Made by a program: the position numbers and the translations under genes
Notes under the pieces: model-generated
The model's database searches: none
Seen by the model: the letters and a program-made list of their open reading frames with translations, nothing else
What the model was told of the DNA's origin: nothing
In this document: positions 1 through 64,000 of the stretch, in pieces
How the letters are laid out: each line of letters begins with the position of its first letter
How positions within the stretch are numbered: position 1 is the stretch's first letter
From: Bacteroidia bacterium
GTDB lineage: Bacteria; Bacteroidota; Bacteroidia; SpSt-205
DNA length: 64,000 nt
Assembly: GCA_026003235.1 (NCBI GenBank)
Contig: BPGW01000003.1
Coordinates: forward strand, 1-64,000
Direction: 5' to 3'

Positions 1-461
1 ATTCTCCAGCGGCGCAGCGATACAGGCTGGGTGGCGATCTACCGACATCAGGTGGCCGGCACGCAGTCTTTCGTGTGGGTAGATAGCTTCCCCAGCTTCA
101 GTCAGCCTAACCTGTACCGGGTGGTGAGCGAACACGGGCTGAGGGCGCTCGTCTACAGCAATGTAGCCGAAGCACGTTTTGAGATGGAGACGGCCTCAGA
201 AGAGTTCGTGCGGGCTTTTCCGAATCCCCTCCAGGCCCTTCTCACGGTGCAGTTTGGCCTGTCCCAAGAACGCGAGGTGGGAGATCCTCATCTATGACAT
301 GAAGGGTGCCCAGGTAGCTTACCTGCGACCTACTCGGTATGCGGCAGGACTGCACGAGATAGTGCTCTATGCAGAGGGGTGGGGCTACAGGGGTCTATAC
401 CCTCCAGTTTGTACGGGACGGTCAGACCAAGAGCCTGAAGCTGCTGAAGATGGTGCCTTGA
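1..461 (+). CDS. C-terminal end of a T9SS-sorted secreted protein (5'-truncated, frameshifted)
   Basis: The upstream part lies outside the window. The visible part ends in a type A T9SS sorting domain: an AFPNPL motif (about 216-233) followed by beta-strands with ILIYDMKG and a closing GVYTLQFVRDG segment, with stop TGA at 459-461. Such domains direct export across the outer membrane by the Por system and are then removed. The reading is spread over three frames. Removing one G from the run at 279-281 and one G from 381-384 gives a continuous domain. Both disruptions are one extra G, so I read them as sequence errors rather than decay. The function of the missing N-terminal part cannot be judged. 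Confidence 0.75.
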
Positions 462-557
462 CAGGCCTAGGGCGGAGGCTGAGCGGCTGCGTACCGGGGG
501 TTGGGGGAAGAAGCGTTCGGGGGGTGGGGTGGTTTTTGGGGTGGTAGGGGAGAAAGC

Positions 558-588
558 GGGGGGCCGGCGCCGCAGGCGCCGGCCCCCC
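558..588. terminator. Perfect 14-bp hairpin between convergent genes
   Basis: A 14-bp GC-only inverted repeat (558-571 and 575-588) encloses a three-base GCA loop. It lies between the 3' end of the T9SS-protein gene and the 3' end of nrdA on the other strand. No good T-tract follows on either strand, so it may act as a bidirectional barrier or RNA-stabilising stem rather than a classical intrinsic terminator. The rest of 462-648 shows nothing recognisable. Confidence 0.6.
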
Positions 589-648
589 TAGCCTTTAGCC
601 TCCGCCCAAAAAACCCTCTAACCCAGCCTCAAAGCACCACCTGCCTAT

Positions 649-3600
649 TCACTGGCACGCTTCGCAGATCTCGCCTTCGCTCTCGGCATTCCATCGGCAC
701 ACCGCCCCTGAAATAGAAGTAGGTGTTTCCCAACTACCTAATACTTCTGCCCGAGACACGGTGCTCTTCTCTATCGCCGAAGCCCCCAGCGTACGCAGGT
801 AGTAGGTCGTCTTTAGCCCAGCATGCCAGGCGTAGCGGTACATGTGGCTCAGTTCTTTCATGTCGGGCTGTGCCAGGTAAAGGTTCAGCGATTGGGATTG
901 GTCTATCCATTTTTGGCGGTGGGCCGCCGCGTCAATTATCCGCTTCCAGGAAATCTGAAAGGCCGTTTTATAGCGCTCCACTAAGTGGGCAGGGATGCCA
1001 GGCACCTGAGAAAGGTCTCCATCAAAGTACTTGATCTGCTTGCGGACTTCTTCGGTCCACAGGCCTAAGGCCTTCAGGTCACGCACCAGGTAAGGGTTCA
1101 GCACCACGAAGTCGCCCGAGAGGTTGCTTTTGACGTACATGTTGCTGTAGAGGGGCTCAATAGAAGGCGAACTGCCCATGATGTTGGAAATGGTGGCGGT
1201 AGGGGCGATGGCCAGCACGTTGGAGTTGCGCATGCCCTGGCGCTGAATTTTAGCCCGAAGAGCCTCCCAGTCTAACTTGCCGCCTCGTTTGACTTGGATG
1301 GGCTGGCCCCGCTCTTGTTCTAAGAGCTCCAGCGTTTCGGGCGGCAGAAGACCCCGGTCCCACTTAGAGCCTGGGAAGCTTGGGTAAGGGCCCCGTTCTA
1401 CCGCTAAGTCAGAGGAAGCGGAGGTAAGCCTCGTACGCAATGAACTCCATCACCTGGTCGGCTAATTCTACCGCTTCGTCGGAGTCAAAGGGTATGCCTT
1501 GGGCCATAAGCAGGTAGTGCCAGCCCATCAGGCCCAAGCCGATGGGGCGGTGGCGGAGGTTAGACCGACGGGCCGCCTCTACCGGGTAGAAGTTGATGTC
1601 AATCACGTTGTCAAGGGCGCGCACGGCGATACGGATCGTCTCGCGCAGAAGGTCCCAATCTATGCTCCCATCAGGCCGCAAATGGTTCTCCAGCACGATG
1701 GAACCCAAATTGCATACGGCGGTTTCCTCGGAGCTGGTGGGTAGGGTGATTTCGGTGCACAGGTTGGAAGAATGAATCACGCCCACGTGGTCTTGAGGGC
1801 TGCGGATATTGGAAGGGTCCTTGAAGGTCATCCAAGGATGGCCGGTCTCGTAGAGCATGCGCAGCATGTGCTTCCAGAGCTCAATGGCTTCTATGCGTTG
1901 GCCCCAGATTTGGCCTTCTTCGGCAAGCTTTTCGTAGTACTGATATCTTTCTTCAAAGGCTCGGCCGTACAGTTCGTGGAGGTCAGGTACTTCGTTGGAG
2001 CGGAAAAGCGTCCAGTGCTGGCGGGCTTCCACGCGCTTCATGAAGAGATCCGGGATCCAGGAAGCGGTGTTGAGGTCGTGGGTTCGGCGGCGTTCATCGC
2101 CGGTGTTGCGGCGCAGTTCTAAAAAGTCAAAAATGTCGTTGTGCCACACTTCCAGGTAGGCGCAGCCGGAACCCGCTCGTTTGCCGCCTTGGTTGACGGC
2201 CACAAGCTGGTCGTTGTGCATTTTGAGGAAGGGGATCACGCCTTGGCTTTCGCCGTTGGTGCCTTTGATGTAGGCGCCGGTGCCGCGCACAGCCGTCCAT
2301 GACCCTCCTAAGCCCCCCGCCCACTTGGAGAGGAAGGCGTTTCTCGGCGATCCCCCGCAGCATGATAGACTCAATGGAGTCGTCTACCTTGTATAAGTAA
2401 CAGGAGGAGAGCTGAGGTCGTGTTGTGCCGCTATTGAAGAGGGTAGGGGTGGAAGAGCAAAAAGAGCCGCCGGCGATAACGGTCGTACAGGGCCAGGGTA
2501 TGGGCCTCGCGGTGTTCGCCTTCAAGGAGGTGCAAGCCCATAGCCACCCGCATCCAGAAAAACTGCGGCGTCTCAATGCGGCGCGGTTTGGGGCCGCTTT
2601 TGTCGGTGATGAGATACCGGTCGTAAAGCGTCTGGATGCCCAGGTAAGTGAAGGCCTTATCATAGCTGGGGTCTAACTCGGCGGCCAGCCGCTCAAGGTC
2701 AAAGTCCCGCAGCCGAGGGTCCAGCCTTTCTAGGGCAATGCCCCGCTCCAGGTAAGGAATGAAACCGGCCTGGTGGAATTCTCGCAGCCGTTCAGGGCCG
2801 TGGCGCAGGATGTCCCACCCCAGCGCTTCTTCGTACAGGTAAGTCAAGAGGAGCCTTCCGGCCAAGATCGCAAAGTCTGCGTCGTATTCCATGAGGGCCT
2901 TCGCGTTGAGCAGGAGGGTTTTTTTGCAGGTTTTCCTCGGCTAATGCCCGAGTAGAGACTCTTGCGAAGGGCGTTTTCAATGGCGGTGGAGGAGAGGTTT
3001 ACTTGCAAGCCTTCAAGCGCATACGCCAGCCGAGCCCGCAGTTCCTGCCCATCCCAGAAGGTTACGGTGCCGTTGGGTTCCACTACCTCCAGCAAGCTAA
3101 GTTGGAGGGGAGCTTGCCGGGCTGCTTCCAGCCGTTCTTGGGCTCTTTTAGCTCGGTAGAGCGCATAAGCTCGGGCTACGTCCCAAAGCTCTTCCAGTAG
3201 GAGGGCCTCAATCACCAGGTCCTGGATGGTTTCAAGCTCTACCACAGGCCGGCCTAACCCAAACACCCGTTGGGTGATCTTTTCCACGAGGCGCGGAAGG
3301 GGATCAGGCGGGTAGCCTGTGGCGCGAAAGGCCTTTTCCAGCGCACGGGCGATCTTGGTTCCCATCCAAGGTACCACTTGCCCTGTGCGGCGTCGCACCA
3401 AAGGAGCGGTAGGAAGCGGAGTTTGCTTCGGGTGCTGCTCGGCCCGCAAAAGCAGGAAAGCGTAAGCCACCCTGTCGTGCCCTTGCTCAAAGAGAGACCG
3501 AGCAAGGAGCGCCACAATGTCGGCTTCGGTCGGCTTGACGGCAGCAGGGAGCTCATCCAGCCAAGTCAGCACGGGGGCGCAGCCAGGCTTCCATCAGCTC

Positions 3601-3831
3601 GCGCAGCTGGTCGTAGTCTACGCTTTGGCTTAGCTGGGTGCTGAGCCAGGCCTGAGCTAACAGCTTCATGTAGGGGTCGGCTTCAAAGTAGTGGGGCACT
3701 TCCCCGTTGGCCAGCTCACGAGGGAAGCTGGTCAAAAGCCCCCAGGCTGAAGAGCGCGGAAGTACAATCATACTCCGCTTCACCTGCTGCAAACTCTCTA
3801 CCAGTCTACCTAAGTCTAACACTTCTCTCAT
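649..3831 (-). CDS. nrdA: Class I ribonucleoside-diphosphate reductase large subunit, six apparent frameshifts
   Basis: The product reduces ribonucleotides to deoxyribonucleotides with NrdB. It is readable across six consecutive segments in different frames; repair gives about 1058 residues. Visible features are an ATP-cone ([16 protein letters not shown]), preceded by about 130 residues that look like a second, degenerate cone; PQLSSC and ETAVCNLG with the redox cysteines; the catalytic NLCTEI; the radical-transfer pair in KTTYYLRT; and the C-terminal CEACQ relay cysteines. Each break is cured by deleting one base: G near 3573-3577, G near 2939, T in 2919-2925, A in 2460-2464, T in 2340-2342, G near 1420. 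Apart from these, all family motifs are intact. I see no clear TAnnTTTG immediately upstream of the start. The partner nrdB lies 1.9 kb away on the same strand beyond a plus-strand gene. Real pseudogenisation is the alternative. Confidence 0.88.
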
Positions 3832-3973
3832 AGGTCGTTAGAAGTTTTGAGTTTTTGCTGTAAAAAACGGTCCTGCTTGGCTCCCTGCGGAGGTGAGGAG
3901 AGGCTTCCCTATGAGGAGCTTCCACATGCCTCTAAGTAACACAATCCCCCCTACTCTGGTGCCTCCCCCCTGG

Positions 3974-3993
3974 TGGATACCCTGTGGATACCA
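3974..3993. repeat. Tandem GTGGATACC repeat, DnaA-box-like
   Basis: GTGGATACC occurs twice, 11 bp apart, in the 218-bp gap between divergent nrdA and the plus-strand membrane gene. The second copy (TGTGGATAC, 3983-3991) differs by one base from the DnaA box TGTGGATAA. One-turn spacing would suit cooperative protein binding. Binding by DnaA is inference. Confidence 0.4.
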
Positions 3994-4034
3994 GATAGGG
4001 AACTTGAAAGCAGCAGCATTTGCCCGAAAATCCC

Positions 4035-4042
4035 TACCTTTG
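4035..4042 (+). promoter_or_regulatory. TACCTTTG -7 promoter motif before the 4050 gene
   Basis: It matches the Bacteroidota TAnnTTTG element and ends 7 bases before the ATG at 4050, which supports that ATG over the upstream in-frame codon at 4020. Confidence 0.6.
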
Positions 4043-4049
4043 CCGAGGT

Positions 4050-5618
4050 ATGAAACGCTTTTCAATACAGCACTTTTGGACCCTTGCCTGGAAGCGGTTC
4101 CGGCAGAATTTTGTTGCGGCTGTTACCCTCATTCCCGTCTCCAGCCTTGTAGGGGCCCTGGTGGCTTCTGTAGGTGTAACAGGGATATTGCTTTCTTTAA
4201 AATCTTGCGAGGGGCGCATGCAGAAGTATAGGGTAGAGGCTGCGGGTCGGCTAGAAAGTATCTCCATGCCCACAGATAACTACTTTTACAAGCAGGCTTC
4301 TCTTGCTTTAGAACAAGAACGGGGGGGCGAGGATGTAAGCAAGGAAGAGATCGTCCGCCGTGCGCTGAAGATAGCCGACTCCACAGAGCAGGCCCTATCT
4401 GCGGAGAAAAAGAAGATCGAGGCTATACTGGCCGGTACCGATATCAAAGCGCTCAGAGACTCCATTCGCAAAGATATTGTGGGCAAATTAGAGGAGAAGA
4501 AGCGCAGAATTGAGACGGCTATTCAATACTTCGCCGAAGGCGAGTTTGAACGTGCAAATAGTGACCAATATTTCCAAAGTTTTTTGAAAGAACTTTCCCG
4601 TGCTGAACCAATGCCATTCCACGAGAGTGCCGAAGAAAAAGCCATTTATCTTCGGCAATCTCTTGAGCAGGCTTACCAGAGATGGCTTGAGGAGGTTGAT
4701 GCGCGAGTAGAGAGTCAAATAGAGGCCATTAAGGGCAACGGGGAGAGGGATTTAGCTATACTTGAGGAGGCCTTGAACAAGATTCCGAAGCTAAAGGAGG
4801 AGCTTAGCCAAAAACTCGAGGAGATTGAGAATGCAAAGACCAGTCCCTTCGTGGTCTTCATCAAGAAGATGTGGACTTGGTTGACTACATTGGTTCTGCT
4901 GGTGCTGTATTTCCTGCTTGCATGGGTGGGGGTGGTCTGGTTGGGGATAGGGGTAGATCGGCTGGCTCTAAGCCTGAATACCGAAAAAGGGGTCGGTGAG
5001 CTCTTCGGTGATGTGCTGCCCGTGCCTCCTCTAAAAATCGCCCTCCATTATAGCCTTGCCCAGCTTACGATCGGGGTAGGAATAGGGGTTTTGGGGCTTT
5101 TGTGGATCATTTTGAATTTTATTCTAAACTTTATTTTCGGTGCGTTCGATGAAAACGTAATAAGTGCCGGACCTGCAAGCCCTTTCTTTATCTTCCTGTC
5201 CCTTGTATTACTTCTTGGGGTGTATCTCCTAACCTGGCCGATTAACTTTTACATCCTGCGGGGAGAAAACTTTATCAGAGCTATAACTAAGAGCTTTCAC
5301 TTTTTCCGCACCAGTTACAATAAGCTCGTTTTATTTGAGTTTTCTCGGGCATTTATTTTCGTATTTATCAATCTGATACCGCTTTTACTGCTTTTCAGGG
5401 CTTATGAAGTACTTAAGAACTTGGAAAAACTTAAGAGCTTGGAAAAATTTACTTCTGAGTTCGGTGTCCTTGATACCCTCTTGCTCATGGGCTTGTTAGT
5501 GGTTTGGGGGATTGCTTTGGTCTTTTTGACCCTCATGCGTGCGGTGTTTTTTGTGGAGATGACGGAAGGGGAAGAAGGAGAGCCAGCGGAAGGTTCCGTG
5601 CCATCTGCCGATGCGTAG
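4050..5618 (+). CDS. Multi-pass membrane protein with a long coiled-coil segment, function unknown
   Basis: I do not recognise a named family. The 522-residue product has a hydrophobic helix near residues 22-45, then roughly 220 charged, heptad-rich residues (many E/K runs such as EKKRRIE and LSQKLEEIENA) that should form a coiled coil. Several more membrane helices follow (WLTTLVLLVLYFLL, ITIGV-like and WIILNFILNF stretches, FIFVFINLIPLLLLF, LLLMGLLVVWG) before an acidic tail rich in E, P and S. The layout suggests a membrane protein with a large soluble coiled-coil loop. It sits alone between nrdA and nrdB on the opposite strand and ends at a strong terminator. Its frame is intact although neighbouring nrdA is full of indels. 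Its codon choice looks more A/T-rich than its neighbours, so later acquisition is possible. Confidence 0.7.
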   Translation: MKRFSIQHFWTLAWKRFRQNFVAAVTLIPVSSLVGALVASVGVTGILLSLKSCEGRMQKYRVEAAGRLESISMPTDNYFYKQASLALEQERGGEDVSKEEIVRRALKIADSTEQALSAEKKKIEAILAGTDIKALRDSIRKDIVGKLEEKKRRIETAIQYFAEGEFERANSDQYFQSFLKELSRAEPMPFHESAEEKAIYLRQSLEQAYQRWLEEVDARVESQIEAIKGNGERDLAILEEALNKIPKLKEELSQKLEEIENAKTSPFVVFIKKMWTWLTTLVLLVLYFLLAWVGVVWLGIGVDRLALSLNTEKGVGELFGDVLPVPPLKIALHYSLAQLTIGVGIGVLGLLWIILNFILNFIFGAFDENVISAGPASPFFIFLSLVLLLGVYLLTWPINFYILRGENFIRAITKSFHFFRTSYNKLVLFEFSRAFIFVFINLIPLLLLFRAYEVLKNLEKLKSLEKFTSEFGVLDTLLLMGLLVVWGIALVFLTLMRAVFFVEMTEGEEGEPAEGSVPSADA

Positions 5619-5640
5619 TTGGGGCACACCATAAGAAAAG

Positions 5641-5674
5641 GCCCCGCAGGGACTGCCTGCGGGGCTTTCTTTTT
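5641..5674. terminator. Intrinsic terminator between convergent genes
   Basis: A 10-bp stem, GCCCCGCAGG / CCTGCGGGGC with a 5-base loop, is followed by TTTCTTTTT on the plus strand. On the minus strand the same stem is followed by CTTTTCTT, so it can also end nrdB transcription. Confidence 0.88.
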
Positions 5675-5689
5675 GAAAAAAGGGGAGCT

Positions 5690-6775
5690 TTAGAGTTCGT
5701 CGTCGCTGGCAGGCACGAGGGCCGAAGCTTTCCGGTATTCGGTGACTCGCCCTTCAAAAAAGTTTTGCTCTTTGCGAATGTCCATCAGTTCGGCCAGCCA
5801 GGGGAGGGTATTTCGGGCTCCGGGGTAGAGGGGTTCCAGCCCCACGCTCTGGAGGCGCCGATTGGCAATGTAGTGAATGTACTCTATGAATTCCTCGGGT
5901 TTGAGGCCTACAGCCGGCATGGGCAGACAATCTCGGATAAAGGCCACTTCCAGCTCCACGCCTTCTTCCATGGTCTGGCGCAGCTCTTCTTGGAATTTGG
6001 GTGTCCAGATGTCTGGGTTTTCGTTGACCAGCTCTAAAAGCAGGCGCCGGAAAAGCTCAATATGGTTGCTCTCGTCGCGCAGCGTGTAGCGGAACATCTG
6101 CCCAATGCCTGGGAACTTCCCTTGGCGGTAGAGGCTCAGCACCATGCCAAACAGACCATAAAACTGGGTGCCTTCCATCACCAGGCCGAAAGTGAAGATG
6201 TTCTTGGCCAGAAGCTGTTTGTTTTCTGTGCGGGTCAGGTCCAAGTCCCGCCGCAGCGCTTGGGAGATCCGCGTTACGAAGGCGTTTTTAGCTCGGATGG
6301 TAGGAATGTCTACGAACATCGCTTCGCATTCGTAGGGGTCAATTCCCAGCGACGAGATCATGTACAAGAGCGAGTCGGCGTGGACATTTTCTTCGTGGGC
6401 GTGGCGGCCCAGCACCAGCTTCAGCTCGCTGGCGGTCACCAGCTCGCGCACCACATGGAGGATGTTGTCCCCTACGATGCCTTCGGCGGCGGAGAAATAA
6501 CCCACCGCCATGCGGATGATCCACCTGTCTATGTCAGAGATGTCTGCGCTTTTCCACTGGGCGGCGTCTTTGTTCATGGGGATGTCTTCGGGTTCCCAGT
6601 GGTTGGCTTTCATGGTGCGGTACAGGTCGTAGGCCCAGGGGTACTTGAGGGGCAGCAGGTTGAATGCCATGGTGATACGACCGTTGATGACCCGCTTTTC
6701 GGCGAGCGCTTGCTCGGCCTTATCTACGTCGAGGACGAACTCGCGTCCTGCAAAAGTGTACGTGCGCGTAGCCAT
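5690..6775 (-). CDS. nrdB: Ribonucleoside-diphosphate reductase small subunit lacking the radical tyrosine
   Basis: The 361-residue product is the radical-generating ferritin-like subunit partnering NrdA. Metal ligands can be placed at E98 (AAEGI), E129 and H132 (EENVH), E201 (VMEGTQF), E235 and H238 (RDESNHIELF). The residue four after H132, where class Ia enzymes carry the stable tyrosyl radical, is Leu136, and the first ligand is Glu rather than Asp. Both traits match Tyr-less class I enzymes (class Ic type, Mn/Fe in Chlamydia; class Id is the other Tyr-less group), so a high-valent metal centre is expected to hold the oxidising equivalent. The start is supported by TAACTTCG 4 bases upstream. 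No nrdI lies nearby, consistent with a Tyr-less type. Metal identity cannot be read from sequence. Confidence 0.95.
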   Translation of the reverse strand: MATRTYTFAGREFVLDVDKAEQALAEKRVINGRITMAFNLLPLKYPWAYDLYRTMKANHWEPEDIPMNKDAAQWKSADISDIDRWIIRMAVGYFSAAEGIVGDNILHVVRELVTASELKLVLGRHAHEENVHADSLLYMISSLGIDPYECEAMFVDIPTIRAKNAFVTRISQALRRDLDLTRTENKQLLAKNIFTFGLVMEGTQFYGLFGMVLSLYRQGKFPGIGQMFRYTLRDESNHIELFRRLLLELVNENPDIWTPKFQEELRQTMEEGVELEVAFIRDCLPMPAVGLKPEEFIEYIHYIANRRLQSVGLEPLYPGARNTLPWLAELMDIRKEQNFFEGRVTEYRKASALVPASDDEL

Positions 6776-6779
6776 ACAG

Positions 6780-6787
6780 CGAAGTTA
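6780..6787 (-). promoter_or_regulatory. TAACTTCG, variant -7 motif of nrdB
   Basis: A TAnnTTTG-like element with one mismatch, 4 bases upstream of the nrdB ATG. Confidence 0.45.
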
Positions 6788-6831
6788 ACAGAGCTCCCAC
6801 CGAACCTATCCCAGCCGTGCGGTGCAGAGGG

Positions 6832-6855
6832 TGTGGAAAACTCCCCTGTGGAAGC
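6832..6855. repeat. Pair of TGTGGA boxes upstream of nrdB
   Basis: TGTGGAAAA (6832-6840) and TGTGGAAGC (6847-6855) lie 57-80 bp upstream of nrdB in the short gap next to the recF 3' end. The first differs from the DnaA box TGTGGATAA at one position. Related pairs occur near nrdA and dnaN. Confidence 0.35.
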
Positions 6856-6877
6856 TTGACTGGGGTGGGGAAGGTTC

Positions 6878-7909
6878 TTACCTTATCTTATAGAGGGGCA
6901 GGTCGGGAAAAGCCATTTGGACGCGTCGGGCATCGGTGTCGGTGAGAAAGGTTTGGCCGGCTAAGCGGGCCAGACGCCCTACCGCTTGCAAGCGCTGGCT
7001 GTCCAGCTTTTCCCCTATATCGTCCAGCAGAAGGAGGGGAGGGCGGTGCCGCTGGCTGAGGTGGGTGGTCTCGGCCCACTTGAGCGCAATCAGAAGAGAC
7101 TTCTTTTGCCCTTCGGAGGTGTAGCCTCGCGCGGGCTTGCCGTCCAGGCTCAGCACAAAGTCTTCGGTATGTGGGCCAAGTAGGGTATACCCTCGGCGCT
7201 GTTCCAGAGGGCGTAAGCGCTCCCAAGCGCGCCGCCAGGCCTCCTCCGTCGGTTCCACGAAGAGGCGATAGCTCAAGCGAGGCTTTTCCGAACCGAGTTC
7301 GCTGTAGAAAGCCTGTAGGGGCGCTTCCAGGTCCTCAGCAAGCTGGAGGCGATAGCGCTCTAGGACCAGGCCTTCCTGGATGAGAAACGATTCCCAGGCG
7401 TAGAGGGCTTCGGGGGAAGGGTTTTGGGTTAGCAGGGCGTTGCGCTCGGCCAGAGCCTTTTGGTAGCGACTCAGTGCAGCGAGATAAGTGGGTGAGAGCT
7501 GACTCAGGAGCCGATCAGCCCACCTTCGCCGTAGGGCGGCCGGCCCTTCAATCCACTCGGTGTCCGAAGGCCGTAAAACCACCACAGGCAGCCGACCGAT
7601 CCACTCGGCCAAGGGGCGCACTTCCTGCTGCTGCCATACCACTCGGGTACCCTGGGCCTTTTCGTAGATCACCTCCACCACCCCTGAGGAGAGCCGGGCT
7701 CGCAGACGATAGCCGCTATGCCCCCACTGAATGAGTTCGGTTTCCTTGCCGAATCCCCGCAGCAGGGCCACTTTGTGCAGCGCTTCCAGCAAGGTGGTTT
7801 TGCCGGCTGCGTTCGGACCCACGAAAGCCTGCCCCACCTCTTCAAAGGTGAAGCGCTCGTGCTCATACCGCCGGAAGTGGCTTAGCTCCAGAGCTTGGAC
7901 CCGTTCCAT
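6878..7909 (-). CDS. recF: DNA replication and repair protein RecF
   Basis: RecF is an SMC-like ATPase that, with RecO and RecR, loads RecA onto gapped DNA. The 343-residue product is of normal length. It has Walker A GPNAAGKTT (about residues 31-39), the ABC-type signature region TSEGQKKSLL, and Walker B LLLLDDIGEKLD, all intact. The gene is divergent from pdhA; the two promoters and start codons lie within 35 bp. It is not next to dnaN or gyrB, as it is in many bacteria. Confidence 0.96.
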   Translation of the reverse strand: MERVQALELSHFRRYEHERFTFEEVGQAFVGPNAAGKTTLLEALHKVALLRGFGKETELIQWGHSGYRLRARLSSGVVEVIYEKAQGTRVVWQQQEVRPLAEWIGRLPVVVLRPSDTEWIEGPAALRRRWADRLLSQLSPTYLAALSRYQKALAERNALLTQNPSPEALYAWESFLIQEGLVLERYRLQLAEDLEAPLQAFYSELGSEKPRLSYRLFVEPTEEAWRRAWERLRPLEQRRGYTLLGPHTEDFVLSLDGKPARGYTSEGQKKSLLIALKWAETTHLSQRHRPPLLLLDDIGEKLDSQRLQAVGRLARLAGQTFLTDTDARRVQMAFPDLPLYKIR

Positions 7910-7913
7910 GTTG

Positions 7914-7921
7914 TATCTTTG
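7914..7921 (+). promoter_or_regulatory. TATCTTTG -7 motif of pdhA
   Basis: It ends 5 bases before the pdhA ATG and overlaps the untranslated leader of divergent recF. Confidence 0.65.
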
Positions 7922-7926
7922 CTTCT

Positions 7927-8947
7927 ATGGCAAAAGTACAGGCCGCTCCTGCTAATGTTGGGTACCCGCGGGAGCAGCTTCTTACCTGGTATCGGCAAAT
8001 GCTGGCGGTTCGTCGCATGGAAGAAAAAGCCGCTCAGCTCTACACGCAGCAAAAAATCCGGGGTTTCCTACACCTATACATAGGCCAGGAGGCGGTGGGG
8101 GTGGGCATAGAAGCGGCGATCCGCCGAGAAGACTATGTGATTACGGGCTATCGCGAACATGGCAACGCTTATTTGAGGGGTATTCCTATGCGGCAGATCA
8201 TGGCTGAGCTGATGGGTAAGGAAACCGGCTGCTCTCGGGGTAAGGGGGGGGTCCATGCACATGTTTTCCAAGGAAAAGCGCTTTTTGGGGGGGCACGGCA
8301 TTGTGGGGGGGCAAATCGGCCTGGGTACCGGCGTCGCTTTCGCCATCCAATACCAAGGAGAAGACCTCATCAGCGTCACGATGTTTGGCGATGGGGCCGC
8401 TCGTCAGGGCATCTTGCATGAATGTTTCAACATGGCTATGCTCTGGAAGCTGCCAGTGGTCTACGTGTGCGAAAACAACCAGTATGCCATGGGCACTTCG
8501 GTCAGCCGCAGTTCTAATGTGACGGAGATCTACCGCCTTGCCTGTGCGTACGATATGCCCTCGGAGCGGGTAGACGGGATGGACGTCTTTGCGGTGTACG
8601 AGGCCATGGAGAAGGCCGCTCAGCATGCCCGCAGTGGCCAAGGCCCGTACTTGCTGGAAGTGCTTACCTACCGGTACCGGGGCCACTCCATGTCCGACCC
8701 CGCCAAATACCGCACCCGTGAAGAAGTAGAGAAGTACCGCGAAAAAGACCCTATTGCGCGTTTGCAGAACTACCTTTATACCCACAACCTTGTCACCAAC
8801 GAAGAACTTGATCGTTTGGAAGAAGAAGTCGCCGCCGAAGTGGCGGACGCGGTCGCTTTTGCCGAAGCCAGTCCTTATCCCGATCCAGCACAGCTCTACC
8901 AGGATGTGTACGTTCAGCCGGACTATCCATTTTTGCGGGGATGGTAG
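7927..8947 (+). CDS. pdhA: Pyruvate dehydrogenase E1 component alpha subunit (one frameshift)
   Basis: This is the thiamine-diphosphate-dependent alpha subunit that, with an E1 beta subunit not in this window, oxidatively decarboxylates pyruvate. Restored length is 339 residues. Seen: the N-terminal RRMEEKAAQLY helix, YREHGNAYLRG, the phosphorylation-loop-like GKGGSMHM, the GDGAARQG...NNQYAMGT ThDP/Mg site, and RYRGHSMSDP. The frame breaks at a G8 run (8244-8251); seven G restore the conserved RGKGGSMHMF, so one G is surplus. The PP2C gene starts inside its last codons (7-base overlap). Confidence 0.93.
7931..7938 (-). promoter_or_regulatory. TACTTTTG -7 motif of recF
   Basis: It lies 21 bases upstream of the recF ATG, inside the first codons of pdhA, so the two divergent promoters overlap. 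Confidence 0.45.
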
Positions 8948-10320
8948 AAGCGGCTTTGGCTACTCATCCGGGGCGTATTCGCTCGCATAACGAAGACTAC
9001 GCTCACCACGGGCCGACACCGCATGGCTATGTAGGCATTGTGTGCGATGGGATGGGTGGGCATCAGGCCGGCGAAGTGGCCGCCCAGCTCGCAGCAGAAG
9101 CCATTTACGCCTTCCTCCAGGAAGCCCCGCCCGCAGAACCCGAAAACCTCCTTCGGGAAGCGCTCCTGGCTGCTAACCACCGCCTTCTTCTTCACCGACA
9201 GGGCCACCCCGAAGCTAAAAACTTGGGTTCTACTGCCGTCGTGGCGCTGGTGCAGAAAAGGCAAGCTTTTATCGCTCATGTGGGTGACAGCCGGGCTTAT
9301 CTGGCTACCCCCCCATGACCTTTCTCTGCTTACCCAGGACGACTCGCTGGTTCAGCAGATGCTGGCTTCTGGGCTCATTTCTCCGGAGCAGGCCCTTCAT
9401 CACCCCCAGAAAAATGTGCTGACCCAGCACTTAGGTCAGGACACGCCCCCCACGCCGCATGTGCATCGCCTGACTTTGCCGGCCCGCAGCCTTCTGCTCC
9501 TTTGTACCGACGGCCTTTCTAATCTCCTGTCCAAAGAAGAAATGGTGGCTATCTTGCAGGATGGCTCTCTTTCCTTGCAGCAGAAGTGCGAAAAGCTCAT
9601 AGAAAAAGCTAACCAAAACGGTGGCTACGATAATATCACGGCTTTGCTGATAAAAGCGCCTGCTAAAAGCACTACCTTTGTGATGACTATGCCTTTCAAG
9701 CTACCTCCTCTTCGGTACCTCATAGGTGGGGGGCATAGGCCTGGCGGTTATAGGTCTCTTGGTGTGGGTCTTTGCCCGCCGTGGAGAAGCCCCTGCCCCG
9801 AAAGAAGGCGACGTTATTGTACTGAGTGACGATAGCCTGGGCGCGGATACGACCGGAATAAGCTTTTCGCCTTCGCTTTCGGAGGGAGGGGATATTCCCT
9901 CGCCGCCTGCGGAGCAGCCTGCTCCTATCCCTGTCTCGCCCCCCCGCAGAAGCCTCTGTGAAAAAATCCACGCCTTCGGTTCCCCAAGAAACGGCGCCTT
10001 CTTCTGAGAAAACTCGCACTTTTGAGTACACCGTGCGAAAGGGCGACAACCTCACGCGCATTGCCCAGGCTTTTTCTGTCTCCCAGGCGGAGCTGCGCCG
10101 CCTCAACGCGCTAAAAGACAAAGATGACCTCAAAGCTGGGCAAAAACTCAAAATCCCTGTGCAGGGTGTGCATACGCACACCGTTCAGAAAGGGGAAACG
10201 ATATCCAGTTTAGCTCGCAAGTATCGTACGACTACGGAAGCTATTCGCCGGGCAAATGGAATAGAGGAAGAAAAAATTCGCATTGGTCAAAAATTGCTTA
10301 TACCAGTGGTCAAGCGATGA
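8941..10320 (+). CDS. PP2C phosphatase - membrane helix - two LysM domains (three frameshifts)
   Basis: Restored, this is one protein of about 458 residues. The N-terminal PP2C domain has every family motif: SHNEDY, DGMGGHQAGE, LGSTAVVAL, VGDSRAYL, LLLCTDGL and GGYDNIT. A helix (YLIGGGIGLAVIGLLVWVF) follows, then a Pro/Ser/Glu-rich linker, and two LysM repeats (YTVRKGDNLTRIA and HTVQKGETISSLA cores). Breaks are cured by removing one C from 9308-9314, one G from 9728-9733 and one C from 9939-9945. The topology predicts a cytoplasmic Ser/Thr phosphatase and periplasmic peptidoglycan-binding domains. The ATGA overlap with the following kinase makes the two a likely functional pair. If the indels were real there would be a truncated phosphatase plus an orphan LysM protein; the continuity of each domain argues against that. 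Confidence 0.82.
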
Positions 10321-11849
10321 GCACCCTTTTGGGGAAAAAGCTTCTCAATTATCGGATTGAGAAGCTCTTAGGGCAAGGGGGCATGGGGGAAGTGTACCTG
10401 GGGGTACACACCGAGATTGGCCGTAAGGTGGCTATCAAGGTGATTGCGCCGCACTTGGCCCGCGACCCTAAGATTCAAGAGCGTTTCAAGCGGGAAGCGC
10501 TTATCTTAGCTAAGCTCAATCACCCCAACATCGTCCAGCTTTATGACTATTGGGCGCGTCCCGACGAGGGGCTCTACCTGATCATGGAGTATGTGGAAGG
10601 TATTTCGTTGGATCGGTACATCCATCGGGTGCTGCGGGGGCCTATGCCTCCCCGGCAGGCCATCGAGGTTTTCTTGCAGGTGCTGGATGCTTTCCAGTAT
10701 GCCCACGACAACGGGGTCATTCACCGGGACATCAAGCCCAGTAACATCCTTTTGCGTAACGACAATGTGGTGAAAGTGCTGGACTTCGGCATCGCTCGGA
10801 TAGTGACGCCGGATCCCACCCACGCCGAAGAGCCGGCCCTCACCAAGACGGGTACTACCCTGGGCACCGTCGTGTACATGAGCCCAGAGCAGCTGAAGGC
10901 AAAAAATCCCGCTGAGATTGACCACAGGTCCGATATTTACTCGCTGGGTGTGGTCCTTTTTGAGATGCTAACCGGCAAAGAAATGTACGACCGCAACCAG
11001 CTTTCTGAATTTGATATTCTTGTTAAAATTGCCAGTGAGCCTCCTCCTTCGCTGCGGGAGCTGGCCCCAGAGCTGGCATCAGATTTTGAACCCATTCTGG
11101 CGAAGGCGCTGGCTAAAAACCGGGACGATCGGTATAGCCGTTGTCAGGACTTCGCGAGCGACCTTCTCAAGATTCTGCCTAAATACGCTTCTCAGGAAGT
11201 GACCCCCTCTTTCCGCAATCCAGCCCTCACCCAAACCCAGGCTAGCCCAGCAGAGCCGTCGCTCTTTCAGCGAACTTACGCGCGCCTGCGCGCCTCTCTC
11301 AAGGAGAAGCGCTCAGGTAAGCGGATGTATCTGATTGGGGGAATAATCGCCTTGGTTATCTTGGGAATAGCCGGTTTCTGGCTTATAGGCTATCAAGCGC
11401 AAAAAAAGCAAGCTATAGAGCTCACGGAAAAGTTTTCCCGGGCGCTTAGCAATCATGATTTAGAATCGCTGGAAGGCTTGCTGGCTGAAGAGCTTAGTCC
11501 GTTTTTTGCAGATGCCTCTATCACTCGGGCCGAGGCGTTGAAAAAATATTATCAAAGCTTTTGGGAAACGCTCCAGGAAGACGCTATAGATTGGCAGGTG
11601 CTAAGCGCTGAGCGGAAAGGGGACACCTGGCAGGTAGAAGGACAACTCTCTCAGCAGTATGTTACACTTCCAAGGAAAGTAGTGGAGCCTAAAAAGTTCT
11701 ACAATCGCCTGTGGGGGCGCTACGATACCCGGTATGAGACGAAAACCCTACCTTCCACCACGGTATGCAAGCAGAAGCGGCTGGTTTTCCTTATCCAGGA
11801 GGATAGAATCCGAGGGGTCAAGCTGCTGGAGGATAGGGTCTGTCCTTAG
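10317..11849 (+). CDS. Membrane-anchored Ser/Thr protein kinase (PknB/Stk family)
   Basis: The 510-residue product has an N-terminal Hanks-type kinase: Gly loop LGQGGMGEVYLG, VAIKVI lysine, catalytic HRDIKPSN, DFGIAR, and GTVVYMSPEQL in the activation segment. After about residue 300 come a basic linker, a single membrane helix (YLIGGIIALVILGIAGFWL, about 338-358) and a 150-residue extracytoplasmic domain. That domain begins with an NTF2-like pattern (LTEKFSRALSNHDLESLEGLL) and has no PASTA repeats. Translational coupling to the PP2C-LysM gene suggests an opposing kinase/phosphatase pair, with cell-wall sensing supplied by the phosphatase's LysM domains. Substrates are unknown. Confidence 0.92.
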   Translation: MSTLLGKKLLNYRIEKLLGQGGMGEVYLGVHTEIGRKVAIKVIAPHLARDPKIQERFKREALILAKLNHPNIVQLYDYWARPDEGLYLIMEYVEGISLDRYIHRVLRGPMPPRQAIEVFLQVLDAFQYAHDNGVIHRDIKPSNILLRNDNVVKVLDFGIARIVTPDPTHAEEPALTKTGTTLGTVVYMSPEQLKAKNPAEIDHRSDIYSLGVVLFEMLTGKEMYDRNQLSEFDILVKIASEPPPSLRELAPELASDFEPILAKALAKNRDDRYSRCQDFASDLLKILPKYASQEVTPSFRNPALTQTQASPAEPSLFQRTYARLRASLKEKRSGKRMYLIGGIIALVILGIAGFWLIGYQAQKKQAIELTEKFSRALSNHDLESLEGLLAEELSPFFADASITRAEALKKYYQSFWETLQEDAIDWQVLSAERKGDTWQVEGQLSQQYVTLPRKVVEPKKFYNRLWGRYDTRYETKTLPSTTVCKQKRLVFLIQEDRIRGVKLLEDRVCP

Positions 11850-11877
11850 GGCGCATAGGGCTAACCGGATTCTGTTG

Positions 11878-11885
11878 TACTTTTG
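11878..11885 (+). promoter_or_regulatory. TACTTTTG -7 motif of the TonB-dependent receptor gene
   Basis: It ends 5 bases before the ATG at 11891, so the receptor gene has its own promoter after the kinase gene. Confidence 0.6.
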
Positions 11886-11890
11886 TGTAG

Positions 11891-14758
11891 ATGAGCCGAG
11901 TTATCGTTTTGGTGTGTCTGGGCTTTAGTCTGCTTGCCGCTCAGGAAGAGCGTGAGGTGCGGCAGCCTGTAAGGCCCTCTGCCCAGCCATCGCCCGCGCC
12001 TGCCCCCTCCGCTTACACTTTGCAGGGGGTAGTGGTGGAGGCCTCGTCAGGGGAACCGCTGCCAGGGGCCTACATCAAGGTCAAAAATACCCTTATGGGT
12101 ACGGTTTCGGATGCCTCTGGAAGGTTCCGGCTTTCGGTGTTGGGCAGCCCGCCTTTTCGCTTGGAGGTATCGTATGTGGGCTATCAGACTGCCCAGGTAG
12201 AAGGCTATCCTGGCCAGGAAATCCGCATACTCCTTCAAGAAGGGGGCCTGTCTATGCAAGAGGTCGTCATCAGCACCAGCCGGGTGCCCGAGGCGATCCT
12301 CGAAGCGCCCGTGACCGTGAGCCGACTGGGCATCCGGGAGCTGCGCATGGGAGCGGCCGCAAATATTTTCCAACAGCTCAGCACCCTCAAAAATGTCGAT
12401 GTAAACTACCAAAGCATTACTTTTCCCGTCATCAATACGCGAGGCTTTGGAGCGACAGGTAACCCTCGTTTTGTGCAGCGGATAGATGGGATCGAAATGC
12501 TGGCGCCCGTCTTTGGGTTTCCGGTGGGTCTTCTTTGTTCCCCTTCGGAAATCGATCTGGAGTCTGCCGAGTTGACAGCGGGTCCGGCTTCGGCTCTGTA
12601 TGGGCCCAATGCTTTCAATGGGCTCTTGGATATGTACACTCGCCAACCTCGCCGTTATCCAGGTCTGGCGGCTACGATCCGCGTGGGCGTGAACCACATC
12701 GCCTCGGACACTTCTGTGCAACCCTACCTCCATTTTTCAGGGCGGTATGCGCACACTTTTGGGGACCGCCTTTCGCTCAAGCTCGTCGCCGAATACCTGC
12801 GAGCCACCGATTGGATGGCCACCGACTATCGCGATGAAGGGGTCTATACCAGTGCTCAGGGCCCCTACGCCGTCCCGGGACCTCAAAATCCTGGCTACAA
12901 TGGCCTCAATACCTACGGCGATGAAGTGCGTATTGGACCGCTGAACCCCGCTCAGATCGGCTTGCCTTTCTCAGAAAACTTTTACCTGGCTCGTACGCCC
13001 TATCGGGATCGAGACATTATCGATCCGGCTGTATTCTTGCAGAAGTATACCGCTCAGGCTCAATATTTTCTGTCTGACAATCTTGAGCTCTCCTGGCGGA
13101 GTTTCTTCGTCAATGGCAATACCATCTACCAGGCTACCAATCGCAACGCTTTGCGAGACGTAGTTTTCCACCAGCATAAGTTAGAGCTGCGGGGGAAGCG
13201 GTTTTTTGTTCGCGCTTACGGTAGTTGGGAGAGTTCTGGCCGAGCTTATGACAGTCGGTTTACGGGGATCTTCCTCAACCAGTGGGCTAAACCTAATGAT
13301 GCCTGGTTCATAGGCTATTTTGAGGGGTACAGTTTGTATGGTGATCATGCCAGAGCTCGGGTGTATGCGGATACTGCTACTCGGCTGATGAGTGTGCCAG
13401 GCACATTTCGGCGGCGGCTTGAGCCTTCGGATCCAGAATTCAAGAAAGTGATGGAAGAAATCAACAGTGGCTACTACCGCACGCAAGGTCAGGCTGGCTT
13501 TTATGATCGTTCTTCTTTCTATCATGCCGAAGCGCAGTATGACCTTTCTGATCATGTAGGCCGATGGGTGGAGCTGCTTGTGGGAGGCAATCTCCGCCTT
13601 TTCCGGGTCAACACGCGGGGCACCCTGTTCGTGGATTACGAGGGGCCTTTTATCACGCATGAGTATGGGAGCTTTATCCAGGCGAACCGTTGGTTTTTCC
13701 AGCGGCGTCTTCGGGTGCTGGCTTCCCTTCGGTATGACAAGAACCAATACTTCACCGGGCGTTTCACGCCCAGGGTAGCTTTGTTGTATGCCTTTGGGAA
13801 GGAGCGCCAGCATAGCCTTCGGCTTTCTTATCAGACAGGCTTTCGGATACCTACTTTGCAGGATCAGTTTATTGCCCTGGACATTGGCTTTCAGGAAATC
13901 ACCCTGGGAGGTACCCTGCGAGCCCGCAGCGCCTATGGGTTAGACAAGTTTATGTTTACTCCCCAATCCGTCAGCCGATACCAGGCCGCTGCGCAAGGCG
14001 TCACAGATAGTGCGACCTTAGCTTCCTTGGCTTCGCAGACCCTTGTGGCTTTGCCTGTGGCCCCCCTCAAGCCGGAGTTCGTGCAGTACTACGAAGCGGG
14101 GGGCCGCTTCCAGGTCCTACGTGGGCTTTATATAGACCTGGAGTATGCGCGGGCCTACTATCAAGACTTCGTGTTGTATAGAAGGGTGATCTCTTCCAAG
14201 CCCCAGTATGAGTCCGGAACTACCCGGCCCATCTCCTTGAGTAACATAGACCCCGCCACGTATCAGGGCCTGCAAAATTTGCGTGACGGTGAGTACTATG
14301 CGTACAATACAGCGACTAACTTAGCTGACCAGGTGTATGCAGACTTTGCCTCGGTGGGGGTGGAGTATGCGATTACGCCGAAGGTATTGTGGACAGCGTC
14401 TTACTCGTATGCGACGCTGGTGCTTTCCGTAGCTAAAAGCCCCGACCTGCTGCCTAACTTCAATACCCCTGCCCATAAAGCGGGTAGTTCAATCTTTTTG
14501 TCGGGTTTTGGGCGATGGGGGGGCAGCTTAAATTATCGGTGGATAGATGCTTTTCAGATGGATGGCCTTATTCGGGGGCCTGTGCCGGCCACCCAGTGGG
14601 TAGATGCGCAGGTCTCTTACAGCTTGCCCCGATGGAAGACTCAGCTTCGTGTAGGAGCCCAGAACCTGCTGAATGTAAAGTATCGTCAGATCCCTGGAGG
14701 GCCGCGGGTGGGAGGGCTGTATTACTTTCAGGTGGTGTACGATCCGTTTTTGCGGTAG
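11891..14758 (+). CDS. TonB-dependent outer-membrane receptor with carboxypeptidase-like N-terminal domain
   Basis: The 955-residue product has a signal peptide (VLVCLGFSLLAAQ), a Pro/Ala-rich linker, then a carboxypeptidase-D-regulatory-like fold (LQGVVVEASSGEPLPGA ... YVGYQTAQVEG, residues 45-115). A plug domain follows (SMQEVVISTSRVPEAIL, INTRGFGATGNPRFVQRIDG, ELTAGPASALYGPNAFNGLL), then a long beta-barrel. It should import a large ligand through the outer membrane using TonB energy. There is no susD-like lipoprotein gene beside it, so it is not a typical SusC/D pair. The short plug motif VDVNYQS and the barrel do not tell me the substrate. Confidence 0.93.
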   Translation: MSRVIVLVCLGFSLLAAQEEREVRQPVRPSAQPSPAPAPSAYTLQGVVVEASSGEPLPGAYIKVKNTLMGTVSDASGRFRLSVLGSPPFRLEVSYVGYQTAQVEGYPGQEIRILLQEGGLSMQEVVISTSRVPEAILEAPVTVSRLGIRELRMGAAANIFQQLSTLKNVDVNYQSITFPVINTRGFGATGNPRFVQRIDGIEMLAPVFGFPVGLLCSPSEIDLESAELTAGPASALYGPNAFNGLLDMYTRQPRRYPGLAATIRVGVNHIASDTSVQPYLHFSGRYAHTFGDRLSLKLVAEYLRATDWMATDYRDEGVYTSAQGPYAVPGPQNPGYNGLNTYGDEVRIGPLNPAQIGLPFSENFYLARTPYRDRDIIDPAVFLQKYTAQAQYFLSDNLELSWRSFFVNGNTIYQATNRNALRDVVFHQHKLELRGKRFFVRAYGSWESSGRAYDSRFTGIFLNQWAKPNDAWFIGYFEGYSLYGDHARARVYADTATRLMSVPGTFRRRLEPSDPEFKKVMEEINSGYYRTQGQAGFYDRSSFYHAEAQYDLSDHVGRWVELLVGGNLRLFRVNTRGTLFVDYEGPFITHEYGSFIQANRWFFQRRLRVLASLRYDKNQYFTGRFTPRVALLYAFGKERQHSLRLSYQTGFRIPTLQDQFIALDIGFQEITLGGTLRARSAYGLDKFMFTPQSVSRYQAAAQGVTDSATLASLASQTLVALPVAPLKPEFVQYYEAGGRFQVLRGLYIDLEYARAYYQDFVLYRRVISSKPQYESGTTRPISLSNIDPATYQGLQNLRDGEYYAYNTATNLADQVYADFASVGVEYAITPKVLWTASYSYATLVLSVAKSPDLLPNFNTPAHKAGSSIFLSGFGRWGGSLNYRWIDAFQMDGLIRGPVPATQWVDAQVSYSLPRWKTQLRVGAQNLLNVKYRQIPGGPRVGGLYYFQVVYDPFLR

Positions 14759-14771
14759 GGCGTGGGTGAGG

Positions 14772-14779
14772 TATATTTG
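14772..14779 (+). promoter_or_regulatory. TATATTTG -7 motif of gatB
   Basis: It ends 8 bases before the ATG at 14788 and favours that start over the in-frame TTG at 14782. Confidence 0.6.
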
Positions 14780-14787
14780 CCTTGCCC

Positions 14788-16221
14788 ATGAGGCTGTATG
14801 AGATGATAGTGGGGCTGGAGGTTCATGCTCAGCTCCAGACGCAGGCTAAGGTTTTTGCTCCTGAGGCGGTGACTTTTGGGGAGCACCCTAACCGCTATGT
14901 GTCGGTCGTATCGCTGGGGTACCCGGGGTCTTTGCCGGTGCTGAACCGGGCTTGCGTAGAGGCGGTGGTTCGGCTGGGGCTATCCCTAAAATGCGAGATT
15001 GCCCGAGAATTCTACTTTTCGCGCAAAAATTACTTTTACCCTGACCTGCCGAAAGGCTATCAAATCACCCAGGAGGCCGCACCTGTGGCCCGCAGGGGGG
15101 AAGTGTGGGTTCGGCTGCCGGATGGGAGCCGCCATCGGGTAGGCATTACTCGGCTTCAGCTGGAAGAGGACACCGGCAAAAGCCTGCACGATCAGGACCC
15201 CTTTGATACGCTGCTGGACTTCAATCGGGCGGGGATTGGGCTGGTGGAGATTGTGAGTGAGCCGGACCTGCGGACGGCCCAGGAAGCGATGGCGTATCTG
15301 GCGCACATTCGGCGGCTGGTGCGGTTTCTTGGCATTTGTGATGGCAACATGGAGGAGGGGAGCCTTCGCTGCGACGCCAACATTTCGGTGCGGCCAGTGG
15401 GGGAAGAAAAGCTGGGCACTCGCGTGGAGATCAAAAACCTCAACTCTATCAGTGCGCTGGGCAAGGCGCTGGAGTATGAGTTTGCCCGGCAAGTGGGCCT
15501 TCTGGAGGCGGGGCAGGCGGTGATGCGGGAGACCCGTACCTGGGACGGTACACAGACCGTACCGCTGCGCGAAAAAGAGAGCGCCGACGATTACCGCTAC
15601 TTTCCTGAGCCGGATTTACCGCCTGTGCGCCTGACACAGGCACAGATTCTGCGCTTGGCGGAGAACTTGCCCCCTTTGCCGGAAGAGCTTTTTGACCGGA
15701 TGTGCGGGGAGTACGGCCTCTCCGCCGACGAGGCCACCTTGCTGATTGAAGATCGGCCTTACGCAGAGTATTTCCTGGCTCTGCTTTCGGAGGGGGTTTC
15801 TCCCAAGGTGGCTGCTTCCTGGATCAATGGGCCTATCCGCGCTTACCTGAATGAAGCGGCCGTGGGTATGGAGGCGTTTCCGCTGCCTGCTCCTCGGCTG
15901 GCTGAGCTTATTCGTCTCGTGGAAGGGCGGCAAATCAGCCTAACCGCTGCACGGGAGCAAGTTTTTCCCGCCCTCTTGCAGGCGCCCCACCGCAGCCCGC
16001 GCGAGGTGGCCGAAGAAAAAGACCTTCTTCTCCTTCAGGATGCGTCTCAAATAGAAGCCTGGATTGACGAGGTGCTGGCCCAAAACCCAGATAAAGTGGA
16101 GACATATCGCAAGGGTAAGGCGGGGCTTTTAGGCTTTTTTGTGGGGCAGGTCGTGCGCAAGTCGGGGGGCAAAGCCGACCCCAAATGGGTGCAGCAGCGC
16201 CTTCTTGAAAAGCTCCACTAA
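14788..16221 (+). CDS. gatB: Asp-tRNA(Asn)/Glu-tRNA(Gln) amidotransferase subunit B
   Basis: GatB binds misacylated tRNA and phosphorylates the acyl group so that GatA-derived ammonia can form Gln- or Asn-tRNA. The 477-residue product is of family length. It has the N-terminal MIVGLEVHAQLQT, LGYPGSLPVLN, NYFYPDLPKGYQITQ, LEEDTGKSLHD and EGSLRCDANISVRP motifs, then a helical and YqeY-like tail ending in GFFVGQVVRKSGGKADP. GatA and GatC are not in the window. The stop is 4 bases from the ABC-transporter start, so gatB probably heads that transcription unit. Confidence 0.97.
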   Translation: MRLYEMIVGLEVHAQLQTQAKVFAPEAVTFGEHPNRYVSVVSLGYPGSLPVLNRACVEAVVRLGLSLKCEIAREFYFSRKNYFYPDLPKGYQITQEAAPVARRGEVWVRLPDGSRHRVGITRLQLEEDTGKSLHDQDPFDTLLDFNRAGIGLVEIVSEPDLRTAQEAMAYLAHIRRLVRFLGICDGNMEEGSLRCDANISVRPVGEEKLGTRVEIKNLNSISALGKALEYEFARQVGLLEAGQAVMRETRTWDGTQTVPLREKESADDYRYFPEPDLPPVRLTQAQILRLAENLPPLPEELFDRMCGEYGLSADEATLLIEDRPYAEYFLALLSEGVSPKVAASWINGPIRAYLNEAAVGMEAFPLPAPRLAELIRLVEGRQISLTAAREQVFPALLQAPHRSPREVAEEKDLLLLQDASQIEAWIDEVLAQNPDKVETYRKGKAGLLGFFVGQVVRKSGGKADPKWVQQRLLEKLH

Positions 16222-16225
16222 GGCC

Positions 16226-18319
16226 ATGCAGCTTTATCTCAAGCTGCTGGCGGACTTCTACGATCACAAGATCGAGGAAGGACATCCGCTGGGATGGCCC
16301 TCTTCTTTTGATGCGCTCCAGGAAGAGCTGGGCCGCATAGGTCTGGTGGCCATTGCTCAGTTTTTTTCTCGGGAGGACCTGCAGGCCCATTTTGTGCGGG
16401 GGCAGCTGCCGGTGCTGGCCGTGTCTTCTGACTGGCGACGATTTTGGCTGGCTTTCCCCTCTAAGGAAAAAAAAGGCTGGCATGTGTGGGAAGGAGAGCG
16501 ATACAAAGGTCTTTTTCCCGCAGAGGAGCTTCTCCAGCAAGGCTTTGATAAGGGGCAGCTTCTATACCTCATTATTCCTCGGGGATGGTCTCCTGCTCCT
16601 TTCTCTTCTGAGCCTGCCAGTCCTATAAGGCGGTTGTTTCGGCTCCTCTCTGCAGAAGGGCGCCTCGTCGGGTACATTTATTTGTACGCCTTCACGGCAG
16701 GGGGGGCCAACCTGCTCGTGCCGGTCATCATTCAGGCTATTTACACCTACATCCAGACTTTACAGTGGGTAACGGGGCTTTCTACGCTCCTTCTCCTGGC
16801 GGCGGTCATCTTGATAACCTGGGTGATAGTGCGCATTGCGCAGTATATCCTCCTGGAGCATCTCCAACGCAGGATATTTTTACATTCCACCCTGGAAATC
16901 GTGTACAGGGTGCCTCGGTGGGTCTTCCCAGCTGTGGTTCGAGAAAACCTACCTGGCCTAATCAACCGATACTTTGAGATTTTCACGCTTGAAAAAGACA
17001 TCTCTAAACTCCTCCTCAACCTGCCGGCTGACCTGCTTACGGTACTACTAGGGATTGTGCTTTTGTCTTTTTATGCCCCCTTCTTTGCCTTTATCGTGCT
17101 GCTGGTTACAGTCCTTACGGTTTTCTTACTTTATCTTTCTTTTGAAGAGGCTTACAAAAACAAGAAGGAAGTTTCCGACCGCAAGTATCAAATGGCCAGC
17201 TGGCTGGAAGAGGTGGCTCGGGCCATTCTTACCTTCAAAGTGACGGGATTTCCGGCTATTTTGCACAGCCGCACGCAAGAGATAGAAGAAAAGTACCTTA
17301 CCGCTCGCAAGAAGTACTTTCGCTTGCTCTTGCGTCAGAAAGCGATTCTTTTCGGCTATCAGGTGGTGATTGCGCTGCTCATGCTGGGGGTAGGGGCGGC
17401 CCTCGTCATTGGTCGCCAGCTCAGCCTCGGGCAATTCGTAGCTTCCGAACTGGTGCTCTTCCTGCTTATCAACGCTATCCAGGACATCATCTACAACCTG
17501 GATGCCTTGTACGGAACCCTCATTAGCATAGAAAAACTAAACCAGCTATTTGAGCCAGAAATTGAGCACCTAACAGGTATACCTTTGCCTGAATCTTCCT
17601 CTGGATACAGCGTATCTTTTCGGGAAGTTTCTTTCTACTACCGGCAAGGAAAAAAGGCTTCCCAAGTTCTGAAGCGAGTCACATGGGATATTCGGCCCCG
17701 GGAGAAAGTCGGCCTGACTGGCCCTGCAGGCAGCGGTAAGACGGCCCTTCTGCACACGATATATGGCTTTTACCAGGACTTTGAGGGGGATATTTACATT
17801 GAAGGCATTAGCCTGCGGCAAATCGATCGTCTTTCTTTGCGCAGGCGCATAGGGGATGTGCTGGAGGTGGGCGAAATCATTGAAGCCAGTGTCTGGGATA
17901 ACCTAACTCTGGGGCTTCCTCATCTTTCTTGGGATGTCGTGATGGATATGTGTAAGCGGCTTGGCATCAAAGAGGAGATCGATCACCTTCCTGAGGGGTT
18001 CTTTACGCGGCTTCCGCCGCATGGAAGGGGCGTTTTGAGCGGACTGACCCAGCGCAAACTCATCCTGGCGCGAGCCCTCCTGATGCGCCCTAATCTCCTC
18101 CTCATGGAAGACCTTTTTGCAGGCGTGGACTGGGAACAAAAAGGTCCTCTCTACGAGCTGGTTTTAGACCCAGAAGCCCCTTACACCGCTATCGTGGTTT
18201 CACAGGACCCCCGAGTGCTCCAGAAGTGCGATAAAGTGGCCTTTTTATCTAAGGGAGAGCTGGTGTTTTACGGTTCGTACTCGGACTTTGTGAAAGAAGA
18301 AAAGCTTCTTCACTTATGA
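16226..18319 (+). CDS. Type-I-secretion-like ABC transporter with degenerate ATPase motifs
   Basis: The 697-residue product has an N-terminal soluble domain of about 130 residues without a recognisable protease triad (possibly C39-peptidase-like). Six membrane helices (about 150-430) and a nucleotide-binding domain follow. Walker A GPAGSGKTAL is intact. The signature reads LSGLT instead of LSGGQ, the Walker B region reads LLLMED where LLLLDE is usual, and the H-loop position reads VSQDP rather than a His. Catalysis may therefore be weak or altered. It overlaps the HlyD-like gene by 4 bases, and a TolC-like gene follows, giving a complete trans-envelope export set. The cargo is unknown; no toxin-like gene lies adjacent. 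Confidence 0.87.
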   Translation: MQLYLKLLADFYDHKIEEGHPLGWPSSFDALQEELGRIGLVAIAQFFSREDLQAHFVRGQLPVLAVSSDWRRFWLAFPSKEKKGWHVWEGERYKGLFPAEELLQQGFDKGQLLYLIIPRGWSPAPFSSEPASPIRRLFRLLSAEGRLVGYIYLYAFTAGGANLLVPVIIQAIYTYIQTLQWVTGLSTLLLLAAVILITWVIVRIAQYILLEHLQRRIFLHSTLEIVYRVPRWVFPAVVRENLPGLINRYFEIFTLEKDISKLLLNLPADLLTVLLGIVLLSFYAPFFAFIVLLVTVLTVFLLYLSFEEAYKNKKEVSDRKYQMASWLEEVARAILTFKVTGFPAILHSRTQEIEEKYLTARKKYFRLLLRQKAILFGYQVVIALLMLGVGAALVIGRQLSLGQFVASELVLFLLINAIQDIIYNLDALYGTLISIEKLNQLFEPEIEHLTGIPLPESSSGYSVSFREVSFYYRQGKKASQVLKRVTWDIRPREKVGLTGPAGSGKTALLHTIYGFYQDFEGDIYIEGISLRQIDRLSLRRRIGDVLEVGEIIEASVWDNLTLGLPHLSWDVVMDMCKRLGIKEEIDHLPEGFFTRLPPHGRGVLSGLTQRKLILARALLMRPNLLLMEDLFAGVDWEQKGPLYELVLDPEAPYTAIVVSQDPRVLQKCDKVAFLSKGELVFYGSYSDFVKEEKLLHL

Positions 18320-19686
18320 AGGCGTTTGTGCGTTGGCGTGGACCTCGTTTTATTACTGCCCGGACGCCGGAGGTGGGGTATGCGCTAGCCCAGACCGTAG
18401 AGGTACCCTTTTGGGTGCGGCGCGGCCTGCGGGTTCTGGGAATAATAGCGCTGGGGATAGGGGTTTTTCTCTTTCTGCCCTGGACGCAAAATATCATGGC
18501 CACAGGCCGGGTAACGGCGCTCTCGCCGGCGGTGCGCCCCCAGACATTGCATGCTTTCATCCCAGGCCGCATTCAGCGCTGGCTTGTCCAGGAAGGCCAG
18601 GCCGTTCGTCAGGGGGATACGCTTCTGCTGCTTGGGGAGATTAAGGACTACTACCTGGACCCTCAAATCCTTGAGCGCTTGCGTCAGCAGCTGGCCGCTA
18701 AGGAAGAAGCCGCTCAGGCCCAGCGGGCTAAGATCCAGGCCCTCCTGGCTCAATTACAGGCGCTTCGCACGGCTCGGGAAGCGGCCCTGGCACGCGCCCG
18801 AAATGCGCTTCTTCAGGCTCAGCTTCGCTTTGAGGCCGATAGCGCCGCTTGGCTTGCCGCTCAGGTGGAGTACCAGCTTGCCCAAAACCAGTATGCGCGC
18901 CAAGAGTCGCTCTTCGTGCAAGGCCTGCGTTCGCTGACGGACTTGCAGAATCGTCAGATGAAGCTCCAGGAAGCCCAAGCCAAGTTGGTGGCTCAGCGAA
19001 ACCGCTACGAGGCTGCCCGTGCCGATGTAGCCAATGCGCGTCTCCAGCTTAAGGCCCTGGAGGCCGAGTACGCCGAAAAAATCGCCAAAGCGGAATCTGA
19101 CCTGCGCAGCACTGAAGCTTATCTTTACGACCTGGAGGCGGCTATCGCCAAACTTCGGAATGAGCTGGCCAATGTGCAGGTGCGTCAGGGCTTTTATGCC
19201 GTCGTAGCGCCCCAAGACGGCTATCTGGTCCGTGCCCTAAAAACCGGAATCGGTGAGGTCATCAAAGAAGGCGAACCCTTAGCTGTTTTTATGCCCAAGG
19301 GTTATCGCCTGGCTGCGGAGGTGTATGTACGGCCTCTTGATGTGGCGCTTTTGCGGCCTGGCGCGCCTGTCCGGCTGCAGTTTGACGGGTGGCCAGCGTT
19401 TATTTTCTCTGGATGGCCCCGAGTGAGCTTTGGTACCTTCGGGGGGCGCGTCTACGCCATTGACTACGTGGACGCTGGGACCGGGTACTTTCGGGTGCTG
19501 GTAGAACCTGACTCCAGCGCTGAACCCTGGCCGGCTCTCCTACGATTAGGCGGCGGGGTGCGGGCCTGGTTCCTCCTCAACGACGTGCCCGTCTGGTACG
19601 AAATCTGGCGCCAGCTCAACGGCTTCCCTCCTGACCTTATCCCGCAATTTTACCTCCCTGAGGCTGACAAGAAAAAGGACCTATGA
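18316..19686 (+). CDS. HlyD-family membrane fusion (periplasmic adaptor) protein
   Basis: The 456-residue adaptor joins the inner-membrane ABC transporter to the TolC-like channel. It has a cytoplasmic N-terminus, one membrane helix (LRVLGIIALGIGVFLFLPW, about 35-55), a lipoyl/barrel-sandwich half (IPGRIQRWLVQEGQAVRQGDTLLLL), and a long Ala/Gln/Arg-rich coiled-coil hairpin (about 115-285). The second lipoyl half (VVAPQDGYLVRALKTGIGEVIKEG, quoted in part) and a beta-barrel end the chain. It overlaps both neighbours by 4 bases, indicating translational coupling. Confidence 0.93.
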   Translation: MKAFVRWRGPRFITARTPEVGYALAQTVEVPFWVRRGLRVLGIIALGIGVFLFLPWTQNIMATGRVTALSPAVRPQTLHAFIPGRIQRWLVQEGQAVRQGDTLLLLGEIKDYYLDPQILERLRQQLAAKEEAAQAQRAKIQALLAQLQALRTAREAALARARNALLQAQLRFEADSAAWLAAQVEYQLAQNQYARQESLFVQGLRSLTDLQNRQMKLQEAQAKLVAQRNRYEAARADVANARLQLKALEAEYAEKIAKAESDLRSTEAYLYDLEAAIAKLRNELANVQVRQGFYAVVAPQDGYLVRALKTGIGEVIKEGEPLAVFMPKGYRLAAEVYVRPLDVALLRPGAPVRLQFDGWPAFIFSGWPRVSFGTFGGRVYAIDYVDAGTGYFRVLVEPDSSAEPWPALLRLGGGVRAWFLLNDVPVWYEIWRQLNGFPPDLIPQFYLPEADKKKDL

Positions 19687-21038
19687 TAAGCGCTGTGGGG
19701 GTCTTCCTTTGGTGGGGACAGGTTGTTTTGCCCTTGTCTACGCTGTATGAGCGTGTGCTGGAAAACCATCCATTAGCTCGGGCTGTAGGTCTGGGCCCGC
19801 GCGTAGCCCGGTCCGAAGCTCAAGCCGTAGCTGGCGTGTGGGACCCTACGCTCTCAGCTAGCCTCACAGAAAAAGACTTCAAAACGCAGCTCTACTATAC
19901 CCTCTTCTCCTCTGAGCTAAAAGTACCTGTATGGAATGGGCTGGACTTCAAGGCTTTTTACGAGAATACTGGGGGCTTTTCGCTCAATCCTGAAGATGTA
20001 ACGCCTAACCAAGGGCTGCTGGGTGTAGGATTCAGTGTGCCTGTGGGGCAAGGCCTATTGCTGGATTATCGGCGGGCGGCTATCCAGAAGGCCCGTCTTT
20101 ATGCTCAAATGGCCCCCTATGAACGGCGGCTTGCTCTGGCTGACCTCCTGCTGGAAGTGGCCGAGGACTATTGGGCTTGGTTTGCCGCCTACTACAAGGT
20201 GCAGGTGTATCTTCAGCAGCTGAGTGTGGCCGAGGCGCGGTTGCGCTTTATGCGGCAGGCTATCCTCCAGGGCGAAGCCACCCGGGCTGACACCTTGGAA
20301 GCCATGGTGGAGGTGCAGCTTCGGCGGCAGGCCCTTCTAAGTGCGCAAGCGGACCTCTTCAAGAAAGGCCTTCTGGTGGCCCGACACTTGTGGGGGGAGC
20401 CCTCTGAAGAAGACCCGATGGCCTTTTTGCGCACTTACCGGCCTGATAGCTTAGTGCCCTATGTGCCTCGTGCGGCTTGGGATAGCCTCATAGCCAGCCA
20501 CCCCAAGCTGCGGCTCTATGAGTACAAGCGGCGACTATGGCAGGTGGAGCGCCGTTGGGCTGCCGAGCAGCTGCGCCCTCGGCTCCAGGTGGAGTATTCC
20601 TTTTTGCGGGATGCTTCTTCGGTAGATAAAGGCTGGGAGCGCCCGTTCCAGACTAACTATAAGTTCGGGTTGACTTTTGCGATGCCGCTTTATCTGCGCC
20701 AGGCCCGTGGCAAGCTGGAAGTGGCTCGGTTGGAGCTGCAACGGCTGGAGTGGCAGCAGGCTTACGAAGCCCGTTCCCTGTACAACAAGGCCTTAGGGCA
20801 ACTGGGTGTGATAGATTCTTTGGAACGCCAGCTGGAGCTTCAGCGTTCGCTGGTGGAGGGCCTTTTTGAGCTGGTGCGTCTGGAGCAGGTTCGCTTTGAG
20901 GCCGGGGAAAGCGACCTTTTTGTGGTAAATCGGCGAGAACGGGAGGTGTATGCCGCTCTTTTGCAGCTTTACGATTTGTATGCTCGGTGGGGTGTAGAAG
21001 TGGCCCGGCTGCGGGCCCTTCTGGCTTGGGTGGACTAA
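19683..21038 (+). CDS. TolC-family outer-membrane efflux protein
   Basis: The 451-residue product has a short N-terminal hydrophobic export signal (SAVGVFLWWGQVVLP) and alternating coiled-coil helices and short strand segments typical of TolC channels. Examples are the LEVAEDYWAWFAAYYKVQVY helix region, GEATRADTLEAMVEVQLRRQ, and the later VRLEQVRFEAGESDLFVVNRRE. It forms the outer-membrane exit of the preceding ABC/HlyD set. Its last 4 bases overlap the dnaB stop on the opposite strand. Confidence 0.92.
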   Translation: MISAVGVFLWWGQVVLPLSTLYERVLENHPLARAVGLGPRVARSEAQAVAGVWDPTLSASLTEKDFKTQLYYTLFSSELKVPVWNGLDFKAFYENTGGFSLNPEDVTPNQGLLGVGFSVPVGQGLLLDYRRAAIQKARLYAQMAPYERRLALADLLLEVAEDYWAWFAAYYKVQVYLQQLSVAEARLRFMRQAILQGEATRADTLEAMVEVQLRRQALLSAQADLFKKGLLVARHLWGEPSEEDPMAFLRTYRPDSLVPYVPRAAWDSLIASHPKLRLYEYKRRLWQVERRWAAEQLRPRLQVEYSFLRDASSVDKGWERPFQTNYKFGLTFAMPLYLRQARGKLEVARLELQRLEWQQAYEARSLYNKALGQLGVIDSLERQLELQRSLVEGLFELVRLEQVRFEAGESDLFVVNRREREVYAALLQLYDLYARWGVEVARLRALLAWVD

Positions 21039-22492
21039 AAAGGCGGCAAGTCCTCTTCTTCGGGCAGGTCGTTGGCGCGGGAAGGAAGGGTATAACTGCT
21101 CTGGCTGGCCGAAAACAAAGAGGGTTCCAGCGAAAGAAAGCGCATGTATTCGCTCACGAAGCGGAGGCGAACTTTGCCGATGGGGCCGTTGCGCTGTTTG
21201 CTCAGCAGCACTTCGGTGATGCCTTGGGTGGGTTGGCCCTCTTCGTCTTGCAAGATGCCATAGTATTCGGGGCGATAGAGGAAAAGCACCACGTCGGCGT
21301 CCTGTTCCAAGCTGCCGCTTTCGCGCAGGTCCGACAGTTGGGGGCGACGGTCTCCGCCTCGGGTTTCCACGGCACGGCTAAGCTGAGATAAGGCGATGAT
21401 AGGCACTTCCAGTTCACGGGCCAGGGCTTTCAGGGAGCGGGAAATGGAGGCAATCTCCTGCTCGCGGTTGGCGCTTCGCTGGGTGGTGCCCATAAGCTGG
21501 AGGTAATCAATCATGACAAGTTGGATGTCCTTTTCGGCTTTGAGGCGGCGGCATTTGGCCCGCAGGTCGTAGATGGTGATGGAAGGGGTGTCGTCAATGA
21601 AGAGGGGGGCCTGAGCCAAGCGCTCCAGCTTCTGGGGCAGGGCTAACCACAAGTCAGGGGGGATCTGGCCGGTGCGCAGCCGTTCAGAGCTGATCTCCAC
21701 TTCCAGGCTAATCAGCCGATACATCAGCTGCAGCGCCGACATCTCCAGCGAGAAGAGGGCTACGGGATACCCGTTTAGGGCGGCGTGATGGGCCAGGTTC
21801 AGAGCGAAAGCGGTCTTCCCCATGCTGGGTCGTGCGGCTAAGATGATCAGGTCGGACTTCTGCCAGCCGGCGGTCATGCGGTCCAACTCCGGGAAACCCG
21901 AGGGCACACCGGTAAGAGGCTGGTTATGCTGGCGAAGCTTTTCCAGTACGGCCAGCGTCTCTTGCAGCACCCGCTGGGCAGGTTGTACGGTGCGTCGTAG
22001 GTGATGTTGGGACAGTTCGTAGAGGCGATTTTCCGCCTGGTCCAGCAGGTCAAAGGCGTCCGTCTCCTCCTGGAAGGCCTTTTCTGTGAGTTCTCCTGCT
22101 AACGCGATGATCTGGCGCAGGAGGTACTTCTCCACGAGGAGGCGGGCGTAGGTTTCGGCGTTGGCGCTGGAGGCCACGCCCAGCGTCAGTTCGGCCAGGT
22201 AGTAGGGGCCAATCTCCACCAGGTCGCCGGTGCGGCGCAGCACTTCGGTCGTGCTGAGCAGGTCTACTGGCAAGCCCTGGTCAAAAAGCGAACGAATGGC
22301 GCTATAGATTTTCTGGTGGCGGGGGTCGTAGAAGGTTTCGGGATGCAGGAGGTCTACGACTTTAGCGATGGCATCTTTCTCAATGAGGAGCGCACCGAGG
22401 AGCGCCTTTTCAATGTCTATGGCTTGGGGGACGACCCTCCCGTTTAGCTCTGGGGCGGGGAGGGAGGAGGTTTTGGCCTTCCGGCTTGCCAC
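21035..22492 (-). CDS. dnaB: Replicative DNA helicase DnaB
   Basis: The 485-residue hexameric helicase unwinds DNA ahead of the fork. It has the N-terminal primase-interacting domain (PQAIDIEKALLGALLIEKDA) and a RecA-like core with Walker A ARPSMGKTAFALN, FSLEMS, Walker B-like IQLVMIDYLQLM, and the SRSLKALARELEVPI and RPQLSDLRESGSLEQDAD motifs. The start is GTG at 22492-22490, chosen because TACCTTTG ends 4 bases before it and no ATG fits. The tail is Pro/Glu-rich with no intein. Confidence 0.97.
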   Translation of the reverse strand: MASRKAKTSSLPAPELNGRVVPQAIDIEKALLGALLIEKDAIAKVVDLLHPETFYDPRHQKIYSAIRSLFDQGLPVDLLSTTEVLRRTGDLVEIGPYYLAELTLGVASSANAETYARLLVEKYLLRQIIALAGELTEKAFQEETDAFDLLDQAENRLYELSQHHLRRTVQPAQRVLQETLAVLEKLRQHNQPLTGVPSGFPELDRMTAGWQKSDLIILAARPSMGKTAFALNLAHHAALNGYPVALFSLEMSALQLMYRLISLEVEISSERLRTGQIPPDLWLALPQKLERLAQAPLFIDDTPSITIYDLRAKCRRLKAEKDIQLVMIDYLQLMGTTQRSANREQEIASISRSLKALARELEVPIIALSQLSRAVETRGGDRRPQLSDLRESGSLEQDADVVLFLYRPEYYGILQDEEGQPTQGITEVLLSKQRNGPIGKVRLRFVSEYMRFLSLEPSLFSASQSSYTLPSRANDLPEEEDLPPF

Positions 22493-22496
22493 TTGT

Positions 22497-22504
22497 CAAA
22501 GGTA
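22497..22504 (-). promoter_or_regulatory. TACCTTTG -7 motif of dnaB
   Basis: It lies 4 bases upstream of the GTG start and abuts the T-tract of the upstream lipoprotein terminator. Confidence 0.6.
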
Positions 22505-22506
22505 CG

Positions 22507-22541
22507 AAAAAGAAAAAGGCCTTCCCCTTTTGGAGAAGGCC
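22507..22541 (-). terminator. Intrinsic terminator after the small lipoprotein gene
   Basis: On the minus strand a GGCCTTC/GAAGGCC stem with a 10-base loop is followed by TTTTTCTTTTT. It ends immediately before the dnaB promoter. Confidence 0.85.
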
Positions 22542-22565
22542 CCAAGAATCAGGTCTCCAGTCGGC

Positions 22566-22799
22566 TTACTTTTTCTCGCCGCCTTGGGCCGGAGCTGCCT
22601 GCTGCTGTTGCTGCTGTTCAGGCTGGGCCGCTTGGCCAGCGCTTTGATCAGCAGGTTGCGCAGGTTCGGCAGGCGGTTGTTCGGCCGGTTGAACCTGTTC
22701 TTGCTTTTGCTCTGTGGCTTGCTGCTCTTGCTGCTGCCCACTGCAGCCGACCAGCAGGTACATGCCTGCGGTCAAAAGGGCTACGACGAACGCTCGCAT
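22566..22799 (-). CDS. Small Gln/Pro/Ala-rich lipoprotein
   Basis: The 77-residue product has a signal peptide with lipobox LVGC (MRAFVVALLTAGMYLLVGC), then a low-complexity chain of Q, E, P and A without any folded domain. It is probably an envelope lipoprotein acting as a spacer or surface tail. It is a monocistron with TACCTTTG at 22819-22826 and its own terminator. The homopolymeric Gln-rich coding region is easily mistaken for a plus-strand frame. Function unknown. Confidence 0.75.
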   Translation of the reverse strand: MRAFVVALLTAGMYLLVGCSGQQQEQQATEQKQEQVQPAEQPPAEPAQPADQSAGQAAQPEQQQQQQAAPAQGGEKK

Positions 22800-22818
22800 A
22801 GGCGTGTGTGTTTGCCCG

Positions 22819-22826
22819 CAAAGGTA
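22819..22826 (-). promoter_or_regulatory. TACCTTTG -7 motif of the small lipoprotein gene
   Basis: It lies 19 bases upstream of the ATG, one of the few here with room for a leader. Confidence 0.5.
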
Positions 22827-22857
22827 CGCATTTTCTCATATCTCCAAATCTGTTCCT

Positions 22858-22865
22858 TACCTTCG
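22858..22865 (+). promoter_or_regulatory. TACCTTCG, variant -7 motif of nuoD
   Basis: It ends 4 bases before the GTG at 22870; one mismatch to TAnnTTTG. Confidence 0.5.
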
Positions 22866-22869
22866 TCAG

Positions 22870-24012
22870 GTGCCGTCCTCGCCTCTGGTCCTCCACATGG
22901 GTCCTCAACATCCTTCTACGCATGGGGTCCTGCACCTGCTTCTCCAGCTGGAGGGCGAATGGGTCACTCAGGTAGAGGTGGAAATCGGCTACATGCACCG
23001 CTGCTTCGAAAAGCACGCGGAATACTTGAGTTTTCCCCAGATTATCCCCTACGTGGACCGGCTGGATTATGTGGCCCCGCTGGCGGGAGAACATGCCTTT
23101 GTGCTGGCCGTTGAACGCGCCCTGGGCCTTTCTGTCCCACCTCGCACCGAGTACTTGCGGGTGCTGGCCGTAGAACTGAACCGCATCGCTTCCCATCTCC
23201 TGGCCCTGGGCACGTATGCTATCGATCTGGGGGCTACCACGGGCTTTTTGTGGGCTTTTCGGGATCGGGAGTTTATCCTGGAGTTTCTGGAAGCCTGGAG
23301 CGGGGCCCGGATGCTTTACAACCTCTTTTGGGTGGGAGGGATTGCGTTCGATCTGCCCTTGCATTTTACAGACAGGCTAAGGGAATTCATTCCCTATCTG
23401 CGCAAGAACATGGAAGAGCTCAAGCGACTTCTGCTGGATAATCGCATTTTTCGTGATCGGACGGCAGGGGTGGGGGTGATTCCTCTCGAGGTGGCGCTTC
23501 AGTACGGCGCGTCGGGGCCGGTGCTACGAGGAAGCGGCTTGGCCTGGGACCTTCGCCGAACCCATCCGTATAGCGTGTATCCGGAGCTGGAGTTTGAAGT
23601 GCCCGTGGGTACAGGGGCGATGGGCACGCTGGGTGACTGCTGGGACCGCAGCTGGGTTCGTTACCGGGAAATGGAGGAGAGCCTTCGCATTGTAGAGGCA
23701 TGCCTTGAGCGGCTGGAGAAGGACTATCCGGGCGGAGGCGACTTCGATCCGCGGCAAAATGAAGTGGGCAGGAAGGCTCGCCCCCGCCAGGATGTAGCCC
23801 TTTACGCGGCCGTAGAAGGCCCCCGGGGAGAGCTGGGTTTCTTCCTCGAGGCGGCTAAAAACAGCGACAAACCTCGCCGGCTGAAGGTCCGATCTCCCTC
23901 TTTTGCTCACCTTTCCATGCTGCCGGCGCTGGTGCAGGAGGGCCTTTGGCTCGCTGATTGGGTGGCGCTGTTGGGCTCGCTGGATGTGGTGATGTGTGAG
24001 GTGGACCGCTAA
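22870..24012 (+). CDS. nuoD: NADH-quinone oxidoreductase subunit D, isolated from other nuo genes
   Basis: NuoD is the 49-kDa quinone-site subunit of respiratory complex I. The 380-residue product begins PSSPLVLHMGPQHPSTHG, which includes the family's N-terminal signature. It continues with IGYMHRCFEK, YVDRLDYVAPLAGEHAF, ELNRIASHLL, the VALQYGASGPVLRGSG and RTHPYSVY region, and C-terminal SFAHLSMLP and LLGSLDVVMCEVDR. GTG at 22870 is chosen because the promoter motif is just upstream and translation from it gives the expected N-terminus. No other nuo gene flanks it, so complex I genes appear dispersed. Confidence 0.95.
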   Translation: MPSSPLVLHMGPQHPSTHGVLHLLLQLEGEWVTQVEVEIGYMHRCFEKHAEYLSFPQIIPYVDRLDYVAPLAGEHAFVLAVERALGLSVPPRTEYLRVLAVELNRIASHLLALGTYAIDLGATTGFLWAFRDREFILEFLEAWSGARMLYNLFWVGGIAFDLPLHFTDRLREFIPYLRKNMEELKRLLLDNRIFRDRTAGVGVIPLEVALQYGASGPVLRGSGLAWDLRRTHPYSVYPELEFEVPVGTGAMGTLGDCWDRSWVRYREMEESLRIVEACLERLEKDYPGGGDFDPRQNEVGRKARPRQDVALYAAVEGPRGELGFFLEAAKNSDKPRRLKVRSPSFAHLSMLPALVQEGLWLADWVALLGSLDVVMCEVDR

Positions 24013-24028
24013 TTCCCTGTGAAATCCC

Positions 24029-24036
24029 TATATTTG
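24029..24036 (+). promoter_or_regulatory. TATATTTG -7 motif of the opp operon
   Basis: It ends 8 bases before the ATG of the substrate-binding protein gene. Confidence 0.6.
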
Positions 24037-24044
24037 GGCCCGAA

Positions 24045-25850
24045 ATGCGTCGCTATCCCTTTTTGCTTGCGCTTGTAGTGGGGCTTAGCTGCTCAGGTAG
24101 CCGAGAAAGAGAAGCCAACCCCTACGTCTCTGACCAGACCCAACCAACCCGAGGAGATTGGGTGATCCTGCACACGCTCAGCGACCCCGAAAACCTCAAC
24201 CCCACCAATGCCACCAGCGCCGATGCCCAGTATATTCAAAGCAACATTTTCTTCACCCTGCTGAGTGTAGACCCGCGAGATAGTACCTACCCCTATGTGC
24301 CGGCGCTGGCAGCTTCCTTACCCGAGGTGTCTCCCGATGGCATGCGCTATACTTTTGAGATTCAACCCGCCGCTCGGTGGGACAATGGGGAGCCCGTGAC
24401 GGGGTATGATGTGGAGTTCTCCTTCAAAGTCATCAAAAACCCGCTCGTGGATTGTGCGCCGCTGCGTCCTTATTATGAGTTTGTGGAAGATGTCTCCGTA
24501 GACCCTAAAAATCCTCGGCGCTTCACGGTGATTACCAATCAAAAGTACATGCTGGCTCTCTCGTCTATCGGGACGGCTTACATTTTACCTCGGTATGTCT
24601 ACGACCCGGAAAACCTCCTATCCAAATACTCCCTCAGGCAGTTCAACCGGGAGGCTGAAAAACTGCGTAATGACCCCAATATACGGCGATTTGCTGAGCG
24701 CTACAACGCCATGCAGCGCGAGCCTCAGCATATCGTAGGGTGTGGTCCTTATCAGCTTGAGGAGTGGACGACGGGGCAGCAGATCGTGCTGCGGCGCAAG
24801 CTCACCTGGTGGGGAGATACCCTCTCAGGGGTAGCTTACGAGGCTTACCCTGAAAAGCTTGTCTACCGCGTGATCAACGATCCCAACACCGCTATCACCA
24901 ACCTCAAAGCCCAAAAACTTGACGTGATGAACGGCATACCCGCCAAGGACTTTGTGGAGCTGCGCAAAAATAGCGGCTTCCAGGTTCATTATCGCTTGGA
25001 GACGCCGCCTATGTTTGCCTACACTTACATTGGCCTCAATATGCGTCCTCAAGGGCGTCCGCCTATTTTTACGGACAGGCGGGTCAGGCGGGCCTTAGCG
25101 CATCTTTTGGATGTGGATATGCTGATTCGCAAGCTTTCGTATGGGCTGGCGCAGCGCATCACGGGCCCCCTGTATCCCATGCATCGTGGCGCCTACAACG
25201 ATACTTTGCCTCCCATTCCTTACGATCCTCAGAAAGCGGCCCTTCTGCTGGACGAAGCAGGGTGGAAAGACACCGACGGCGATGGCGTGCGCGATAAAAT
25301 CATAGAGGGCAAGAAGGTGCCTCTGGAATTTGAGATCCTAACCAATGCGGGGAACGAAGTGCGTCTGCAGGTCGCTCAAATCCTCAAGCAAGAGGCCGAA
25401 AAAGTCGGTTTTCGGGTGCGCATTAGCACGCTGGAGTGGGCCGTCTTTTTAGAGCGCACCAAGAAGCACGACTTTGATGCCTACATTGGGGGCTGGGTAG
25501 GCAGCCACAATCCCCAAGACCTCAAGCAAATCTGGCATAGCCGCAGCTGGGCCGAAGGCGGTTCCAACTATGTGGGCTTCGGCAACGAAGAAACGGACCG
25601 CATCATTGAGAGGGTCCGGCAAGAGCTGGATACAAACCGGCGGGATTCCCTGTATCGGATTTTTCACCGGATCGTGTACGAAGAGCAGCCCTACATTTTT
25701 CTCACCTCGCCGTTGGAGCGGATAGCGATACACCGACGCTTCCGCAATGCCTATGTGAGTGCGATTCGGCCAGGCTTTTTCCCTGCGGGCTTTTGGACAC
25801 CTAAGAATCTCATCCGCTACGGAAAAACCTCAGCCGCTTCTACGCCGTAG
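24045..25850 (+). CDS. oppA: Peptide ABC transporter substrate-binding lipoprotein (OppA/DppA family)
   Basis: The 601-residue SBP family 5 protein has a short signal ending in a Cys (LVVGLSC, a weak lipobox). It then has the family fold: LPEVSPDGMRYTFEI, WDNGEPVTGYDVEFSF, YRVINDPNTAITNLKAQKLD, FTDRRVRRALAHLLDVDML, LLDEAGWKDTDGDGVRDKI and the late FDAYIGGWVG. It captures oligopeptides or similar solutes for the OppBC permease that follows 3 bases later. The exact ligand cannot be read from sequence. Confidence 0.93.
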   Translation: MRRYPFLLALVVGLSCSGSREREANPYVSDQTQPTRGDWVILHTLSDPENLNPTNATSADAQYIQSNIFFTLLSVDPRDSTYPYVPALAASLPEVSPDGMRYTFEIQPAARWDNGEPVTGYDVEFSFKVIKNPLVDCAPLRPYYEFVEDVSVDPKNPRRFTVITNQKYMLALSSIGTAYILPRYVYDPENLLSKYSLRQFNREAEKLRNDPNIRRFAERYNAMQREPQHIVGCGPYQLEEWTTGQQIVLRRKLTWWGDTLSGVAYEAYPEKLVYRVINDPNTAITNLKAQKLDVMNGIPAKDFVELRKNSGFQVHYRLETPPMFAYTYIGLNMRPQGRPPIFTDRRVRRALAHLLDVDMLIRKLSYGLAQRITGPLYPMHRGAYNDTLPPIPYDPQKAALLLDEAGWKDTDGDGVRDKIIEGKKVPLEFEILTNAGNEVRLQVAQILKQEAEKVGFRVRISTLEWAVFLERTKKHDFDAYIGGWVGSHNPQDLKQIWHSRSWAEGGSNYVGFGNEETDRIIERVRQELDTNRRDSLYRIFHRIVYEEQPYIFLTSPLERIAIHRRFRNAYVSAIRPGFFPAGFWTPKNLIRYGKTSAASTP

Positions 25851-25853
25851 CGT

Positions 25854-27266
25854 ATGGGTGCTTACCTCTTGCGCCGGGTGCTATTCTTTCTGCCTACGCT
25901 TCTGCTGATTACGCTGTTGTCTTTCTTCATTAGCCAATCGGCTCCGGGTGATCCTGTTGAACAGATGCTGGCGGGCCGGGCTGGAGGGGGAGGGGATCAG
26001 CTGGCGGAGCGCCAGGCTACCCGGCAGGCTTACCTTGAAAAACGGCGAGAACTGGGCCTGGACCTGCCTATCTTCTATTTTGCGGTGGCCCCCCTGGCCG
26101 AACCCGAAACCTTATACCGCATCCCAGAAGTGCCGGTCCAAGATGCGCTCCGCCGCTTGGTCTACAAATTCGGCAACTGGGAAGCGGTAGAGGCTTATTA
26201 CCATGCGCTTTTGCGCTTGGACTCGGCTTTTTATGCGGCCCCGCCTGACTCGGGGTGGAAGGATCGCACCGAAGCCCAAGCTATCTTGACCCTTCTGCCC
26301 CAGGAGAAGAACTACGAGGAAATCCTGTATAAGCTCAAGCAGCTGGCAATCCGGTTGCCGGCCTCGCTAAGGCCCTATTGGGCTGCGGTGAACCAGGCTG
26401 CGCAGGCCCTTCCCGAGACAGCGCAACCCTGGAAAGTCTATATACCTGCGCTGCATTGGTATGGCACCCAGAACCAGTATCACCGCTGGCTGGTCGGTCT
26501 CTTACAGGGAGACTTCGGCCTGTCGTACCAAGACAAGCGCCCCATCAGCAGCAAGCTGGGGGAAGCCGTGCGGTGGTCGCTCGTGATCAATCTCATTTCT
26601 ATCGCGCTGGCTTACCTGATAGCGATTCCGCTGGGGGTGGTAGCGGCCGTGCGCAGAGGCCAGTGGCAGGACCGCACGATTGGCCTGGTGCTTTTCATGC
26701 TGGACTCGCTGCCCAGCTTTTGGGTGGGAACGCTGGCCATTGTCTTCTTGTGCGGGGGGGATTACCTAAACCTCTTCCCGCCGGGTGGGGTGCAAAGCAC
26801 AGAACATTCGCCGGAGTGGCCGCTTCTTGAGCGGCTGGCTGACTGGGGCTATCACCTCATTCTGCCGGTTCTCGTGTACACCTATGGGTCGTTGGCTTTC
26901 CTGAGCCGGCAGATGCGGGCGGCCCTCCTGGAGGTCCTCCGGCAAGACTATATCCGCACAGCTCGAGCCAAAGGGCTGTCTGAAAGGCAGGTTATCTGGA
27001 AGCACGCTTTCCGCAACTCCCTCATTCCCATCATTACTTTGCTTGCCTCGGTCTTCCCTGCCATGATTAGCGGCTCTGTCATCCTGGAGACGATTTTTTC
27101 TATTCCGGGCATGGGCTTTCTTAGCTACGGGGCGATGGTGGCCCGGGATTATCCCGTGATTATCGCTGTCTTCACCATTGGGGCTGTGCTGACGATGGTG
27201 GGGATTCTGGTGGCCGATGTGTTGTATGCCCTGGTGGATCCGCGCATTAGCTATGCCCGACGATAA
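25854..27266 (+). CDS. oppB: Oligopeptide ABC transporter permease OppB with long periplasmic insert
   Basis: The 470-residue product has the OppB N-terminal helix (LRRVLFFLPTLLLITLLSF) and APGDPV. After an insert of about 140-150 residues, the permease core follows (WSLVINLISIALAYLIAIPLG, the LPSFWVGTLAIV helix, and the EAA loop YIRTARAKGLSERQVIWKHAFRN, quoted in part). Standard OppB proteins are about 310 residues, so the soluble insert between helix 1 and helix 2 is the main oddity; it may shape the docking of OppA. No ATPase genes (oppD or oppF) follow. Confidence 0.93.
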   Translation: MGAYLLRRVLFFLPTLLLITLLSFFISQSAPGDPVEQMLAGRAGGGGDQLAERQATRQAYLEKRRELGLDLPIFYFAVAPLAEPETLYRIPEVPVQDALRRLVYKFGNWEAVEAYYHALLRLDSAFYAAPPDSGWKDRTEAQAILTLLPQEKNYEEILYKLKQLAIRLPASLRPYWAAVNQAAQALPETAQPWKVYIPALHWYGTQNQYHRWLVGLLQGDFGLSYQDKRPISSKLGEAVRWSLVINLISIALAYLIAIPLGVVAAVRRGQWQDRTIGLVLFMLDSLPSFWVGTLAIVFLCGGDYLNLFPPGGVQSTEHSPEWPLLERLADWGYHLILPVLVYTYGSLAFLSRQMRAALLEVLRQDYIRTARAKGLSERQVIWKHAFRNSLIPIITLLASVFPAMISGSVILETIFSIPGMGFLSYGAMVARDYPVIIAVFTIGAVLTMVGILVADVLYALVDPRISYARR

Positions 27267-28555
27267 GATGGAAAAGGTCGTGTCTTACTCTCCTCGGGCT
27301 CGCATCTGGGAGTCCTTCAAGAAAAACCGCCTGGCTTACTTTTCGCTGTGGTTTGTGGGCTTTCTGGCGGCGGTGGCGGTGCTGGCTGACTTTCTGGCCT
27401 ACAACAAGCCCATTGTCGCTTCGTATCAAGGGCGGGTGATATGGCCTGTTTTTCGGGATTATTGGGAGGCGTGGTCAGGCCAGGTGGTGTGGGAGCCTGC
27501 GCTTCGGAAAGCCGACTGGCGGGCTTTAGCGCTGGACTGGGCGATCTGGCCGCTGGTACGCTACAGCCCCGAAGAGCTGGACCTGCGCAACGCCCCCGCT
27601 GTAGGGCCTTTTGATGAGCAGGTGCTTCGCAGCCCTGCAGAAAAGCACTACCTCGGCACCGACAACCTGGGGCGCGATGTGCTGGCCGGCCTCATCCACG
27701 GTAGCCGCATCTCCCTCACCGTAGGGCTGGTATCGGTGGGCATTTCGGCCCTTATCGGCATTTTACTGGGGGCGCTTGCAGGGTACTTTGGGGATCATGG
27801 GCTTCAGGTAAGCCGGGCTACGCTGTGGTTTGGCCTGGTGGGTAGTCTTTTAGGCCTGTACTACGGCTTTTACCTGCGGCGTTACGCCTTAGGTGAAGCG
27901 CTCGGGGAAGGGTTTTTCCACTTTTTGGGCAGCCTGCTGGTTTCGGTGGGGGTGGCCGCGCTGGTGACGGGATTGGTTTGGCTGCCTTCCCGACTCGTCA
28001 AAAAAACCCGCTGGGGGGCCCATCGCGTCCACCTGTGGGTAGACCTCACCATCAGCCGGCTCATTGAGGTGATGATTTCCTTGCCTACGACGCTGCTCAT
28101 CTTTACGGTAGCGGCCATAGCCAAGCCCAGCCTCTTTTTGGTGATGGCGGTGATTGGGGTCACTTCATGGACGGGGATTGCTCGTTTTACGCGGGGGAGA
28201 AATGCTCAAGGTGCGGAGCTTGGACTACATTCAGGCGGCGCGGGCGATGGGCTATTCCGACCTGCGGATCATGTTTTTGCACGCGCTGCCTAACTCGCTG
28301 GCCCCGGTGCTGGTCTCTATTGCTTTTGGGATTGCCTCGGCGATTTTAGTGGAGTCGGGGTTGAGCTTTTTGGGCATTGGGGTGCCGCCTACGACCGTCA
28401 CGTGGGGCTCTTTGCTTGCGGCGGCGCGCAGCGCCACAGGAGCATGGTGGCTGGCGGTGTTCCCAGGGCTGGCGATTTTTGTGGTGGTGACCCTCTTCAA
28501 TGTCCTGGGCGAAGCCCTGCGCGATGCCATAGATCCTCGCTTGCAAGCCCAGTGA
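27253..28555 (+). CDS. oppC: Oligopeptide ABC transporter permease OppC (one frameshift)
   Basis: Restored length is about 433 residues. It has an N-terminal helix (YFSLWFVGFLAAVAVLADFL), an enlarged periplasmic segment, then HYLGTDNLGRDVLAGLIHGSR (quoted family motif, split here as HYLGTDNLGRD / VLAGLIHG), permease helices and the EAA loop YIQAARAMGYSDLRI. One surplus G in 28193-28197 breaks the frame; four G restore RFTRGEMLKVRSLDY. An extra helix pair lies between the DNLGRD motif and the core. The start overlaps oppB by 14 bases. Confidence 0.9.
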
Positions 28556-29256
28556 GCTGGGTAGCCGTAGCGCTAATTGCAGGGTGGGCGGGGCTGCTGA
28601 TGGTGTGGGTGCTGCGCCTGCCTATAGACAAGCTGTATGCCTCCAGTGACAAGGTGCTGGGCTGGCTCATGGCTCGGGTGCTTTTACGGTTTGGGGTGGG
28701 GGTTTTTGGGGTGCTGGGGTGGGAGGCGCTGGAGCGGCCCCAACCCCCCGCCTTGCTGGCGGTGGTGGTGGACCGCGACTGCCCCGAAGCCTGGCTTCGG
28801 GCCGATGCCGCCGCAAGCCGGTGGCTCTCCGCCGGTTATCGTGTGGGGCTTGTGGTAGCCGGCCCTGCCAGAGCCTTCTGGGCCATTCCTCCCACCGTAG
28901 ATACCGTCCTGTGGCACAAGCTGTTTTCCGCTTGCCTGGAGGTTGTACAGACTCGGACTGAGAAGCCCGCTTATGCGGCGGCTCGCCGGACGCTGGAACC
29001 CTACCGGGATCGGCTTCTGGCGGTGCTCTGGGTAGGCCGATGGGAAGCCTCGCCGCTCGTATGGCCAGCCTGTGGCGCTTCTCCTTCCGCTGGCCAGACC
29101 CAGATCGTGAGCTTGGAGACCCTTCCTCTGCCCTCTACCTGGCCAGCTTGGGGGATTTATGCTCTACTGTTTTTCGTCTGTGGGGGGCTTTTGCTGGGAA
29201 TGGAGGTAACCCTCTACCTCACGGGGAAGCACTTGCCCCTTCGCCAGGCGGCGTAA
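28552..29256 (+). CDS. Membrane protein with one helix at each end, function unknown
   Basis: The GTG start overlaps the oppC stop (GTGA). The 234-residue product has hydrophobic helices at residues 3-20 and near the C-terminus (GIYALLFFVCGGLLLGMEV). A soluble middle begins ALLAVVVDRDCPEAWLRADAA and could be a degenerate von Willebrand factor A-like fold, as in Bat proteins; the metal-binding DxSxS motif is absent. Its last 93 bases overlap antisense with the tau-specific end of dnaX. I am moderately sure it is expressed, because of the coupling to oppC and the plausible topology. Confidence 0.6.
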   Translation: MSWVAVALIAGWAGLLMVWVLRLPIDKLYASSDKVLGWLMARVLLRFGVGVFGVLGWEALERPQPPALLAVVVDRDCPEAWLRADAAASRWLSAGYRVGLVVAGPARAFWAIPPTVDTVLWHKLFSACLEVVQTRTEKPAYAAARRTLEPYRDRLLAVLWVGRWEASPLVWPACGASPSAGQTQIVSLETLPLPSTWPAWGIYALLFFVCGGLLLGMEVTLYLTGKHLPLRQAA

Positions 29257-30833
29257 CTCTTGGGCTAAGGGATTGATTTGCTGGAGGGCTGCCCACCGCT
29301 CTTCGGAAGTTTGAAAAGCCTGGATTTCAGGGAAAGCTTCTGGTTTGACCGCTACAGTTATACGCAGCGTGGGCAAGTGTAGCTTCTTGCGCAGGAAAGT
29401 CTCCAGCAAACTCAGCTGCTTTCCCAGCAAAAGCTCTGCATGGCTGGGGTGGGGCACCCACAGGCAGAGGCTCTGATCTTGGATTTCGTACTTTCGCTCA
29501 GCCAGAAGCTGGGCCAGCTGCGGGCTGGCCTCTTCGCTGCGGGTGTAGGCTTGGAAAGCCGCTTCCCACTCTGAGGGGGTCAGCTCGGTTTTTCGGGCGG
29601 GACCGAGGACTTTTTTTTTACTTCCTCCAGCGAACGGGGCACGGTAGGACGGGCGCTTGGGGAGGGAGAGGCCGCTCGGGCCGAAGGTAGAGAGGGTGCA
29701 GGAGAAGGGGGAGGCGATTCAGGGCCTTTTTTCTCACTTAGGACCATGGGCAAGAGGGCTATTTTGAGCACGGCCACTTCCAGAGCGATCTCCGGGGCGC
29801 GGGAGTAAGTCTGGCGGCGTTCTGCTTCAAGGAGCAGGTCTATGCCATGCAGGAGAAAGGCTTCCGCGTACTGGGGGGCTTCTTCTTCGTAGCGCTTGCG
29901 GTAGTGGGGCGGTAAGTTTTCTTGGAGGGCTTTGGGTTCGTAGCGGGCCAGCAAAAGGGTTCGGAAGTGGCCTATTAGGCCCTGGGTGAGGGTAGTGGGG
30001 TCTTGCCCGGCTTGCAAGTAGCGGTGGATAGCTTCAAGGGCTTTTTCCCCCTGCCAGGCACGCAAATAGCCCGAAATTTCAAAATAGGCTTCGTAGTCCA
30101 GGGTCTCAAGGGCCTGCAAGACGGCCTCATAGCTGAGCTGGCCGGCGCTGCGGCTTGCCAGCTGGTCTAAAAGGCTCAGCGCGTCCCGAAGGCTTCCTTC
30201 GGCTTTGGTGGCTATGAGGTATAAGGCATCCTCTTCTGCGGGCAGGCCTTCCTGCTCGGCGATGTAGGCTAACCGGCGTACAATCTCTTCCGTCGGAATT
30301 CGCCGAAAATCAAATCGCTGGCATCGGGATAGGATGGTGGCGGGGATTTTGTGCTTTTCCGTGGTGGCCAGGATGAAGAGGGCGTGGGGAGGAGGCTCTT
30401 CCAGGGTCTTGAGGAAAGCGTTGAAGGCGGCGGTGGTCAGCATGTGGGCTTCGTCCAGGATGTAAACTTTGTAGCGCCCTTCGGGGGGGGTCAGATACAC
30501 CTGGTCCGTGATGAGCCGGATGTCGTCCACGCTATTGTGGGAGGCGGCGTCCAGCTCTATGAGGTTGAGGGAACGGCCTTCGGCAAAGCGGCGGCAAGAG
30601 GGGCATTCGCCGCAGGGGTCGCCTTCTGGGGTCAGCTGCGTGCAGTTGGCGGCTTTGGCCAGGATGCGCGCGCACGTGGTTTTGCCCACGCCCCGCGGCC
30701 CAAAAAACAGATAAGCCGGGGCCAGCTTGCCGTGGCGTAGGGCATTGCGGAGGGTCTCCACCACGAAGGGCTGCCCCACCACGTCAGCAAAGGTGCCTGG
30801 GCGGTACTTGCGGGCGGAAGGCTGGTGTGCCAC
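29164..30833 (-). CDS. dnaX: DNA polymerase III gamma/tau subunit with A9 slippery junction
   Basis: DnaX is the clamp-loader ATPase. The N-terminal part has RPGTFADVVGQ, Walker A FGPRGVGKTT, a zinc site (CTQLTPEGDPCGECPSC), Walker B YILDEAHML and the sensor LATTEKHKIPATILSRCQRF. In frame, the protein ends after 417 residues at the TGA in 29580-29582. In the -1/+2 frame, from the A9 run onward, an open frame continues for about 150 codons to a TAG at 29164. It encodes a plausible tau domain (SELTPSEWEAAFQA-like start, LRITVAVKPEAFPEI). Full tau would be about 556 residues. The start is GTG at 30833, because TAGCTTTG ends 4 bases upstream. Confidence 0.93.
29584..29619 (-). promoter_or_regulatory. 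Slippery A9 run and downstream hairpin in dnaX
   Basis: On the coding strand GT-A9-GTC (29619-29611) is followed three bases later by a CTCGGT/ACCGAG stem with a 12-base loop. The gamma-frame stop TGA comes directly after the stem. This is the arrangement expected for programmed -1 frameshifting or transcriptional slippage that yields two DnaX forms. A one-base sequencing deletion (true A10) is the alternative. Confidence 0.65.
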
Positions 30834-30837
30834 CCGA

Positions 30838-30845
30838 CAAAGCTA
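30838..30845 (-). promoter_or_regulatory. TAGCTTTG -7 motif of dnaX
   Basis: It lies 4 bases before the GTG start of dnaX and divergent from the 30877 gene promoter. Confidence 0.55.
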
Positions 30846-30864
30846 CGCAATCGCCGGCCTCCCC

Positions 30865-30872
30865 TACCTTTA
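30865..30872 (+). promoter_or_regulatory. TACCTTTA, variant -7 motif of the 30877 gene
   Basis: It ends 4 bases before the ATG; one mismatch at the last base. Confidence 0.45.
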
Positions 30873-30876
30873 CCCC

Positions 30877-31506
30877 ATGAGCTGTACGCGGGCCCTCCTG
30901 CTGCTGGGAGGCATAGGCCTCATAGGGGGTTCTCTGGCTTATAGCTACCGAGTGCGTCTTTTGTACTGGCTGGGGCAAGGCCTTCTGGCGCATGTGCCTT
31001 TGGCGCCGCCGTGGGATGGGGTGGTGGTTTTTAGCGGGCGGCCCTATGAGCGGGCCTTAGCAGCAGCCCAGGCTTACCAGCAGTACCCTACCCGCATTAT
31101 AGCCTTGGGAGGCAATCTCAACGAAGACCTCCTTGCCCTCGGCGTAGAGCCCTACAAAGAATGCGCCCTTACCCGCCAAGCCCTGCGCAGCTTGTGCGTG
31201 CCGGATAGCGCCATCTACTTGGCGTGCGAAGGCACCAGCACCTTAGAAGAAATGGCTTGGCTGGCCCATCTCTGTAAGCAGAAGGGATGGCGCCGTATAC
31301 TCCTCGTCTCCTCGGCTTTTCATGGCAGGCGGATCGTGTATTTGGCTCAGCGGTACCTCACGCCTCAGCAGGTAGCGTGGGGGTTCCTGCCCGCGCCAAG
31401 CCTCCGCTTCCGCCCCGAACGCTGGTGGGAAAGCGAAGCCGGCCTCCTGACCCTCTGGGAAGAATATGCCAAAGTTTGGTATTACCGATGGCGAGGATAT
31501 TTCTGA
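30877..31506 (+). CDS. DUF218 (YdcF/SanA/ElyC) family envelope protein
   Basis: The 209-residue product has one N-terminal membrane helix (ALLLLGGIGLIGGSLAYSY). The DUF218 fold follows: DGVVVFSGRPYERALAAAQ, RIIALGGN, a middle CEGTSTLEEMAWLAHLC matching the conserved E-x-S-x-xT-x-E pattern, and ILLVSSAFHGRRIVYLAQR. Members such as SanA and ElyC act in cell-envelope polysaccharide metabolism, but the reaction is not settled. The ATG at 30877 is chosen from the promoter spacing; the open frame extends further upstream without support. Confidence 0.8.
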   Translation: MSCTRALLLLGGIGLIGGSLAYSYRVRLLYWLGQGLLAHVPLAPPWDGVVVFSGRPYERALAAAQAYQQYPTRIIALGGNLNEDLLALGVEPYKECALTRQALRSLCVPDSAIYLACEGTSTLEEMAWLAHLCKQKGWRRILLVSSAFHGRRIVYLAQRYLTPQQVAWGFLPAPSLRFRPERWWESEAGLLTLWEEYAKVWYYRWRGYF

Positions 31507-31514
31507 GAATGTTG

Positions 31515-31522
31515 TACCTTTG
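31515..31522 (+). promoter_or_regulatory. TACCTTTG -7 motif of the large T9SS-protein gene
   Basis: It ends 4 bases before the ATG at 31527. Confidence 0.65.
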
Positions 31523-31526
31523 CCTT

Positions 31527-34500
31527 ATGCGATACCTTGTCGTATTGCTCTCGCTGGGTTTGGCTGGCCTCTGGGCCCAACTGAGTGGCCCCTACACGGT
31601 AGGAGGCAGCGCAGCAAACTATCCTCACCTTACAGCCGCCTTTTCGGCCCTGATGAGCCAAGGCGTAAGCGGAGATGTAGAGTTTCGGCTAACGGCAGCT
31701 TACGCAGGGGAGCCGGGCGGTACTCCCACCTTGCGGCTAACTGCTTATCCAGGGATGGGTACCTACTCGGTGAAGCTCACGGTGGATCCTTCCGTGACTA
31801 CGCCTGTGACTGTCGCCACCCCTCGCCGACTACGGGGGTTTTGAGCCGTTTTGTCCTAAGGCTGGAAGGGATAGACAACTTCATCATAGATGGGGGGCCG
31901 CAGCGTCTGCTCCGCTTCCAGAATAATAACCCTAATAGCGGCACAGGCGTGATAGGCCTCATCTCTGATAATGGGCTCAGTTCCTCTCCTTGTCGGCGTA
32001 TCACTATCCGCAACATAGAAGTAGACGGCCAAGATAAAAGTCAGACACGGGTTGGCATCTACCTTGGGGCATTAGCGACCTTCCCGAGCGCAGCGAGTGT
32101 AACGGGCAATAACAACATCCTCCTTGAGAACTGCTGGATCTACAGCGTGCAGGAAGGCATCATCTTATGGGGGCCCTCCAGCACCCGGGATCAGAATAAC
32201 ATCGTGCGCGGCTGCAAAGTCGGGCATCCTACCCTTCTGCTAAGCTGGGGGGGAAATACGGGTTCTTCAGGCATCTTAGTCGCAAACCAGGCCAACCTCC
32301 GCCTGGAGCAGGATACCGTCTTCAATGCTTCTAGTTCCACCAGTTATCGCTATACGGGGATAGCTGTGGGCTACACCCCGCAGTCCACCACCAGCGCTCC
32401 TTGTGAGAATGTGCACGTCGCTCGCAACTGGGTTTATAACATCGCCTATACCGGAACCGGAGGGTGGGATGTACACGGTATTCGCGTGCATGTGGGCAGC
32501 CTCGCCCCCGCCAATGTGTACCTGTATAACAACTTCATAGCCGGTATCTCCTCTGATGGGTTTAGTAGCCCTGCTGGCACCTGGAACGCCTACGGCATCT
32601 ACCTGCAGGGTAGCTCCAATAGCAACGCTGGCATCTATGTGTATCACAATTCAGTCCACCTGTATGGCGCTCCCACCACCACGTCGACGAGCTCCAATCC
32701 CAGCTGCTTAGGTATTGCCTCTTCCATCACAGGGGGGGTGCGGGTGCGCAACAACATCTTCCAGAACACGCAGTCTCCTTCTTCTGCCACTTCTACTCGT
32801 ACGACGATAGCGATAGCGTACGGGGGCACCAGCGCGAGCGTCTTTGCCGAGCTGGACAACAACGCCTACTATGTGGAGAATGCGGCGGGTAGCCAGTATG
32901 CCTTCATCGGGGCATTGGGTACAAGCCGGTATGCCACCCTGTCAAACTGGCAGACAGCGGTGGGCGGCGGCCGTGAGCAAAATAGCCTCGCCTTGAGCTC
33001 ACCCGGTGCTCCCTTCTCCTCCCCTACCAACCTCCATATACCTCATGGTACCTCTACTTCCATAGAGGGGGGAGGGGTGCTTATCACGAGTCCTATAGCG
33101 ATAGCGGACGACATAGATGGCGATATCCGACCGGATGGGTCTTCCAATCCCGACATTGGGGCGGATGAGTTTGTGCCCACGATTCCGCCTTGCCCGTCCA
33201 CTATTAGCGCGGATCAGCTTAATATTGCTCCTTCTTCTTTGCCGGCAGGGACAGGTAGCTTTAGCGTGAGCGTACAGAATCCTACCAATGTCACGCAGCC
33301 GGCGAGCTGGTTTGTGAGCTACAACGGGGGCGCTTGGCAGCTTCTGGGAGCTTACAACCCCGCTACGCCGTCTATCTCTTACACGCCTACCGCGGCAGGC
33401 ACCTATGAGTTTGCGCTGATAGCGTACGTGGCTTCCTATCACAGTGGCTGCCCGGGTCTGGCCAACGATACCGCCACCATCACAGGAACTGTTACATGCC
33501 CCAGTGCGCTTAGTGCAGACCAGATAGCTGTCTCGCCTACGAGTGTACTTATTGGGCAGTCTGTCACGGTGACTGTCGTCAACCCCTCTAATGTGACCCT
33601 TCCTGCTCAGTGGGAGGTTTCTACGAATGGGGGAGCCACTTGGACAGGGGTGGCCTCTTATACGGGTTCGCCGTTTACTTACACGCCGACTCAGCTGGGG
33701 GCACACCAGATTCGTCTCACGGCCCTGCCCCCTGCGGGGTGTGGCGCTTTGTCTCCGGTTTACTCTAATGTAGAGTCTTTTACGGTGAATCCGCCGCCTG
33801 GGGCTTCTATCAACGATCCCATTGATATCACCCCCACGGTACCCACTCGCACCGATACCACCGTGAACGGCAACAACAGCCTGCCGGGGTACACGGACAA
33901 TTATACCGGTCCTGGTAACAACCAGTCTTCTCCGGATGTGTACTACCTTTATATTCTGCGGGAGTGTATGGACTCCATTTCGGTCAGTCTCTGTAATACT
34001 TCTGGCTCTGGCTCGTTGAGTAACACCTACTTGCACATCTTCCACAAGCAGACGGGGCGGGTGCTCTACAACGACGACAACTGTGGCTTGAGGTCTTTTA
34101 TCATGGCTTTTCATGACCCAGCTGCTACGGGCGTATCTGGGAGCGTTAGACGAGGAGGAATGCGCCTGGCCCAGGGGGACTCCCTTATTATTATAGTTCA
34201 GGGCTTTGGTAGTGGGACTGGCTCCTTTGTGCTCAATGTGACGGAGTATCGTTACAACCCAGCCAATCAGCCTACTTTACCGCAGCCGCCGTTTTTCAGT
34301 TACGATACCAGTCGGGTGTGTTTCCGGGGCGGTGTGGCGCGCGACACGCTCAATACGGGCATCACCACCCCAGGCCTGACGCATGTGTGGTACCTCAATG
34401 GTCAGCAGGTGGCAGGCGTATCCGGCAATCAGTACATCCCGCAATTTACGGGGCCGGGGGTAGATACGGTGGTGGTGGAGCTTCGGTCGGCGGCGCTCTC

Positions 34501-35101
34501 GTACTGTGCCCCGGCCCAGAATATCCCCCGCGACACGGTGTACATCGTAGTAGACACCCTGCCCAAAGAGCAATTCCTCGTCAATGGCTCCAGCTTGTAC
34601 AACCATGCGGACTATGCGTCGCTCAGTGGTTCGGCGCCTCTGTGTGTGACCTACGAGCCGAGCATCGTCAATCCGGCTTTTACTTTCACCTGGACCATCA
34701 ATGGGAATACCTACACAGGGCCTGGTCCCCATCAGGAGTGTTACACCGCCAGCCAGACCGCCGACACCGTGGTGCTGATAGCCACCAACGGCGCATGTGT
34801 GGAGTACGATACGCTGTATGTGATTCTTGACATCACGACGGGGCTGCAGGGCATGGAAAGCGGCCTGGTGGTTTATCCTAACCCTGCGAAGGACCAAGTT
34901 TACCTGCGGGCCCAGCAGAGTGGCTACGCCCAAGTGCGTCTCTTTGACGCCAGGGGTGGGCGGGTCTGGGAGCAAGCCGCTCTCCTGCAGGCGCACGAAC
35001 CCTTCGCCCTGCCGGTGGGGTCCTTGCCCGCAGGGGTCTACTTCCTGGAGGTGCGGCAGGGCCAGCGCCTGCTTCGCACGCGCCTCGCTATCCAGCCCTA
35101 A
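31527..35101 (+). CDS. Large secreted beta-helix/Ig-like protein with T9SS sorting domain (one frameshift)
   Basis: Restored length is about 1191 residues. It has a signal peptide (YLVVLLSLGLAGLWAQ) and a right-handed beta-helix region of about 450 residues (IDNFIIDGG, ITIRNIEVDG, LENCWIYSVQEGIIL, VHVARNWVYNI, VRVRNNIF, ending DIGADEF). Repeated Ig-like or sugar-binding-like beta-domains follow, with recurring CPSTISADQLNI / CPSALSADQIAV starts. A type A T9SS sorting domain closes the chain (VVYPNPAKDQVYLRA ... GVYFLEVRQGQRLL). A C is missing from 31819-31822 (five needed); this is the one deletion-type break in the window outside dnaX. The architecture suggests surface adhesion or polysaccharide binding; no catalytic motif is evident. 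Confidence 0.88.
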
Positions 35102-35122
35102 GGGGTACTGCTTGACCGCTGT

Positions 35123-35151
35123 GAAGGGGGTGAGCTCGGCTCGCCCCCTTC
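35123..35151 (+). terminator. Terminator hairpin after the T9SS-protein gene
   Basis: GAAGGGGG pairs with CCCCCTTC (35144-35151), extended inward by GAGC/GCTC, then TCTTT. The next promoter motif starts 5 bases later. Confidence 0.7.
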
Positions 35152-35155
35152 TCTT

Positions 35156-35163
35156 TATCTTTG
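35156..35163 (+). promoter_or_regulatory. TATCTTTG -7 motif of the AsmA-like gene
   Basis: It ends only 3 bases before the ATG at 35167, the tightest spacing in the window. Confidence 0.6.
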
Positions 35164-35166
35164 CTT

Positions 35167-38100
35167 ATGCGCAAGCTCCTCTATGGCCTGGGTGCGCTCG
35201 TGGCGCTTTTCCTCCTTGCTGCGCTGGTGGTGCCCATCCTTTTCCGGGATAAACTGGACGCCTTGCTCAAAGCGCAGATAAACAAGAACCTGCGCGCCAC
35301 CGTAACTTACGATCGGCTGGACCTGTCTCTGCTGCGGCATTTTCCTGTGCTTACCCTTCGGCTTGAGGGGCTGTCGGTGGTCAATCAAGAGCCTTTTGCG
35401 GGGGACACGCTCCTGCGGGCAGAGGCGGTGGAGGTAGGTCTACATGTACTCAAGCTGCTGGGCGGCTCGGTGGAAGTCACGCGCCTGTACCTCATCCGGC
35501 CTGTCATCCTCGCGCAGGTGCGATCCGATGGGCAAGCCAGCTGGGATATTACCCTGCCCGATACGACCTCTCCGCAGGCCACCGATACCGCTACGGCGAC
35601 CTTCCAGGTGGGCCTGCGGCGGTATCAGATTCAGCAGGGGGCTATCACGTACCGTGACTCTTCGCTGGGGCTGTTTGTGCACCTGAACGGGCTGGACCAC
35701 ACCGGCAAGGGCGACTTCACCCAAGACGAAACCACCCTTGAAACCGACACCCGCATTCAGCAGGTGTTTTTCACCTACGGCGAAACGACCTACCTGAACG
35801 GGCAGGCCCTTGAGGCGGGTCTGGACCTGGATATTTCCTTTCCCCAATCCCGCTACGTGGTGCGCCGGGGCAAGGTTCGGCTCAATGACCTGCCCCTCCA
35901 GCTGGAAGGGCAGGTTCGGCTGCCTGATTCGCTCACGACGCTCTTGGACCTGCGTTTTGCGGCGCCGGGGGCTTCGCTCAAAGAGCTGGTGTCGCTGGTG
36001 CCAGCCGCCTACAAGCGGGGCTACGAGAGCCTCTCTGCCGAAGGTACCCTCACCCTGGAAGGGTATGTGCAGGGTGAGCTGCGGGACTCGCTGTTTCCGG
36101 CTTTCGCCCTGAAGCTGGCTGTAGACCGGGGGAGCCTCCGCTACAAGGACCTACCCAAACCCCTGGAAGCGATCACGATACGGCTGGGGGTAGAACATCC
36201 AGCGGGCCTGCTGGAGAGCTTACGGGTTCGGCTTGACACCTTTTTTGTGAGGGCTGGCGGTTCGGAGCTGCGGGCGCGCTGGGCCAGCCAGGGGCTTTCC
36301 CTCATGCAGCTCCAGGCCCATCTTGCCGGAAAAGGCAACCTCACCGAATTCGCCTCGGCGCTGCCGCTGGGCTATGAGCTGCGTGGGCTCTTTGCCGTGG
36401 ACCTTTCGCTGGCGGGCTTGTACGGGGAAAAGCACCTACCCTCCGTGCAGGGAAGCTTGACCCTGCGCGAAGGATACGTCAAAGCGGCAGACTTTCCTAC
36501 CCCTGTGGAAAAGTTAGAGATAGACTTCACCGCGGAGGCTCCCGAAGGGATGCCTGCTCGCACCGTGGCTTACCTGAGACGAGCTTACGCTCAGGTGGCT
36601 GGCGAGCCCGTGGAACTCTCCCTGCGAATCCAGGATCTGGAAGCGCTGAATTACACCTTCACCGCTAAGGGGAGGGCCGACCTGGGCACTTGGACTCGTA
36701 TCTTCCCGCTGGACAGCGCCGAGCTTTCGGGCAAAGTGCAATTCGATCTCGCTACCCAGGGTAATCGCGCCGCCCTTGAGAAGCACGACTACGCTCGCCT
36801 ACCTACCCAGGGAAGCCTCTCCGTGACGGGCCTCACCTACCGCAGCGCTGACCTGCCGCAGGGCCTGACCATTGCTCAGGCGACGCTCACCTTCACCCCG
36901 CAGTATGCAGCCCTAGCGGGCTACCAGGGTACCGTGGGCCGCTCGGACCTGGCCCTGGAAGGCCGCCTGGAAAACTACCTCGGCTACGTGCTCCGAGAGG
37001 AAAAAATCGTCGGTTCCCTCTCGCTGCGCAGTAAACGCCTTGACTTGAACGAGTGGATGAGCTCGGATACGGCGGCGAAAACGGCGCCTTCGGACACCAG
37101 CTCGCCGATGGAGGTGGTGGTCGTGCCGGCGAAGGTGGACTTCACCTTTGCGGCGAGTGTGGAGGAGCTTCTGTACGAGAAGATGGTGTTTCGCCGGGCT
37201 AAGGGCCGTATCGTCGTGCGAGACCAAGCGGTGCGGCTGGAGGGCTTTGAGATGGAAGGGCTTGGGGGGCTTTTCGCCCTGGCCGGAACCTACGAGGCGC
37301 CGGATAAAAAACGCGCCCGTTGGGACATGACCCTTGACCTAAAGGGTATACAGATTGCTGAAGTAGCCGCGAACTTCCCTACCGTACGGCGTCTTGCGCC
37401 CATTGTCAAGCAAACCCAAGGCACGGCTAACCTTCGCGTTTCAGCGGCCAGCGCTTTACGGCCCGACCTTATGCCCGAACTGAGTACGCTCTCCGGCGCA
37501 GGCCTTGTAGAAGTGATCCAGGCGGTGGTCAAGGGTTCGGCTTCCTTGAGCGCCCTCTCTGCCGCCGCTAAGATGCCTCAGCTGTCTACGCTTCAGGTCG
37601 CCGATGCGAAGATTCGTTTTTCCCTCCAGCAGGGGGAACTTAGGGTAGAGCCCTTTCAGCTTAGGTCAGGTCAGCTCCAGATGGAAGTGGGAGGTGTGAC
37701 TCGGCTTGACCAGAGCATTGCGTACACCGTAGGGCTGGAAGTGCCGGCCGATTGGGCAAGCGGGTTCTTACAGGCTGCGGGGCTGCCGATTCAAGCACCT
37801 ACTACTGTGCGCCTCGTAGCTGACTTGGGGGGGACGGTGGCTCAACCTAAGGTGCTGCGCATCCGTCCCGCTCAGGGGCAAGGCGGCGTCCAAGAGGCCA
37901 TCACCAGCCGCCTCCAAGAAGAAAAAACCCGCCTTGAGGAAGAAGCCCGCCGCAAAAAAGACAGCGTAGAACGGGTTTTGCGGGCAAAAGAAGATAGCCT
38001 CCGCCAGGCTCTGGAAAAGAAACGGCGCGAAGAAGAGGAGCGGCTCCGGCGTGAGGCCGAAGAGCGCCGCCGCCAAGAAGAAGAACGCCTCCGCCAAGAG

Positions 38101-38208
38101 GCAGAACGCAAAAAGCGCGAAGAAGAAGAGCGCCTCAAGCGCCAGCTGGAAGAGGAGAAGCGCAAGAAGGAAGAGGAACTCAAAAAGAAATTGCCCTTTC
38201 CCCGCTGA
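35167..38208 (+). CDS. AsmA-family envelope protein with charged coiled-coil tail
   Basis: The 1013-residue product has an N-terminal membrane helix (LYGLGALVALFLLAALVVPIL) and the AsmA start (LDALLKAQINKNLRATVTYDRLDLSL, seen as a run of short motifs). A long beta-rich periplasmic domain follows, with repeated LEGLSVVN, LSLAGLYGEKHLPSVQGSLTL and similar segments, and a C-terminal AsmA-like region (FSLQQGELRVEPFQLRSGQL). AsmA-type proteins are thought to help move lipids between membranes or affect outer-membrane assembly. The last 105 residues are almost entirely E, R and K with Q, A and L, a predicted single alpha helix or coiled coil that is unusual for the family. The gene is monocistronic with its own promoter. 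Confidence 0.85.
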   Translation: MRKLLYGLGALVALFLLAALVVPILFRDKLDALLKAQINKNLRATVTYDRLDLSLLRHFPVLTLRLEGLSVVNQEPFAGDTLLRAEAVEVGLHVLKLLGGSVEVTRLYLIRPVILAQVRSDGQASWDITLPDTTSPQATDTATATFQVGLRRYQIQQGAITYRDSSLGLFVHLNGLDHTGKGDFTQDETTLETDTRIQQVFFTYGETTYLNGQALEAGLDLDISFPQSRYVVRRGKVRLNDLPLQLEGQVRLPDSLTTLLDLRFAAPGASLKELVSLVPAAYKRGYESLSAEGTLTLEGYVQGELRDSLFPAFALKLAVDRGSLRYKDLPKPLEAITIRLGVEHPAGLLESLRVRLDTFFVRAGGSELRARWASQGLSLMQLQAHLAGKGNLTEFASALPLGYELRGLFAVDLSLAGLYGEKHLPSVQGSLTLREGYVKAADFPTPVEKLEIDFTAEAPEGMPARTVAYLRRAYAQVAGEPVELSLRIQDLEALNYTFTAKGRADLGTWTRIFPLDSAELSGKVQFDLATQGNRAALEKHDYARLPTQGSLSVTGLTYRSADLPQGLTIAQATLTFTPQYAALAGYQGTVGRSDLALEGRLENYLGYVLREEKIVGSLSLRSKRLDLNEWMSSDTAAKTAPSDTSSPMEVVVVPAKVDFTFAASVEELLYEKMVFRRAKGRIVVRDQAVRLEGFEMEGLGGLFALAGTYEAPDKKRARWDMTLDLKGIQIAEVAANFPTVRRLAPIVKQTQGTANLRVSAASALRPDLMPELSTLSGAGLVEVIQAVVKGSASLSALSAAAKMPQLSTLQVADAKIRFSLQQGELRVEPFQLRSGQLQMEVGGVTRLDQSIAYTVGLEVPADWASGFLQAAGLPIQAPTTVRLVADLGGTVAQPKVLRIRPAQGQGGVQEAITSRLQEEKTRLEEEARRKKDSVERVLRAKEDSLRQALEKKRREEEERLRREAEERRRQEEERLRQEAERKKREEEERLKRQLEEEKRKKEEELKKKLPFPR

Positions 38209-38223
38209 TTTACAGGCGGGCCG

Positions 38224-38231
38224 TAGCTTTG
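38224..38231 (+). promoter_or_regulatory. TAGCTTTG -7 motif of the 38236 gene
   Basis: It ends 4 bases before the ATG at 38236; a GTG at 38233 is also possible. Confidence 0.55.
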
Positions 38232-38235
38232 TGTG

Positions 38236-39450
38236 ATGCGTTACTGGGTGATAGGGGTGGGGGCTCTCCTTTGGGGGCAGGACACCCTGCGGGTCATGGC
38301 CTACAATCTCTTGACGTACGGGGCTACGTCGGGCTACTGCGACACCCGCTGCAAGGACCAGCAGCTCCGAACGATTGTCTCGTTTGTTCGGCCGCATCTA
38401 CTTGGCGTGAATGAGGTGGGCCCTTCGCCAGCGCTGGTGCGCCGGCTGCTGGACTCCGTCTTGAATGTAGGAGGGGTGTCCTACTGGCGCAGCAGCGTGT
38501 ATGCTAACACCACGAATAGCAACATTGTAAGTGCGCTTTTTTACGATAGCCGGCGCTTCGGCTGGCTGACGCAAGAGCTGGTGACCACGCAGGGGGGCTT
38601 GCGCGACATCTACGCTTACCACTTGTACTATAAGGACCCTACGCTCGCTCAAACGAGAGACACCCTATTCGTGGTGGTGCTTGTTTCGCATCTTAAAGCA
38701 GGAAATACCCCGAGTGATGAGCAGAGTCGGGCGCAGGCCGCTGCGGCTATCCGCCAGTACATCCAGGGCCTGCCTCCGGCTCGGCGGTCGTTTGTCCTGG
38801 AGATGGGCGACCACAACCTCTACAGCAGCGCAGAGGGGGCCTACCAGGAACTGACCCAGGTGCTGGTGGACCCAGGCCCGGCGGGCCCTTGGAGCGGGAA
38901 TCCCCAGTACGCTTTTTTCCACTCTCAGTCCACACGCGTCCAAAGCTTGGCTGATGGGGGCAGCGGGGGAGGTCTGAATGACCGGTTTGATTTTATCTTT
39001 TTCTCACCGGCCTGTACGACGGCCGCATCCCGAGCGCGGTATATCGCTGGTTCCCATCGGGTGATCGGTCAAGATGGCCAGCATCTTGGCAAAGCCCTTA
39101 CTGATCCTCCTCTTCCGGCGGGGTATTCTGCGCAGGTTATCAATGCCCTCTATGCGATGTCTGACCACTTGCCGGTGGTAGCTGAATTTGCTTTGTCGGT
39201 GAGCCCCGCCGTAACTGCCCTTTCCTTGCCAGACGAAAGAACCCCCTGGCGTGCCTGGAGCGAAGGCGGAAGCCTTTTCCTCACAAGTGAAGCGGCAGGC
39301 CTCTACAGAATCTTTGACGGGATGGGTCGCCTCTGGTCGCTTATCCAGCTGGAGCCCGCTGAAGTGCGCAAGCTGGACCTACCTCCTGGCCTCTATGCCG
39401 TGCAGGAAAGTCACACAGGGGCTGTCCGGAAGGTGATGGTTTGCCCTTAG
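38236..39450 (+). CDS. Secreted endonuclease/exonuclease/phosphatase-fold protein
   Basis: The 404-residue product has a short signal region (MRYWVIGVGALLWGQ) and the EEP metallo-fold: RVMAYNLLTYG at the first strand, GVNEVGP carrying the metal-binding Glu, VSHLKAG, MGDHNLYSS (usually GDFN), NDRFDFIFFS, and the terminal SDHLPVVAEF carrying the catalytic His. After residue 330 a beta-domain (LFLTSEAAGLYRIFDGMGRL ... GLYAVQES) resembles a T9SS sorting domain without the PNP motif. It may be a secreted nuclease or phosphodiesterase. Asn/His substitutions in GDHN leave activity uncertain. Confidence 0.82.
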   Translation: MRYWVIGVGALLWGQDTLRVMAYNLLTYGATSGYCDTRCKDQQLRTIVSFVRPHLLGVNEVGPSPALVRRLLDSVLNVGGVSYWRSSVYANTTNSNIVSALFYDSRRFGWLTQELVTTQGGLRDIYAYHLYYKDPTLAQTRDTLFVVVLVSHLKAGNTPSDEQSRAQAAAAIRQYIQGLPPARRSFVLEMGDHNLYSSAEGAYQELTQVLVDPGPAGPWSGNPQYAFFHSQSTRVQSLADGGSGGGLNDRFDFIFFSPACTTAASRARYIAGSHRVIGQDGQHLGKALTDPPLPAGYSAQVINALYAMSDHLPVVAEFALSVSPAVTALSLPDERTPWRAWSEGGSLFLTSEAAGLYRIFDGMGRLWSLIQLEPAEVRKLDLPPGLYAVQESHTGAVRKVMVCP

Positions 39451-39746
39451 GCTAAGCCAATGTTGCCGGGCAGGCCTGGCAACGAAAAGGGTAGCTCAGT
39501 GCCAAGTTTTTCTATCACAAGGCGCTGTAGCTTTTGGCGGGCATCGTCATAGGCTTGGATGAGCGCCTTTTCAAGCGCCTGGGGATCCTGAAGTAAGGCG
39601 GGGTGAATCTGGATAGCTTGGATGGCCTGGTGCCCTGTCATCACGATGCGCACTTGGCTATCGGGGCTTTCGCCGGTAAGGGTGGTATGTTCCAGCTCTT
39701 GGGCCAGATCTTGGAGCCGCTTGGCGGCTTTGAGGAAATCCCACAT
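39447..39746 (-). CDS. YbaB/EbfC-family nucleoid-associated protein
   Basis: The 99-residue product has the YbaB fold: a first helix (KRLQDLAQELEHTTLTGES), short strands with VRIVMTGHQAIQAIQIHPALL, and a C-terminal helix (ALIQAYDDARQKLQRLVIEKL). YbaB dimers bind DNA without strong sequence need. The gene is divergent from rpsO, with 38 bp between starts, and overlaps the stop of the plus-strand 38236 gene by 4 bases. It is not next to dnaX and recR as in Escherichia coli. Confidence 0.82.
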   Translation of the reverse strand: MWDFLKAAKRLQDLAQELEHTTLTGESPDSQVRIVMTGHQAIQAIQIHPALLQDPQALEKALIQAYDDARQKLQRLVIEKLGTELPFSLPGLPGNIGLA

Positions 39747-39772
39747 GCCCCGAAGATGCGAATTTTTCTTTG

Positions 39773-39780
39773 TACCTTTG
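39773..39780 (+). promoter_or_regulatory. TACCTTTG -7 motif of rpsO
   Basis: It ends 4 bases before the ATG at 39785 and so fixes the start of S15. Confidence 0.65.
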
Positions 39781-39784
39781 CCGC

Positions 39785-40060
39785 ATGTATTGGGACAAAG
39801 CGCTGAAGGCCCAGATCATCCAGGAGCATAGCCTGCGAGCTGATGCGCGCGACACCGGTTCGCCAGAAGTGCAAATTGCGCTCCTCACCTACCGGATTAG
39901 TGAGATAGCCCGGCACCTTCAGGAAAACAAGCACGACTATGCTGCGCAGCGCGGCCTTTTGAAGCTGGTAGGGCAGCGCAAACGACTTTTGCGGTACCTC
40001 CAGCGTGTGGATATTGAGCGCTACCGCGCCCTTCTGCGCAAACTCAATCTGCGGGGTTGA
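39785..40060 (+). CDS. rpsO: 30S ribosomal protein S15
   Basis: The 91-residue product is of normal S15 length. It has the family core: KAQIIQEHSL, DARDTGSPEVQIALLTYRI, HLQENKHDYAAQRGLLKLVG (quoted at limit) and LLRYLQRVDIERYR. S15 binds 16S rRNA early in small-subunit assembly. Its TGA shares its A with the pnp ATG (TGATG), giving tight rpsO-pnp coupling as found in many bacteria. Confidence 0.98.
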   Translation: MYWDKALKAQIIQEHSLRADARDTGSPEVQIALLTYRISEIARHLQENKHDYAAQRGLLKLVGQRKRLLRYLQRVDIERYRALLRKLNLRG

Positions 40061-42285
40061 TGGAGCGGCATACGGAGGTCTTTGAGATTCCTAACTCGGC
40101 GCCGATAGAGCTGTCTTTTGGGCATGTGGCGCGCCAAGCCGATGGAGCGGTGTGGATTCAGCAGGGGGGTACCATCGTGCTGTGTACCGTGTGCGCCAGC
40201 TCCAAAGAAGTAGATGCGGATTTTGTTCCCCTTACCGTAGACTACCGAGAGAACTTTGCCAGCAGCGGCCGCATACCGGGTGGGTTTTTCAAGCGGGATG
40301 GTCGCCCTAATGAAAGCGAGGTTCTTACCTCGCGCCTCATAGATCGGTCCTTGCGGCCTTTTTTTCCGAAGGGCTGGCGGTACGAGACTCAACTGATTGC
40401 GATTTTAGAGTCGTACGATCCGAATTATCCTCCTGATGTGCTGGCGGGGTTAGGGCTTTCGGCTGCGCTGGCCTTGTCTTCGGTGCCGACGGAGCAGGTG
40501 GTGGCCATGGCGCGGGTGATCCGGCGAGAAGGCACCTTTTTCCTCAACCCCCCCACCGATATAGCTGAGTCCGCCGAATTGAACCTGGTCGCCTCGGGTA
40601 CGCTGGATTCCATCGTCATGGTGGAAGGGGAGATGCGGGAGATCTCCGAGTCCGTGCTGGTGGAAGCCCTGCGCCATGCGCATGGTATGATTCAGGATTT
40701 GGTACGCTTTCTGGAGCGTCTGCAGGCCGCCCATGGCAAGCCCAAGCGACAGCTTGAGGCCCCTCCCTCGTATCCGGAGGTGGAGGCGTTTATAGAGCGC
40801 CAGGTGGGCCAGGAGCTTTACAAGCTCGTTCGGCAGCCTTTGCCGAAAGCCGAGAGGAAGGCGGCTTTTGAGCAGGCCTTTCAGCGGGTGAGCGAAGCCT
40901 TAGCCCTTGAAAACCCCGACTGGGCTCAGCCGGAAGTGCAAAAAGCGGCGGCCACGTACTTTGCCGAGCTCAAGCGAAAGGTGCTGCGGGAAGCGGTGCT
41001 CTCAGAGGGGATTCGCTTGGATGGGCGCCGGCCCCACGAGATTCGGCCCATCACCTGCGAGGTGGGGATTCTACCTCGTACCCACGGTTCGGCTCTTTTC
41101 ACTCGGGGGGAAACCCAAGCCTTGGCCACGGTTACCCTTGGCACCAAGGAAGACGAGCAAATCATTGACTACGCTACGCAGCAAGGCAGTAAGAAGTTCC
41201 TTCTCCAGTACAATTTTCCTCCTTTCTCTACTGGCGAGGTGAAGCCGCTTCGGGCGCCTTCGCGTCGGGAAGTTGGGCATAGCCACTTGGCTGAGCGCGC
41301 GCTCAAACAGGTGGTTCCTACGGAGGGGGACTTTGCTGACTATACCATTCGTGTGGTATCGGACATTCTGGAGTCCAACGGCTCGTCCTCCATGGCCACA
41401 GTTTGTGCGGGGGCGCTGGCCCTTATGGACGCTGGTGTGCCCATCCAGGCCCCTGTAGCCGGCATCGCCATGGGCCTGATCTGGGAGAGCCCGCAGCGCT
41501 ACGCCGTGCTGACCGACATCCTCGGCGATGAAGATGCGCTGGGAGACATGGACTTCAAAGTGGCGGGCACGGAAAAGGGCCTCACCGCTTGCCAGATGGA
41601 CATCAAGATTCAGCACATGCCGTACGAAGTGTTGGAAAAAGCCCTCCTTCAGGCTCGGGAGGCGCGGTTGTTTATTCTGGAGAAGATGCGGCAGGTCCTT
41701 CCGGCGCCTCGTCCTGAGATTTCCCCGTATGCGCCCCGAATCCATCGGATTCCGATTCCCTTTGAGTCTATTGGCGCGGTGATCGGTACGGGGGGTAAGG
41801 TCATTCAGGAGATTCAGCGCACCACCGGCACCACCATCACGATTGAGCAGGACGAGAAAGGCGGGCTCGCCGTCATTTACGCCCACGACAAAGCCGCCCT
41901 GGAAAAAGCCGCTTCCATCATTCGGGAAATTATTTCTGAACCCGAGCTGGGCCAAATTTACTCGGCCAAAGTCAAGCTGTTAAAAGAAGCCGGGGCCATC
42001 GTGGAGTTTATGCGGGGGAAGGAAGGCTTTCTGCATATTTCTGAGATTGTGCCGTATCGGGTTGAGAAGATAGAAGATGTCTTGAAAGTGGGGCAAGAGC
42101 TCCTCGTGAAATATGTGGGCATAGACGCTCGCACAGGAAAGTATCGGGTTAGCCATAAAGCTGCCGTGAACGGGGGAGAATCTTCTGCCGAATCGGCGAA
42201 TCCTCGGCCAAGCCGGCCTCGTTCGGGCCGACCTTCTCGTGCTCCCCGTTCTTCTTCTCGGCCTGCCCATCGTCGCCGTTCATGA
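40060..42285 (+). CDS. pnp: Polyribonucleotide nucleotidyltransferase (PNPase)
   Basis: PNPase degrades RNA 3' to 5' by phosphorolysis. The 741-residue product has two RNase PH-like domains (FGHVARQADGAVW, ENFASSGRIPGGFFKRDGRP and, in the second core, FPPFSTGEVKPLRAPSRREVGH, quoted in parts, with DILGDEDALGDMDFK). A KH domain (IGAVIGTGGKVIQEIQ) and an S1 domain (EFMRGKEGFLHISEIV) follow, then a basic Ser/Arg/Pro-rich tail. All expected domains are present in order. Confidence 0.98.
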   Translation: MERHTEVFEIPNSAPIELSFGHVARQADGAVWIQQGGTIVLCTVCASSKEVDADFVPLTVDYRENFASSGRIPGGFFKRDGRPNESEVLTSRLIDRSLRPFFPKGWRYETQLIAILESYDPNYPPDVLAGLGLSAALALSSVPTEQVVAMARVIRREGTFFLNPPTDIAESAELNLVASGTLDSIVMVEGEMREISESVLVEALRHAHGMIQDLVRFLERLQAAHGKPKRQLEAPPSYPEVEAFIERQVGQELYKLVRQPLPKAERKAAFEQAFQRVSEALALENPDWAQPEVQKAAATYFAELKRKVLREAVLSEGIRLDGRRPHEIRPITCEVGILPRTHGSALFTRGETQALATVTLGTKEDEQIIDYATQQGSKKFLLQYNFPPFSTGEVKPLRAPSRREVGHSHLAERALKQVVPTEGDFADYTIRVVSDILESNGSSSMATVCAGALALMDAGVPIQAPVAGIAMGLIWESPQRYAVLTDILGDEDALGDMDFKVAGTEKGLTACQMDIKIQHMPYEVLEKALLQAREARLFILEKMRQVLPAPRPEISPYAPRIHRIPIPFESIGAVIGTGGKVIQEIQRTTGTTITIEQDEKGGLAVIYAHDKAALEKAASIIREIISEPELGQIYSAKVKLLKEAGAIVEFMRGKEGFLHISEIVPYRVEKIEDVLKVGQELLVKYVGIDARTGKYRVSHKAAVNGGESSAESANPRPSRPRSGRPSRAPRSSSRPAHRRRS

Positions 42286-43277
42286 GGGTCCTAATAACGG
42301 GCGGGGCAGGTTTCATCGGCTCGCACCTGGCAGAGAAATGCTTGAGGGAAGGGCACACCGTTACGGTGCTGGACAATCTCTCTACAGGCACGCTGGATAA
42401 TATTTCAGATCTTTTACGGCTGGAAGGCCGATTTCAATTTATACAGGGTTCTGTAGAAGATGCTTCTCTGGTGTGGAAGCTGGTCAGCCAACACGATCGC
42501 GTGTATCACTTGGCCTCGGTGGTGGGGGTCAAGCGAGTGTTGGCGGAGCCGCTCACGACGATCTTAGAGGGGCTGCGTGGCACCGAAGCGGTCCTTGCTG
42601 CCGCCGCTGAACTGGGCGTTCCGACGCTGGTGGCCTCCACCAGCGAAGTGTATGGCCGGGCCTTGGACTTTCTTGATCCTACAGGCCAAAACCAGCTGGA
42701 TGAAGCGTCTGTGTTGCTTTTAGGCACGCCTCAGCGGCACCGCTGGATTTATGCTATCACCAAGTTAGCCAAAGAAGCCCTGGCGGTGGCCTACCATAAG
42801 CAGCGGCAATCTCCTTTCGTGGTGGTGCGTTTCTTCAACACCGTGGGCCCTCGGCAATCGCCCGCCTACGGCATGGTGATACCTAACCTGGTCCAGGCTG
42901 CTTTAGCTGGGCAGCCGCTCCCCGTGTACGGTACCGGCCAGCAGAAGCGATCTTTCCTGCATGTCCAAGACGCCGTAGAAGCCCTATATGCGCTTTTCTT
43001 CCATTCCCCTCGTGAGCCATGGGGGGAAATCTTCAACATAGGCAATCCCCACGAGATCTCCATTCTGGAACTGGCCGAACGGATCAAAACCTTGACCGGT
43101 TCTGCTTCCCCTATTCAGCTTATCCCATACGAAGAGTCGTACGGGCCCGGCTTTGAAGACATGCAACGGCGCACGCCCAACATCGGGAAAATCTCCGCTT
43201 GGCTGGGCTGGAAGCCTGCCAGAGACCTGGATACCATCCTCCAAGAAGTTATCCAAAGCTATGTCAAGTCTGCATAG
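42282..43277 (+). CDS. NAD-dependent sugar-nucleotide epimerase/dehydratase
   Basis: The 331-residue extended SDR has the NAD-binding GGAGFIGSHLAEK, the D of VLDNLSTG, the VYHLASVVGV strand, the catalytic YAITK (Y-x-x-x-K) and the later FNTVGPRQSPAYGMVIP and RSFLHVQDAVEAL motifs. The pattern is closest to UDP-glucose epimerase or UDP-glucuronate decarboxylase types. The ATGA overlap with pnp places it in the ribosomal/RNA operon. The substrate cannot be fixed. Confidence 0.92.
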   Translation: MRVLITGGAGFIGSHLAEKCLREGHTVTVLDNLSTGTLDNISDLLRLEGRFQFIQGSVEDASLVWKLVSQHDRVYHLASVVGVKRVLAEPLTTILEGLRGTEAVLAAAAELGVPTLVASTSEVYGRALDFLDPTGQNQLDEASVLLLGTPQRHRWIYAITKLAKEALAVAYHKQRQSPFVVVRFFNTVGPRQSPAYGMVIPNLVQAALAGQPLPVYGTGQQKRSFLHVQDAVEALYALFFHSPREPWGEIFNIGNPHEISILELAERIKTLTGSASPIQLIPYEESYGPGFEDMQRRTPNIGKISAWLGWKPARDLDTILQEVIQSYVKSA

Positions 43278-43905
43278 AAAAATGCCCCTCTTCGTAGGGG
43301 CTGTCATGCTCACCTGGGGTTGTAAGTACCTGGGCTTGGGAAGAGAATTTGAAGGAAAGATCGTCTATAAAGCTAGCCTTACCGGTCCAAACGCTGAGAT
43401 GCTGGCTCCTCTTCTCCGGGATCAGCAGGCTTCTTTCTCTGCATATCACAAAGGCGATTACATCCGTCTGGAGGAGCCGAATAGGACTGTCCTGGTAGAT
43501 TATCGGCAAGACAGTATTACTTTTCTTTCTCCCAGTTCTCGGCAGTATTATAAGGCTTCTCTTGATAAGATGCGCAAGGACCAAAAGCCGTTAAAGAATA
43601 TACAGCAAATTGCCGAGGAGCGAGAAATTTTAGGGCATGTGTGTACGGGGTATAGGGTGATCGGTGAAAGGGGGGACACAGTCATCTACTGGGAGGCTAA
43701 GGACCTGGGGCTTTCTTCTAAAGCTTCTCAGTCGTATCTGCTGGCTCCTCCAGGGCTTGACTTGAAGGGGGTGCTTCTGGGCTTGGAGGTTCCTATTCCG
43801 GGCACACCTCTGCGGCTGGTGCAAGAGGCGGAGCAGATTGAGCCGAAGGAGTTGGATGAATCGCTCTTCCAGGTGCCGACAGGTTATACCCGCATAGAAG
43901 ACTAA
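43261..43905 (+). CDS. Secreted or lipoprotein DUF4412-like protein
   Basis: The 214-residue product starts at 43261 or 43282. It has a hydrophobic signal ending at a Cys (FVGAVMLTWGC, poor lipobox). The mature part reads FEGKIVYKASLTG, DYIRLEEPN, ILGHVCTGYRV and LDESLFQVPTGY, matching the strand order of the following gene, so the two are tandem paralogues. The family is common in Bacteroidota; the function is unknown to me. The start overlaps the epimerase 3' end. Confidence 0.68.
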   Translation: MSSLHRKMPLFVGAVMLTWGCKYLGLGREFEGKIVYKASLTGPNAEMLAPLLRDQQASFSAYHKGDYIRLEEPNRTVLVDYRQDSITFLSPSSRQYYKASLDKMRKDQKPLKNIQQIAEEREILGHVCTGYRVIGERGDTVIYWEAKDLGLSSKASQSYLLAPPGLDLKGVLLGLEVPIPGTPLRLVQEAEQIEPKELDESLFQVPTGYTRIED

Positions 43906-43911
43906 GGACTT

Positions 43912-44565
43912 ATGACCCTGCGCATAGTGCTTTTAGGGCTTGTGTCGAGCTTAGCTCTGCGGGCCCAGAAATCGTTTGAAGGTGCTATCACCTACACCAC
44001 TAAAATTGAGGGAGCCATGGCGGAGCAGATGAAGGAAATGCTCCAGGACCAACTGCCTGACAAAATGGTCGCGTACTACCGAGGCAATCGAGGCCGTAGC
44101 GATTTCGGCAGTGTAGCCCTCATCACGGATGGCGAGGCGGGCTTGCTTTATCTACTCAACCCAGCCCTCCAAACATATCAAAAAACGCCGATCACGGAGC
44201 CTAAAGAGACCGAGAAGCCTAAGGTGACAAAAACAAAGGATAAGACCAAAATTCTGGGCTACTCTGCTACAAAGTACCTGATAGAGCTTCAGACCGAGCA
44301 AGGTCTTATGAAGATGGAGGTGTGGGCGACGCCTGAGTTGCGTGTTCCGGATGTGCTGAAACGCTCCAATCCTTTAGCCCGGGGCGCCGAGGTGGAGGGG
44401 ATTCCGCTGCGCATTTCTATGGATGTGCCTGGGGTAGACTTGCGGATCACTTTTCTGGCTACGCAGATTTCCAAGAATCTCCCCGATGAATCGCTCTTCC
44501 GCATTCCGGAGGGCTATGTAGAGGAAAAAGCGGAATCTCCTTCCCCTTCTGGAGGGGAGGATTAA
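43912..44565 (+). CDS. Secreted DUF4412-like protein, paralogue of the preceding gene
   Basis: The 217-residue product has a signal peptide (VLLGLVSSLALRAQ) and mature FEGAITYTTKIEG, YYRGNRGRSDF, ILGYSATKYLIEL and LPDESLFRIPEGYVEE. The shared FEG-I-Y start and DESLF-x-P-x-GY end mark it as a paralogue of the gene 6 bases upstream. It lacks a lipobox, so the mature protein is probably soluble in the periplasm. It ends at the 44588-44614 terminator. Confidence 0.72.
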   Translation: MTLRIVLLGLVSSLALRAQKSFEGAITYTTKIEGAMAEQMKEMLQDQLPDKMVAYYRGNRGRSDFGSVALITDGEAGLLYLLNPALQTYQKTPITEPKETEKPKVTKTKDKTKILGYSATKYLIELQTEQGLMKMEVWATPELRVPDVLKRSNPLARGAEVEGIPLRISMDVPGVDLRITFLATQISKNLPDESLFRIPEGYVEEKAESPSPSGGED

Positions 44566-44587
44566 GCTGGTAAGCTACCTGAGTAGA

Positions 44588-44614
44588 AGGCGGGTCTTCA
44601 CCCGCCTTTTTTTG
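44588..44614 (+). terminator. Intrinsic terminator of the rpsO-pnp-epimerase transcription unit
   Basis: AGGCGGGT / ACCCGCCT with a CTTC tetraloop is followed by seven T. It overlaps the 3' end of the convergent TPR gene (stop at 44598-44600). Confidence 0.92.
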
Positions 44615-47600
44615 TTGGCTTGGAGGAAGGGGTCCGGGTTTTTCGGGGCTTTTTGGGCGTTGGGGTGGAGTCGCGGGGGGTAGGATCGGTGGGGGGTATA
44701 GCGTCGCGCAAGGCCTGGGCTTCCTTCCGCAAAGCTTCAGTAGGAGCGTTTTCCACGAGGCTTTCAAGGAGGTGACGAGCTGATTTGCGTTTGTTTTCAG
44801 CGAGGAAGATACGGGCCAAGATGAGGTAAGCGCGCGCTCGCGGCTCCAGGTAGTTGGGCATCTCATCACGGAGGCGGTAGATGGCGGCCCTTGCTTCGTT
44901 ATAGAGGCCTTTTTGGTAGAGGATTCGGGCGCGGTGGTAAAGGGCTTCGGCAGCCAGGGCGCTTTTCTGGCCGCGTATCGTTTCTTCCAAGAGCGTTAGG
45001 GCGGAGTCGGGTAGGCCGGCTTTTTCGGCAGCCAGGGCGGAGAGAAGCTGTATTTTTTGCTGGAGGAGCGGGGGCAAAAGACTATCAGCGGCGAGGTTCC
45101 GGAGCACTGCCAGGGCGGTGTCGGGCTTACCTGACGCCGAAGCCAATTCAGCCCAGGTGATCAGACCTTGCAAGCGGAAGTACCCCCCTGCCGGCAAAAG
45201 CCGAAGCAGAGAATCTTGGCAAGCCCAGGCTTCGGAAAAGCGTCCTTGGGCCAGGTATAGGCGAGCTAAGGTCTCCCAGGCTTGGGTAGCGTATTCGGGC
45301 GCCTGGGTCAGTCGCCTGTACAAGTCCAGGGCAGCGCTCGTATCGTGCAGCTCTAAGAGGGCTCTTCCTTCCCAGAAGAGGGACTCCCCTTCGAGGGCAG
45401 GGTATCGTTCGCGCAGGCGCCTTGCCTCGTGCTTGAGGCTTTCCCAGCGCTCGGTCTCGGCCAGCTGGCGAAGCCGGTCTCGCTCCAAGGCCAGGCGAGT
45501 CTCGCTGTCGGGCGGTATCTTGCGCAGAAAAGCCTGATACACCTCCTCATAAGAAGCGGCCGGCAGAAGGGTTCTTAGCCCCTCCAGGGCCAGCTTGCAG
45601 GCTTCTACGGCGGTAGGGTAGTTCTCAAGGAGGCTTTGGAGGGTTTTTTGGGCAAGGTCCTTTTGGCCTAAGTCTATCAGCGCTAGCCCCAGGCGAGCTC
45701 GGACCAGCGGGGCCTTAGGTGACTGAGGAAAATGTGCCAGGAAAAGCTCGGCGGTCTGACGGGTGCAAGCGGGGTTGTTGGTCCAGAGGGCGCAAATTTC
45801 TGCGCGCAGGGCAAGGGCCTTTTCTGCGCCGGGGTCACTTAGGGAGAGGGAGGCCAGAACCTCTTCGGCTTCTTTGTACCGCTCCAGCCGCAGGAGCGTC
45901 TGAGCCAAGTGGTAGCGCACTTCGGCGGTGGGCAGCTCTTGGAGCAAGGTCCGATACCGGGTCAGGGCTTCTTCGTACCGCTTTTTGAGAAAATAAGCGC
46001 CTGCCGAGACGAAGAGGGCCCTGGGCCGCAGGTCGGCAGGGCCTTTTTGGATGAGGGGTTCGCTGTACCGGAGCGCTTCCTCGGGACGGTTGGTCTGGAG
46101 GAGCGTCCAGGCCAAAGCCAGGCGTGCTTCAGGTTCCAGGCCGGTCTGGCGCGCCTGCGGATGCTGGAGGAATCGCTTATACCCCGCCAGGGCGCTTTCC
46201 AGCCGCTGTTGTCGGTATTGGCTTTCAGCCAGCCAAAAGAGGGCTAACCCGGTATGGGGGCCTTCCAGGGTGCTGGCCTGGTAGAAGAGGCTTTCCGCCT
46301 CGGCGAAGGCGTTGTTTTTGAGGGCTTGGAAGGCGGCCAGCAGGTAGAGGCGCTGGCGCACTTCGGAGAGGGTGGGGAAGGTATCCAGCTGGGCCAGGGC
46401 CTCCGCAAAGTGAGCGCGAGCGGCTAAGCATTCGGCCAGCCAGCGTCGGGCTTCGGTACGGTTAGGGGCGCCAGGCAGGGCCAGGTACGCCTGGAGGGCT
46501 TCCTGGGCGGTCTCATAAAGGCGAAGCTGCCAAGCCAGTTGGGCCGCCATCCAAAGGGCCCCTGGACCGGGTGGAAGGGGCGAGAGGGGTACCCTTCGTA
46601 CATAAGCCAGGGCCTCTTCCGGGCGCCTGAGCCGGTAGAGGGCATGGGCCGAACCGTACAAAGCCCAGGCCGCTAAGCTATCAGGCCGGTTGAGTAGAGG
46701 TTCCCATAAAACAAGGGCCAAGCTGTCTTGGTGCTCATTCCAGGCGCACCAGCCCCGCCAGAGGCGAGCTAAGGGGTTCTCGTCCGCAAGGTAGGCGAAA
46801 GCTTCGGCTTTTTCGCAGAGTCCTCCTTGGGCCAGCGTAGCTACCACAAAAGGCCAGAGGGTATCGGCGTGGGCGGGTTGTTGGAGAGCCCATTTTTCGG
46901 CCCAGGATGCGAGGCGGGGCAGGTCGGGTATTTTAGCCAAGGCATAAGCCAGCCAAAGCGGGGCTTCCCGGGCGAAGGGCAAGCGAGTCTGAACGGTTTC
47001 AAGGTGGGTAGCGGCGGCCTTCCAGTTGCCCTGTTCGTAATACAGGAGCCCCACGTAGTAGTTGGCTGCGTCGTGGAAAGGCCCCAGCTGCTCCGTTAGC
47101 GGTTTTAGACGCGTGAGGGCCCGCAGGCGGTCGCCGGTCGCATACGCAGCGTAGCCCTCCATGAATTGCATTTCCTCCCGCAAGAGGCGCGGAAAGGCTT
47201 GGGGTGAAAGGCGAGCCAAATGTTCCAGGGTCTGGTCATACGCTTTGCGCAGGAAAGCGTACTTGGCGGCGTAGAAGCGGGCCAAGTTGCTTCGGTAGGA
47301 GGGGCTTTGCGTTTCGGCGTAGGTGCTCAGGGTGAGGGGTGCGCTTTCCCGAAGCAAGTCAAATAGGGCGTAGTTTTCCCACACCTCGGGTAGGGCGGAA
47401 GGAGGGGCTGCGGGTATAGGCAAGGGTACATGAGCCAGGTAAAGCCGGTCCACTTGGCGGGCCCAACTTTGCGCGCCGTAGAAGTGGAGCGGTTCGGCCT
47501 GGGTTCGCCAGCCTTCCGGTCCCCACAGGGGGGGTAAAGCCTGCGCCAGGAGGAGGCTGCTCAAGAGGCCCAGCGGCTGCGCCAGGCCCACCAAGAAGCA

Positions 47601-47618
47601 AGGGCTTCTTCGTGCCAT
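44598..47618 (-). CDS. Large periplasmic or outer-membrane-associated TPR protein
   Basis: The 1006-residue product has a signal-like N-terminus (CFLVGLAQPLGLLSSLLLAQA) and then about 25 degenerate TPR-type helix pairs along the whole length. Recurrent patterns are ALYHRARILYQKGLYNEARAA, EARLALAWTLLQTNRPEEAL, YHLAQTLLRLERYKEAEEVL and ARLYLAQGRFSEAW (quoted in part). The tail is Thr/Pro/Lys-rich. Such proteins are usually scaffolds. Its N-terminal 58 bases overlap the CHAD gene, so it is probably the last gene of the division/wall operon. No enzymatic domain is seen. The frame is intact over 3 kb. Confidence 0.82.
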   Translation of the reverse strand: MARRSPCFLVGLAQPLGLLSSLLLAQALPPLWGPEGWRTQAEPLHFYGAQSWARQVDRLYLAHVPLPIPAAPPSALPEVWENYALFDLLRESAPLTLSTYAETQSPSYRSNLARFYAAKYAFLRKAYDQTLEHLARLSPQAFPRLLREEMQFMEGYAAYATGDRLRALTRLKPLTEQLGPFHDAANYYVGLLYYEQGNWKAAATHLETVQTRLPFAREAPLWLAYALAKIPDLPRLASWAEKWALQQPAHADTLWPFVVATLAQGGLCEKAEAFAYLADENPLARLWRGWCAWNEHQDSLALVLWEPLLNRPDSLAAWALYGSAHALYRLRRPEEALAYVRRVPLSPLPPGPGALWMAAQLAWQLRLYETAQEALQAYLALPGAPNRTEARRWLAECLAARAHFAEALAQLDTFPTLSEVRQRLYLLAAFQALKNNAFAEAESLFYQASTLEGPHTGLALFWLAESQYRQQRLESALAGYKRFLQHPQARQTGLEPEARLALAWTLLQTNRPEEALRYSEPLIQKGPADLRPRALFVSAGAYFLKKRYEEALTRYRTLLQELPTAEVRYHLAQTLLRLERYKEAEEVLASLSLSDPGAEKALALRAEICALWTNNPACTRQTAELFLAHFPQSPKAPLVRARLGLALIDLGQKDLAQKTLQSLLENYPTAVEACKLALEGLRTLLPAASYEEVYQAFLRKIPPDSETRLALERDRLRQLAETERWESLKHEARRLRERYPALEGESLFWEGRALLELHDTSAALDLYRRLTQAPEYATQAWETLARLYLAQGRFSEAWACQDSLLRLLPAGGYFRLQGLITWAELASASGKPDTALAVLRNLAADSLLPPLLQQKIQLLSALAAEKAGLPDSALTLLEETIRGQKSALAAEALYHRARILYQKGLYNEARAAIYRLRDEMPNYLEPRARAYLILARIFLAENKRKSARHLLESLVENAPTEALRKEAQALRDAIPPTDPTPRDSTPTPKKPRKTRTPSSKPTKKGG

Positions 47619-48262
47619 CGTTGGTAACGGGATTGGATTGGGGCGAGAAGTTCAGGGTCCTGGGCTTTTTTCTTGGCCCACTTTAGGAAGAGGAAAATAT
47701 CCCGGGTTCGGCCGAGGGCCTTGGTGAGGTGTTTAGGTGGGGTCTCGGGGAGAGGATAAATTTCGGCGGCTTTTTCCCAGCTGCGCAAGAGGATACGCAG
47801 TTCGTGTGCCTGCTCTGGCAGGTAGGGTGGAGGAGGAAAGGCTTCCAGGCGGCTGCGCATAGCCTGCAACCAGGCTTCTACCTGACTTTGCCAAAAATGC
47901 TCCTCCTGAAGCGTGAAAGAAAAAGGAAAACGCTTTTTCCACCCATGCAGCGTCTTGCGGATGGGCGGGGCCAGCTCAGGGTACCGCGCAAGGAAGATCT
48001 TTTTTCGCTTGCGGAGTCTTTTCTTTGCGGCTTTCAGGAGGGAAGGGGCCCATTTTTGGGCGTATTTTTTATTCAGCCAGGCCCGGCGGAGCTTGCCTGT
48101 GAGCGCGTAGAGGGCGTCAAGGGCAGGTTCATTAGGGGGAGGAGCGGGGAAAGTGTACAACTCCAGGTAGACCCGTAGCCGTTTGACCCGCTGACGAAAG
48201 GCATAGACTGCTTTCGGAGAAGCTTTTTGGAGGCGCTTCAGTCGGAGGGCGAAAGGGTTCAT
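47561..48262 (-). CDS. CHAD-domain protein
   Basis: The 233-residue product is all-helical and very basic. It has the CHAD signature of paired His/Arg-rich helices: YAFRQRVKRLRVYLELY, then HELRILLRSWEKAAEIY and LGRTRDIFLFLKWAKK. CHAD domains bind inorganic polyphosphate, and some target polyphosphate granules. It overlaps the MurD-C-like gene by 4 bases (ATGA) and the TPR gene by 58, so all three are co-expressed. A link to wall synthesis is inference from position. Confidence 0.8.
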   Translation of the reverse strand: MNPFALRLKRLQKASPKAVYAFRQRVKRLRVYLELYTFPAPPPNEPALDALYALTGKLRRAWLNKKYAQKWAPSLLKAAKKRLRKRKKIFLARYPELAPPIRKTLHGWKKRFPFSFTLQEEHFWQSQVEAWLQAMRSRLEAFPPPPYLPEQAHELRILLRSWEKAAEIYPLPETPPKHLTKALGRTRDIFLFLKWAKKKAQDPELLAPIQSRYQRWHEEALASWWAWRSRWAS

Positions 48263-48861
48263 TCGGAGAGACGATGGGAGAGGCGTAGGACCGCTTCTCG
48301 GAAAGCGTTGCCGCGCGCTTCGTAGCTTTCAAACCAGTCAAAGCTTGGGCAGCCCGGAGACAAAAGCACCACATCGCCCGGTTTGGCCAGCGTGTAGGCT
48401 TTTTCCACGGCGTCTTCCATGGAGGTGGCCCGAAGGAGGGTAGGTATAACCGGCTGAAAGGCTTCAAGCAGCCGATCGGGGTTGGCTCCGATGAGGACCA
48501 AAGCCTTCACCCGGGCCTGTACGAGAGGTAGGATTTCGCCCCAATCGTTGCCTTTGTCCAGCCCGCCGGCGATCCACACCACCGGCCGTTCTAAGTCCTG
48601 CAGCGTATCCCATACGGATCGAGGGGTCGTGGCTGCGGAGTCGTTTATATACAGCACACCTTGGAAGAAAGCCACTCGCTCGCTGTGATGCGGCTCCAAG
48701 TGGGGCATATAAAAGATGCGCCGGAGTTCACGATCTTGAATTTCTTTTTGTCGCTGGGCTATTTTCTGGGCCAGCGTCTGCGAGACCTCCTGAAGCGGCT
48801 CAGGTGAAGGCTGAGCCTCGGCCGGAGGGGCAGGAGTCTTGGGATATTTGGGTTTTCTCAT
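48259..48861 (-). CDS. Stand-alone MurD C-terminal-domain paralogue with altered motif
   Basis: The 200-residue product has a Pro/Ala/Glu-rich N-terminus, then a helix rich in R, Q and E (AQKIAQRQKEIQDREL). From about residue 65 it is a close copy of the C-terminal domain of the adjacent MurD: VLYINDSAATT versus VLYVNDSKATT, VWIAGGLDKGNDWG, LLSPGCPSFDWF. The N-terminal UDP-binding and central ATP-binding domains are absent. The conserved Lys of NDSKATT is Ala76. It therefore cannot be an autonomous ligase. Located 10 bases after murD, it looks like a tandem partial duplication kept under selection, since the frame is intact. Possible roles are a regulator of MurD or a nucleotide-binding adaptor. 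Confidence 0.85.
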   Translation of the reverse strand: MRKPKYPKTPAPPAEAQPSPEPLQEVSQTLAQKIAQRQKEIQDRELRRIFYMPHLEPHHSERVAFFQGVLYINDSAATTPRSVWDTLQDLERPVVWIAGGLDKGNDWGEILPLVQARVKALVLIGANPDRLLEAFQPVIPTLLRATSMEDAVEKAYTLAKPGDVVLLSPGCPSFDWFESYEARGNAFREAVLRLSHRLSE

Positions 48862-48871
48862 AAATCAAAGG

Positions 48872-50263
48872 TTAGCTGGAAGGGTTTTCTGAGAGACGGG
48901 TCTGGAGTTGCCGGACAGCGGCTCGGAAAGCTTCTCCGCGCTCCTCGTAGCTGCGAAACCAGTCAAAGCTTGCGCAGCCTGGGGAAAGGAGGACCACATC
49001 ACCCGGCGAAGCCAAGAGGTGGGCTTTCTCCACCGCTTCGTCCATGGAGGCTGCCCAGTCCAGGTAAGGCACGACAGGGTGAAAAGCCCTTTCCAGGGTT
49101 TGGGTGTCCTTGCCGATCAAGATGAGGGCTTTGACCTGTTTTTGCACGGCCTGTAGGAGGAGTCCCCAGTCGTTGCCCTTGTCTACCCCGCCCGCAATCC
49201 AGATTACGGGCCGTTCATAGTTTTTCAGGGCATACCATACCGCCTCGGTGGTAGTGGCTTTGGAATCGTTGACATAGAGCACTCCCTGGATGTGGGCGAC
49301 AGGCTCCAGGCGGTGAGGATACGGCTGGAAAGTTTCAAACGCTCGGCGCAGCGTTTCCTGGCGGGTGCGAATCAGGTGAGCCGCTGCAAGGAGGGCTGGT
49401 AGCCCATTCTTTCGCTGGGGAAGGGATTCTAAGGGGGTTCCTTCGTAGGAGACCTCCCAGCGTTCTTCTTCGTATTCGGTGTGTTTCATAAGGCAGACGA
49501 GGAAAGGCGGTTCTATCCAGGCGTGGATGCCGGGGCCAGGCGTTTCCCGGAAGCGCCATACCTGGGCCTGGGTGGGGTAGTGGGCCAGGGCCGCTTCCAG
49601 GTGAGGGCTGCCCGCATCGTATAGGAAGGCGGCTGTGGGGGGCAGGCGCTTGAGAAGGTGGAGCTTGGCGTCAGCGTACGCTTCGAGCGTGCCGTGCCAG
49701 TCAAGGTGGTTAGGGGCCAGGTTCGTCACCACAAAGAGGTGAGGCACCACACTCCAAGCGTCCCAGAGCTGGAAAGAGCTGGCCTCCACCACGTAGTACT
49801 CGGTTGAAGGGTGGTCTAAAATCGCTTCGCAGAAGCTGTAGCCAATATTTCCGCAGGCGAGAGCTTTTTTACCTGCGGTCTTTAGGAGGTGAGCCAAGAG
49901 GTGGGTGGTGGAAGTTTTGCCGGTGGTGCCGGTGACCATCCACAGCTGAGCGTTGGGCGGGAAATGGAGCCATCCCCATTCCAGGTCTGAGCAGTGGGGG
50001 ATGCCTTGCTCACGCAGGCGGAGGAGGGTGGGGTTGTCAGGTCGGATGCCCGGGCTGCGCACGACCATGTCGCACGAGGAGAAAAGGGGGTAAGGGTCAG
50101 CCGTGATCGTCCAAGAGAGGCCGGCCTGGCTCAAGCGTTCTGCATAGGGGGGGGCCGGCGGATGTGAAGCAGCAAGCACCACCTGGTAGCCCTGCCTGTG
50201 GGCAAGCAGGGCTGCACCCGTTCCACTCTCACCTAAGCCCCATATTCCTATTCGGCGTTTCAT
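48872..50263 (-). CDS. murD: UDP-N-acetylmuramoyl-L-alanine--D-glutamate ligase
   Basis: MurD adds D-Glu to UDP-MurNAc-L-Ala in the cytoplasm. The 463-residue product has an N-terminal Rossmann-like domain (GIWGLGESGTGAAL), ATP-binding MVTGTTGKTSTTHLL, FVVTNLAPNHLDWHGTLEAY, and the C-terminal domain with HRLEPVAHIQGVLYVNDSKATT and LLSPGCASFDWF. All catalytic motifs are kept. The start overlaps the mraY stop by 4 bases. Confidence 0.97.
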   Translation of the reverse strand: MKRRIGIWGLGESGTGAALLAHRQGYQVVLAASHPPAPPYAERLSQAGLSWTITADPYPLFSSCDMVVRSPGIRPDNPTLLRLREQGIPHCSDLEWGWLHFPPNAQLWMVTGTTGKTSTTHLLAHLLKTAGKKALACGNIGYSFCEAILDHPSTEYYVVEASSFQLWDAWSVVPHLFVVTNLAPNHLDWHGTLEAYADAKLHLLKRLPPTAAFLYDAGSPHLEAALAHYPTQAQVWRFRETPGPGIHAWIEPPFLVCLMKHTEYEEERWEVSYEGTPLESLPQRKNGLPALLAAAHLIRTRQETLRRAFETFQPYPHRLEPVAHIQGVLYVNDSKATTTEAVWYALKNYERPVIWIAGGVDKGNDWGLLLQAVQKQVKALILIGKDTQTLERAFHPVVPYLDWAASMDEAVEKAHLLASPGDVVLLSPGCASFDWFRSYEERGEAFRAAVRQLQTRLSENPSS

Positions 50264-51669
50264 CGGAGTTTCAGGGTTATAAAGGCGAGGGCATTCAAAA
50301 GCAGAGCGACTATCCAGAAGCGAATAACCACTTTTACTTCATGCCAGCCTTGCAGTTCAAAGTGGTGGTGAATAGGGGACATGCGGAAAATGCGCCGTCC
50401 CTCGCCGTAGCGTCGCCGGGTGTACTTGAAGTAAGCCACCTGGATCATCACCGAGAGCGTTTCGGCAAAGGAGATGCCGGCGATAAGGGGCAGGAGCAGT
50501 TCTTTTTTGACCATGAGGGCGATGGCGCCCATAAGGCCGCCCAGCATGAGGCTGCCTGTGTCGCCCATAAAGACCTGAGCGGGATAGGCATTGTACCACA
50601 GGAAGGCCAAGGAGGCTCCTACCACCACCCCACAGAAGACGGTGACTTCGGCGGCGTGGGGAAGGTACAGGATCATAAAGTAGTCGGCCCAGATGCGGTT
50701 GCTGGAGAAGTAAGCGAAGCTGCCCAGGCTCACAAAGGCGATAGCTCCTACTCCGATAGCCAGGCCGTCCAGGCCGTCGGTGAGGTTGAAGGCGTTGCTG
50801 GTAGCGGTGAGGATGAAGAGGACGACAAGCCCATACAGCCCCAGCTGAAGCTGGTAAGGCAGGCGCCAGGCGCCAAAGCGGCCGTACTCCATTTCCTGAG
50901 ACTTGAGGAAAGGCAGGTTCGTTCGCAAGAGCAGTTCGGGGTTTTGCCGTCCGAAAAGGGCTGTGGCCACGGCTTCTTGGCTTTCGGGGGGTATAAAGAG
51001 GCGAAGCGTGTCTTGGTCTCGTTGTAGGAGGTACGAGGCGGGGTAATGCCCCAGGTCGCCGGTAGGCCTGAAGCGCCAGCTCTCATAGACGAAGGGGCGG
51101 TCTTCTATGGCCAGAAGGCGGTCTCCCTGGCGGAAGCCAGCGGCTTTGAGGGGGCCCACCAGCCGAATCTCCCCTTCAGGTCCGACATGGGCGCGTGTGC
51201 TGTAAAAGGCTGGCTCCAGGACCATCAGCAGGACCAGCCAAAGGGCGGCCAGGACCTGACCCAGGAGCTTCAGCCGGGGTCGGAGGCCTTTTTTACTGCG
51301 GGTTTGCTTGAGCCAGTCATCCAGGAAGCCCAGCGTGCCCAGCCAGAGGGCCAGGCCCAAGAGGGCCCACAAATAGGGGCTTCGCAGGTCGCCCCAGAGA
51401 AGGGTTCCCACCAGGAGGCTTATCCCTATCAGAAGGCCTCCCATGGTAGGGGTGCCTTTTTTGCTGGCGTGGGTAGCGGGCCCCTCCTGCCGGATCGTTT
51501 CTTGAAAGGACATTTTAGCCAGCCATCGGATGAGGGTGGGCCCAAGCAGCCACCCTACCAAGGCCGCTGTAAAGCCCCCCATCAGCGTACGAAAGCTCAG
51601 ATAATAAGCCAAGCCCATGCCAGGCAGGTCGTAGTGGGCATCCAGGTAGCGCATCAGCTCAGCCAGCAT
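50260..51669 (-). CDS. mraY: Phospho-MurNAc-pentapeptide transferase with PDZ-like insert
   Basis: MraY moves phospho-MurNAc-pentapeptide to undecaprenyl phosphate in the inner membrane to form lipid I. The 469-residue product is longer than the usual 320-420. Core motifs are KKGTPTMGGLL, the catalytic FLDDWLK (about 115-121), SNAFNLTDGLDGLA and SPIHHHFELQGW. About 100 extra residues (155-255) separate two membrane helices and contain VGPLKAAGFRQGDRLLAIEDRPF (written in part), a PDZ-type carboxylate-loop pattern. The start may be 51669 or 51654; the first overlaps murE. Confidence 0.95.
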   Translation of the reverse strand: MLAELMRYLDAHYDLPGMGLAYYLSFRTLMGGFTAALVGWLLGPTLIRWLAKMSFQETIRQEGPATHASKKGTPTMGGLLIGISLLVGTLLWGDLRSPYLWALLGLALWLGTLGFLDDWLKQTRSKKGLRPRLKLLGQVLAALWLVLLMVLEPAFYSTRAHVGPEGEIRLVGPLKAAGFRQGDRLLAIEDRPFVYESWRFRPTGDLGHYPASYLLQRDQDTLRLFIPPESQEAVATALFGRQNPELLLRTNLPFLKSQEMEYGRFGAWRLPYQLQLGLYGLVVLFILTATSNAFNLTDGLDGLAIGVGAIAFVSLGSFAYFSSNRIWADYFMILYLPHAAEVTVFCGVVVGASLAFLWYNAYPAQVFMGDTGSLMLGGLMGAIALMVKKELLLPLIAGISFAETLSVMIQVAYFKYTRRRYGEGRRIFRMSPIHHHFELQGWHEVKVVIRFWIVALLLNALAFITLKLR

Positions 51670-53209
51670 AGGGCACCTCCTGGCAGGCTTTCAAGATTTC
51701 CAAGTCGCTGAAGGGGTACTTCACGCCGGCGATTTCCTGGTAAGTCTCGTGCCCTTTCCCCAGGATGGCGATGAGGCTGTGGGGCGGCGCCAGCTGAACT
51801 GCGGTGCGGATGGCTTCGGCTCGGTCTGGGATACGGAGGACACGAGCTTTCAGGTCTGCTAGCAATGGCTCGTACATCTCGGCCAGGATAGCCATGGGGT
51901 CCTCATAGCGGGGGTTGTCGCTGGTCAAGACGGTGAGGTCGGCGTGCTGGGCAGCGGCCCAGGCCATGGGGGCCCGTTTGGTACGGTCTCGGTTCCCGCC
52001 GGCTCCCAACACCGCAATAAGCTTGCCTTGGGGGGGCACCAGCTCACGAAGGGTCTGCAGCACTTTGTCTACGGCATCGGGCGTATGGGCATAGTCTACT
52101 AGGCCTACCCGCTGCTGGCTAAGGAAAAGGGGTTCCAGCCGGCCGGGGAGCGTTTTGAGCGTGGTGGAGAACTGAGCCAGCTTGAGCCACACCTCGCGAG
52201 CGGCTTTTTCTGGGAGAGGACCTTCACTGAGGAAAGCCCCCCCGACGGCGGCCAGCAGGTTGTACGCCTGGAATCGCCCAAGGAGGGCCGCTTGCAGCGA
52301 GCTTACTTCCACCTGAAGGCGCTCCCAGTCTCTTTGCCATTTCTCGCTGCCTATGTCCAAGAGTAGGCTATACGTGAGCCCCCACAGGTCCGAGCCTTCA
52401 AGGCGCAAGGAAAAGTCGCCCACAGCTTCCACGCTGTAGGTGTAGCGCTGGGCTGCGGTGTTCTGAAGCATGAAAAGGCCGTTTCGGTCGTCTATGTTGG
52501 TGAGTGCAAAGCTTTTTGGACTTAGACCGTCAAAAAGGCGTTTCTTTGCATCCCGATAAGCGGTAAAAGTTTTGTGGTAGTCCAGGTGGTCATGAGACAG
52601 GTTGGTGAAAATCGCTCCAGCAAAGTCTATTCCTGCCGTGCGATGTTGGTCCAGTGCGATGGAGCTGACCTCCATCGCCACACGCTGAATGCCCTGGTCG
52701 GCAAAGTAGCGCAGGAGGCGGTATAGCTCAAAGCTATCGGGTGTGGTGAGGGTAGCGGGGATTTTTTCTTCGCCGGCCAGGCAGAAGACCGTGCCGATGA
52801 GGCCCGCCTTATACCCTAAGCTCTGCCAGAGTTGGTAGAGGTAGTAAGCCGTGGAACTTTTGCCGTTGGTGCCTGTAATGCCTACGATGTGCAGGTTTTT
52901 TTGCGGCTCGTTGAACCACCGGCTGCATAGGTGGGCGTAACTGAGTCGGCTGTGGGTGCTCTGGAGGAGGACCACGTGCGGGGGCACCGAAACAGGGGCC
53001 TCAGCTAAAACGGCTACCGCTCCGCGCTCAATCGCCTCCGGAATAAAGTCGTGGCCATCGGTGGTATGGCCCTTCCATGCTACAAACAGCGTGCCGGGGA
53101 CTACCTTGCGGCTGTCAGCGGTAAGAAAAGAGATCTCCCAGTCAGGTACCGCTGCCGGCACTAAACCTGGCAGGTCCCTCATCAGTTCAGAAAGGCGACG
53201 CATGGGCAA
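51659..53209 (-). CDS. murE: UDP-MurNAc-tripeptide synthetase, probably meso-diaminopimelate-adding
   Basis: The 516-residue ligase adds the third residue of the peptidoglycan stem. It has the N-terminal substrate domain (FLTADSRKVVPGTLFVAWKG), ATP loop GITGTNGKSST, VAMEVSSIALDQHR, FTNLSHDHLDYHKT, and the C-terminal VDYAHTPDAVDKVL and LTSDNPRYEDP. The DNPR tetrad is the known mark of meso-diaminopimelate specificity, as opposed to lysine. The gene overlaps both ftsI and mraY. Confidence 0.97.
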   Translation of the reverse strand: MPMRRLSELMRDLPGLVPAAVPDWEISFLTADSRKVVPGTLFVAWKGHTTDGHDFIPEAIERGAVAVLAEAPVSVPPHVVLLQSTHSRLSYAHLCSRWFNEPQKNLHIVGITGTNGKSSTAYYLYQLWQSLGYKAGLIGTVFCLAGEEKIPATLTTPDSFELYRLLRYFADQGIQRVAMEVSSIALDQHRTAGIDFAGAIFTNLSHDHLDYHKTFTAYRDAKKRLFDGLSPKSFALTNIDDRNGLFMLQNTAAQRYTYSVEAVGDFSLRLEGSDLWGLTYSLLLDIGSEKWQRDWERLQVEVSSLQAALLGRFQAYNLLAAVGGAFLSEGPLPEKAAREVWLKLAQFSTTLKTLPGRLEPLFLSQQRVGLVDYAHTPDAVDKVLQTLRELVPPQGKLIAVLGAGGNRDRTKRAPMAWAAAQHADLTVLTSDNPRYEDPMAILAEMYEPLLADLKARVLRIPDRAEAIRTAVQLAPPHSLIAILGKGHETYQEIAGVKYPFSDLEILKACQEVPYAG

Positions 53210-55238
53210 GCTGAAGGAGGATTTCTTGAGGGGCTCGCAGGGTAAAATCCTGCACGACGGGACCGGTTCCTTGCCAGTAGACGGTGTAGCCGGCGCTTTC
53301 CAGCAGATGGAGGGCTTGGCGTAAGCTCATCCCGCGCACCGCTTCAGGAAGGGACGCCCGATGCGGTAAAAAGCTCACATAATGGGCGGTGGGACGCGTC
53401 TTTACCCAGGGAGTGGAGGGCCGGTCCGGCGTAGAGATGCTTAGCGCATTGTAGAGAGGTATGGCTGCCCGTTGCACCAGCACAGGCAGGGCAGGAAGCC
53501 GCTTGGTGGGGTTTTCCGGCACTTCCTGAGGGGCGATGCGCAGGTCCCGGAAAACCAGCGCATCGGCAATTTCCCGAAACACCGGTGCGGCGACTTCGCT
53601 GCCGTAAATCTGCTCTCCTTTGGGATCATCCAAGACCACTATGCAGGAATAGAGGGGCTTCTCGGCGGGGAAAAACCCTACAAAAGAGGCCCGGTAACGA
53701 TTTACGTAGGTGCGTCCTTGCACTTTTTTGGCGGTGCCGGTTTTGCCGGCGATCGCATAAAGGGGGGTAGCGATGTTGCGGGCGGTGCCACGCTCCACCA
53801 CAGCCCGCAGTAGGCGCTTTAGGGCTGCCGCCGTGGCCGGAGAGACAATCCGCTGAGCAGGAGGCAGCTCAGGTGTTTCTCTGCGTCCGTCGGGGTATCT
53901 TATCTCCCGTACCAGGCGAGGGGGAACCCACACCCCATCGTTGGCGATGGCGTTGTAAAAGGTCAGCAGCTGCAGAGGGGTGAGTTGGATGTTGTATCCG
54001 ATAGCCATCCAGGGCAGGGTGGTGGCGTTGAAGTAGGGGGTTTTGGGCAGGATGCAGGTGGGTTTGGGCTCAGGGTAGAGGGTGATGCCCGTGGGCTGGA
54101 GAATGCGCATTTTGTTGAGGTAGTCGTAAAACCGCTCCGGCTGCGCGCCAAAAAACTTCTGACAAAGGATGGCAAAGGTGACGTTGCTGGAGTAGGCGAG
54201 AGCTTCTTCCAGGGTCAAGACAGTAGCTGGATGTCCGTCGGAGAGCGTTCGGTCCGCGATGTGAAGGGTGGCAGGCACCGAAAAGCGCTGCGAAAGCTTG
54301 ACCATGCCCGCTTCCAGCAGGATGGCAGCCGTGACGCCCTTGAAGGTGGAGCCGGGTTCCCACAGCGTACTCACCGCGTCGTTGAAGCGCTCGCCGGCGT
54401 TGGCTAAGGCCAGGATTTCGCCGGTTTGGACTTCCATGAGGATGGCCACGCCTTTGTCGGCGCGGTGTCGGGCAACAGCCTTTTCCAGCGCTTGGCTCAC
54501 AATGTCTTGCAGGTGCGGGTCCAGCGTGGTGAAGAGATCGCCTCCAGACCGTGGTTGAAAGTCTGAAAGATCTTCCAGCGGAATCTCAAGGCCGGAAGGC
54601 AAGCGCTTGACCAGGACCCATCGCTCTTCTCCCTGGAGCTTGTCGTGGAAGGCGCTCTCCAGGCCTCTCCAAGCCACAGAGTCGTTGACGAGGTAGCCCA
54701 GCGTGATGCGCGCCAGCGAACCGTAAGGGTACGACCGCTTGTGGGTGATTTTCTCTACAATCAGGGGTCGGCGTTTTGCCGTACGGCTCAGAAGGGGGAA
54801 GCTCTCCACCTGCTTTTTTTCCAGGTAGGTCAGCAGGACTTTGTAGGGAAAGAGGTACACGTGTCGGTCCCGAGCTTTCCAGCGCTTGTAAAGGGCTTTG
54901 TGTGACGAATCAGCGGAGGGGTGATAGAGGGGGAAGTGGGTATGCAGGCTCTCGGCGAGAGCTCGGAGGGAATCTTTCACTTCGGTTTCGGTCCACTCGG
55001 TGGGGTCTACCGCCAGCCGAAAAAGGGGCATGCTGGTGGCCAGCACGGTCGTGTCCCGCGCCAGAATGCTGCCTCGTTCTCCCCGCACTTTTTTCAGGTA
55101 GGGGGTGCTCTGGTAGGCCGAATAAGGCGAATGGTCCCGGTACTTGAGCTGTAAGTATATCAGTCGTCCGATGAGGGTTAGCCAGCCGGCCCCAAAAAGA
55201 AAGGCGATCACATAAAAGCGCAGGAGCACTTTACTCAT
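53187..55238 (-). CDS. ftsI: Division-specific penicillin-binding protein with C-terminal PASTA-like domain
   Basis: The 683-residue septal transpeptidase has one N-terminal membrane helix (FYVIAFLFGAGWLTLIGRLI). The dimerisation domain follows (RGSILARDTTVLATSMP), then the catalytic SxxK (GSTFKG), SSN-type SSNVTF and KTG (AGKTGTAKKV). A single PASTA-like domain near the end includes RGMSLRQALHLLESAGY. The ATG at 55238 is chosen because it overlaps the ftsL stop (ATGAGTAA); a longer frame to 55247 exists. Confidence 0.95.
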   Translation of the reverse strand: MSKVLLRFYVIAFLFGAGWLTLIGRLIYLQLKYRDHSPYSAYQSTPYLKKVRGERGSILARDTTVLATSMPLFRLAVDPTEWTETEVKDSLRALAESLHTHFPLYHPSADSSHKALYKRWKARDRHVYLFPYKVLLTYLEKKQVESFPLLSRTAKRRPLIVEKITHKRSYPYGSLARITLGYLVNDSVAWRGLESAFHDKLQGEERWVLVKRLPSGLEIPLEDLSDFQPRSGGDLFTTLDPHLQDIVSQALEKAVARHRADKGVAILMEVQTGEILALANAGERFNDAVSTLWEPGSTFKGVTAAILLEAGMVKLSQRFSVPATLHIADRTLSDGHPATVLTLEEALAYSSNVTFAILCQKFFGAQPERFYDYLNKMRILQPTGITLYPEPKPTCILPKTPYFNATTLPWMAIGYNIQLTPLQLLTFYNAIANDGVWVPPRLVREIRYPDGRRETPELPPAQRIVSPATAAALKRLLRAVVERGTARNIATPLYAIAGKTGTAKKVQGRTYVNRYRASFVGFFPAEKPLYSCIVVLDDPKGEQIYGSEVAAPVFREIADALVFRDLRIAPQEVPENPTKRLPALPVLVQRAAIPLYNALSISTPDRPSTPWVKTRPTAHYVSFLPHRASLPEAVRGMSLRQALHLLESAGYTVYWQGTGPVVQDFTLRAPQEILLQLAHASPF

Positions 55239-55518
55239 AGCGCACAACGATGGGGGCTTCGGTAGGGAGGACGAGGCCTAAGCTGTCAAGGGCTGGCTTG
55301 AGCGCTGAATAGCTGCGCTTTTGGCTGACGGTGGCGTTGAGCTGAAGGTATTCGGCGCGCTTTTCGGCCAGGGCCCGCTGGAGCCGGTGAAGCTCCCGTA
55401 CCTTCATCTCGGCGCGGTATTGGGTGGCTACATACACCAAGAGCCAGAAAGCGGCGTACAAAAACAAGCTCGCATGCCGAAATACAGCCTTCAGCAGGTC
55501 AATCCACCACCCCTTCAT
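55231..55518 (-). CDS. ftsL: FtsL-like small bitopic division protein
   Basis: The 95-residue product has a short cytoplasmic start ([15 protein letters not shown]), a single membrane helix (LFLYAAFWLLVYVATQY) and a coiled-coil of about 30 residues (ELHRLQRALAEKRAEYLQL) facing the periplasm. FtsL with FtsB bridges and activates the septal synthase. Identity rests on size, topology and position between rsmH and ftsI. The ATG at 55518 overlaps the rsmH stop by 4 bases. Confidence 0.8.
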   Translation of the reverse strand: MKGWWIDLLKAVFRHASLFLYAAFWLLVYVATQYRAEMKVRELHRLQRALAEKRAEYLQLNATVSQKRSYSALKPALDSLGLVLPTEAPIVVRYE

Positions 55519-56391
55519 AGCTTTTCCAATATCCAGAGTTGGGCCGATCGGCTGCGCGGATTGGCTAATCTTTCTTCCTGGCTTGGGCGAAGCACGGCGA
55601 GCTTGCGCCAATTGTATGTTTTATGGCCTGTGGTGAGGTCTTCCTGGGCGGGCTGCTGATAGAGCGCTTTTACGAGGCGGGCTTCGCCGCTGTGGTAGGT
55701 CAGGACGACCAGGCGTCCTCCCGGGCGTATGGCTTGGGTGCACCATGTGAGAAGCGCTTGGAGGGCCTCCAGTTCTGCGTTGAGGGCGATTCGCAGGGCC
55801 TGAAAAACCTGCGGCAGGTAGCGGGGGGCTTTTGCGCCATAGACCTGGCGAGCCGCTTCGGCCAGGTCCCAAGTGGTGAAGCCGGGCCTCCACGCCCGCT
55901 GAATAGCCCTGGCCAGCTTGCGGCTGTGGGGCAGATCGCCATACACGCGCAGATGATGGGCAAGGGTCTCTTCCTTCTGCCAGGAAAGCCATGCCCAAGC
56001 GGGTGCCCCTTCTTGGGGGTTCATGCGCAGGTCCAGCGGCGCTTCAAACCGGTAGCTAAAGCCCCGTTCAGCCGTGTCAAGCTGGTGGGAAGAGACCCCC
56101 AAGTCCGCAAGAAGGCCTGTGAGGGCGGCTCACGCCTTGCGCGCTGAGGAGCAGACCCAGGTCTCGGAAGTTGCCCCGAAGGGGATGAAAGCGAGCATCT
56201 TGGAGGCAGTCCAGGGGGGCATCGGGGTCTTGGTCCAAGCCGAAAAGCTGGCCCTCCGGTCCCAGTCGGGCTAAAATAGCCCGACTATGCCCTCCCCCGC
56301 CGAAGGTGGCGTCTACATATACACCGGCGGGGTCGGTCACCAGGGCTTGGGCCGCTTCCTGGCAGAGGACAGGCTGGTGGTAGCTCGTCAT
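55515..56391 (-). CDS. rsmH: 16S rRNA m4C1402 methyltransferase (one frameshift)
   Basis: RsmH methylates C1402 in the ribosomal P site. Restored length is 291 residues: [27 protein letters not shown] (the SAM loop), [52 protein letters not shown] and the C-terminal [18 protein letters not shown]. One surplus G near 56128 (C on the coding strand) breaks the frame between LLSAQGVS and the LTGLLADLG segment. It overlaps mraZ by 4 bases. Confidence 0.93.
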
Positions 56392-56834
56392 GAGCGTCCC
56401 AAAAACTTCTCGATCCATTCCCCGAAGTGGTTTTCGGTCTGGGCTTGCCAGTTTTCGTAGCGTTCTCTGCCCCAGAGTTCAATGCGGTCTCGCAGGCCTA
56501 CCAGCACCAGCTCTGACGCTATGCCTGCGTAGTCGCAGAAGGGCTTAGGCACCACGAGCCGCCCCGCTGCGTCCAGGCTTGCGGGTTGGGCACCACTCTG
56601 AAAGAGCCTCACAAAACTCCGACCTTCTGGGGTGAAAAGATTCACTTTTTCGTGGATTTTTTCCAGTTCCTTTTTCCAAACTTCAAGTGGGTACAGCCAG
56701 AGGCAGGGGTCAGGGGCTTTTTGCAGGACGAAATGGGTGCGGCTTCCCTCCGGCAGCAGCGCAAGCAAGGCGCTCGGCAGGACAAAGCGCCGCTTGGTAT
56801 CCAGCCGAGCTACGTATTCGCCGAAGAGAAACAC
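56388..56834 (-). CDS. mraZ: Transcriptional regulator MraZ
   Basis: MraZ is the AbrB-like regulator that heads the dcw cluster and in many bacteria represses it. The 148-residue product has two MraZ swaps: [20 protein letters not shown] and the second [19 protein letters not shown]. The start is GTG at 56834-56832, because TACCTTTG ends 7 bases upstream. Direct MraZ boxes (TGGGA/GTGGGA repeats) are not obvious in the 125 bases before it. Confidence 0.95.
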
Positions 56835-56841
56835 AGCCTGA

Positions 56842-56849
56842 CAAAGGTA
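56842..56849 (-). promoter_or_regulatory. TACCTTTG -7 motif of the dcw operon
   Basis: It lies 7 bases before the mraZ GTG and is likely to drive the run of overlapping genes down to 44598. Confidence 0.6.
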
Positions 56850-56886
56850 GCCACTTTGCTCCACTTGGCTCCACTTGGCGCCCCTC

Positions 56887-56917
56887 GGTGGATAACCCCC
56901 AGGTGTAGTGTGGATAA
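56887..56917. promoter_or_regulatory. DnaA-box pair between mraZ and dnaN
   Basis: TGTGGATAA (56909-56917) is a perfect DnaA box and GGTGGATAA (56887-56895) differs by one base. They have the same orientation, 22 bp (about two turns) apart, between the divergent dcw and dnaN promoters. A regulatory role is inferred; two boxes are too few to call an origin. Confidence 0.55.
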
Positions 56918-56946
56918 GCGCTCCTTCCTGTGTGCTGGGACTTTTC

Positions 56947-56954
56947 TACCTTCG
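56947..56954 (+). promoter_or_regulatory. TACCTTCG, variant -7 motif of dnaN
   Basis: It ends 4 bases before the ATG at 56959; one mismatch. Confidence 0.5.
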
Positions 56955-56958
56955 CCTT

Positions 56959-58080
56959 ATGGCGTTTCAGGTTCGGGCTGAGGTGCTGCGAGAGGCGATT
57001 GCCCGAGTGCTTCCACTGGTGCCCTCTCGCTCTTTATACCCCATCACGCAGAATATCCTTCTCTACCAGCAAGTGGAAGACATGGAGGTACGTGCCACCG
57101 ACCTGGAGATGAGCCTTCGCACTTGGGTGCGCGTCCTTCCTGAAGAAGGCGATGCGGTCCGGCTGGCTTTACCTCCTAAAGTTCTCCTAGACCTCCTCAA
57201 GGGTTTTGCAGGCGACGAAGTGCTAACCTTTCGCCAGAAAGACTATACTCTGCAAGTTTCCTCTCATTACGGTCATTACGAGTTTAGCGGCTTTGCCCCT
57301 GAGGAATTTCCTGCTTTTCCTGCTCGGCCGGAAAAGGAAGGGGTATCCTTTCCTTTTTCGCGGTTCACGCAGGTGGTGGAGCGAACCGCTTTTGCGGCCA
57401 GCCACGAAGAGACCCGTCCCGTCATGACGGGCCTTTACTTTGACTTTGAGGAGACCCAGACCAACTTCGTCGCGACGGACTCTCATGTCCTGGTCTTGGT
57501 CACGGTGCCGGATCTGCGGCTTGCCGGCGCTCCTAAGCTTATCATCCCCGTCAAAGCGCTAAAAGCTTTTCAGCAGGCTATCAAGGGCCTACCTGAAAGC
57601 GACGAACTGACCTTATACCCCTCCGAGGGCCAAGCATTTTTCCACCACCCCCTGGTGGAGATGGTGTGCCGCCTGATTGACGGCCAATACCCCAGCTATA
57701 AGGCTGTGATCCCCCCCAACCCTCCTTATGTGGCTCGCTTGAACACGGAAACTTTCCAGCGTACCCTCAAACGGCTTTCTGTCTTGGCTAATAAGAAGAT
57801 GGGCCTCATTCGGCTGGAGTTTGTGGGCAATGTCCTCACTGCCCGAGTAGAAGATACGGAGGGCGGCCTGCGGGGAGAAGAACACCTGCCCTGCGAGTAC
57901 GAAGGGCCTGACTTCCAGATTGCCTTTCGCAGCACCATTTTGGAGGAGGTCCTTGAGCATCTTTATGCTCCTCACTTCCTCCTGCGTATGGAAGCCCCTG
58001 GTCGTGCGGCTCGGTTTGAGCCTGACCCGCAGTCTCCCCATGAGGAAGCCCTCTTCCTTGTCATGCCCATGATGCTGTGA
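56959..58080 (+). CDS. dnaN: DNA polymerase III beta subunit (sliding clamp)
   Basis: The clamp tethers polymerase III to DNA. The 373-residue product has three clamp domains: VLREAIARVLPLVPSRSLYPI, then SRFTQVVERTAFAASHEETRPVMTGLYF (split here), FVATDSHVLVLV, LIDGQYPSYKAVIP and the C-terminal FLVMPMML, which carries the usual MPM-type end. dnaA and recF are not adjacent. The GTGA overlap with the next gene is notable, since an acyltransferase is not a usual partner. Confidence 0.97.
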   Translation: MAFQVRAEVLREAIARVLPLVPSRSLYPITQNILLYQQVEDMEVRATDLEMSLRTWVRVLPEEGDAVRLALPPKVLLDLLKGFAGDEVLTFRQKDYTLQVSSHYGHYEFSGFAPEEFPAFPARPEKEGVSFPFSRFTQVVERTAFAASHEETRPVMTGLYFDFEETQTNFVATDSHVLVLVTVPDLRLAGAPKLIIPVKALKAFQQAIKGLPESDELTLYPSEGQAFFHHPLVEMVCRLIDGQYPSYKAVIPPNPPYVARLNTETFQRTLKRLSVLANKKMGLIRLEFVGNVLTARVEDTEGGLRGEEHLPCEYEGPDFQIAFRSTILEEVLEHLYAPHFLLRMEAPGRAARFEPDPQSPHEEALFLVMPMML

Positions 58081-58685
58081 TCCTCTACGGTGGTGGTGAC
58101 CATGCCCTCGCCGTGTGGGAAATCCTCCAGCTGTTGAAAATTCCCTGCGAGGGTTTTTTTGACGATGGGGAGGGGCCCTTTACGCTGCCTGCGGCCTTGC
58201 ACCTAGGTCCTTATTCCCCGGAGGTGCTGCCTAGCACGCCGGTCTTGCTTGCCATGACAGACAACACCGTTCGGCGAAACCTTTCTCTGCGTGTTCGGCA
58301 TCCGATAGCGCCGCCTGTGGTGCATCCCCGTGCGTATGTGTCGGCTTCTGCGTCGGTGGGGCCGGGCGCTGTGGTGCTGGCGGGCGCCGTGGTCCACAGT
58401 CGGGCCCGTGTAGGCGCCCACACCATTGTCAACACCGGCGCTGTCGTGGAACACTTTGCCGAGGTGGGGAGCTTCTGTCACTTGTCTCCGGGGGTGATCG
58501 TGGGTTGCCGGAGCCGAGTGGGGGACGCTTGCTTTGTGGGCAGCGGCGCCATCATCGTGCCCAAAGCGGCCGTCGGCGAAGGATGCGTGATCGGAGCCGG
58601 CAGCCTCGTGCTCAAAGACCTTCCGCCTTTTACCCGCGCATGGGGCCACCCCGCCCGACCCCAGTCCGAAAATCCTTCTCCTTAA
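58077..58685 (+). CDS. NeuD/PglD-like sugar O- or N-acyltransferase
   Basis: The 202-residue product has an N-terminal nucleotide-like fold (LYGGGDHALAVWEIL) and a C-terminal left-handed beta-helix of hexapeptide repeats (PGAVVLAGAVVHSRARVGAHTIV, GSFCHLSPGVIVG, VGEGCVIGAGSLVLKDLPP, quoted in part). The family acetylates sugars for surface glycans or sialic-acid-like molecules. The GTG start overlaps the dnaN stop. The acceptor is unknown. Confidence 0.87.
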   Translation: MILYGGGDHALAVWEILQLLKIPCEGFFDDGEGPFTLPAALHLGPYSPEVLPSTPVLLAMTDNTVRRNLSLRVRHPIAPPVVHPRAYVSASASVGPGAVVLAGAVVHSRARVGAHTIVNTGAVVEHFAEVGSFCHLSPGVIVGCRSRVGDACFVGSGAIIVPKAAVGEGCVIGAGSLVLKDLPPFTRAWGHPARPQSENPSP

Positions 58686-58692
58686 AGTTTTG

Positions 58693-58700
58693 TACTTTTG
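58693..58700 (+). promoter_or_regulatory. TACTTTTG -7 motif of porE
   Basis: It ends 6 bases before the ATG at 58707; a second ATG follows at 58710. Confidence 0.6.
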
Positions 58701-58706
58701 CTCGTT

Positions 58707-60678
58707 ATGATGCGTATTGTACTATGGTTGACCGTTGCAAGCGTGGGGGTAGGCCTATGGGCCCAGCCTCAAAAAGCGGACAAGCATCTGCGCCGCGCCG
58801 AAGAGCTCATGCAGATGGAGGACTATGCCAATGCCCTCGCCGAGTATGAAAGCGCCCTCCAGTACAACCCCTTCAGCGCAGAAGCCTACGCGAACGGAGC
58901 CTATTGCGCTTGGCGTGTGCGGCAGAATAAAAAAGCGGTGGAGTACTTCCAGAAGGCTGAGCAGATGCAGGTGAACTTTTCTCCCCGGCTGCTTATAGCG
59001 TATGCGGATGCCCTTCAGCGGATAGGTCAGCCCGGCAAAGCCCGCCCTCTCGTAGAGCGGCTTTTGGCGCAGACGCGGCCCACGGACCCCGCCTACGAAC
59101 GGCTACGGGTTACCCTGCAGCACCTCAAGAACGCAGAAAAGTACCTCGCCAGCCCCATCTCCATCCAAATCAAAAACCTGGGCGGCTCCATCAATTCTCC
59201 TTATCCCGATTATGCGCCGGTTATCTCGGCGGATGAGAGCGTATTGCTTTTCACTTCCCGGCGGCCTGGCTCAACAGGGGGTAAGCTGGCGGGCGATGGA
59301 CTGGCCTACGAGGATGTTTACATTTCAGAGAAGGCCCCTGACGGCTCTTGGTCGGCCCCTCGCAACCTCGGCGCTCCGGTCAATACGGCTGTCCACGATG
59401 CGTGTATCGCGCTCTCGGCCGATGGGCAAACCCTTTTCCTCTTCAACTCGGAGAATGGCGGCGATATCTTTCAGAGTCGGCTCAAAGGCAGCCGGTGGTT
59501 AGCCCCCAAAAACCTGGGCAGCCCCATCAACAGCAAACACTGGGAGCCTTCGGTGTGCCTCTCGGCCGACGAACGGACCCTCTTTTTTGTCTCAGATCGG
59601 CCAGGGGGCCTGGGCGGGCGCGACATCTACATGTGCCGGCGCCTACCTAATGGCAAATGGAGTTCCCCGATCAACCTCGGCCCCCCCGTCAACACCCCCT
59701 ATGACGAAGACGGCCCTTTCTTTCATCCGGACGGCAAAACCCTGTTTTTCTCCTCTAACGGTCCAGCTTCCATGGGGGGGTTTGATATTTTTCGTACGGA
59801 GCTGCGGCCGGACAGCTCCTGGGCCCCCCCGGTCAACCTGGGGTATCCCATCAATACGCCAGGGTGACGATATTTACTTCGTGCTGTCGGCCAGCGGGCT
59901 TCATGGTTATTACGCCAGCGAAAGGGAAGATTCCTACGGCGAGAAGGACCTTTACCTTGTGGACTTCTCTACTTTGAAGGTTGAGGAGCCTCCTGTGGCA
60001 GAGAAAAAAGAGGAGGATTTGCAGATTTCCTCGGAGCCGGCTACCCTCACCTTCCGGCCTAACCTCACCCTTGTGACAGGCATCATCTTTGATGCGGAGA
60101 CCCAGGCTCCGCTGGAAGCGACCATCACCATCGTAGACAATGTCAAAGGGGACACCGTAGCGGTGCTCACCTCCAACGCCGCCACGGGTAAATACCTCAT
60201 CTCGCTGCCCGCAGGCCGCAACTACGGCATCGCCGTCACGGCAGAAGGGTACGCTTTCCACTCCGAAAACTTTATCGTGGAGGAGGCCCAAGGGTACCGC
60301 GAAGTGCGCAAAGACATCGGCCTGAATAAGTACAAATCCGGTACGGTCATCATCCTCAAGAATATTTTCTTTGACTTTGACAAGGCCACGCTGCGGCCCG
60401 AGTCCAAAGCCGAGCTGGAGCGGGTGTACCAGATCCTGGTGGAGAACCCGAAAATGAAAGTCCGCATAGCCGGCCATACCGATAGCATGGGTTCGGATGA
60501 GTACAACCAGCGCCTCTCGGAAGCCCGTGCCAAATCGGTGTACGAATACCTCATCCAGCGGGGTATTTCTGCGGATCGTCTTTCGTACATCGGGTACGGG
60601 GAGAGCCGTCCTATAGACACCAACGACACCGAGGAGGGCCGTCAGAATAACCGCCGTGTGGAACTTGAGATTCTCTAA
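58707..60678 (+). CDS. porE: PorE-like T9SS protein: TPR, PD40 propeller, CarboxypepD-like, OmpA (one frameshift)
   Basis: Restored length is about 656 residues. It has a signal peptide (IVLWLTVASVGVGLWAQ), TPR pairs (ADKHLRRAEELMQMEDYANAL), a PD40 beta-propeller with repeated SADESVLLFTS, SADGQTLFLFNS, SADERTLFFVSD and HPDGKTLFFSSN blades, then a carboxypeptidase-regulatory-like domain (VTGIIFDAETQAPLEATI). The OmpA-like peptidoglycan-binding domain ends it (FFDFDKATLRPESKAELERV, IAGHTDSMGSDEYNQRLSEARA, quoted in part). This four-part order is that of PorE, the T9SS anchor to peptidoglycan. One surplus G in 59862-59864 breaks the last blade. Confidence 0.88.
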
Positions 60679-60735
60679 GCGGCGCCATCCCTGGGGGGCG
60701 GCTAAGCCCTTCTCAGACCCTTCTCAAAAAAAGTG

Positions 60736-60743
60736 TATCTTTG
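60736..60743 (+). promoter_or_regulatory. TATCTTTG -7 motif of rsfS
   Basis: It ends 7 bases before the ATG at 60751. Confidence 0.6.
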
Positions 60744-60750
60744 TTTGGAC

Positions 60751-61134
60751 ATGAGTAAACGCGCCCTGCTGGCGAAAACGACTCTCTCTACCGCTGAGCG
60801 GCTTGCGCTGGTTCAAGAGGTTCTCGCCAGTAAGAAAGCCGAAGACATCCTTAGCTTGGATTTACGGGGGTTGGGGTATCTGTTGTGCGATTATTTTGTG
60901 ATTGCGACGGCGGAGTCGGATCGCCAGGCCCAGGCTGCTGTGGATGGCATTTTGGAGCGGCTCAAAGAACTGGAGGGCCCTCTAAGCTCTTATCACGTGG
61001 AGGGGTACGAGGTGGGGCAGTGGATTTTGCTGGACTTGGGTGACATCATCGTCCATGTGCAGCAGCCGGAGGTTCGTCGGTACTATCGCCTTGAAGAGCT
61101 CTGGGGCGACGCCAAGCAGCACCGTTATGCTTGA
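60751..61134 (+). CDS. rsfS: Ribosomal silencing factor RsfS
   Basis: RsfS binds ribosomal protein L14 and blocks joining of the subunits when nutrients are low. The 127-residue product has the family core KAEDILSLDLRG, CDYFVIATAESDRQAQAAVD and the YEVGQWILLDLGDIIVHVQQPEVRRYYRLEELWGDA region (given in part). Its last 8 bases overlap the DedA-like gene. Confidence 0.95.
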   Translation: MSKRALLAKTTLSTAERLALVQEVLASKKAEDILSLDLRGLGYLLCDYFVIATAESDRQAQAAVDGILERLKELEGPLSSYHVEGYEVGQWILLDLGDIIVHVQQPEVRRYYRLEELWGDAKQHRYA

Positions 61135-61762
61135 CGATTTCTCCTTTACCAGCCTTTTCAACCCTAAAACCCTCATTCACCTGGGGGGGATTGGACTGGT
61201 GATGGGGATGGTGTTCGCAGAGACGGGCTTGTTGGTGGGTATTATTTTTCCCGGTGACTCGCTCCTTTTTACGGCGGGTTTGCTCACGGCGGTGGGGATT
61301 TTGAAGCTGCCTTTTGGGGTGGTAGCTGCCGGCATCGCCTTGGCCGCTTTTTTGGGCGACCAGAGTGGCTACTGGATTGGCTGGCGCACGGGACGAGCGT
61401 TGTTTAGCCGCCCTAAGAGCCTATTTTTCCGTCCAGAATACGTGACCCTCACCCGCGACTTCTACCGAAAATATGGAAGCTTGGTGCTCATCCTGGGTAA
61501 GTTTCTCCCCATCGTGCGTACCTTCGCTCCCTTGCTTGCAGGGGTGATTGAGATGCCTTACTGGAGGTTTGTCGCGATGAGCTTGCTTGGGTCTCTGGCC
61601 TGGCCAGCCGTGCTCGTGTCAGCGGGCTACTTCTTGGGGGAGGTGCCTTGGGTGCAAGCGTATTACGAATGGATCATCGTAGCCCTTGTGGTAGTGACCA
61701 CGGGGCCCATTCTATGGCGGGTGTGGCGCGCCGCCCGAACCCGCTCTCAGATCCCAACCTAA
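61127..61762 (+). CDS. DedA-family membrane protein
   Basis: The 211-residue product has the DedA pattern: a reentrant motif with VFAETGLLVGIIFPGDSLLF, GDQSGYWIGWRTG, LILGKFLPIVRTFAPLLAGV and the conserved F-x-R region (FYRKYGSLVL), with about five hydrophobic segments. DedA proteins are thought to flip undecaprenyl phosphate or phospholipids across the inner membrane. A short cytoplasmic basic tail ends it. Confidence 0.93.
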   Translation: MLDDFSFTSLFNPKTLIHLGGIGLVMGMVFAETGLLVGIIFPGDSLLFTAGLLTAVGILKLPFGVVAAGIALAAFLGDQSGYWIGWRTGRALFSRPKSLFFRPEYVTLTRDFYRKYGSLVLILGKFLPIVRTFAPLLAGVIEMPYWRFVAMSLLGSLAWPAVLVSAGYFLGEVPWVQAYYEWIIVALVVVTTGPILWRVWRAARTRSQIPT

Positions 61763-61768
61763 GCCCCT

Positions 61769-63112
61769 ATGCTGCAGGAACTGGAAGACTTTCTCGTCCC
61801 TGTCCAAGAAGAAGAGCTACCCCTTTTATGGCAGCGTCTTTTGGAGCATTTGAGTCGGCTGCTGCAGGCGCCGGCGAGCCTCCTGTATGCGGCCGATCCG
61901 GCTGAGTATGCGCACTTCCGCTATGAAGCGGGCGTAGGTTTGGCCCATACCCCTCAGCCTCAAGTCTTTAAGCTGGGCGAAGGCTTTCTCGGCCAAGCCG
62001 TGTATGAGAAAGCCCCCTTGATGCAGACTTTTCCTGCGGCTGTACTGGGGGAGTCGTGGCTTTCGGCCCTCGTTGAAGTAGAAGAGGTGTCGCTGGTGGC
62101 TATTCCTCTCCTTTACCAGGGGCAGGTGGAAGGGTTGTGGGTCCTTGCCTCTACCGCTTCAGAGGTCCCTTCCCTCCTCAAGGAGCCTGCCTGGAAGGCC
62201 TTTTTGGAGAAGTGGGCCGCTTACCTGCATAGCCTTCGTTCGCGGCGGTACATCCAGGCCCTCCTGGAGCAGACCCAGGTCCAGAACCAGGAACTCCTCA
62301 CCCGAGAGGAGGAGCTGCGCCAGAACCTGGAAGAGCTGGCCGTTACGCAGGAGGAGATGCGCCGCACCCAGCAGCTTCTGGCCGAAAGAGCCCGATGGCA
62401 GGAGTTTGCGATTGACCTTTTTACGCTCATGGCCGGCTCGGCCGTGCCGGCCCGCTTTGACAGTGTGGCTCGCATCTTCCTGGCCCAACTCGGACAGTAT
62501 GTGGGAGCGCAAGCCTGTGCAGCCCTCTTGCCTACAGAGGAGAGCTTCACCCTTCTTTATCACTGGAAAGCTCGCAAAGCCGCCTTTGAACCGCCTGCCC
62601 AGTGGTCTTTTTCTGAGCACCTCCTCTCGGCGCTCACCAGCCAACGAACCTGCACAACCGCCACCTCCCGTGAAGTAGGCCTTGAAGCGGGGCCTTCTCA
62701 CTGGGTGGTCGCACCTTACTTTACGCCTCAGGGGTTGGGGGGGCTGCTGGCCGTGGGGTTTGCCGAAGCTACGCCTTTAGAGCCTGAAGCTGCTCGGGCC
62801 TATAGCTGGCTGTCCATAGCGTTTTTTTCCGCTTACGAGCGCATACAAAGCCAAATAGCCCGATACACAAGTCTTATCCAAACCTTAGCCCAGCTAACAG
62901 GGGCCTCTATACAAAGGGTGAACCTCTCGGGCTTTCCTGCACAGCTTCCCTGGACTCCACCTGGACCCGATCAATCCGCCTACTGGGACTCTTTACAAAA
63001 AGCGATAGAGGATCGGGAGGACTTCTGGGTGCCCCCACCTGACCTTTCTGCAGGCCGTGAGCTGGTGCTACTTATAGGGAAAGAAACCGCTGTACGACTT
63101 ACTTGGCCATGA
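61769..63112 (+). CDS. Soluble tandem GAF-type sensor protein without output domain
   Basis: The 447-residue product has a GAF-like N-terminal domain (LLQAPASLLYAADPAEYAHF ... VAIPLLYQGQVEGLWVLAS). A coiled-coil of about 70 residues follows (LLEQTQVQNQELLTREEELR, EEMRRTQQLLAER), then a second GAF-like domain (AQACAALLPTEESFTLLYHW, GGLLAVGFAEATPLEPEAA). No kinase, GGDEF, HATPase or DNA-binding domain follows, so signalling would be through partners. The ligand is unknown. Confidence 0.75.
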   Translation: MLQELEDFLVPVQEEELPLLWQRLLEHLSRLLQAPASLLYAADPAEYAHFRYEAGVGLAHTPQPQVFKLGEGFLGQAVYEKAPLMQTFPAAVLGESWLSALVEVEEVSLVAIPLLYQGQVEGLWVLASTASEVPSLLKEPAWKAFLEKWAAYLHSLRSRRYIQALLEQTQVQNQELLTREEELRQNLEELAVTQEEMRRTQQLLAERARWQEFAIDLFTLMAGSAVPARFDSVARIFLAQLGQYVGAQACAALLPTEESFTLLYHWKARKAAFEPPAQWSFSEHLLSALTSQRTCTTATSREVGLEAGPSHWVVAPYFTPQGLGGLLAVGFAEATPLEPEAARAYSWLSIAFFSAYERIQSQIARYTSLIQTLAQLTGASIQRVNLSGFPAQLPWTPPGPDQSAYWDSLQKAIEDREDFWVPPPDLSAGRELVLLIGKETAVRLTWP

Positions 63113-63561
63113 GGCGCTACGGGTGGAGCCTCCTCTTCTTGCTAAGTGCTTGTAAGCGAGAGCCGGTGGTCTTTTCCGTGGTGCCCCAGATTGAGTTTGT
63201 TGAGATAGTGCCTCGGCAAGTTCCTGACTACGGCACATTGACGATCACAATCCGCTATCGCGATGGGGATGGCGATCTGGGTGGGCAGCCTGACGGTGCC
63301 TCAGATTTGTTTCTGGTTGACCTGCGGGACAGTACGCGCTTTCCCAGCGGATACGATGGGATCTTGCGCTACAACATGCCCCGATTTTATGAGGGGCCGA
63401 CCCAATCCATCCAAGGAACCATTCAGATCACCGTGCCGGGGATAGTGCGGCTCAATTCCAGCCTCTTAGCCGAACCTTTAGCCTTTGAGATATACCTTTT
63501 GGACCGCGCTGGGCACCGTAGCAATACCGTTCGCACCGATACGGTCTACATTGTACCATGA
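63109..63561 (+). CDS. Lipoprotein with an Ig-like mature region
   Basis: The 150-residue product has a clear lipoprotein signal (WSLLFLLSAC with LSAC lipobox) and a single beta-rich domain (IEFVEIVPRQVPDYGTLTI, RYRDGDGDLGG) resembling Ig-like domains of Bacteroidota surface lipoproteins. It ends with [13 protein letters not shown] overlap with the GAF gene and with the next gene places it in the same operon. Function unknown. Confidence 0.75.
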   Translation: MRRYGWSLLFLLSACKREPVVFSVVPQIEFVEIVPRQVPDYGTLTITIRYRDGDGDLGGQPDGASDLFLVDLRDSTRFPSGYDGILRYNMPRFYEGPTQSIQGTIQITVPGIVRLNSSLLAEPLAFEIYLLDRAGHRSNTVRTDTVYIVP

Positions 63562-63794
63562 CCGGCTGGGTGAAGGTGGCCGAAGGACCCAATGGCCTTT
63601 GGGTGGCCCTTCTGCGCACCTACCTGGAAAACGCCGGCATCCCCGTCTGGGTGGAGAACGAACATACCCAGGCGGTGTTTGGGGCAGGTTTGTTGGGCTC
63701 GCCCAATCCGGCGGTTGGGCCTTTGCGGCTGTGGGTGCCCCAGCGCTACGAGCAGGAAGCCTTGCGGCTTATTGAGGTTTTTTTCGCCCTGTAG
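63558..63794 (+). CDS. DUF2007-type small signal-transducing-like protein
   Basis: The 78-residue product has the pattern of DUF2007: [49 protein letters not shown] and a closing helix [12 protein letters not shown]. It is small and cytoplasmic. The ATG overlaps the preceding stop. The family has no settled function. Confidence 0.75.
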
Positions 63795-63798
63795 GGGG

Positions 63799-63806
63799 TA
63801 CCTTTG
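63799..63806 (+). promoter_or_regulatory. TACCTTTG -7 motif of ychF
   Basis: It ends 4 bases before the ATG at 63811. Confidence 0.6.
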
Positions 63807-63810
63807 TGGC

Positions 63811-64000
63811 ATGGCGCTTGCCTGCGGGATCGTAGGCCTGCCCAATGTAGGCAAGTCTACCCTCTTCAATGCGCTTTCCGGAACAGCCTTAGCGGCTGCG
63901 GCCAACTACCCCTTTTGCACCATTGAGCCCAATCGCGCCATCGTGCCAGTGCCCGATCCCCGGTTGCACACGCTGGCGAGCCTGGTGGCTGCCCAGCACA
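63811..64000 (+). CDS. ychF: Obg-like GTPase/ATPase YchF, 5' part only
   Basis: The 63 visible codons encode the N-terminal G domain: [18 protein letters not shown] (G1) and [11 protein letters not shown] (G2), then VPVPDPRL with the usual YchF spacing. YchF is a conserved P-loop protein that binds ribosomes and prefers ATP over GTP. The gene continues beyond the window. Confidence 0.95.

Follow-up and report, generated by a model that had tools for sequence, protein, structure and literature searches.

Stand-alone copies of MurD domain 3 encoded beside murD in Bacteroidia: candidate partners or regulators of the ligase

MurD is an essential enzyme and a drug target, and its catalysis depends on the closing of domain 3. 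A relative of the Mur ligases, MurT, carries a Mur-ligase ATP domain, has catalytic activity of its own and is found in the GatD/MurT partner complex. Without ligands, MurD is found mainly in the open state, and binding of D-Glu is confined to the closed ternary state (PMC4652230). The residues Thr321, Lys348 and Ser415 contact D-Glu (PMC4652230; PMC3527612), and Lys319, which is located near the ATP gamma-phosphate, UMA and ADP, moves closer to UMA and ADP on closure (PMC4652230). There is also precedent for inhibition of MurD by a protein, namely MigC, a COG0523 GTPase of Acinetobacter baumannii (PMC12208494).

Here we describe a gene, called the orphan below, that encodes domain 3 of MurD by itself. 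It is found in a window of 64,000 nucleotides from contig BPGW01000003.1 of a Bacteroidia bacterium. The orphan resembles the MurD ligase in its domain 3 sequence, its predicted fold and its D-Glu pocket residues, and it comes from the lineage of the adjacent MurD. Unlike the ligase, it lacks the UDP-binding and ATP-binding domains, has lost the equivalents of Arg302 and Lys319, and scores 141.2 bits against the curated cut-off of 211.95 bits for the murD equivalog (TIGR01087). The role proposed below is similar to that of MigC, in that a protein partner binds and inhibits MurD, although MigC is a zinc-binding GTPase and contains no copy of a MurD domain (PMC12208494). MurT is likewise a Mur-ligase relative acting in a partner complex, but its structural match to the orphan is weak, with only 12-14% identity. 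Residue numbers are those of E. coli K-12 MurD, for which structure numbering equals gene numbering minus one.

Gene, fold and neighbours

The orphan ORF extends for 200 codons from an ATG and has no internal stop (Table 1), and thus the intact frame noted in a sequence-only reading of this DNA is borne out. BLASTP aligns the product without gaps to residues 305-459 of the adjacent MurD, with 97 of 155 positions identical (62.6%). The sequence-only reading had recognized this collinearity with the MurD C-terminal domain, but had put it at 135 residues rather than 155. Pfam detects Mur_ligase_C (PF02875) alone, at E 7e-14 and 53.2 bits against a gathering cut-off of 28.4, and the predicted fold agrees with this assignment. 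The N-terminal and ATP-binding (middle) domains of MurD are absent, which upholds the earlier view that the orphan is no ligase by itself. In the window's own MurD, the middle and C domains are above the Pfam cut-off and the N domain is sub-threshold.

The murD model covers only orphan residues 22-192, corresponding to profile positions 270-440. Because this match starts at residue 22, the helix that follows stems from the last part of MurD domain 2. The N-terminus had been described as wholly new, and this holds for the Pro-rich tail but not for the helix.

A chance ORF or a misread frame is ruled out by the intact ORF, the match to MurD and the sequence constraint described below. Fusion to MurD by readthrough or frameshifting is disfavoured, given that the orphan has its own ATG, which is in a different frame and comes 13 nt after the murD stop codon begins.

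An AlphaFold2 model of the orphan, for which sequences from the window and the loci were aligned, has a mean pLDDT of 90.5 and a core of about 97. The structures that Foldseek ranks closest to it are C-terminal domains from crystallized MurD proteins (E 2e-13, with an rmsd of 1.6 A for 141 columns). A comparable gene from another member of the class (L034) also has a confidently predicted fold (pTM 0.85).

Table 1. Features of the orphan gene and its neighbours in the window.
Feature	Position	Strand	Basis or remark
Orphan gene, stand-alone MurD domain 3, 200 aa (P0001)	48259..48861	-	ORF, BLASTP, Pfam, murD model
Orphan residues 1-22, new Pro-rich N-terminal tail	48796..48861	-	probably disordered (pLDDT about 71)
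Orphan residues 23-50, long helix from end of MurD domain 2	48712..48795	-	
Orphan residues 57-200, complete MurD domain 3 (Mur_ligase_C) fold	48262..48693	-	
His59	48685..48687	-	in place of an invariant Arg (Arg302 in E. coli MurD)
Ala76 (codon GCA)	48634..48636	-	in place of an invariant Lys (Lys319 in E. coli MurD)
Lys103	48553..48555	-	kept; counterpart of Lys348 in E. coli, which contacts D-Glu (PMC4652230)
Ser173	48343..48345	-	kept; counterpart of Ser415 in E. coli, which contacts D-Glu (PMC4652230)
murD, intact parent gene	48872..50263	-	10 nt from its stop to orphan ATG
CHAD-like gene	47561..48262	-	its ATG overlaps orphan stop (ATGA)
TPR protein gene	44598..47618	-	last gene of conserved genus operon examined; clear Pfam TPR match

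Nine other genomes of the genus share the operon order ftsI-murE-mraY-murD-CHAD-TPR wherever it is covered, and the CHAD-like gene is fixed behind murD throughout these relatives. The TPR protein was correctly named in the sequence-only reading. The CHAD label applies only by way of genus homologs, one of which (L050) is above the Pfam CHAD cut-off, since the window's copy has no CHAD score in Pfam. An ftsW-like gene is located elsewhere on the same contig (C3:209176-210228). At 469 aa, the MraY of this genus (window 50260-51669, minus strand) carries an insert of about 100 residues, located at roughly positions 150-255. This insert includes a PDZ-like stretch whose match falls far short of the threshold (PDZ_2 E 0.29).

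This gene arrangement bears on the possibility that the orphan is a scaffold, wherein domain 3 and its Pro-rich and helical tail would tether MurD to cell-wall proteins and leave catalysis unchanged. The partners would be the CHAD and TPR proteins here and FtsW or MurG in other lineages. The operon position and the form of the N-terminus are consistent with such a role, and the N-termini of the related orphans described below are variable. However, the CHAD and TPR genes also trail murD in relatives that have no orphan, and the neighbours vary between lineages. An earlier suggestion that the orphan couples MurD to CHAD and TPR proteins is weakened on the same grounds, and also because ftsW adjoins such orphans in other Bacteroidia. 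We consider the scaffold to be quite unlikely.

Residues lost, residues kept and selection

There are 53 domain 3 columns that are invariant in the MurD proteins of the genus, and the orphan differs at three of them (Thr to Met52, Arg302 to His59 and Lys319 to Ala76). Among 32 MurD proteins from Bacteroidia there are 23 invariant columns, of which the orphan alters exactly two, the Arg302 and Lys319 equivalents. The second of these changes, from NDSKATT to NDSAATT, had been read correctly from the sequence, and the first, from PHR to PHH, had been missed. Arg302 and Lys319 are both residues of the phosphate site. With both residues lost, the orphan should be unable to support the phosphate steps, and nucleotide binding, which had been proposed earlier, is therefore unlikely.

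The equivalents of the D-Glu pocket residues Thr321, Lys348 and Ser415 are all kept, which may reflect nothing beyond constraint on the fold. They would also be expected if the orphan served a function independent of MurD, as a D-Glu or UDP-MurNAc-peptide binding protein that acts as a sensor or buffer. However, MurD itself binds D-Glu only with the participation of domain 2 and when closed (PMC4652230), and thus a lone domain 3 is expected to bind D-Glu poorly. Moreover, Lys348 is lost in 16 of 18 related orphans from other Bacteroidia, and we regard a MurD-independent binder as very unlikely.

Identity between the orphan and its MurD is 69, 80 and 46% at the three codon positions. By the NG86 method, dN is 0.33 and dS is 1.21, giving a dN/dS of about 0.27 from one pairwise comparison at high dS in the one species known to carry this orphan. 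Neutral simulation to the same nucleotide identity gives about 40% amino acid identity, versus the 63% seen, and 4.5 stops on average, with a probability of 0.007 that no stop arises. At 0.4-0.6 neutral changes per site, this probability is 0.004-0.014 and amino acid identity is 34-47%; when 0.6 changes per site are placed on the orphan alone, the probability is 0.004. A relative-rate calculation yields a dN of 0.18-0.22 for the orphan branch versus 0.11-0.15 for the MurD branch, such that the orphan protein evolves at roughly 1.2-2 times the rate of MurD. These codon comparisons indicate that the orphan is under purifying selection, which is relaxed and yet still constrains the protein.

A functionless partial duplicate awaiting loss would also evolve faster than MurD, might well have lost two key residues, and would be restricted to one lineage, as this gene is among the nine genus relatives with the locus. 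In such a fragment, the absence of any gap or stop at this level of divergence, the retention of 50 of the 53 genus-invariant residues and the ATGA overlap with the next gene would be hard to account for, and the simulations speak against neutral drift. Decay is thus improbable, and the accumulation of stop codons that the sequence-only reading had named as a sign of it is not observed.

Origin of the orphan and an older family

There is no orphan in any of the nine genus relatives that include the locus (9/9), among them the MAGs SKW103 (JANZYW010000020.1, G009) and RSWP8 (G011), and a CHAD-like gene directly follows murD in each. Genome-wide searches of these nine found one MurD domain 3 per genome and no second, and the family and order relatives examined also lack an orphan. 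We would guess that the habitat is a hot spring. In a domain 3 tree, the window's orphan falls inside the MurD clade of the genus (96/96), and a topology with it as sister to the adjacent MurD is not rejected (p 0.557). Its dS to that MurD is lower than to every other MurD of the genus (1.6 or more, or saturated). Branches in the species placement from operon genes are weakly supported, and the tree alone gives the duplication no date. The simplest reading of these sequence comparisons is that part of murD, its 3' end, was duplicated in tandem in the window's lineage and gave rise to the orphan.

Absence from all relatives had been put forward as a mark of a recent, decaying duplicate, and the nine genus relatives do lack the gene. 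Nonetheless, a search for the same architecture beside murD, which the sequence-only reading had called for, finds it to be recurrent across the class. Stand-alone MurD domain 3 genes of about 160-240 aa adjoin an intact murD in other Bacteroidia, in the order mraY-murD-orphan-ftsW-murG where flanks reach that far. Such a paralog is present in about 80 of 395 other genomes of the class, from about 19 families, by a hand count of second matches that were inspected in part; in the checked cases they are mostly located between murD and ftsW. All sampled genomes of three families (f11, f13 and f39) carry the gene, and few or none do in others. Carriers include Flavobacteriales MAGs (L057, L060, L087 and L088) and Bacteroidia or Bacteroidetes MAGs (L104, L108 and L111). 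In the phylum sample outside the class, there are only two second matches (G413 and G545), and both are split MurDs.

One match within the class (G221) was also a split MurD and was removed from the count. Weak second matches to the orphan profile (E about 1e-5 to 1e-3) in full-length frames of eight genomes (G017, G056, G074, G076, G092, G094, G099 and G106) were left uncounted and are probably other Mur ligases. Two stand-alone domain 3 genes are found in tandem behind one murD (G291:C269:11132-12125, L192). Further paralogs unlinked to murD (L039, L040, L041 and L042, in G054, G057 and G015) are mostly more degenerate, and some have lost the RG motif. In one Flavobacteriales MAG, a strongly eroded domain 3-like ORF of 113 aa immediately follows murD (L117:5600-5938), and it may represent this gene at a late stage.

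Eighteen of the orphans from other Bacteroidia form one group in the tree, although with weak support (43/90). They almost always keep His301, Asn316, Ser318 and Arg425-Gly426. Three residues that are invariant or nearly so in MurD have been lost to various extents: besides Lys348, these are Lys319 (9/18) and Arg302 (8/18). These orphans (for example L034, L038, L033, L111 and L060) are similar to the window's in architecture, in key-residue losses and in being located directly downstream of an intact murD. They differ in having ftsW rather than a CHAD gene next and in mostly lacking Lys348, which the window's orphan keeps. They also differ in origin: a single clade of the window's orphan and these 18 is rejected (AU p = 0.0006), a value to be read with long branches and gene conversion in mind. 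Judged from sequence, the family is older than the window's copy and separate from it in origin.

Gene conversion could itself cause such a rejection, and the window's orphan might then be a member of the older family that was overwritten from the adjacent murD. Its position and domain boundaries match that family. However, none of the relatives examined at genus, family or order level has an orphan, which argues against this history, and we rate it as very improbable. A partial tandem duplication is an ordinary origin; it is the recurrence, the selective disarming and the constraint that are unusual. A search of open-licence papers yielded no description of a MurD paralog or a stand-alone domain 3 gene, and the older family between murD and ftsW is apparently undescribed.

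A possible role in trans on MurD

The recurrence of this design beside murD suggests an undescribed partner or regulator of MurD, and we infer that such a role best accounts for domain 3 genes that are recurrent, constrained, disarmed and coupled to murD. One point against this explanation is that most older orphans have lost Lys348 and so depart from the exact pattern seen in the window. A role as MurD partner had been raised in the sequence-only reading and is plausible. We tentatively favour, at somewhat less than an even chance, a scheme wherein partial duplication of murD produced a free domain 3 that acts in trans on MurD.

By this scheme, the 3' end of murD, encoding the last helix of domain 2 and domain 3, was duplicated in tandem, such that domain 3 is now also encoded as a separate protein alongside MurD. 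The copy has kept its predicted fold, hinge helix and D-Glu pocket and has lost Arg302 and Lys319. Isolated domain 3 of E. coli MurD gives uniform NMR signals (PMC4652230). Most likely, the orphan would dock on the face of MurD domains 1 and 2 that is left exposed when the ligase's resident domain 3 swings open, and the resulting closed complex would be inactive or slower. The outcome would be either that flux through MurD is tuned or that MurD is stabilized. Translation of the orphan, its binding to MurD and the direction of the effect are all steps that we infer. It is possible, if rather unlikely, that Bacteroidia have at least twice copied the moving domain of MurD into a disarmed gene of the murD operon, where it serves as a lid decoy that controls the flux of peptidoglycan precursors.

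A disarmed domain 3 of this kind would act as a naturally occurring protein inhibitor of MurD or as a scaffold for it. Its repeated origin beside murD and its retention under selection in many Bacteroidia families point to an unrecognized control of this early step of peptidoglycan synthesis.
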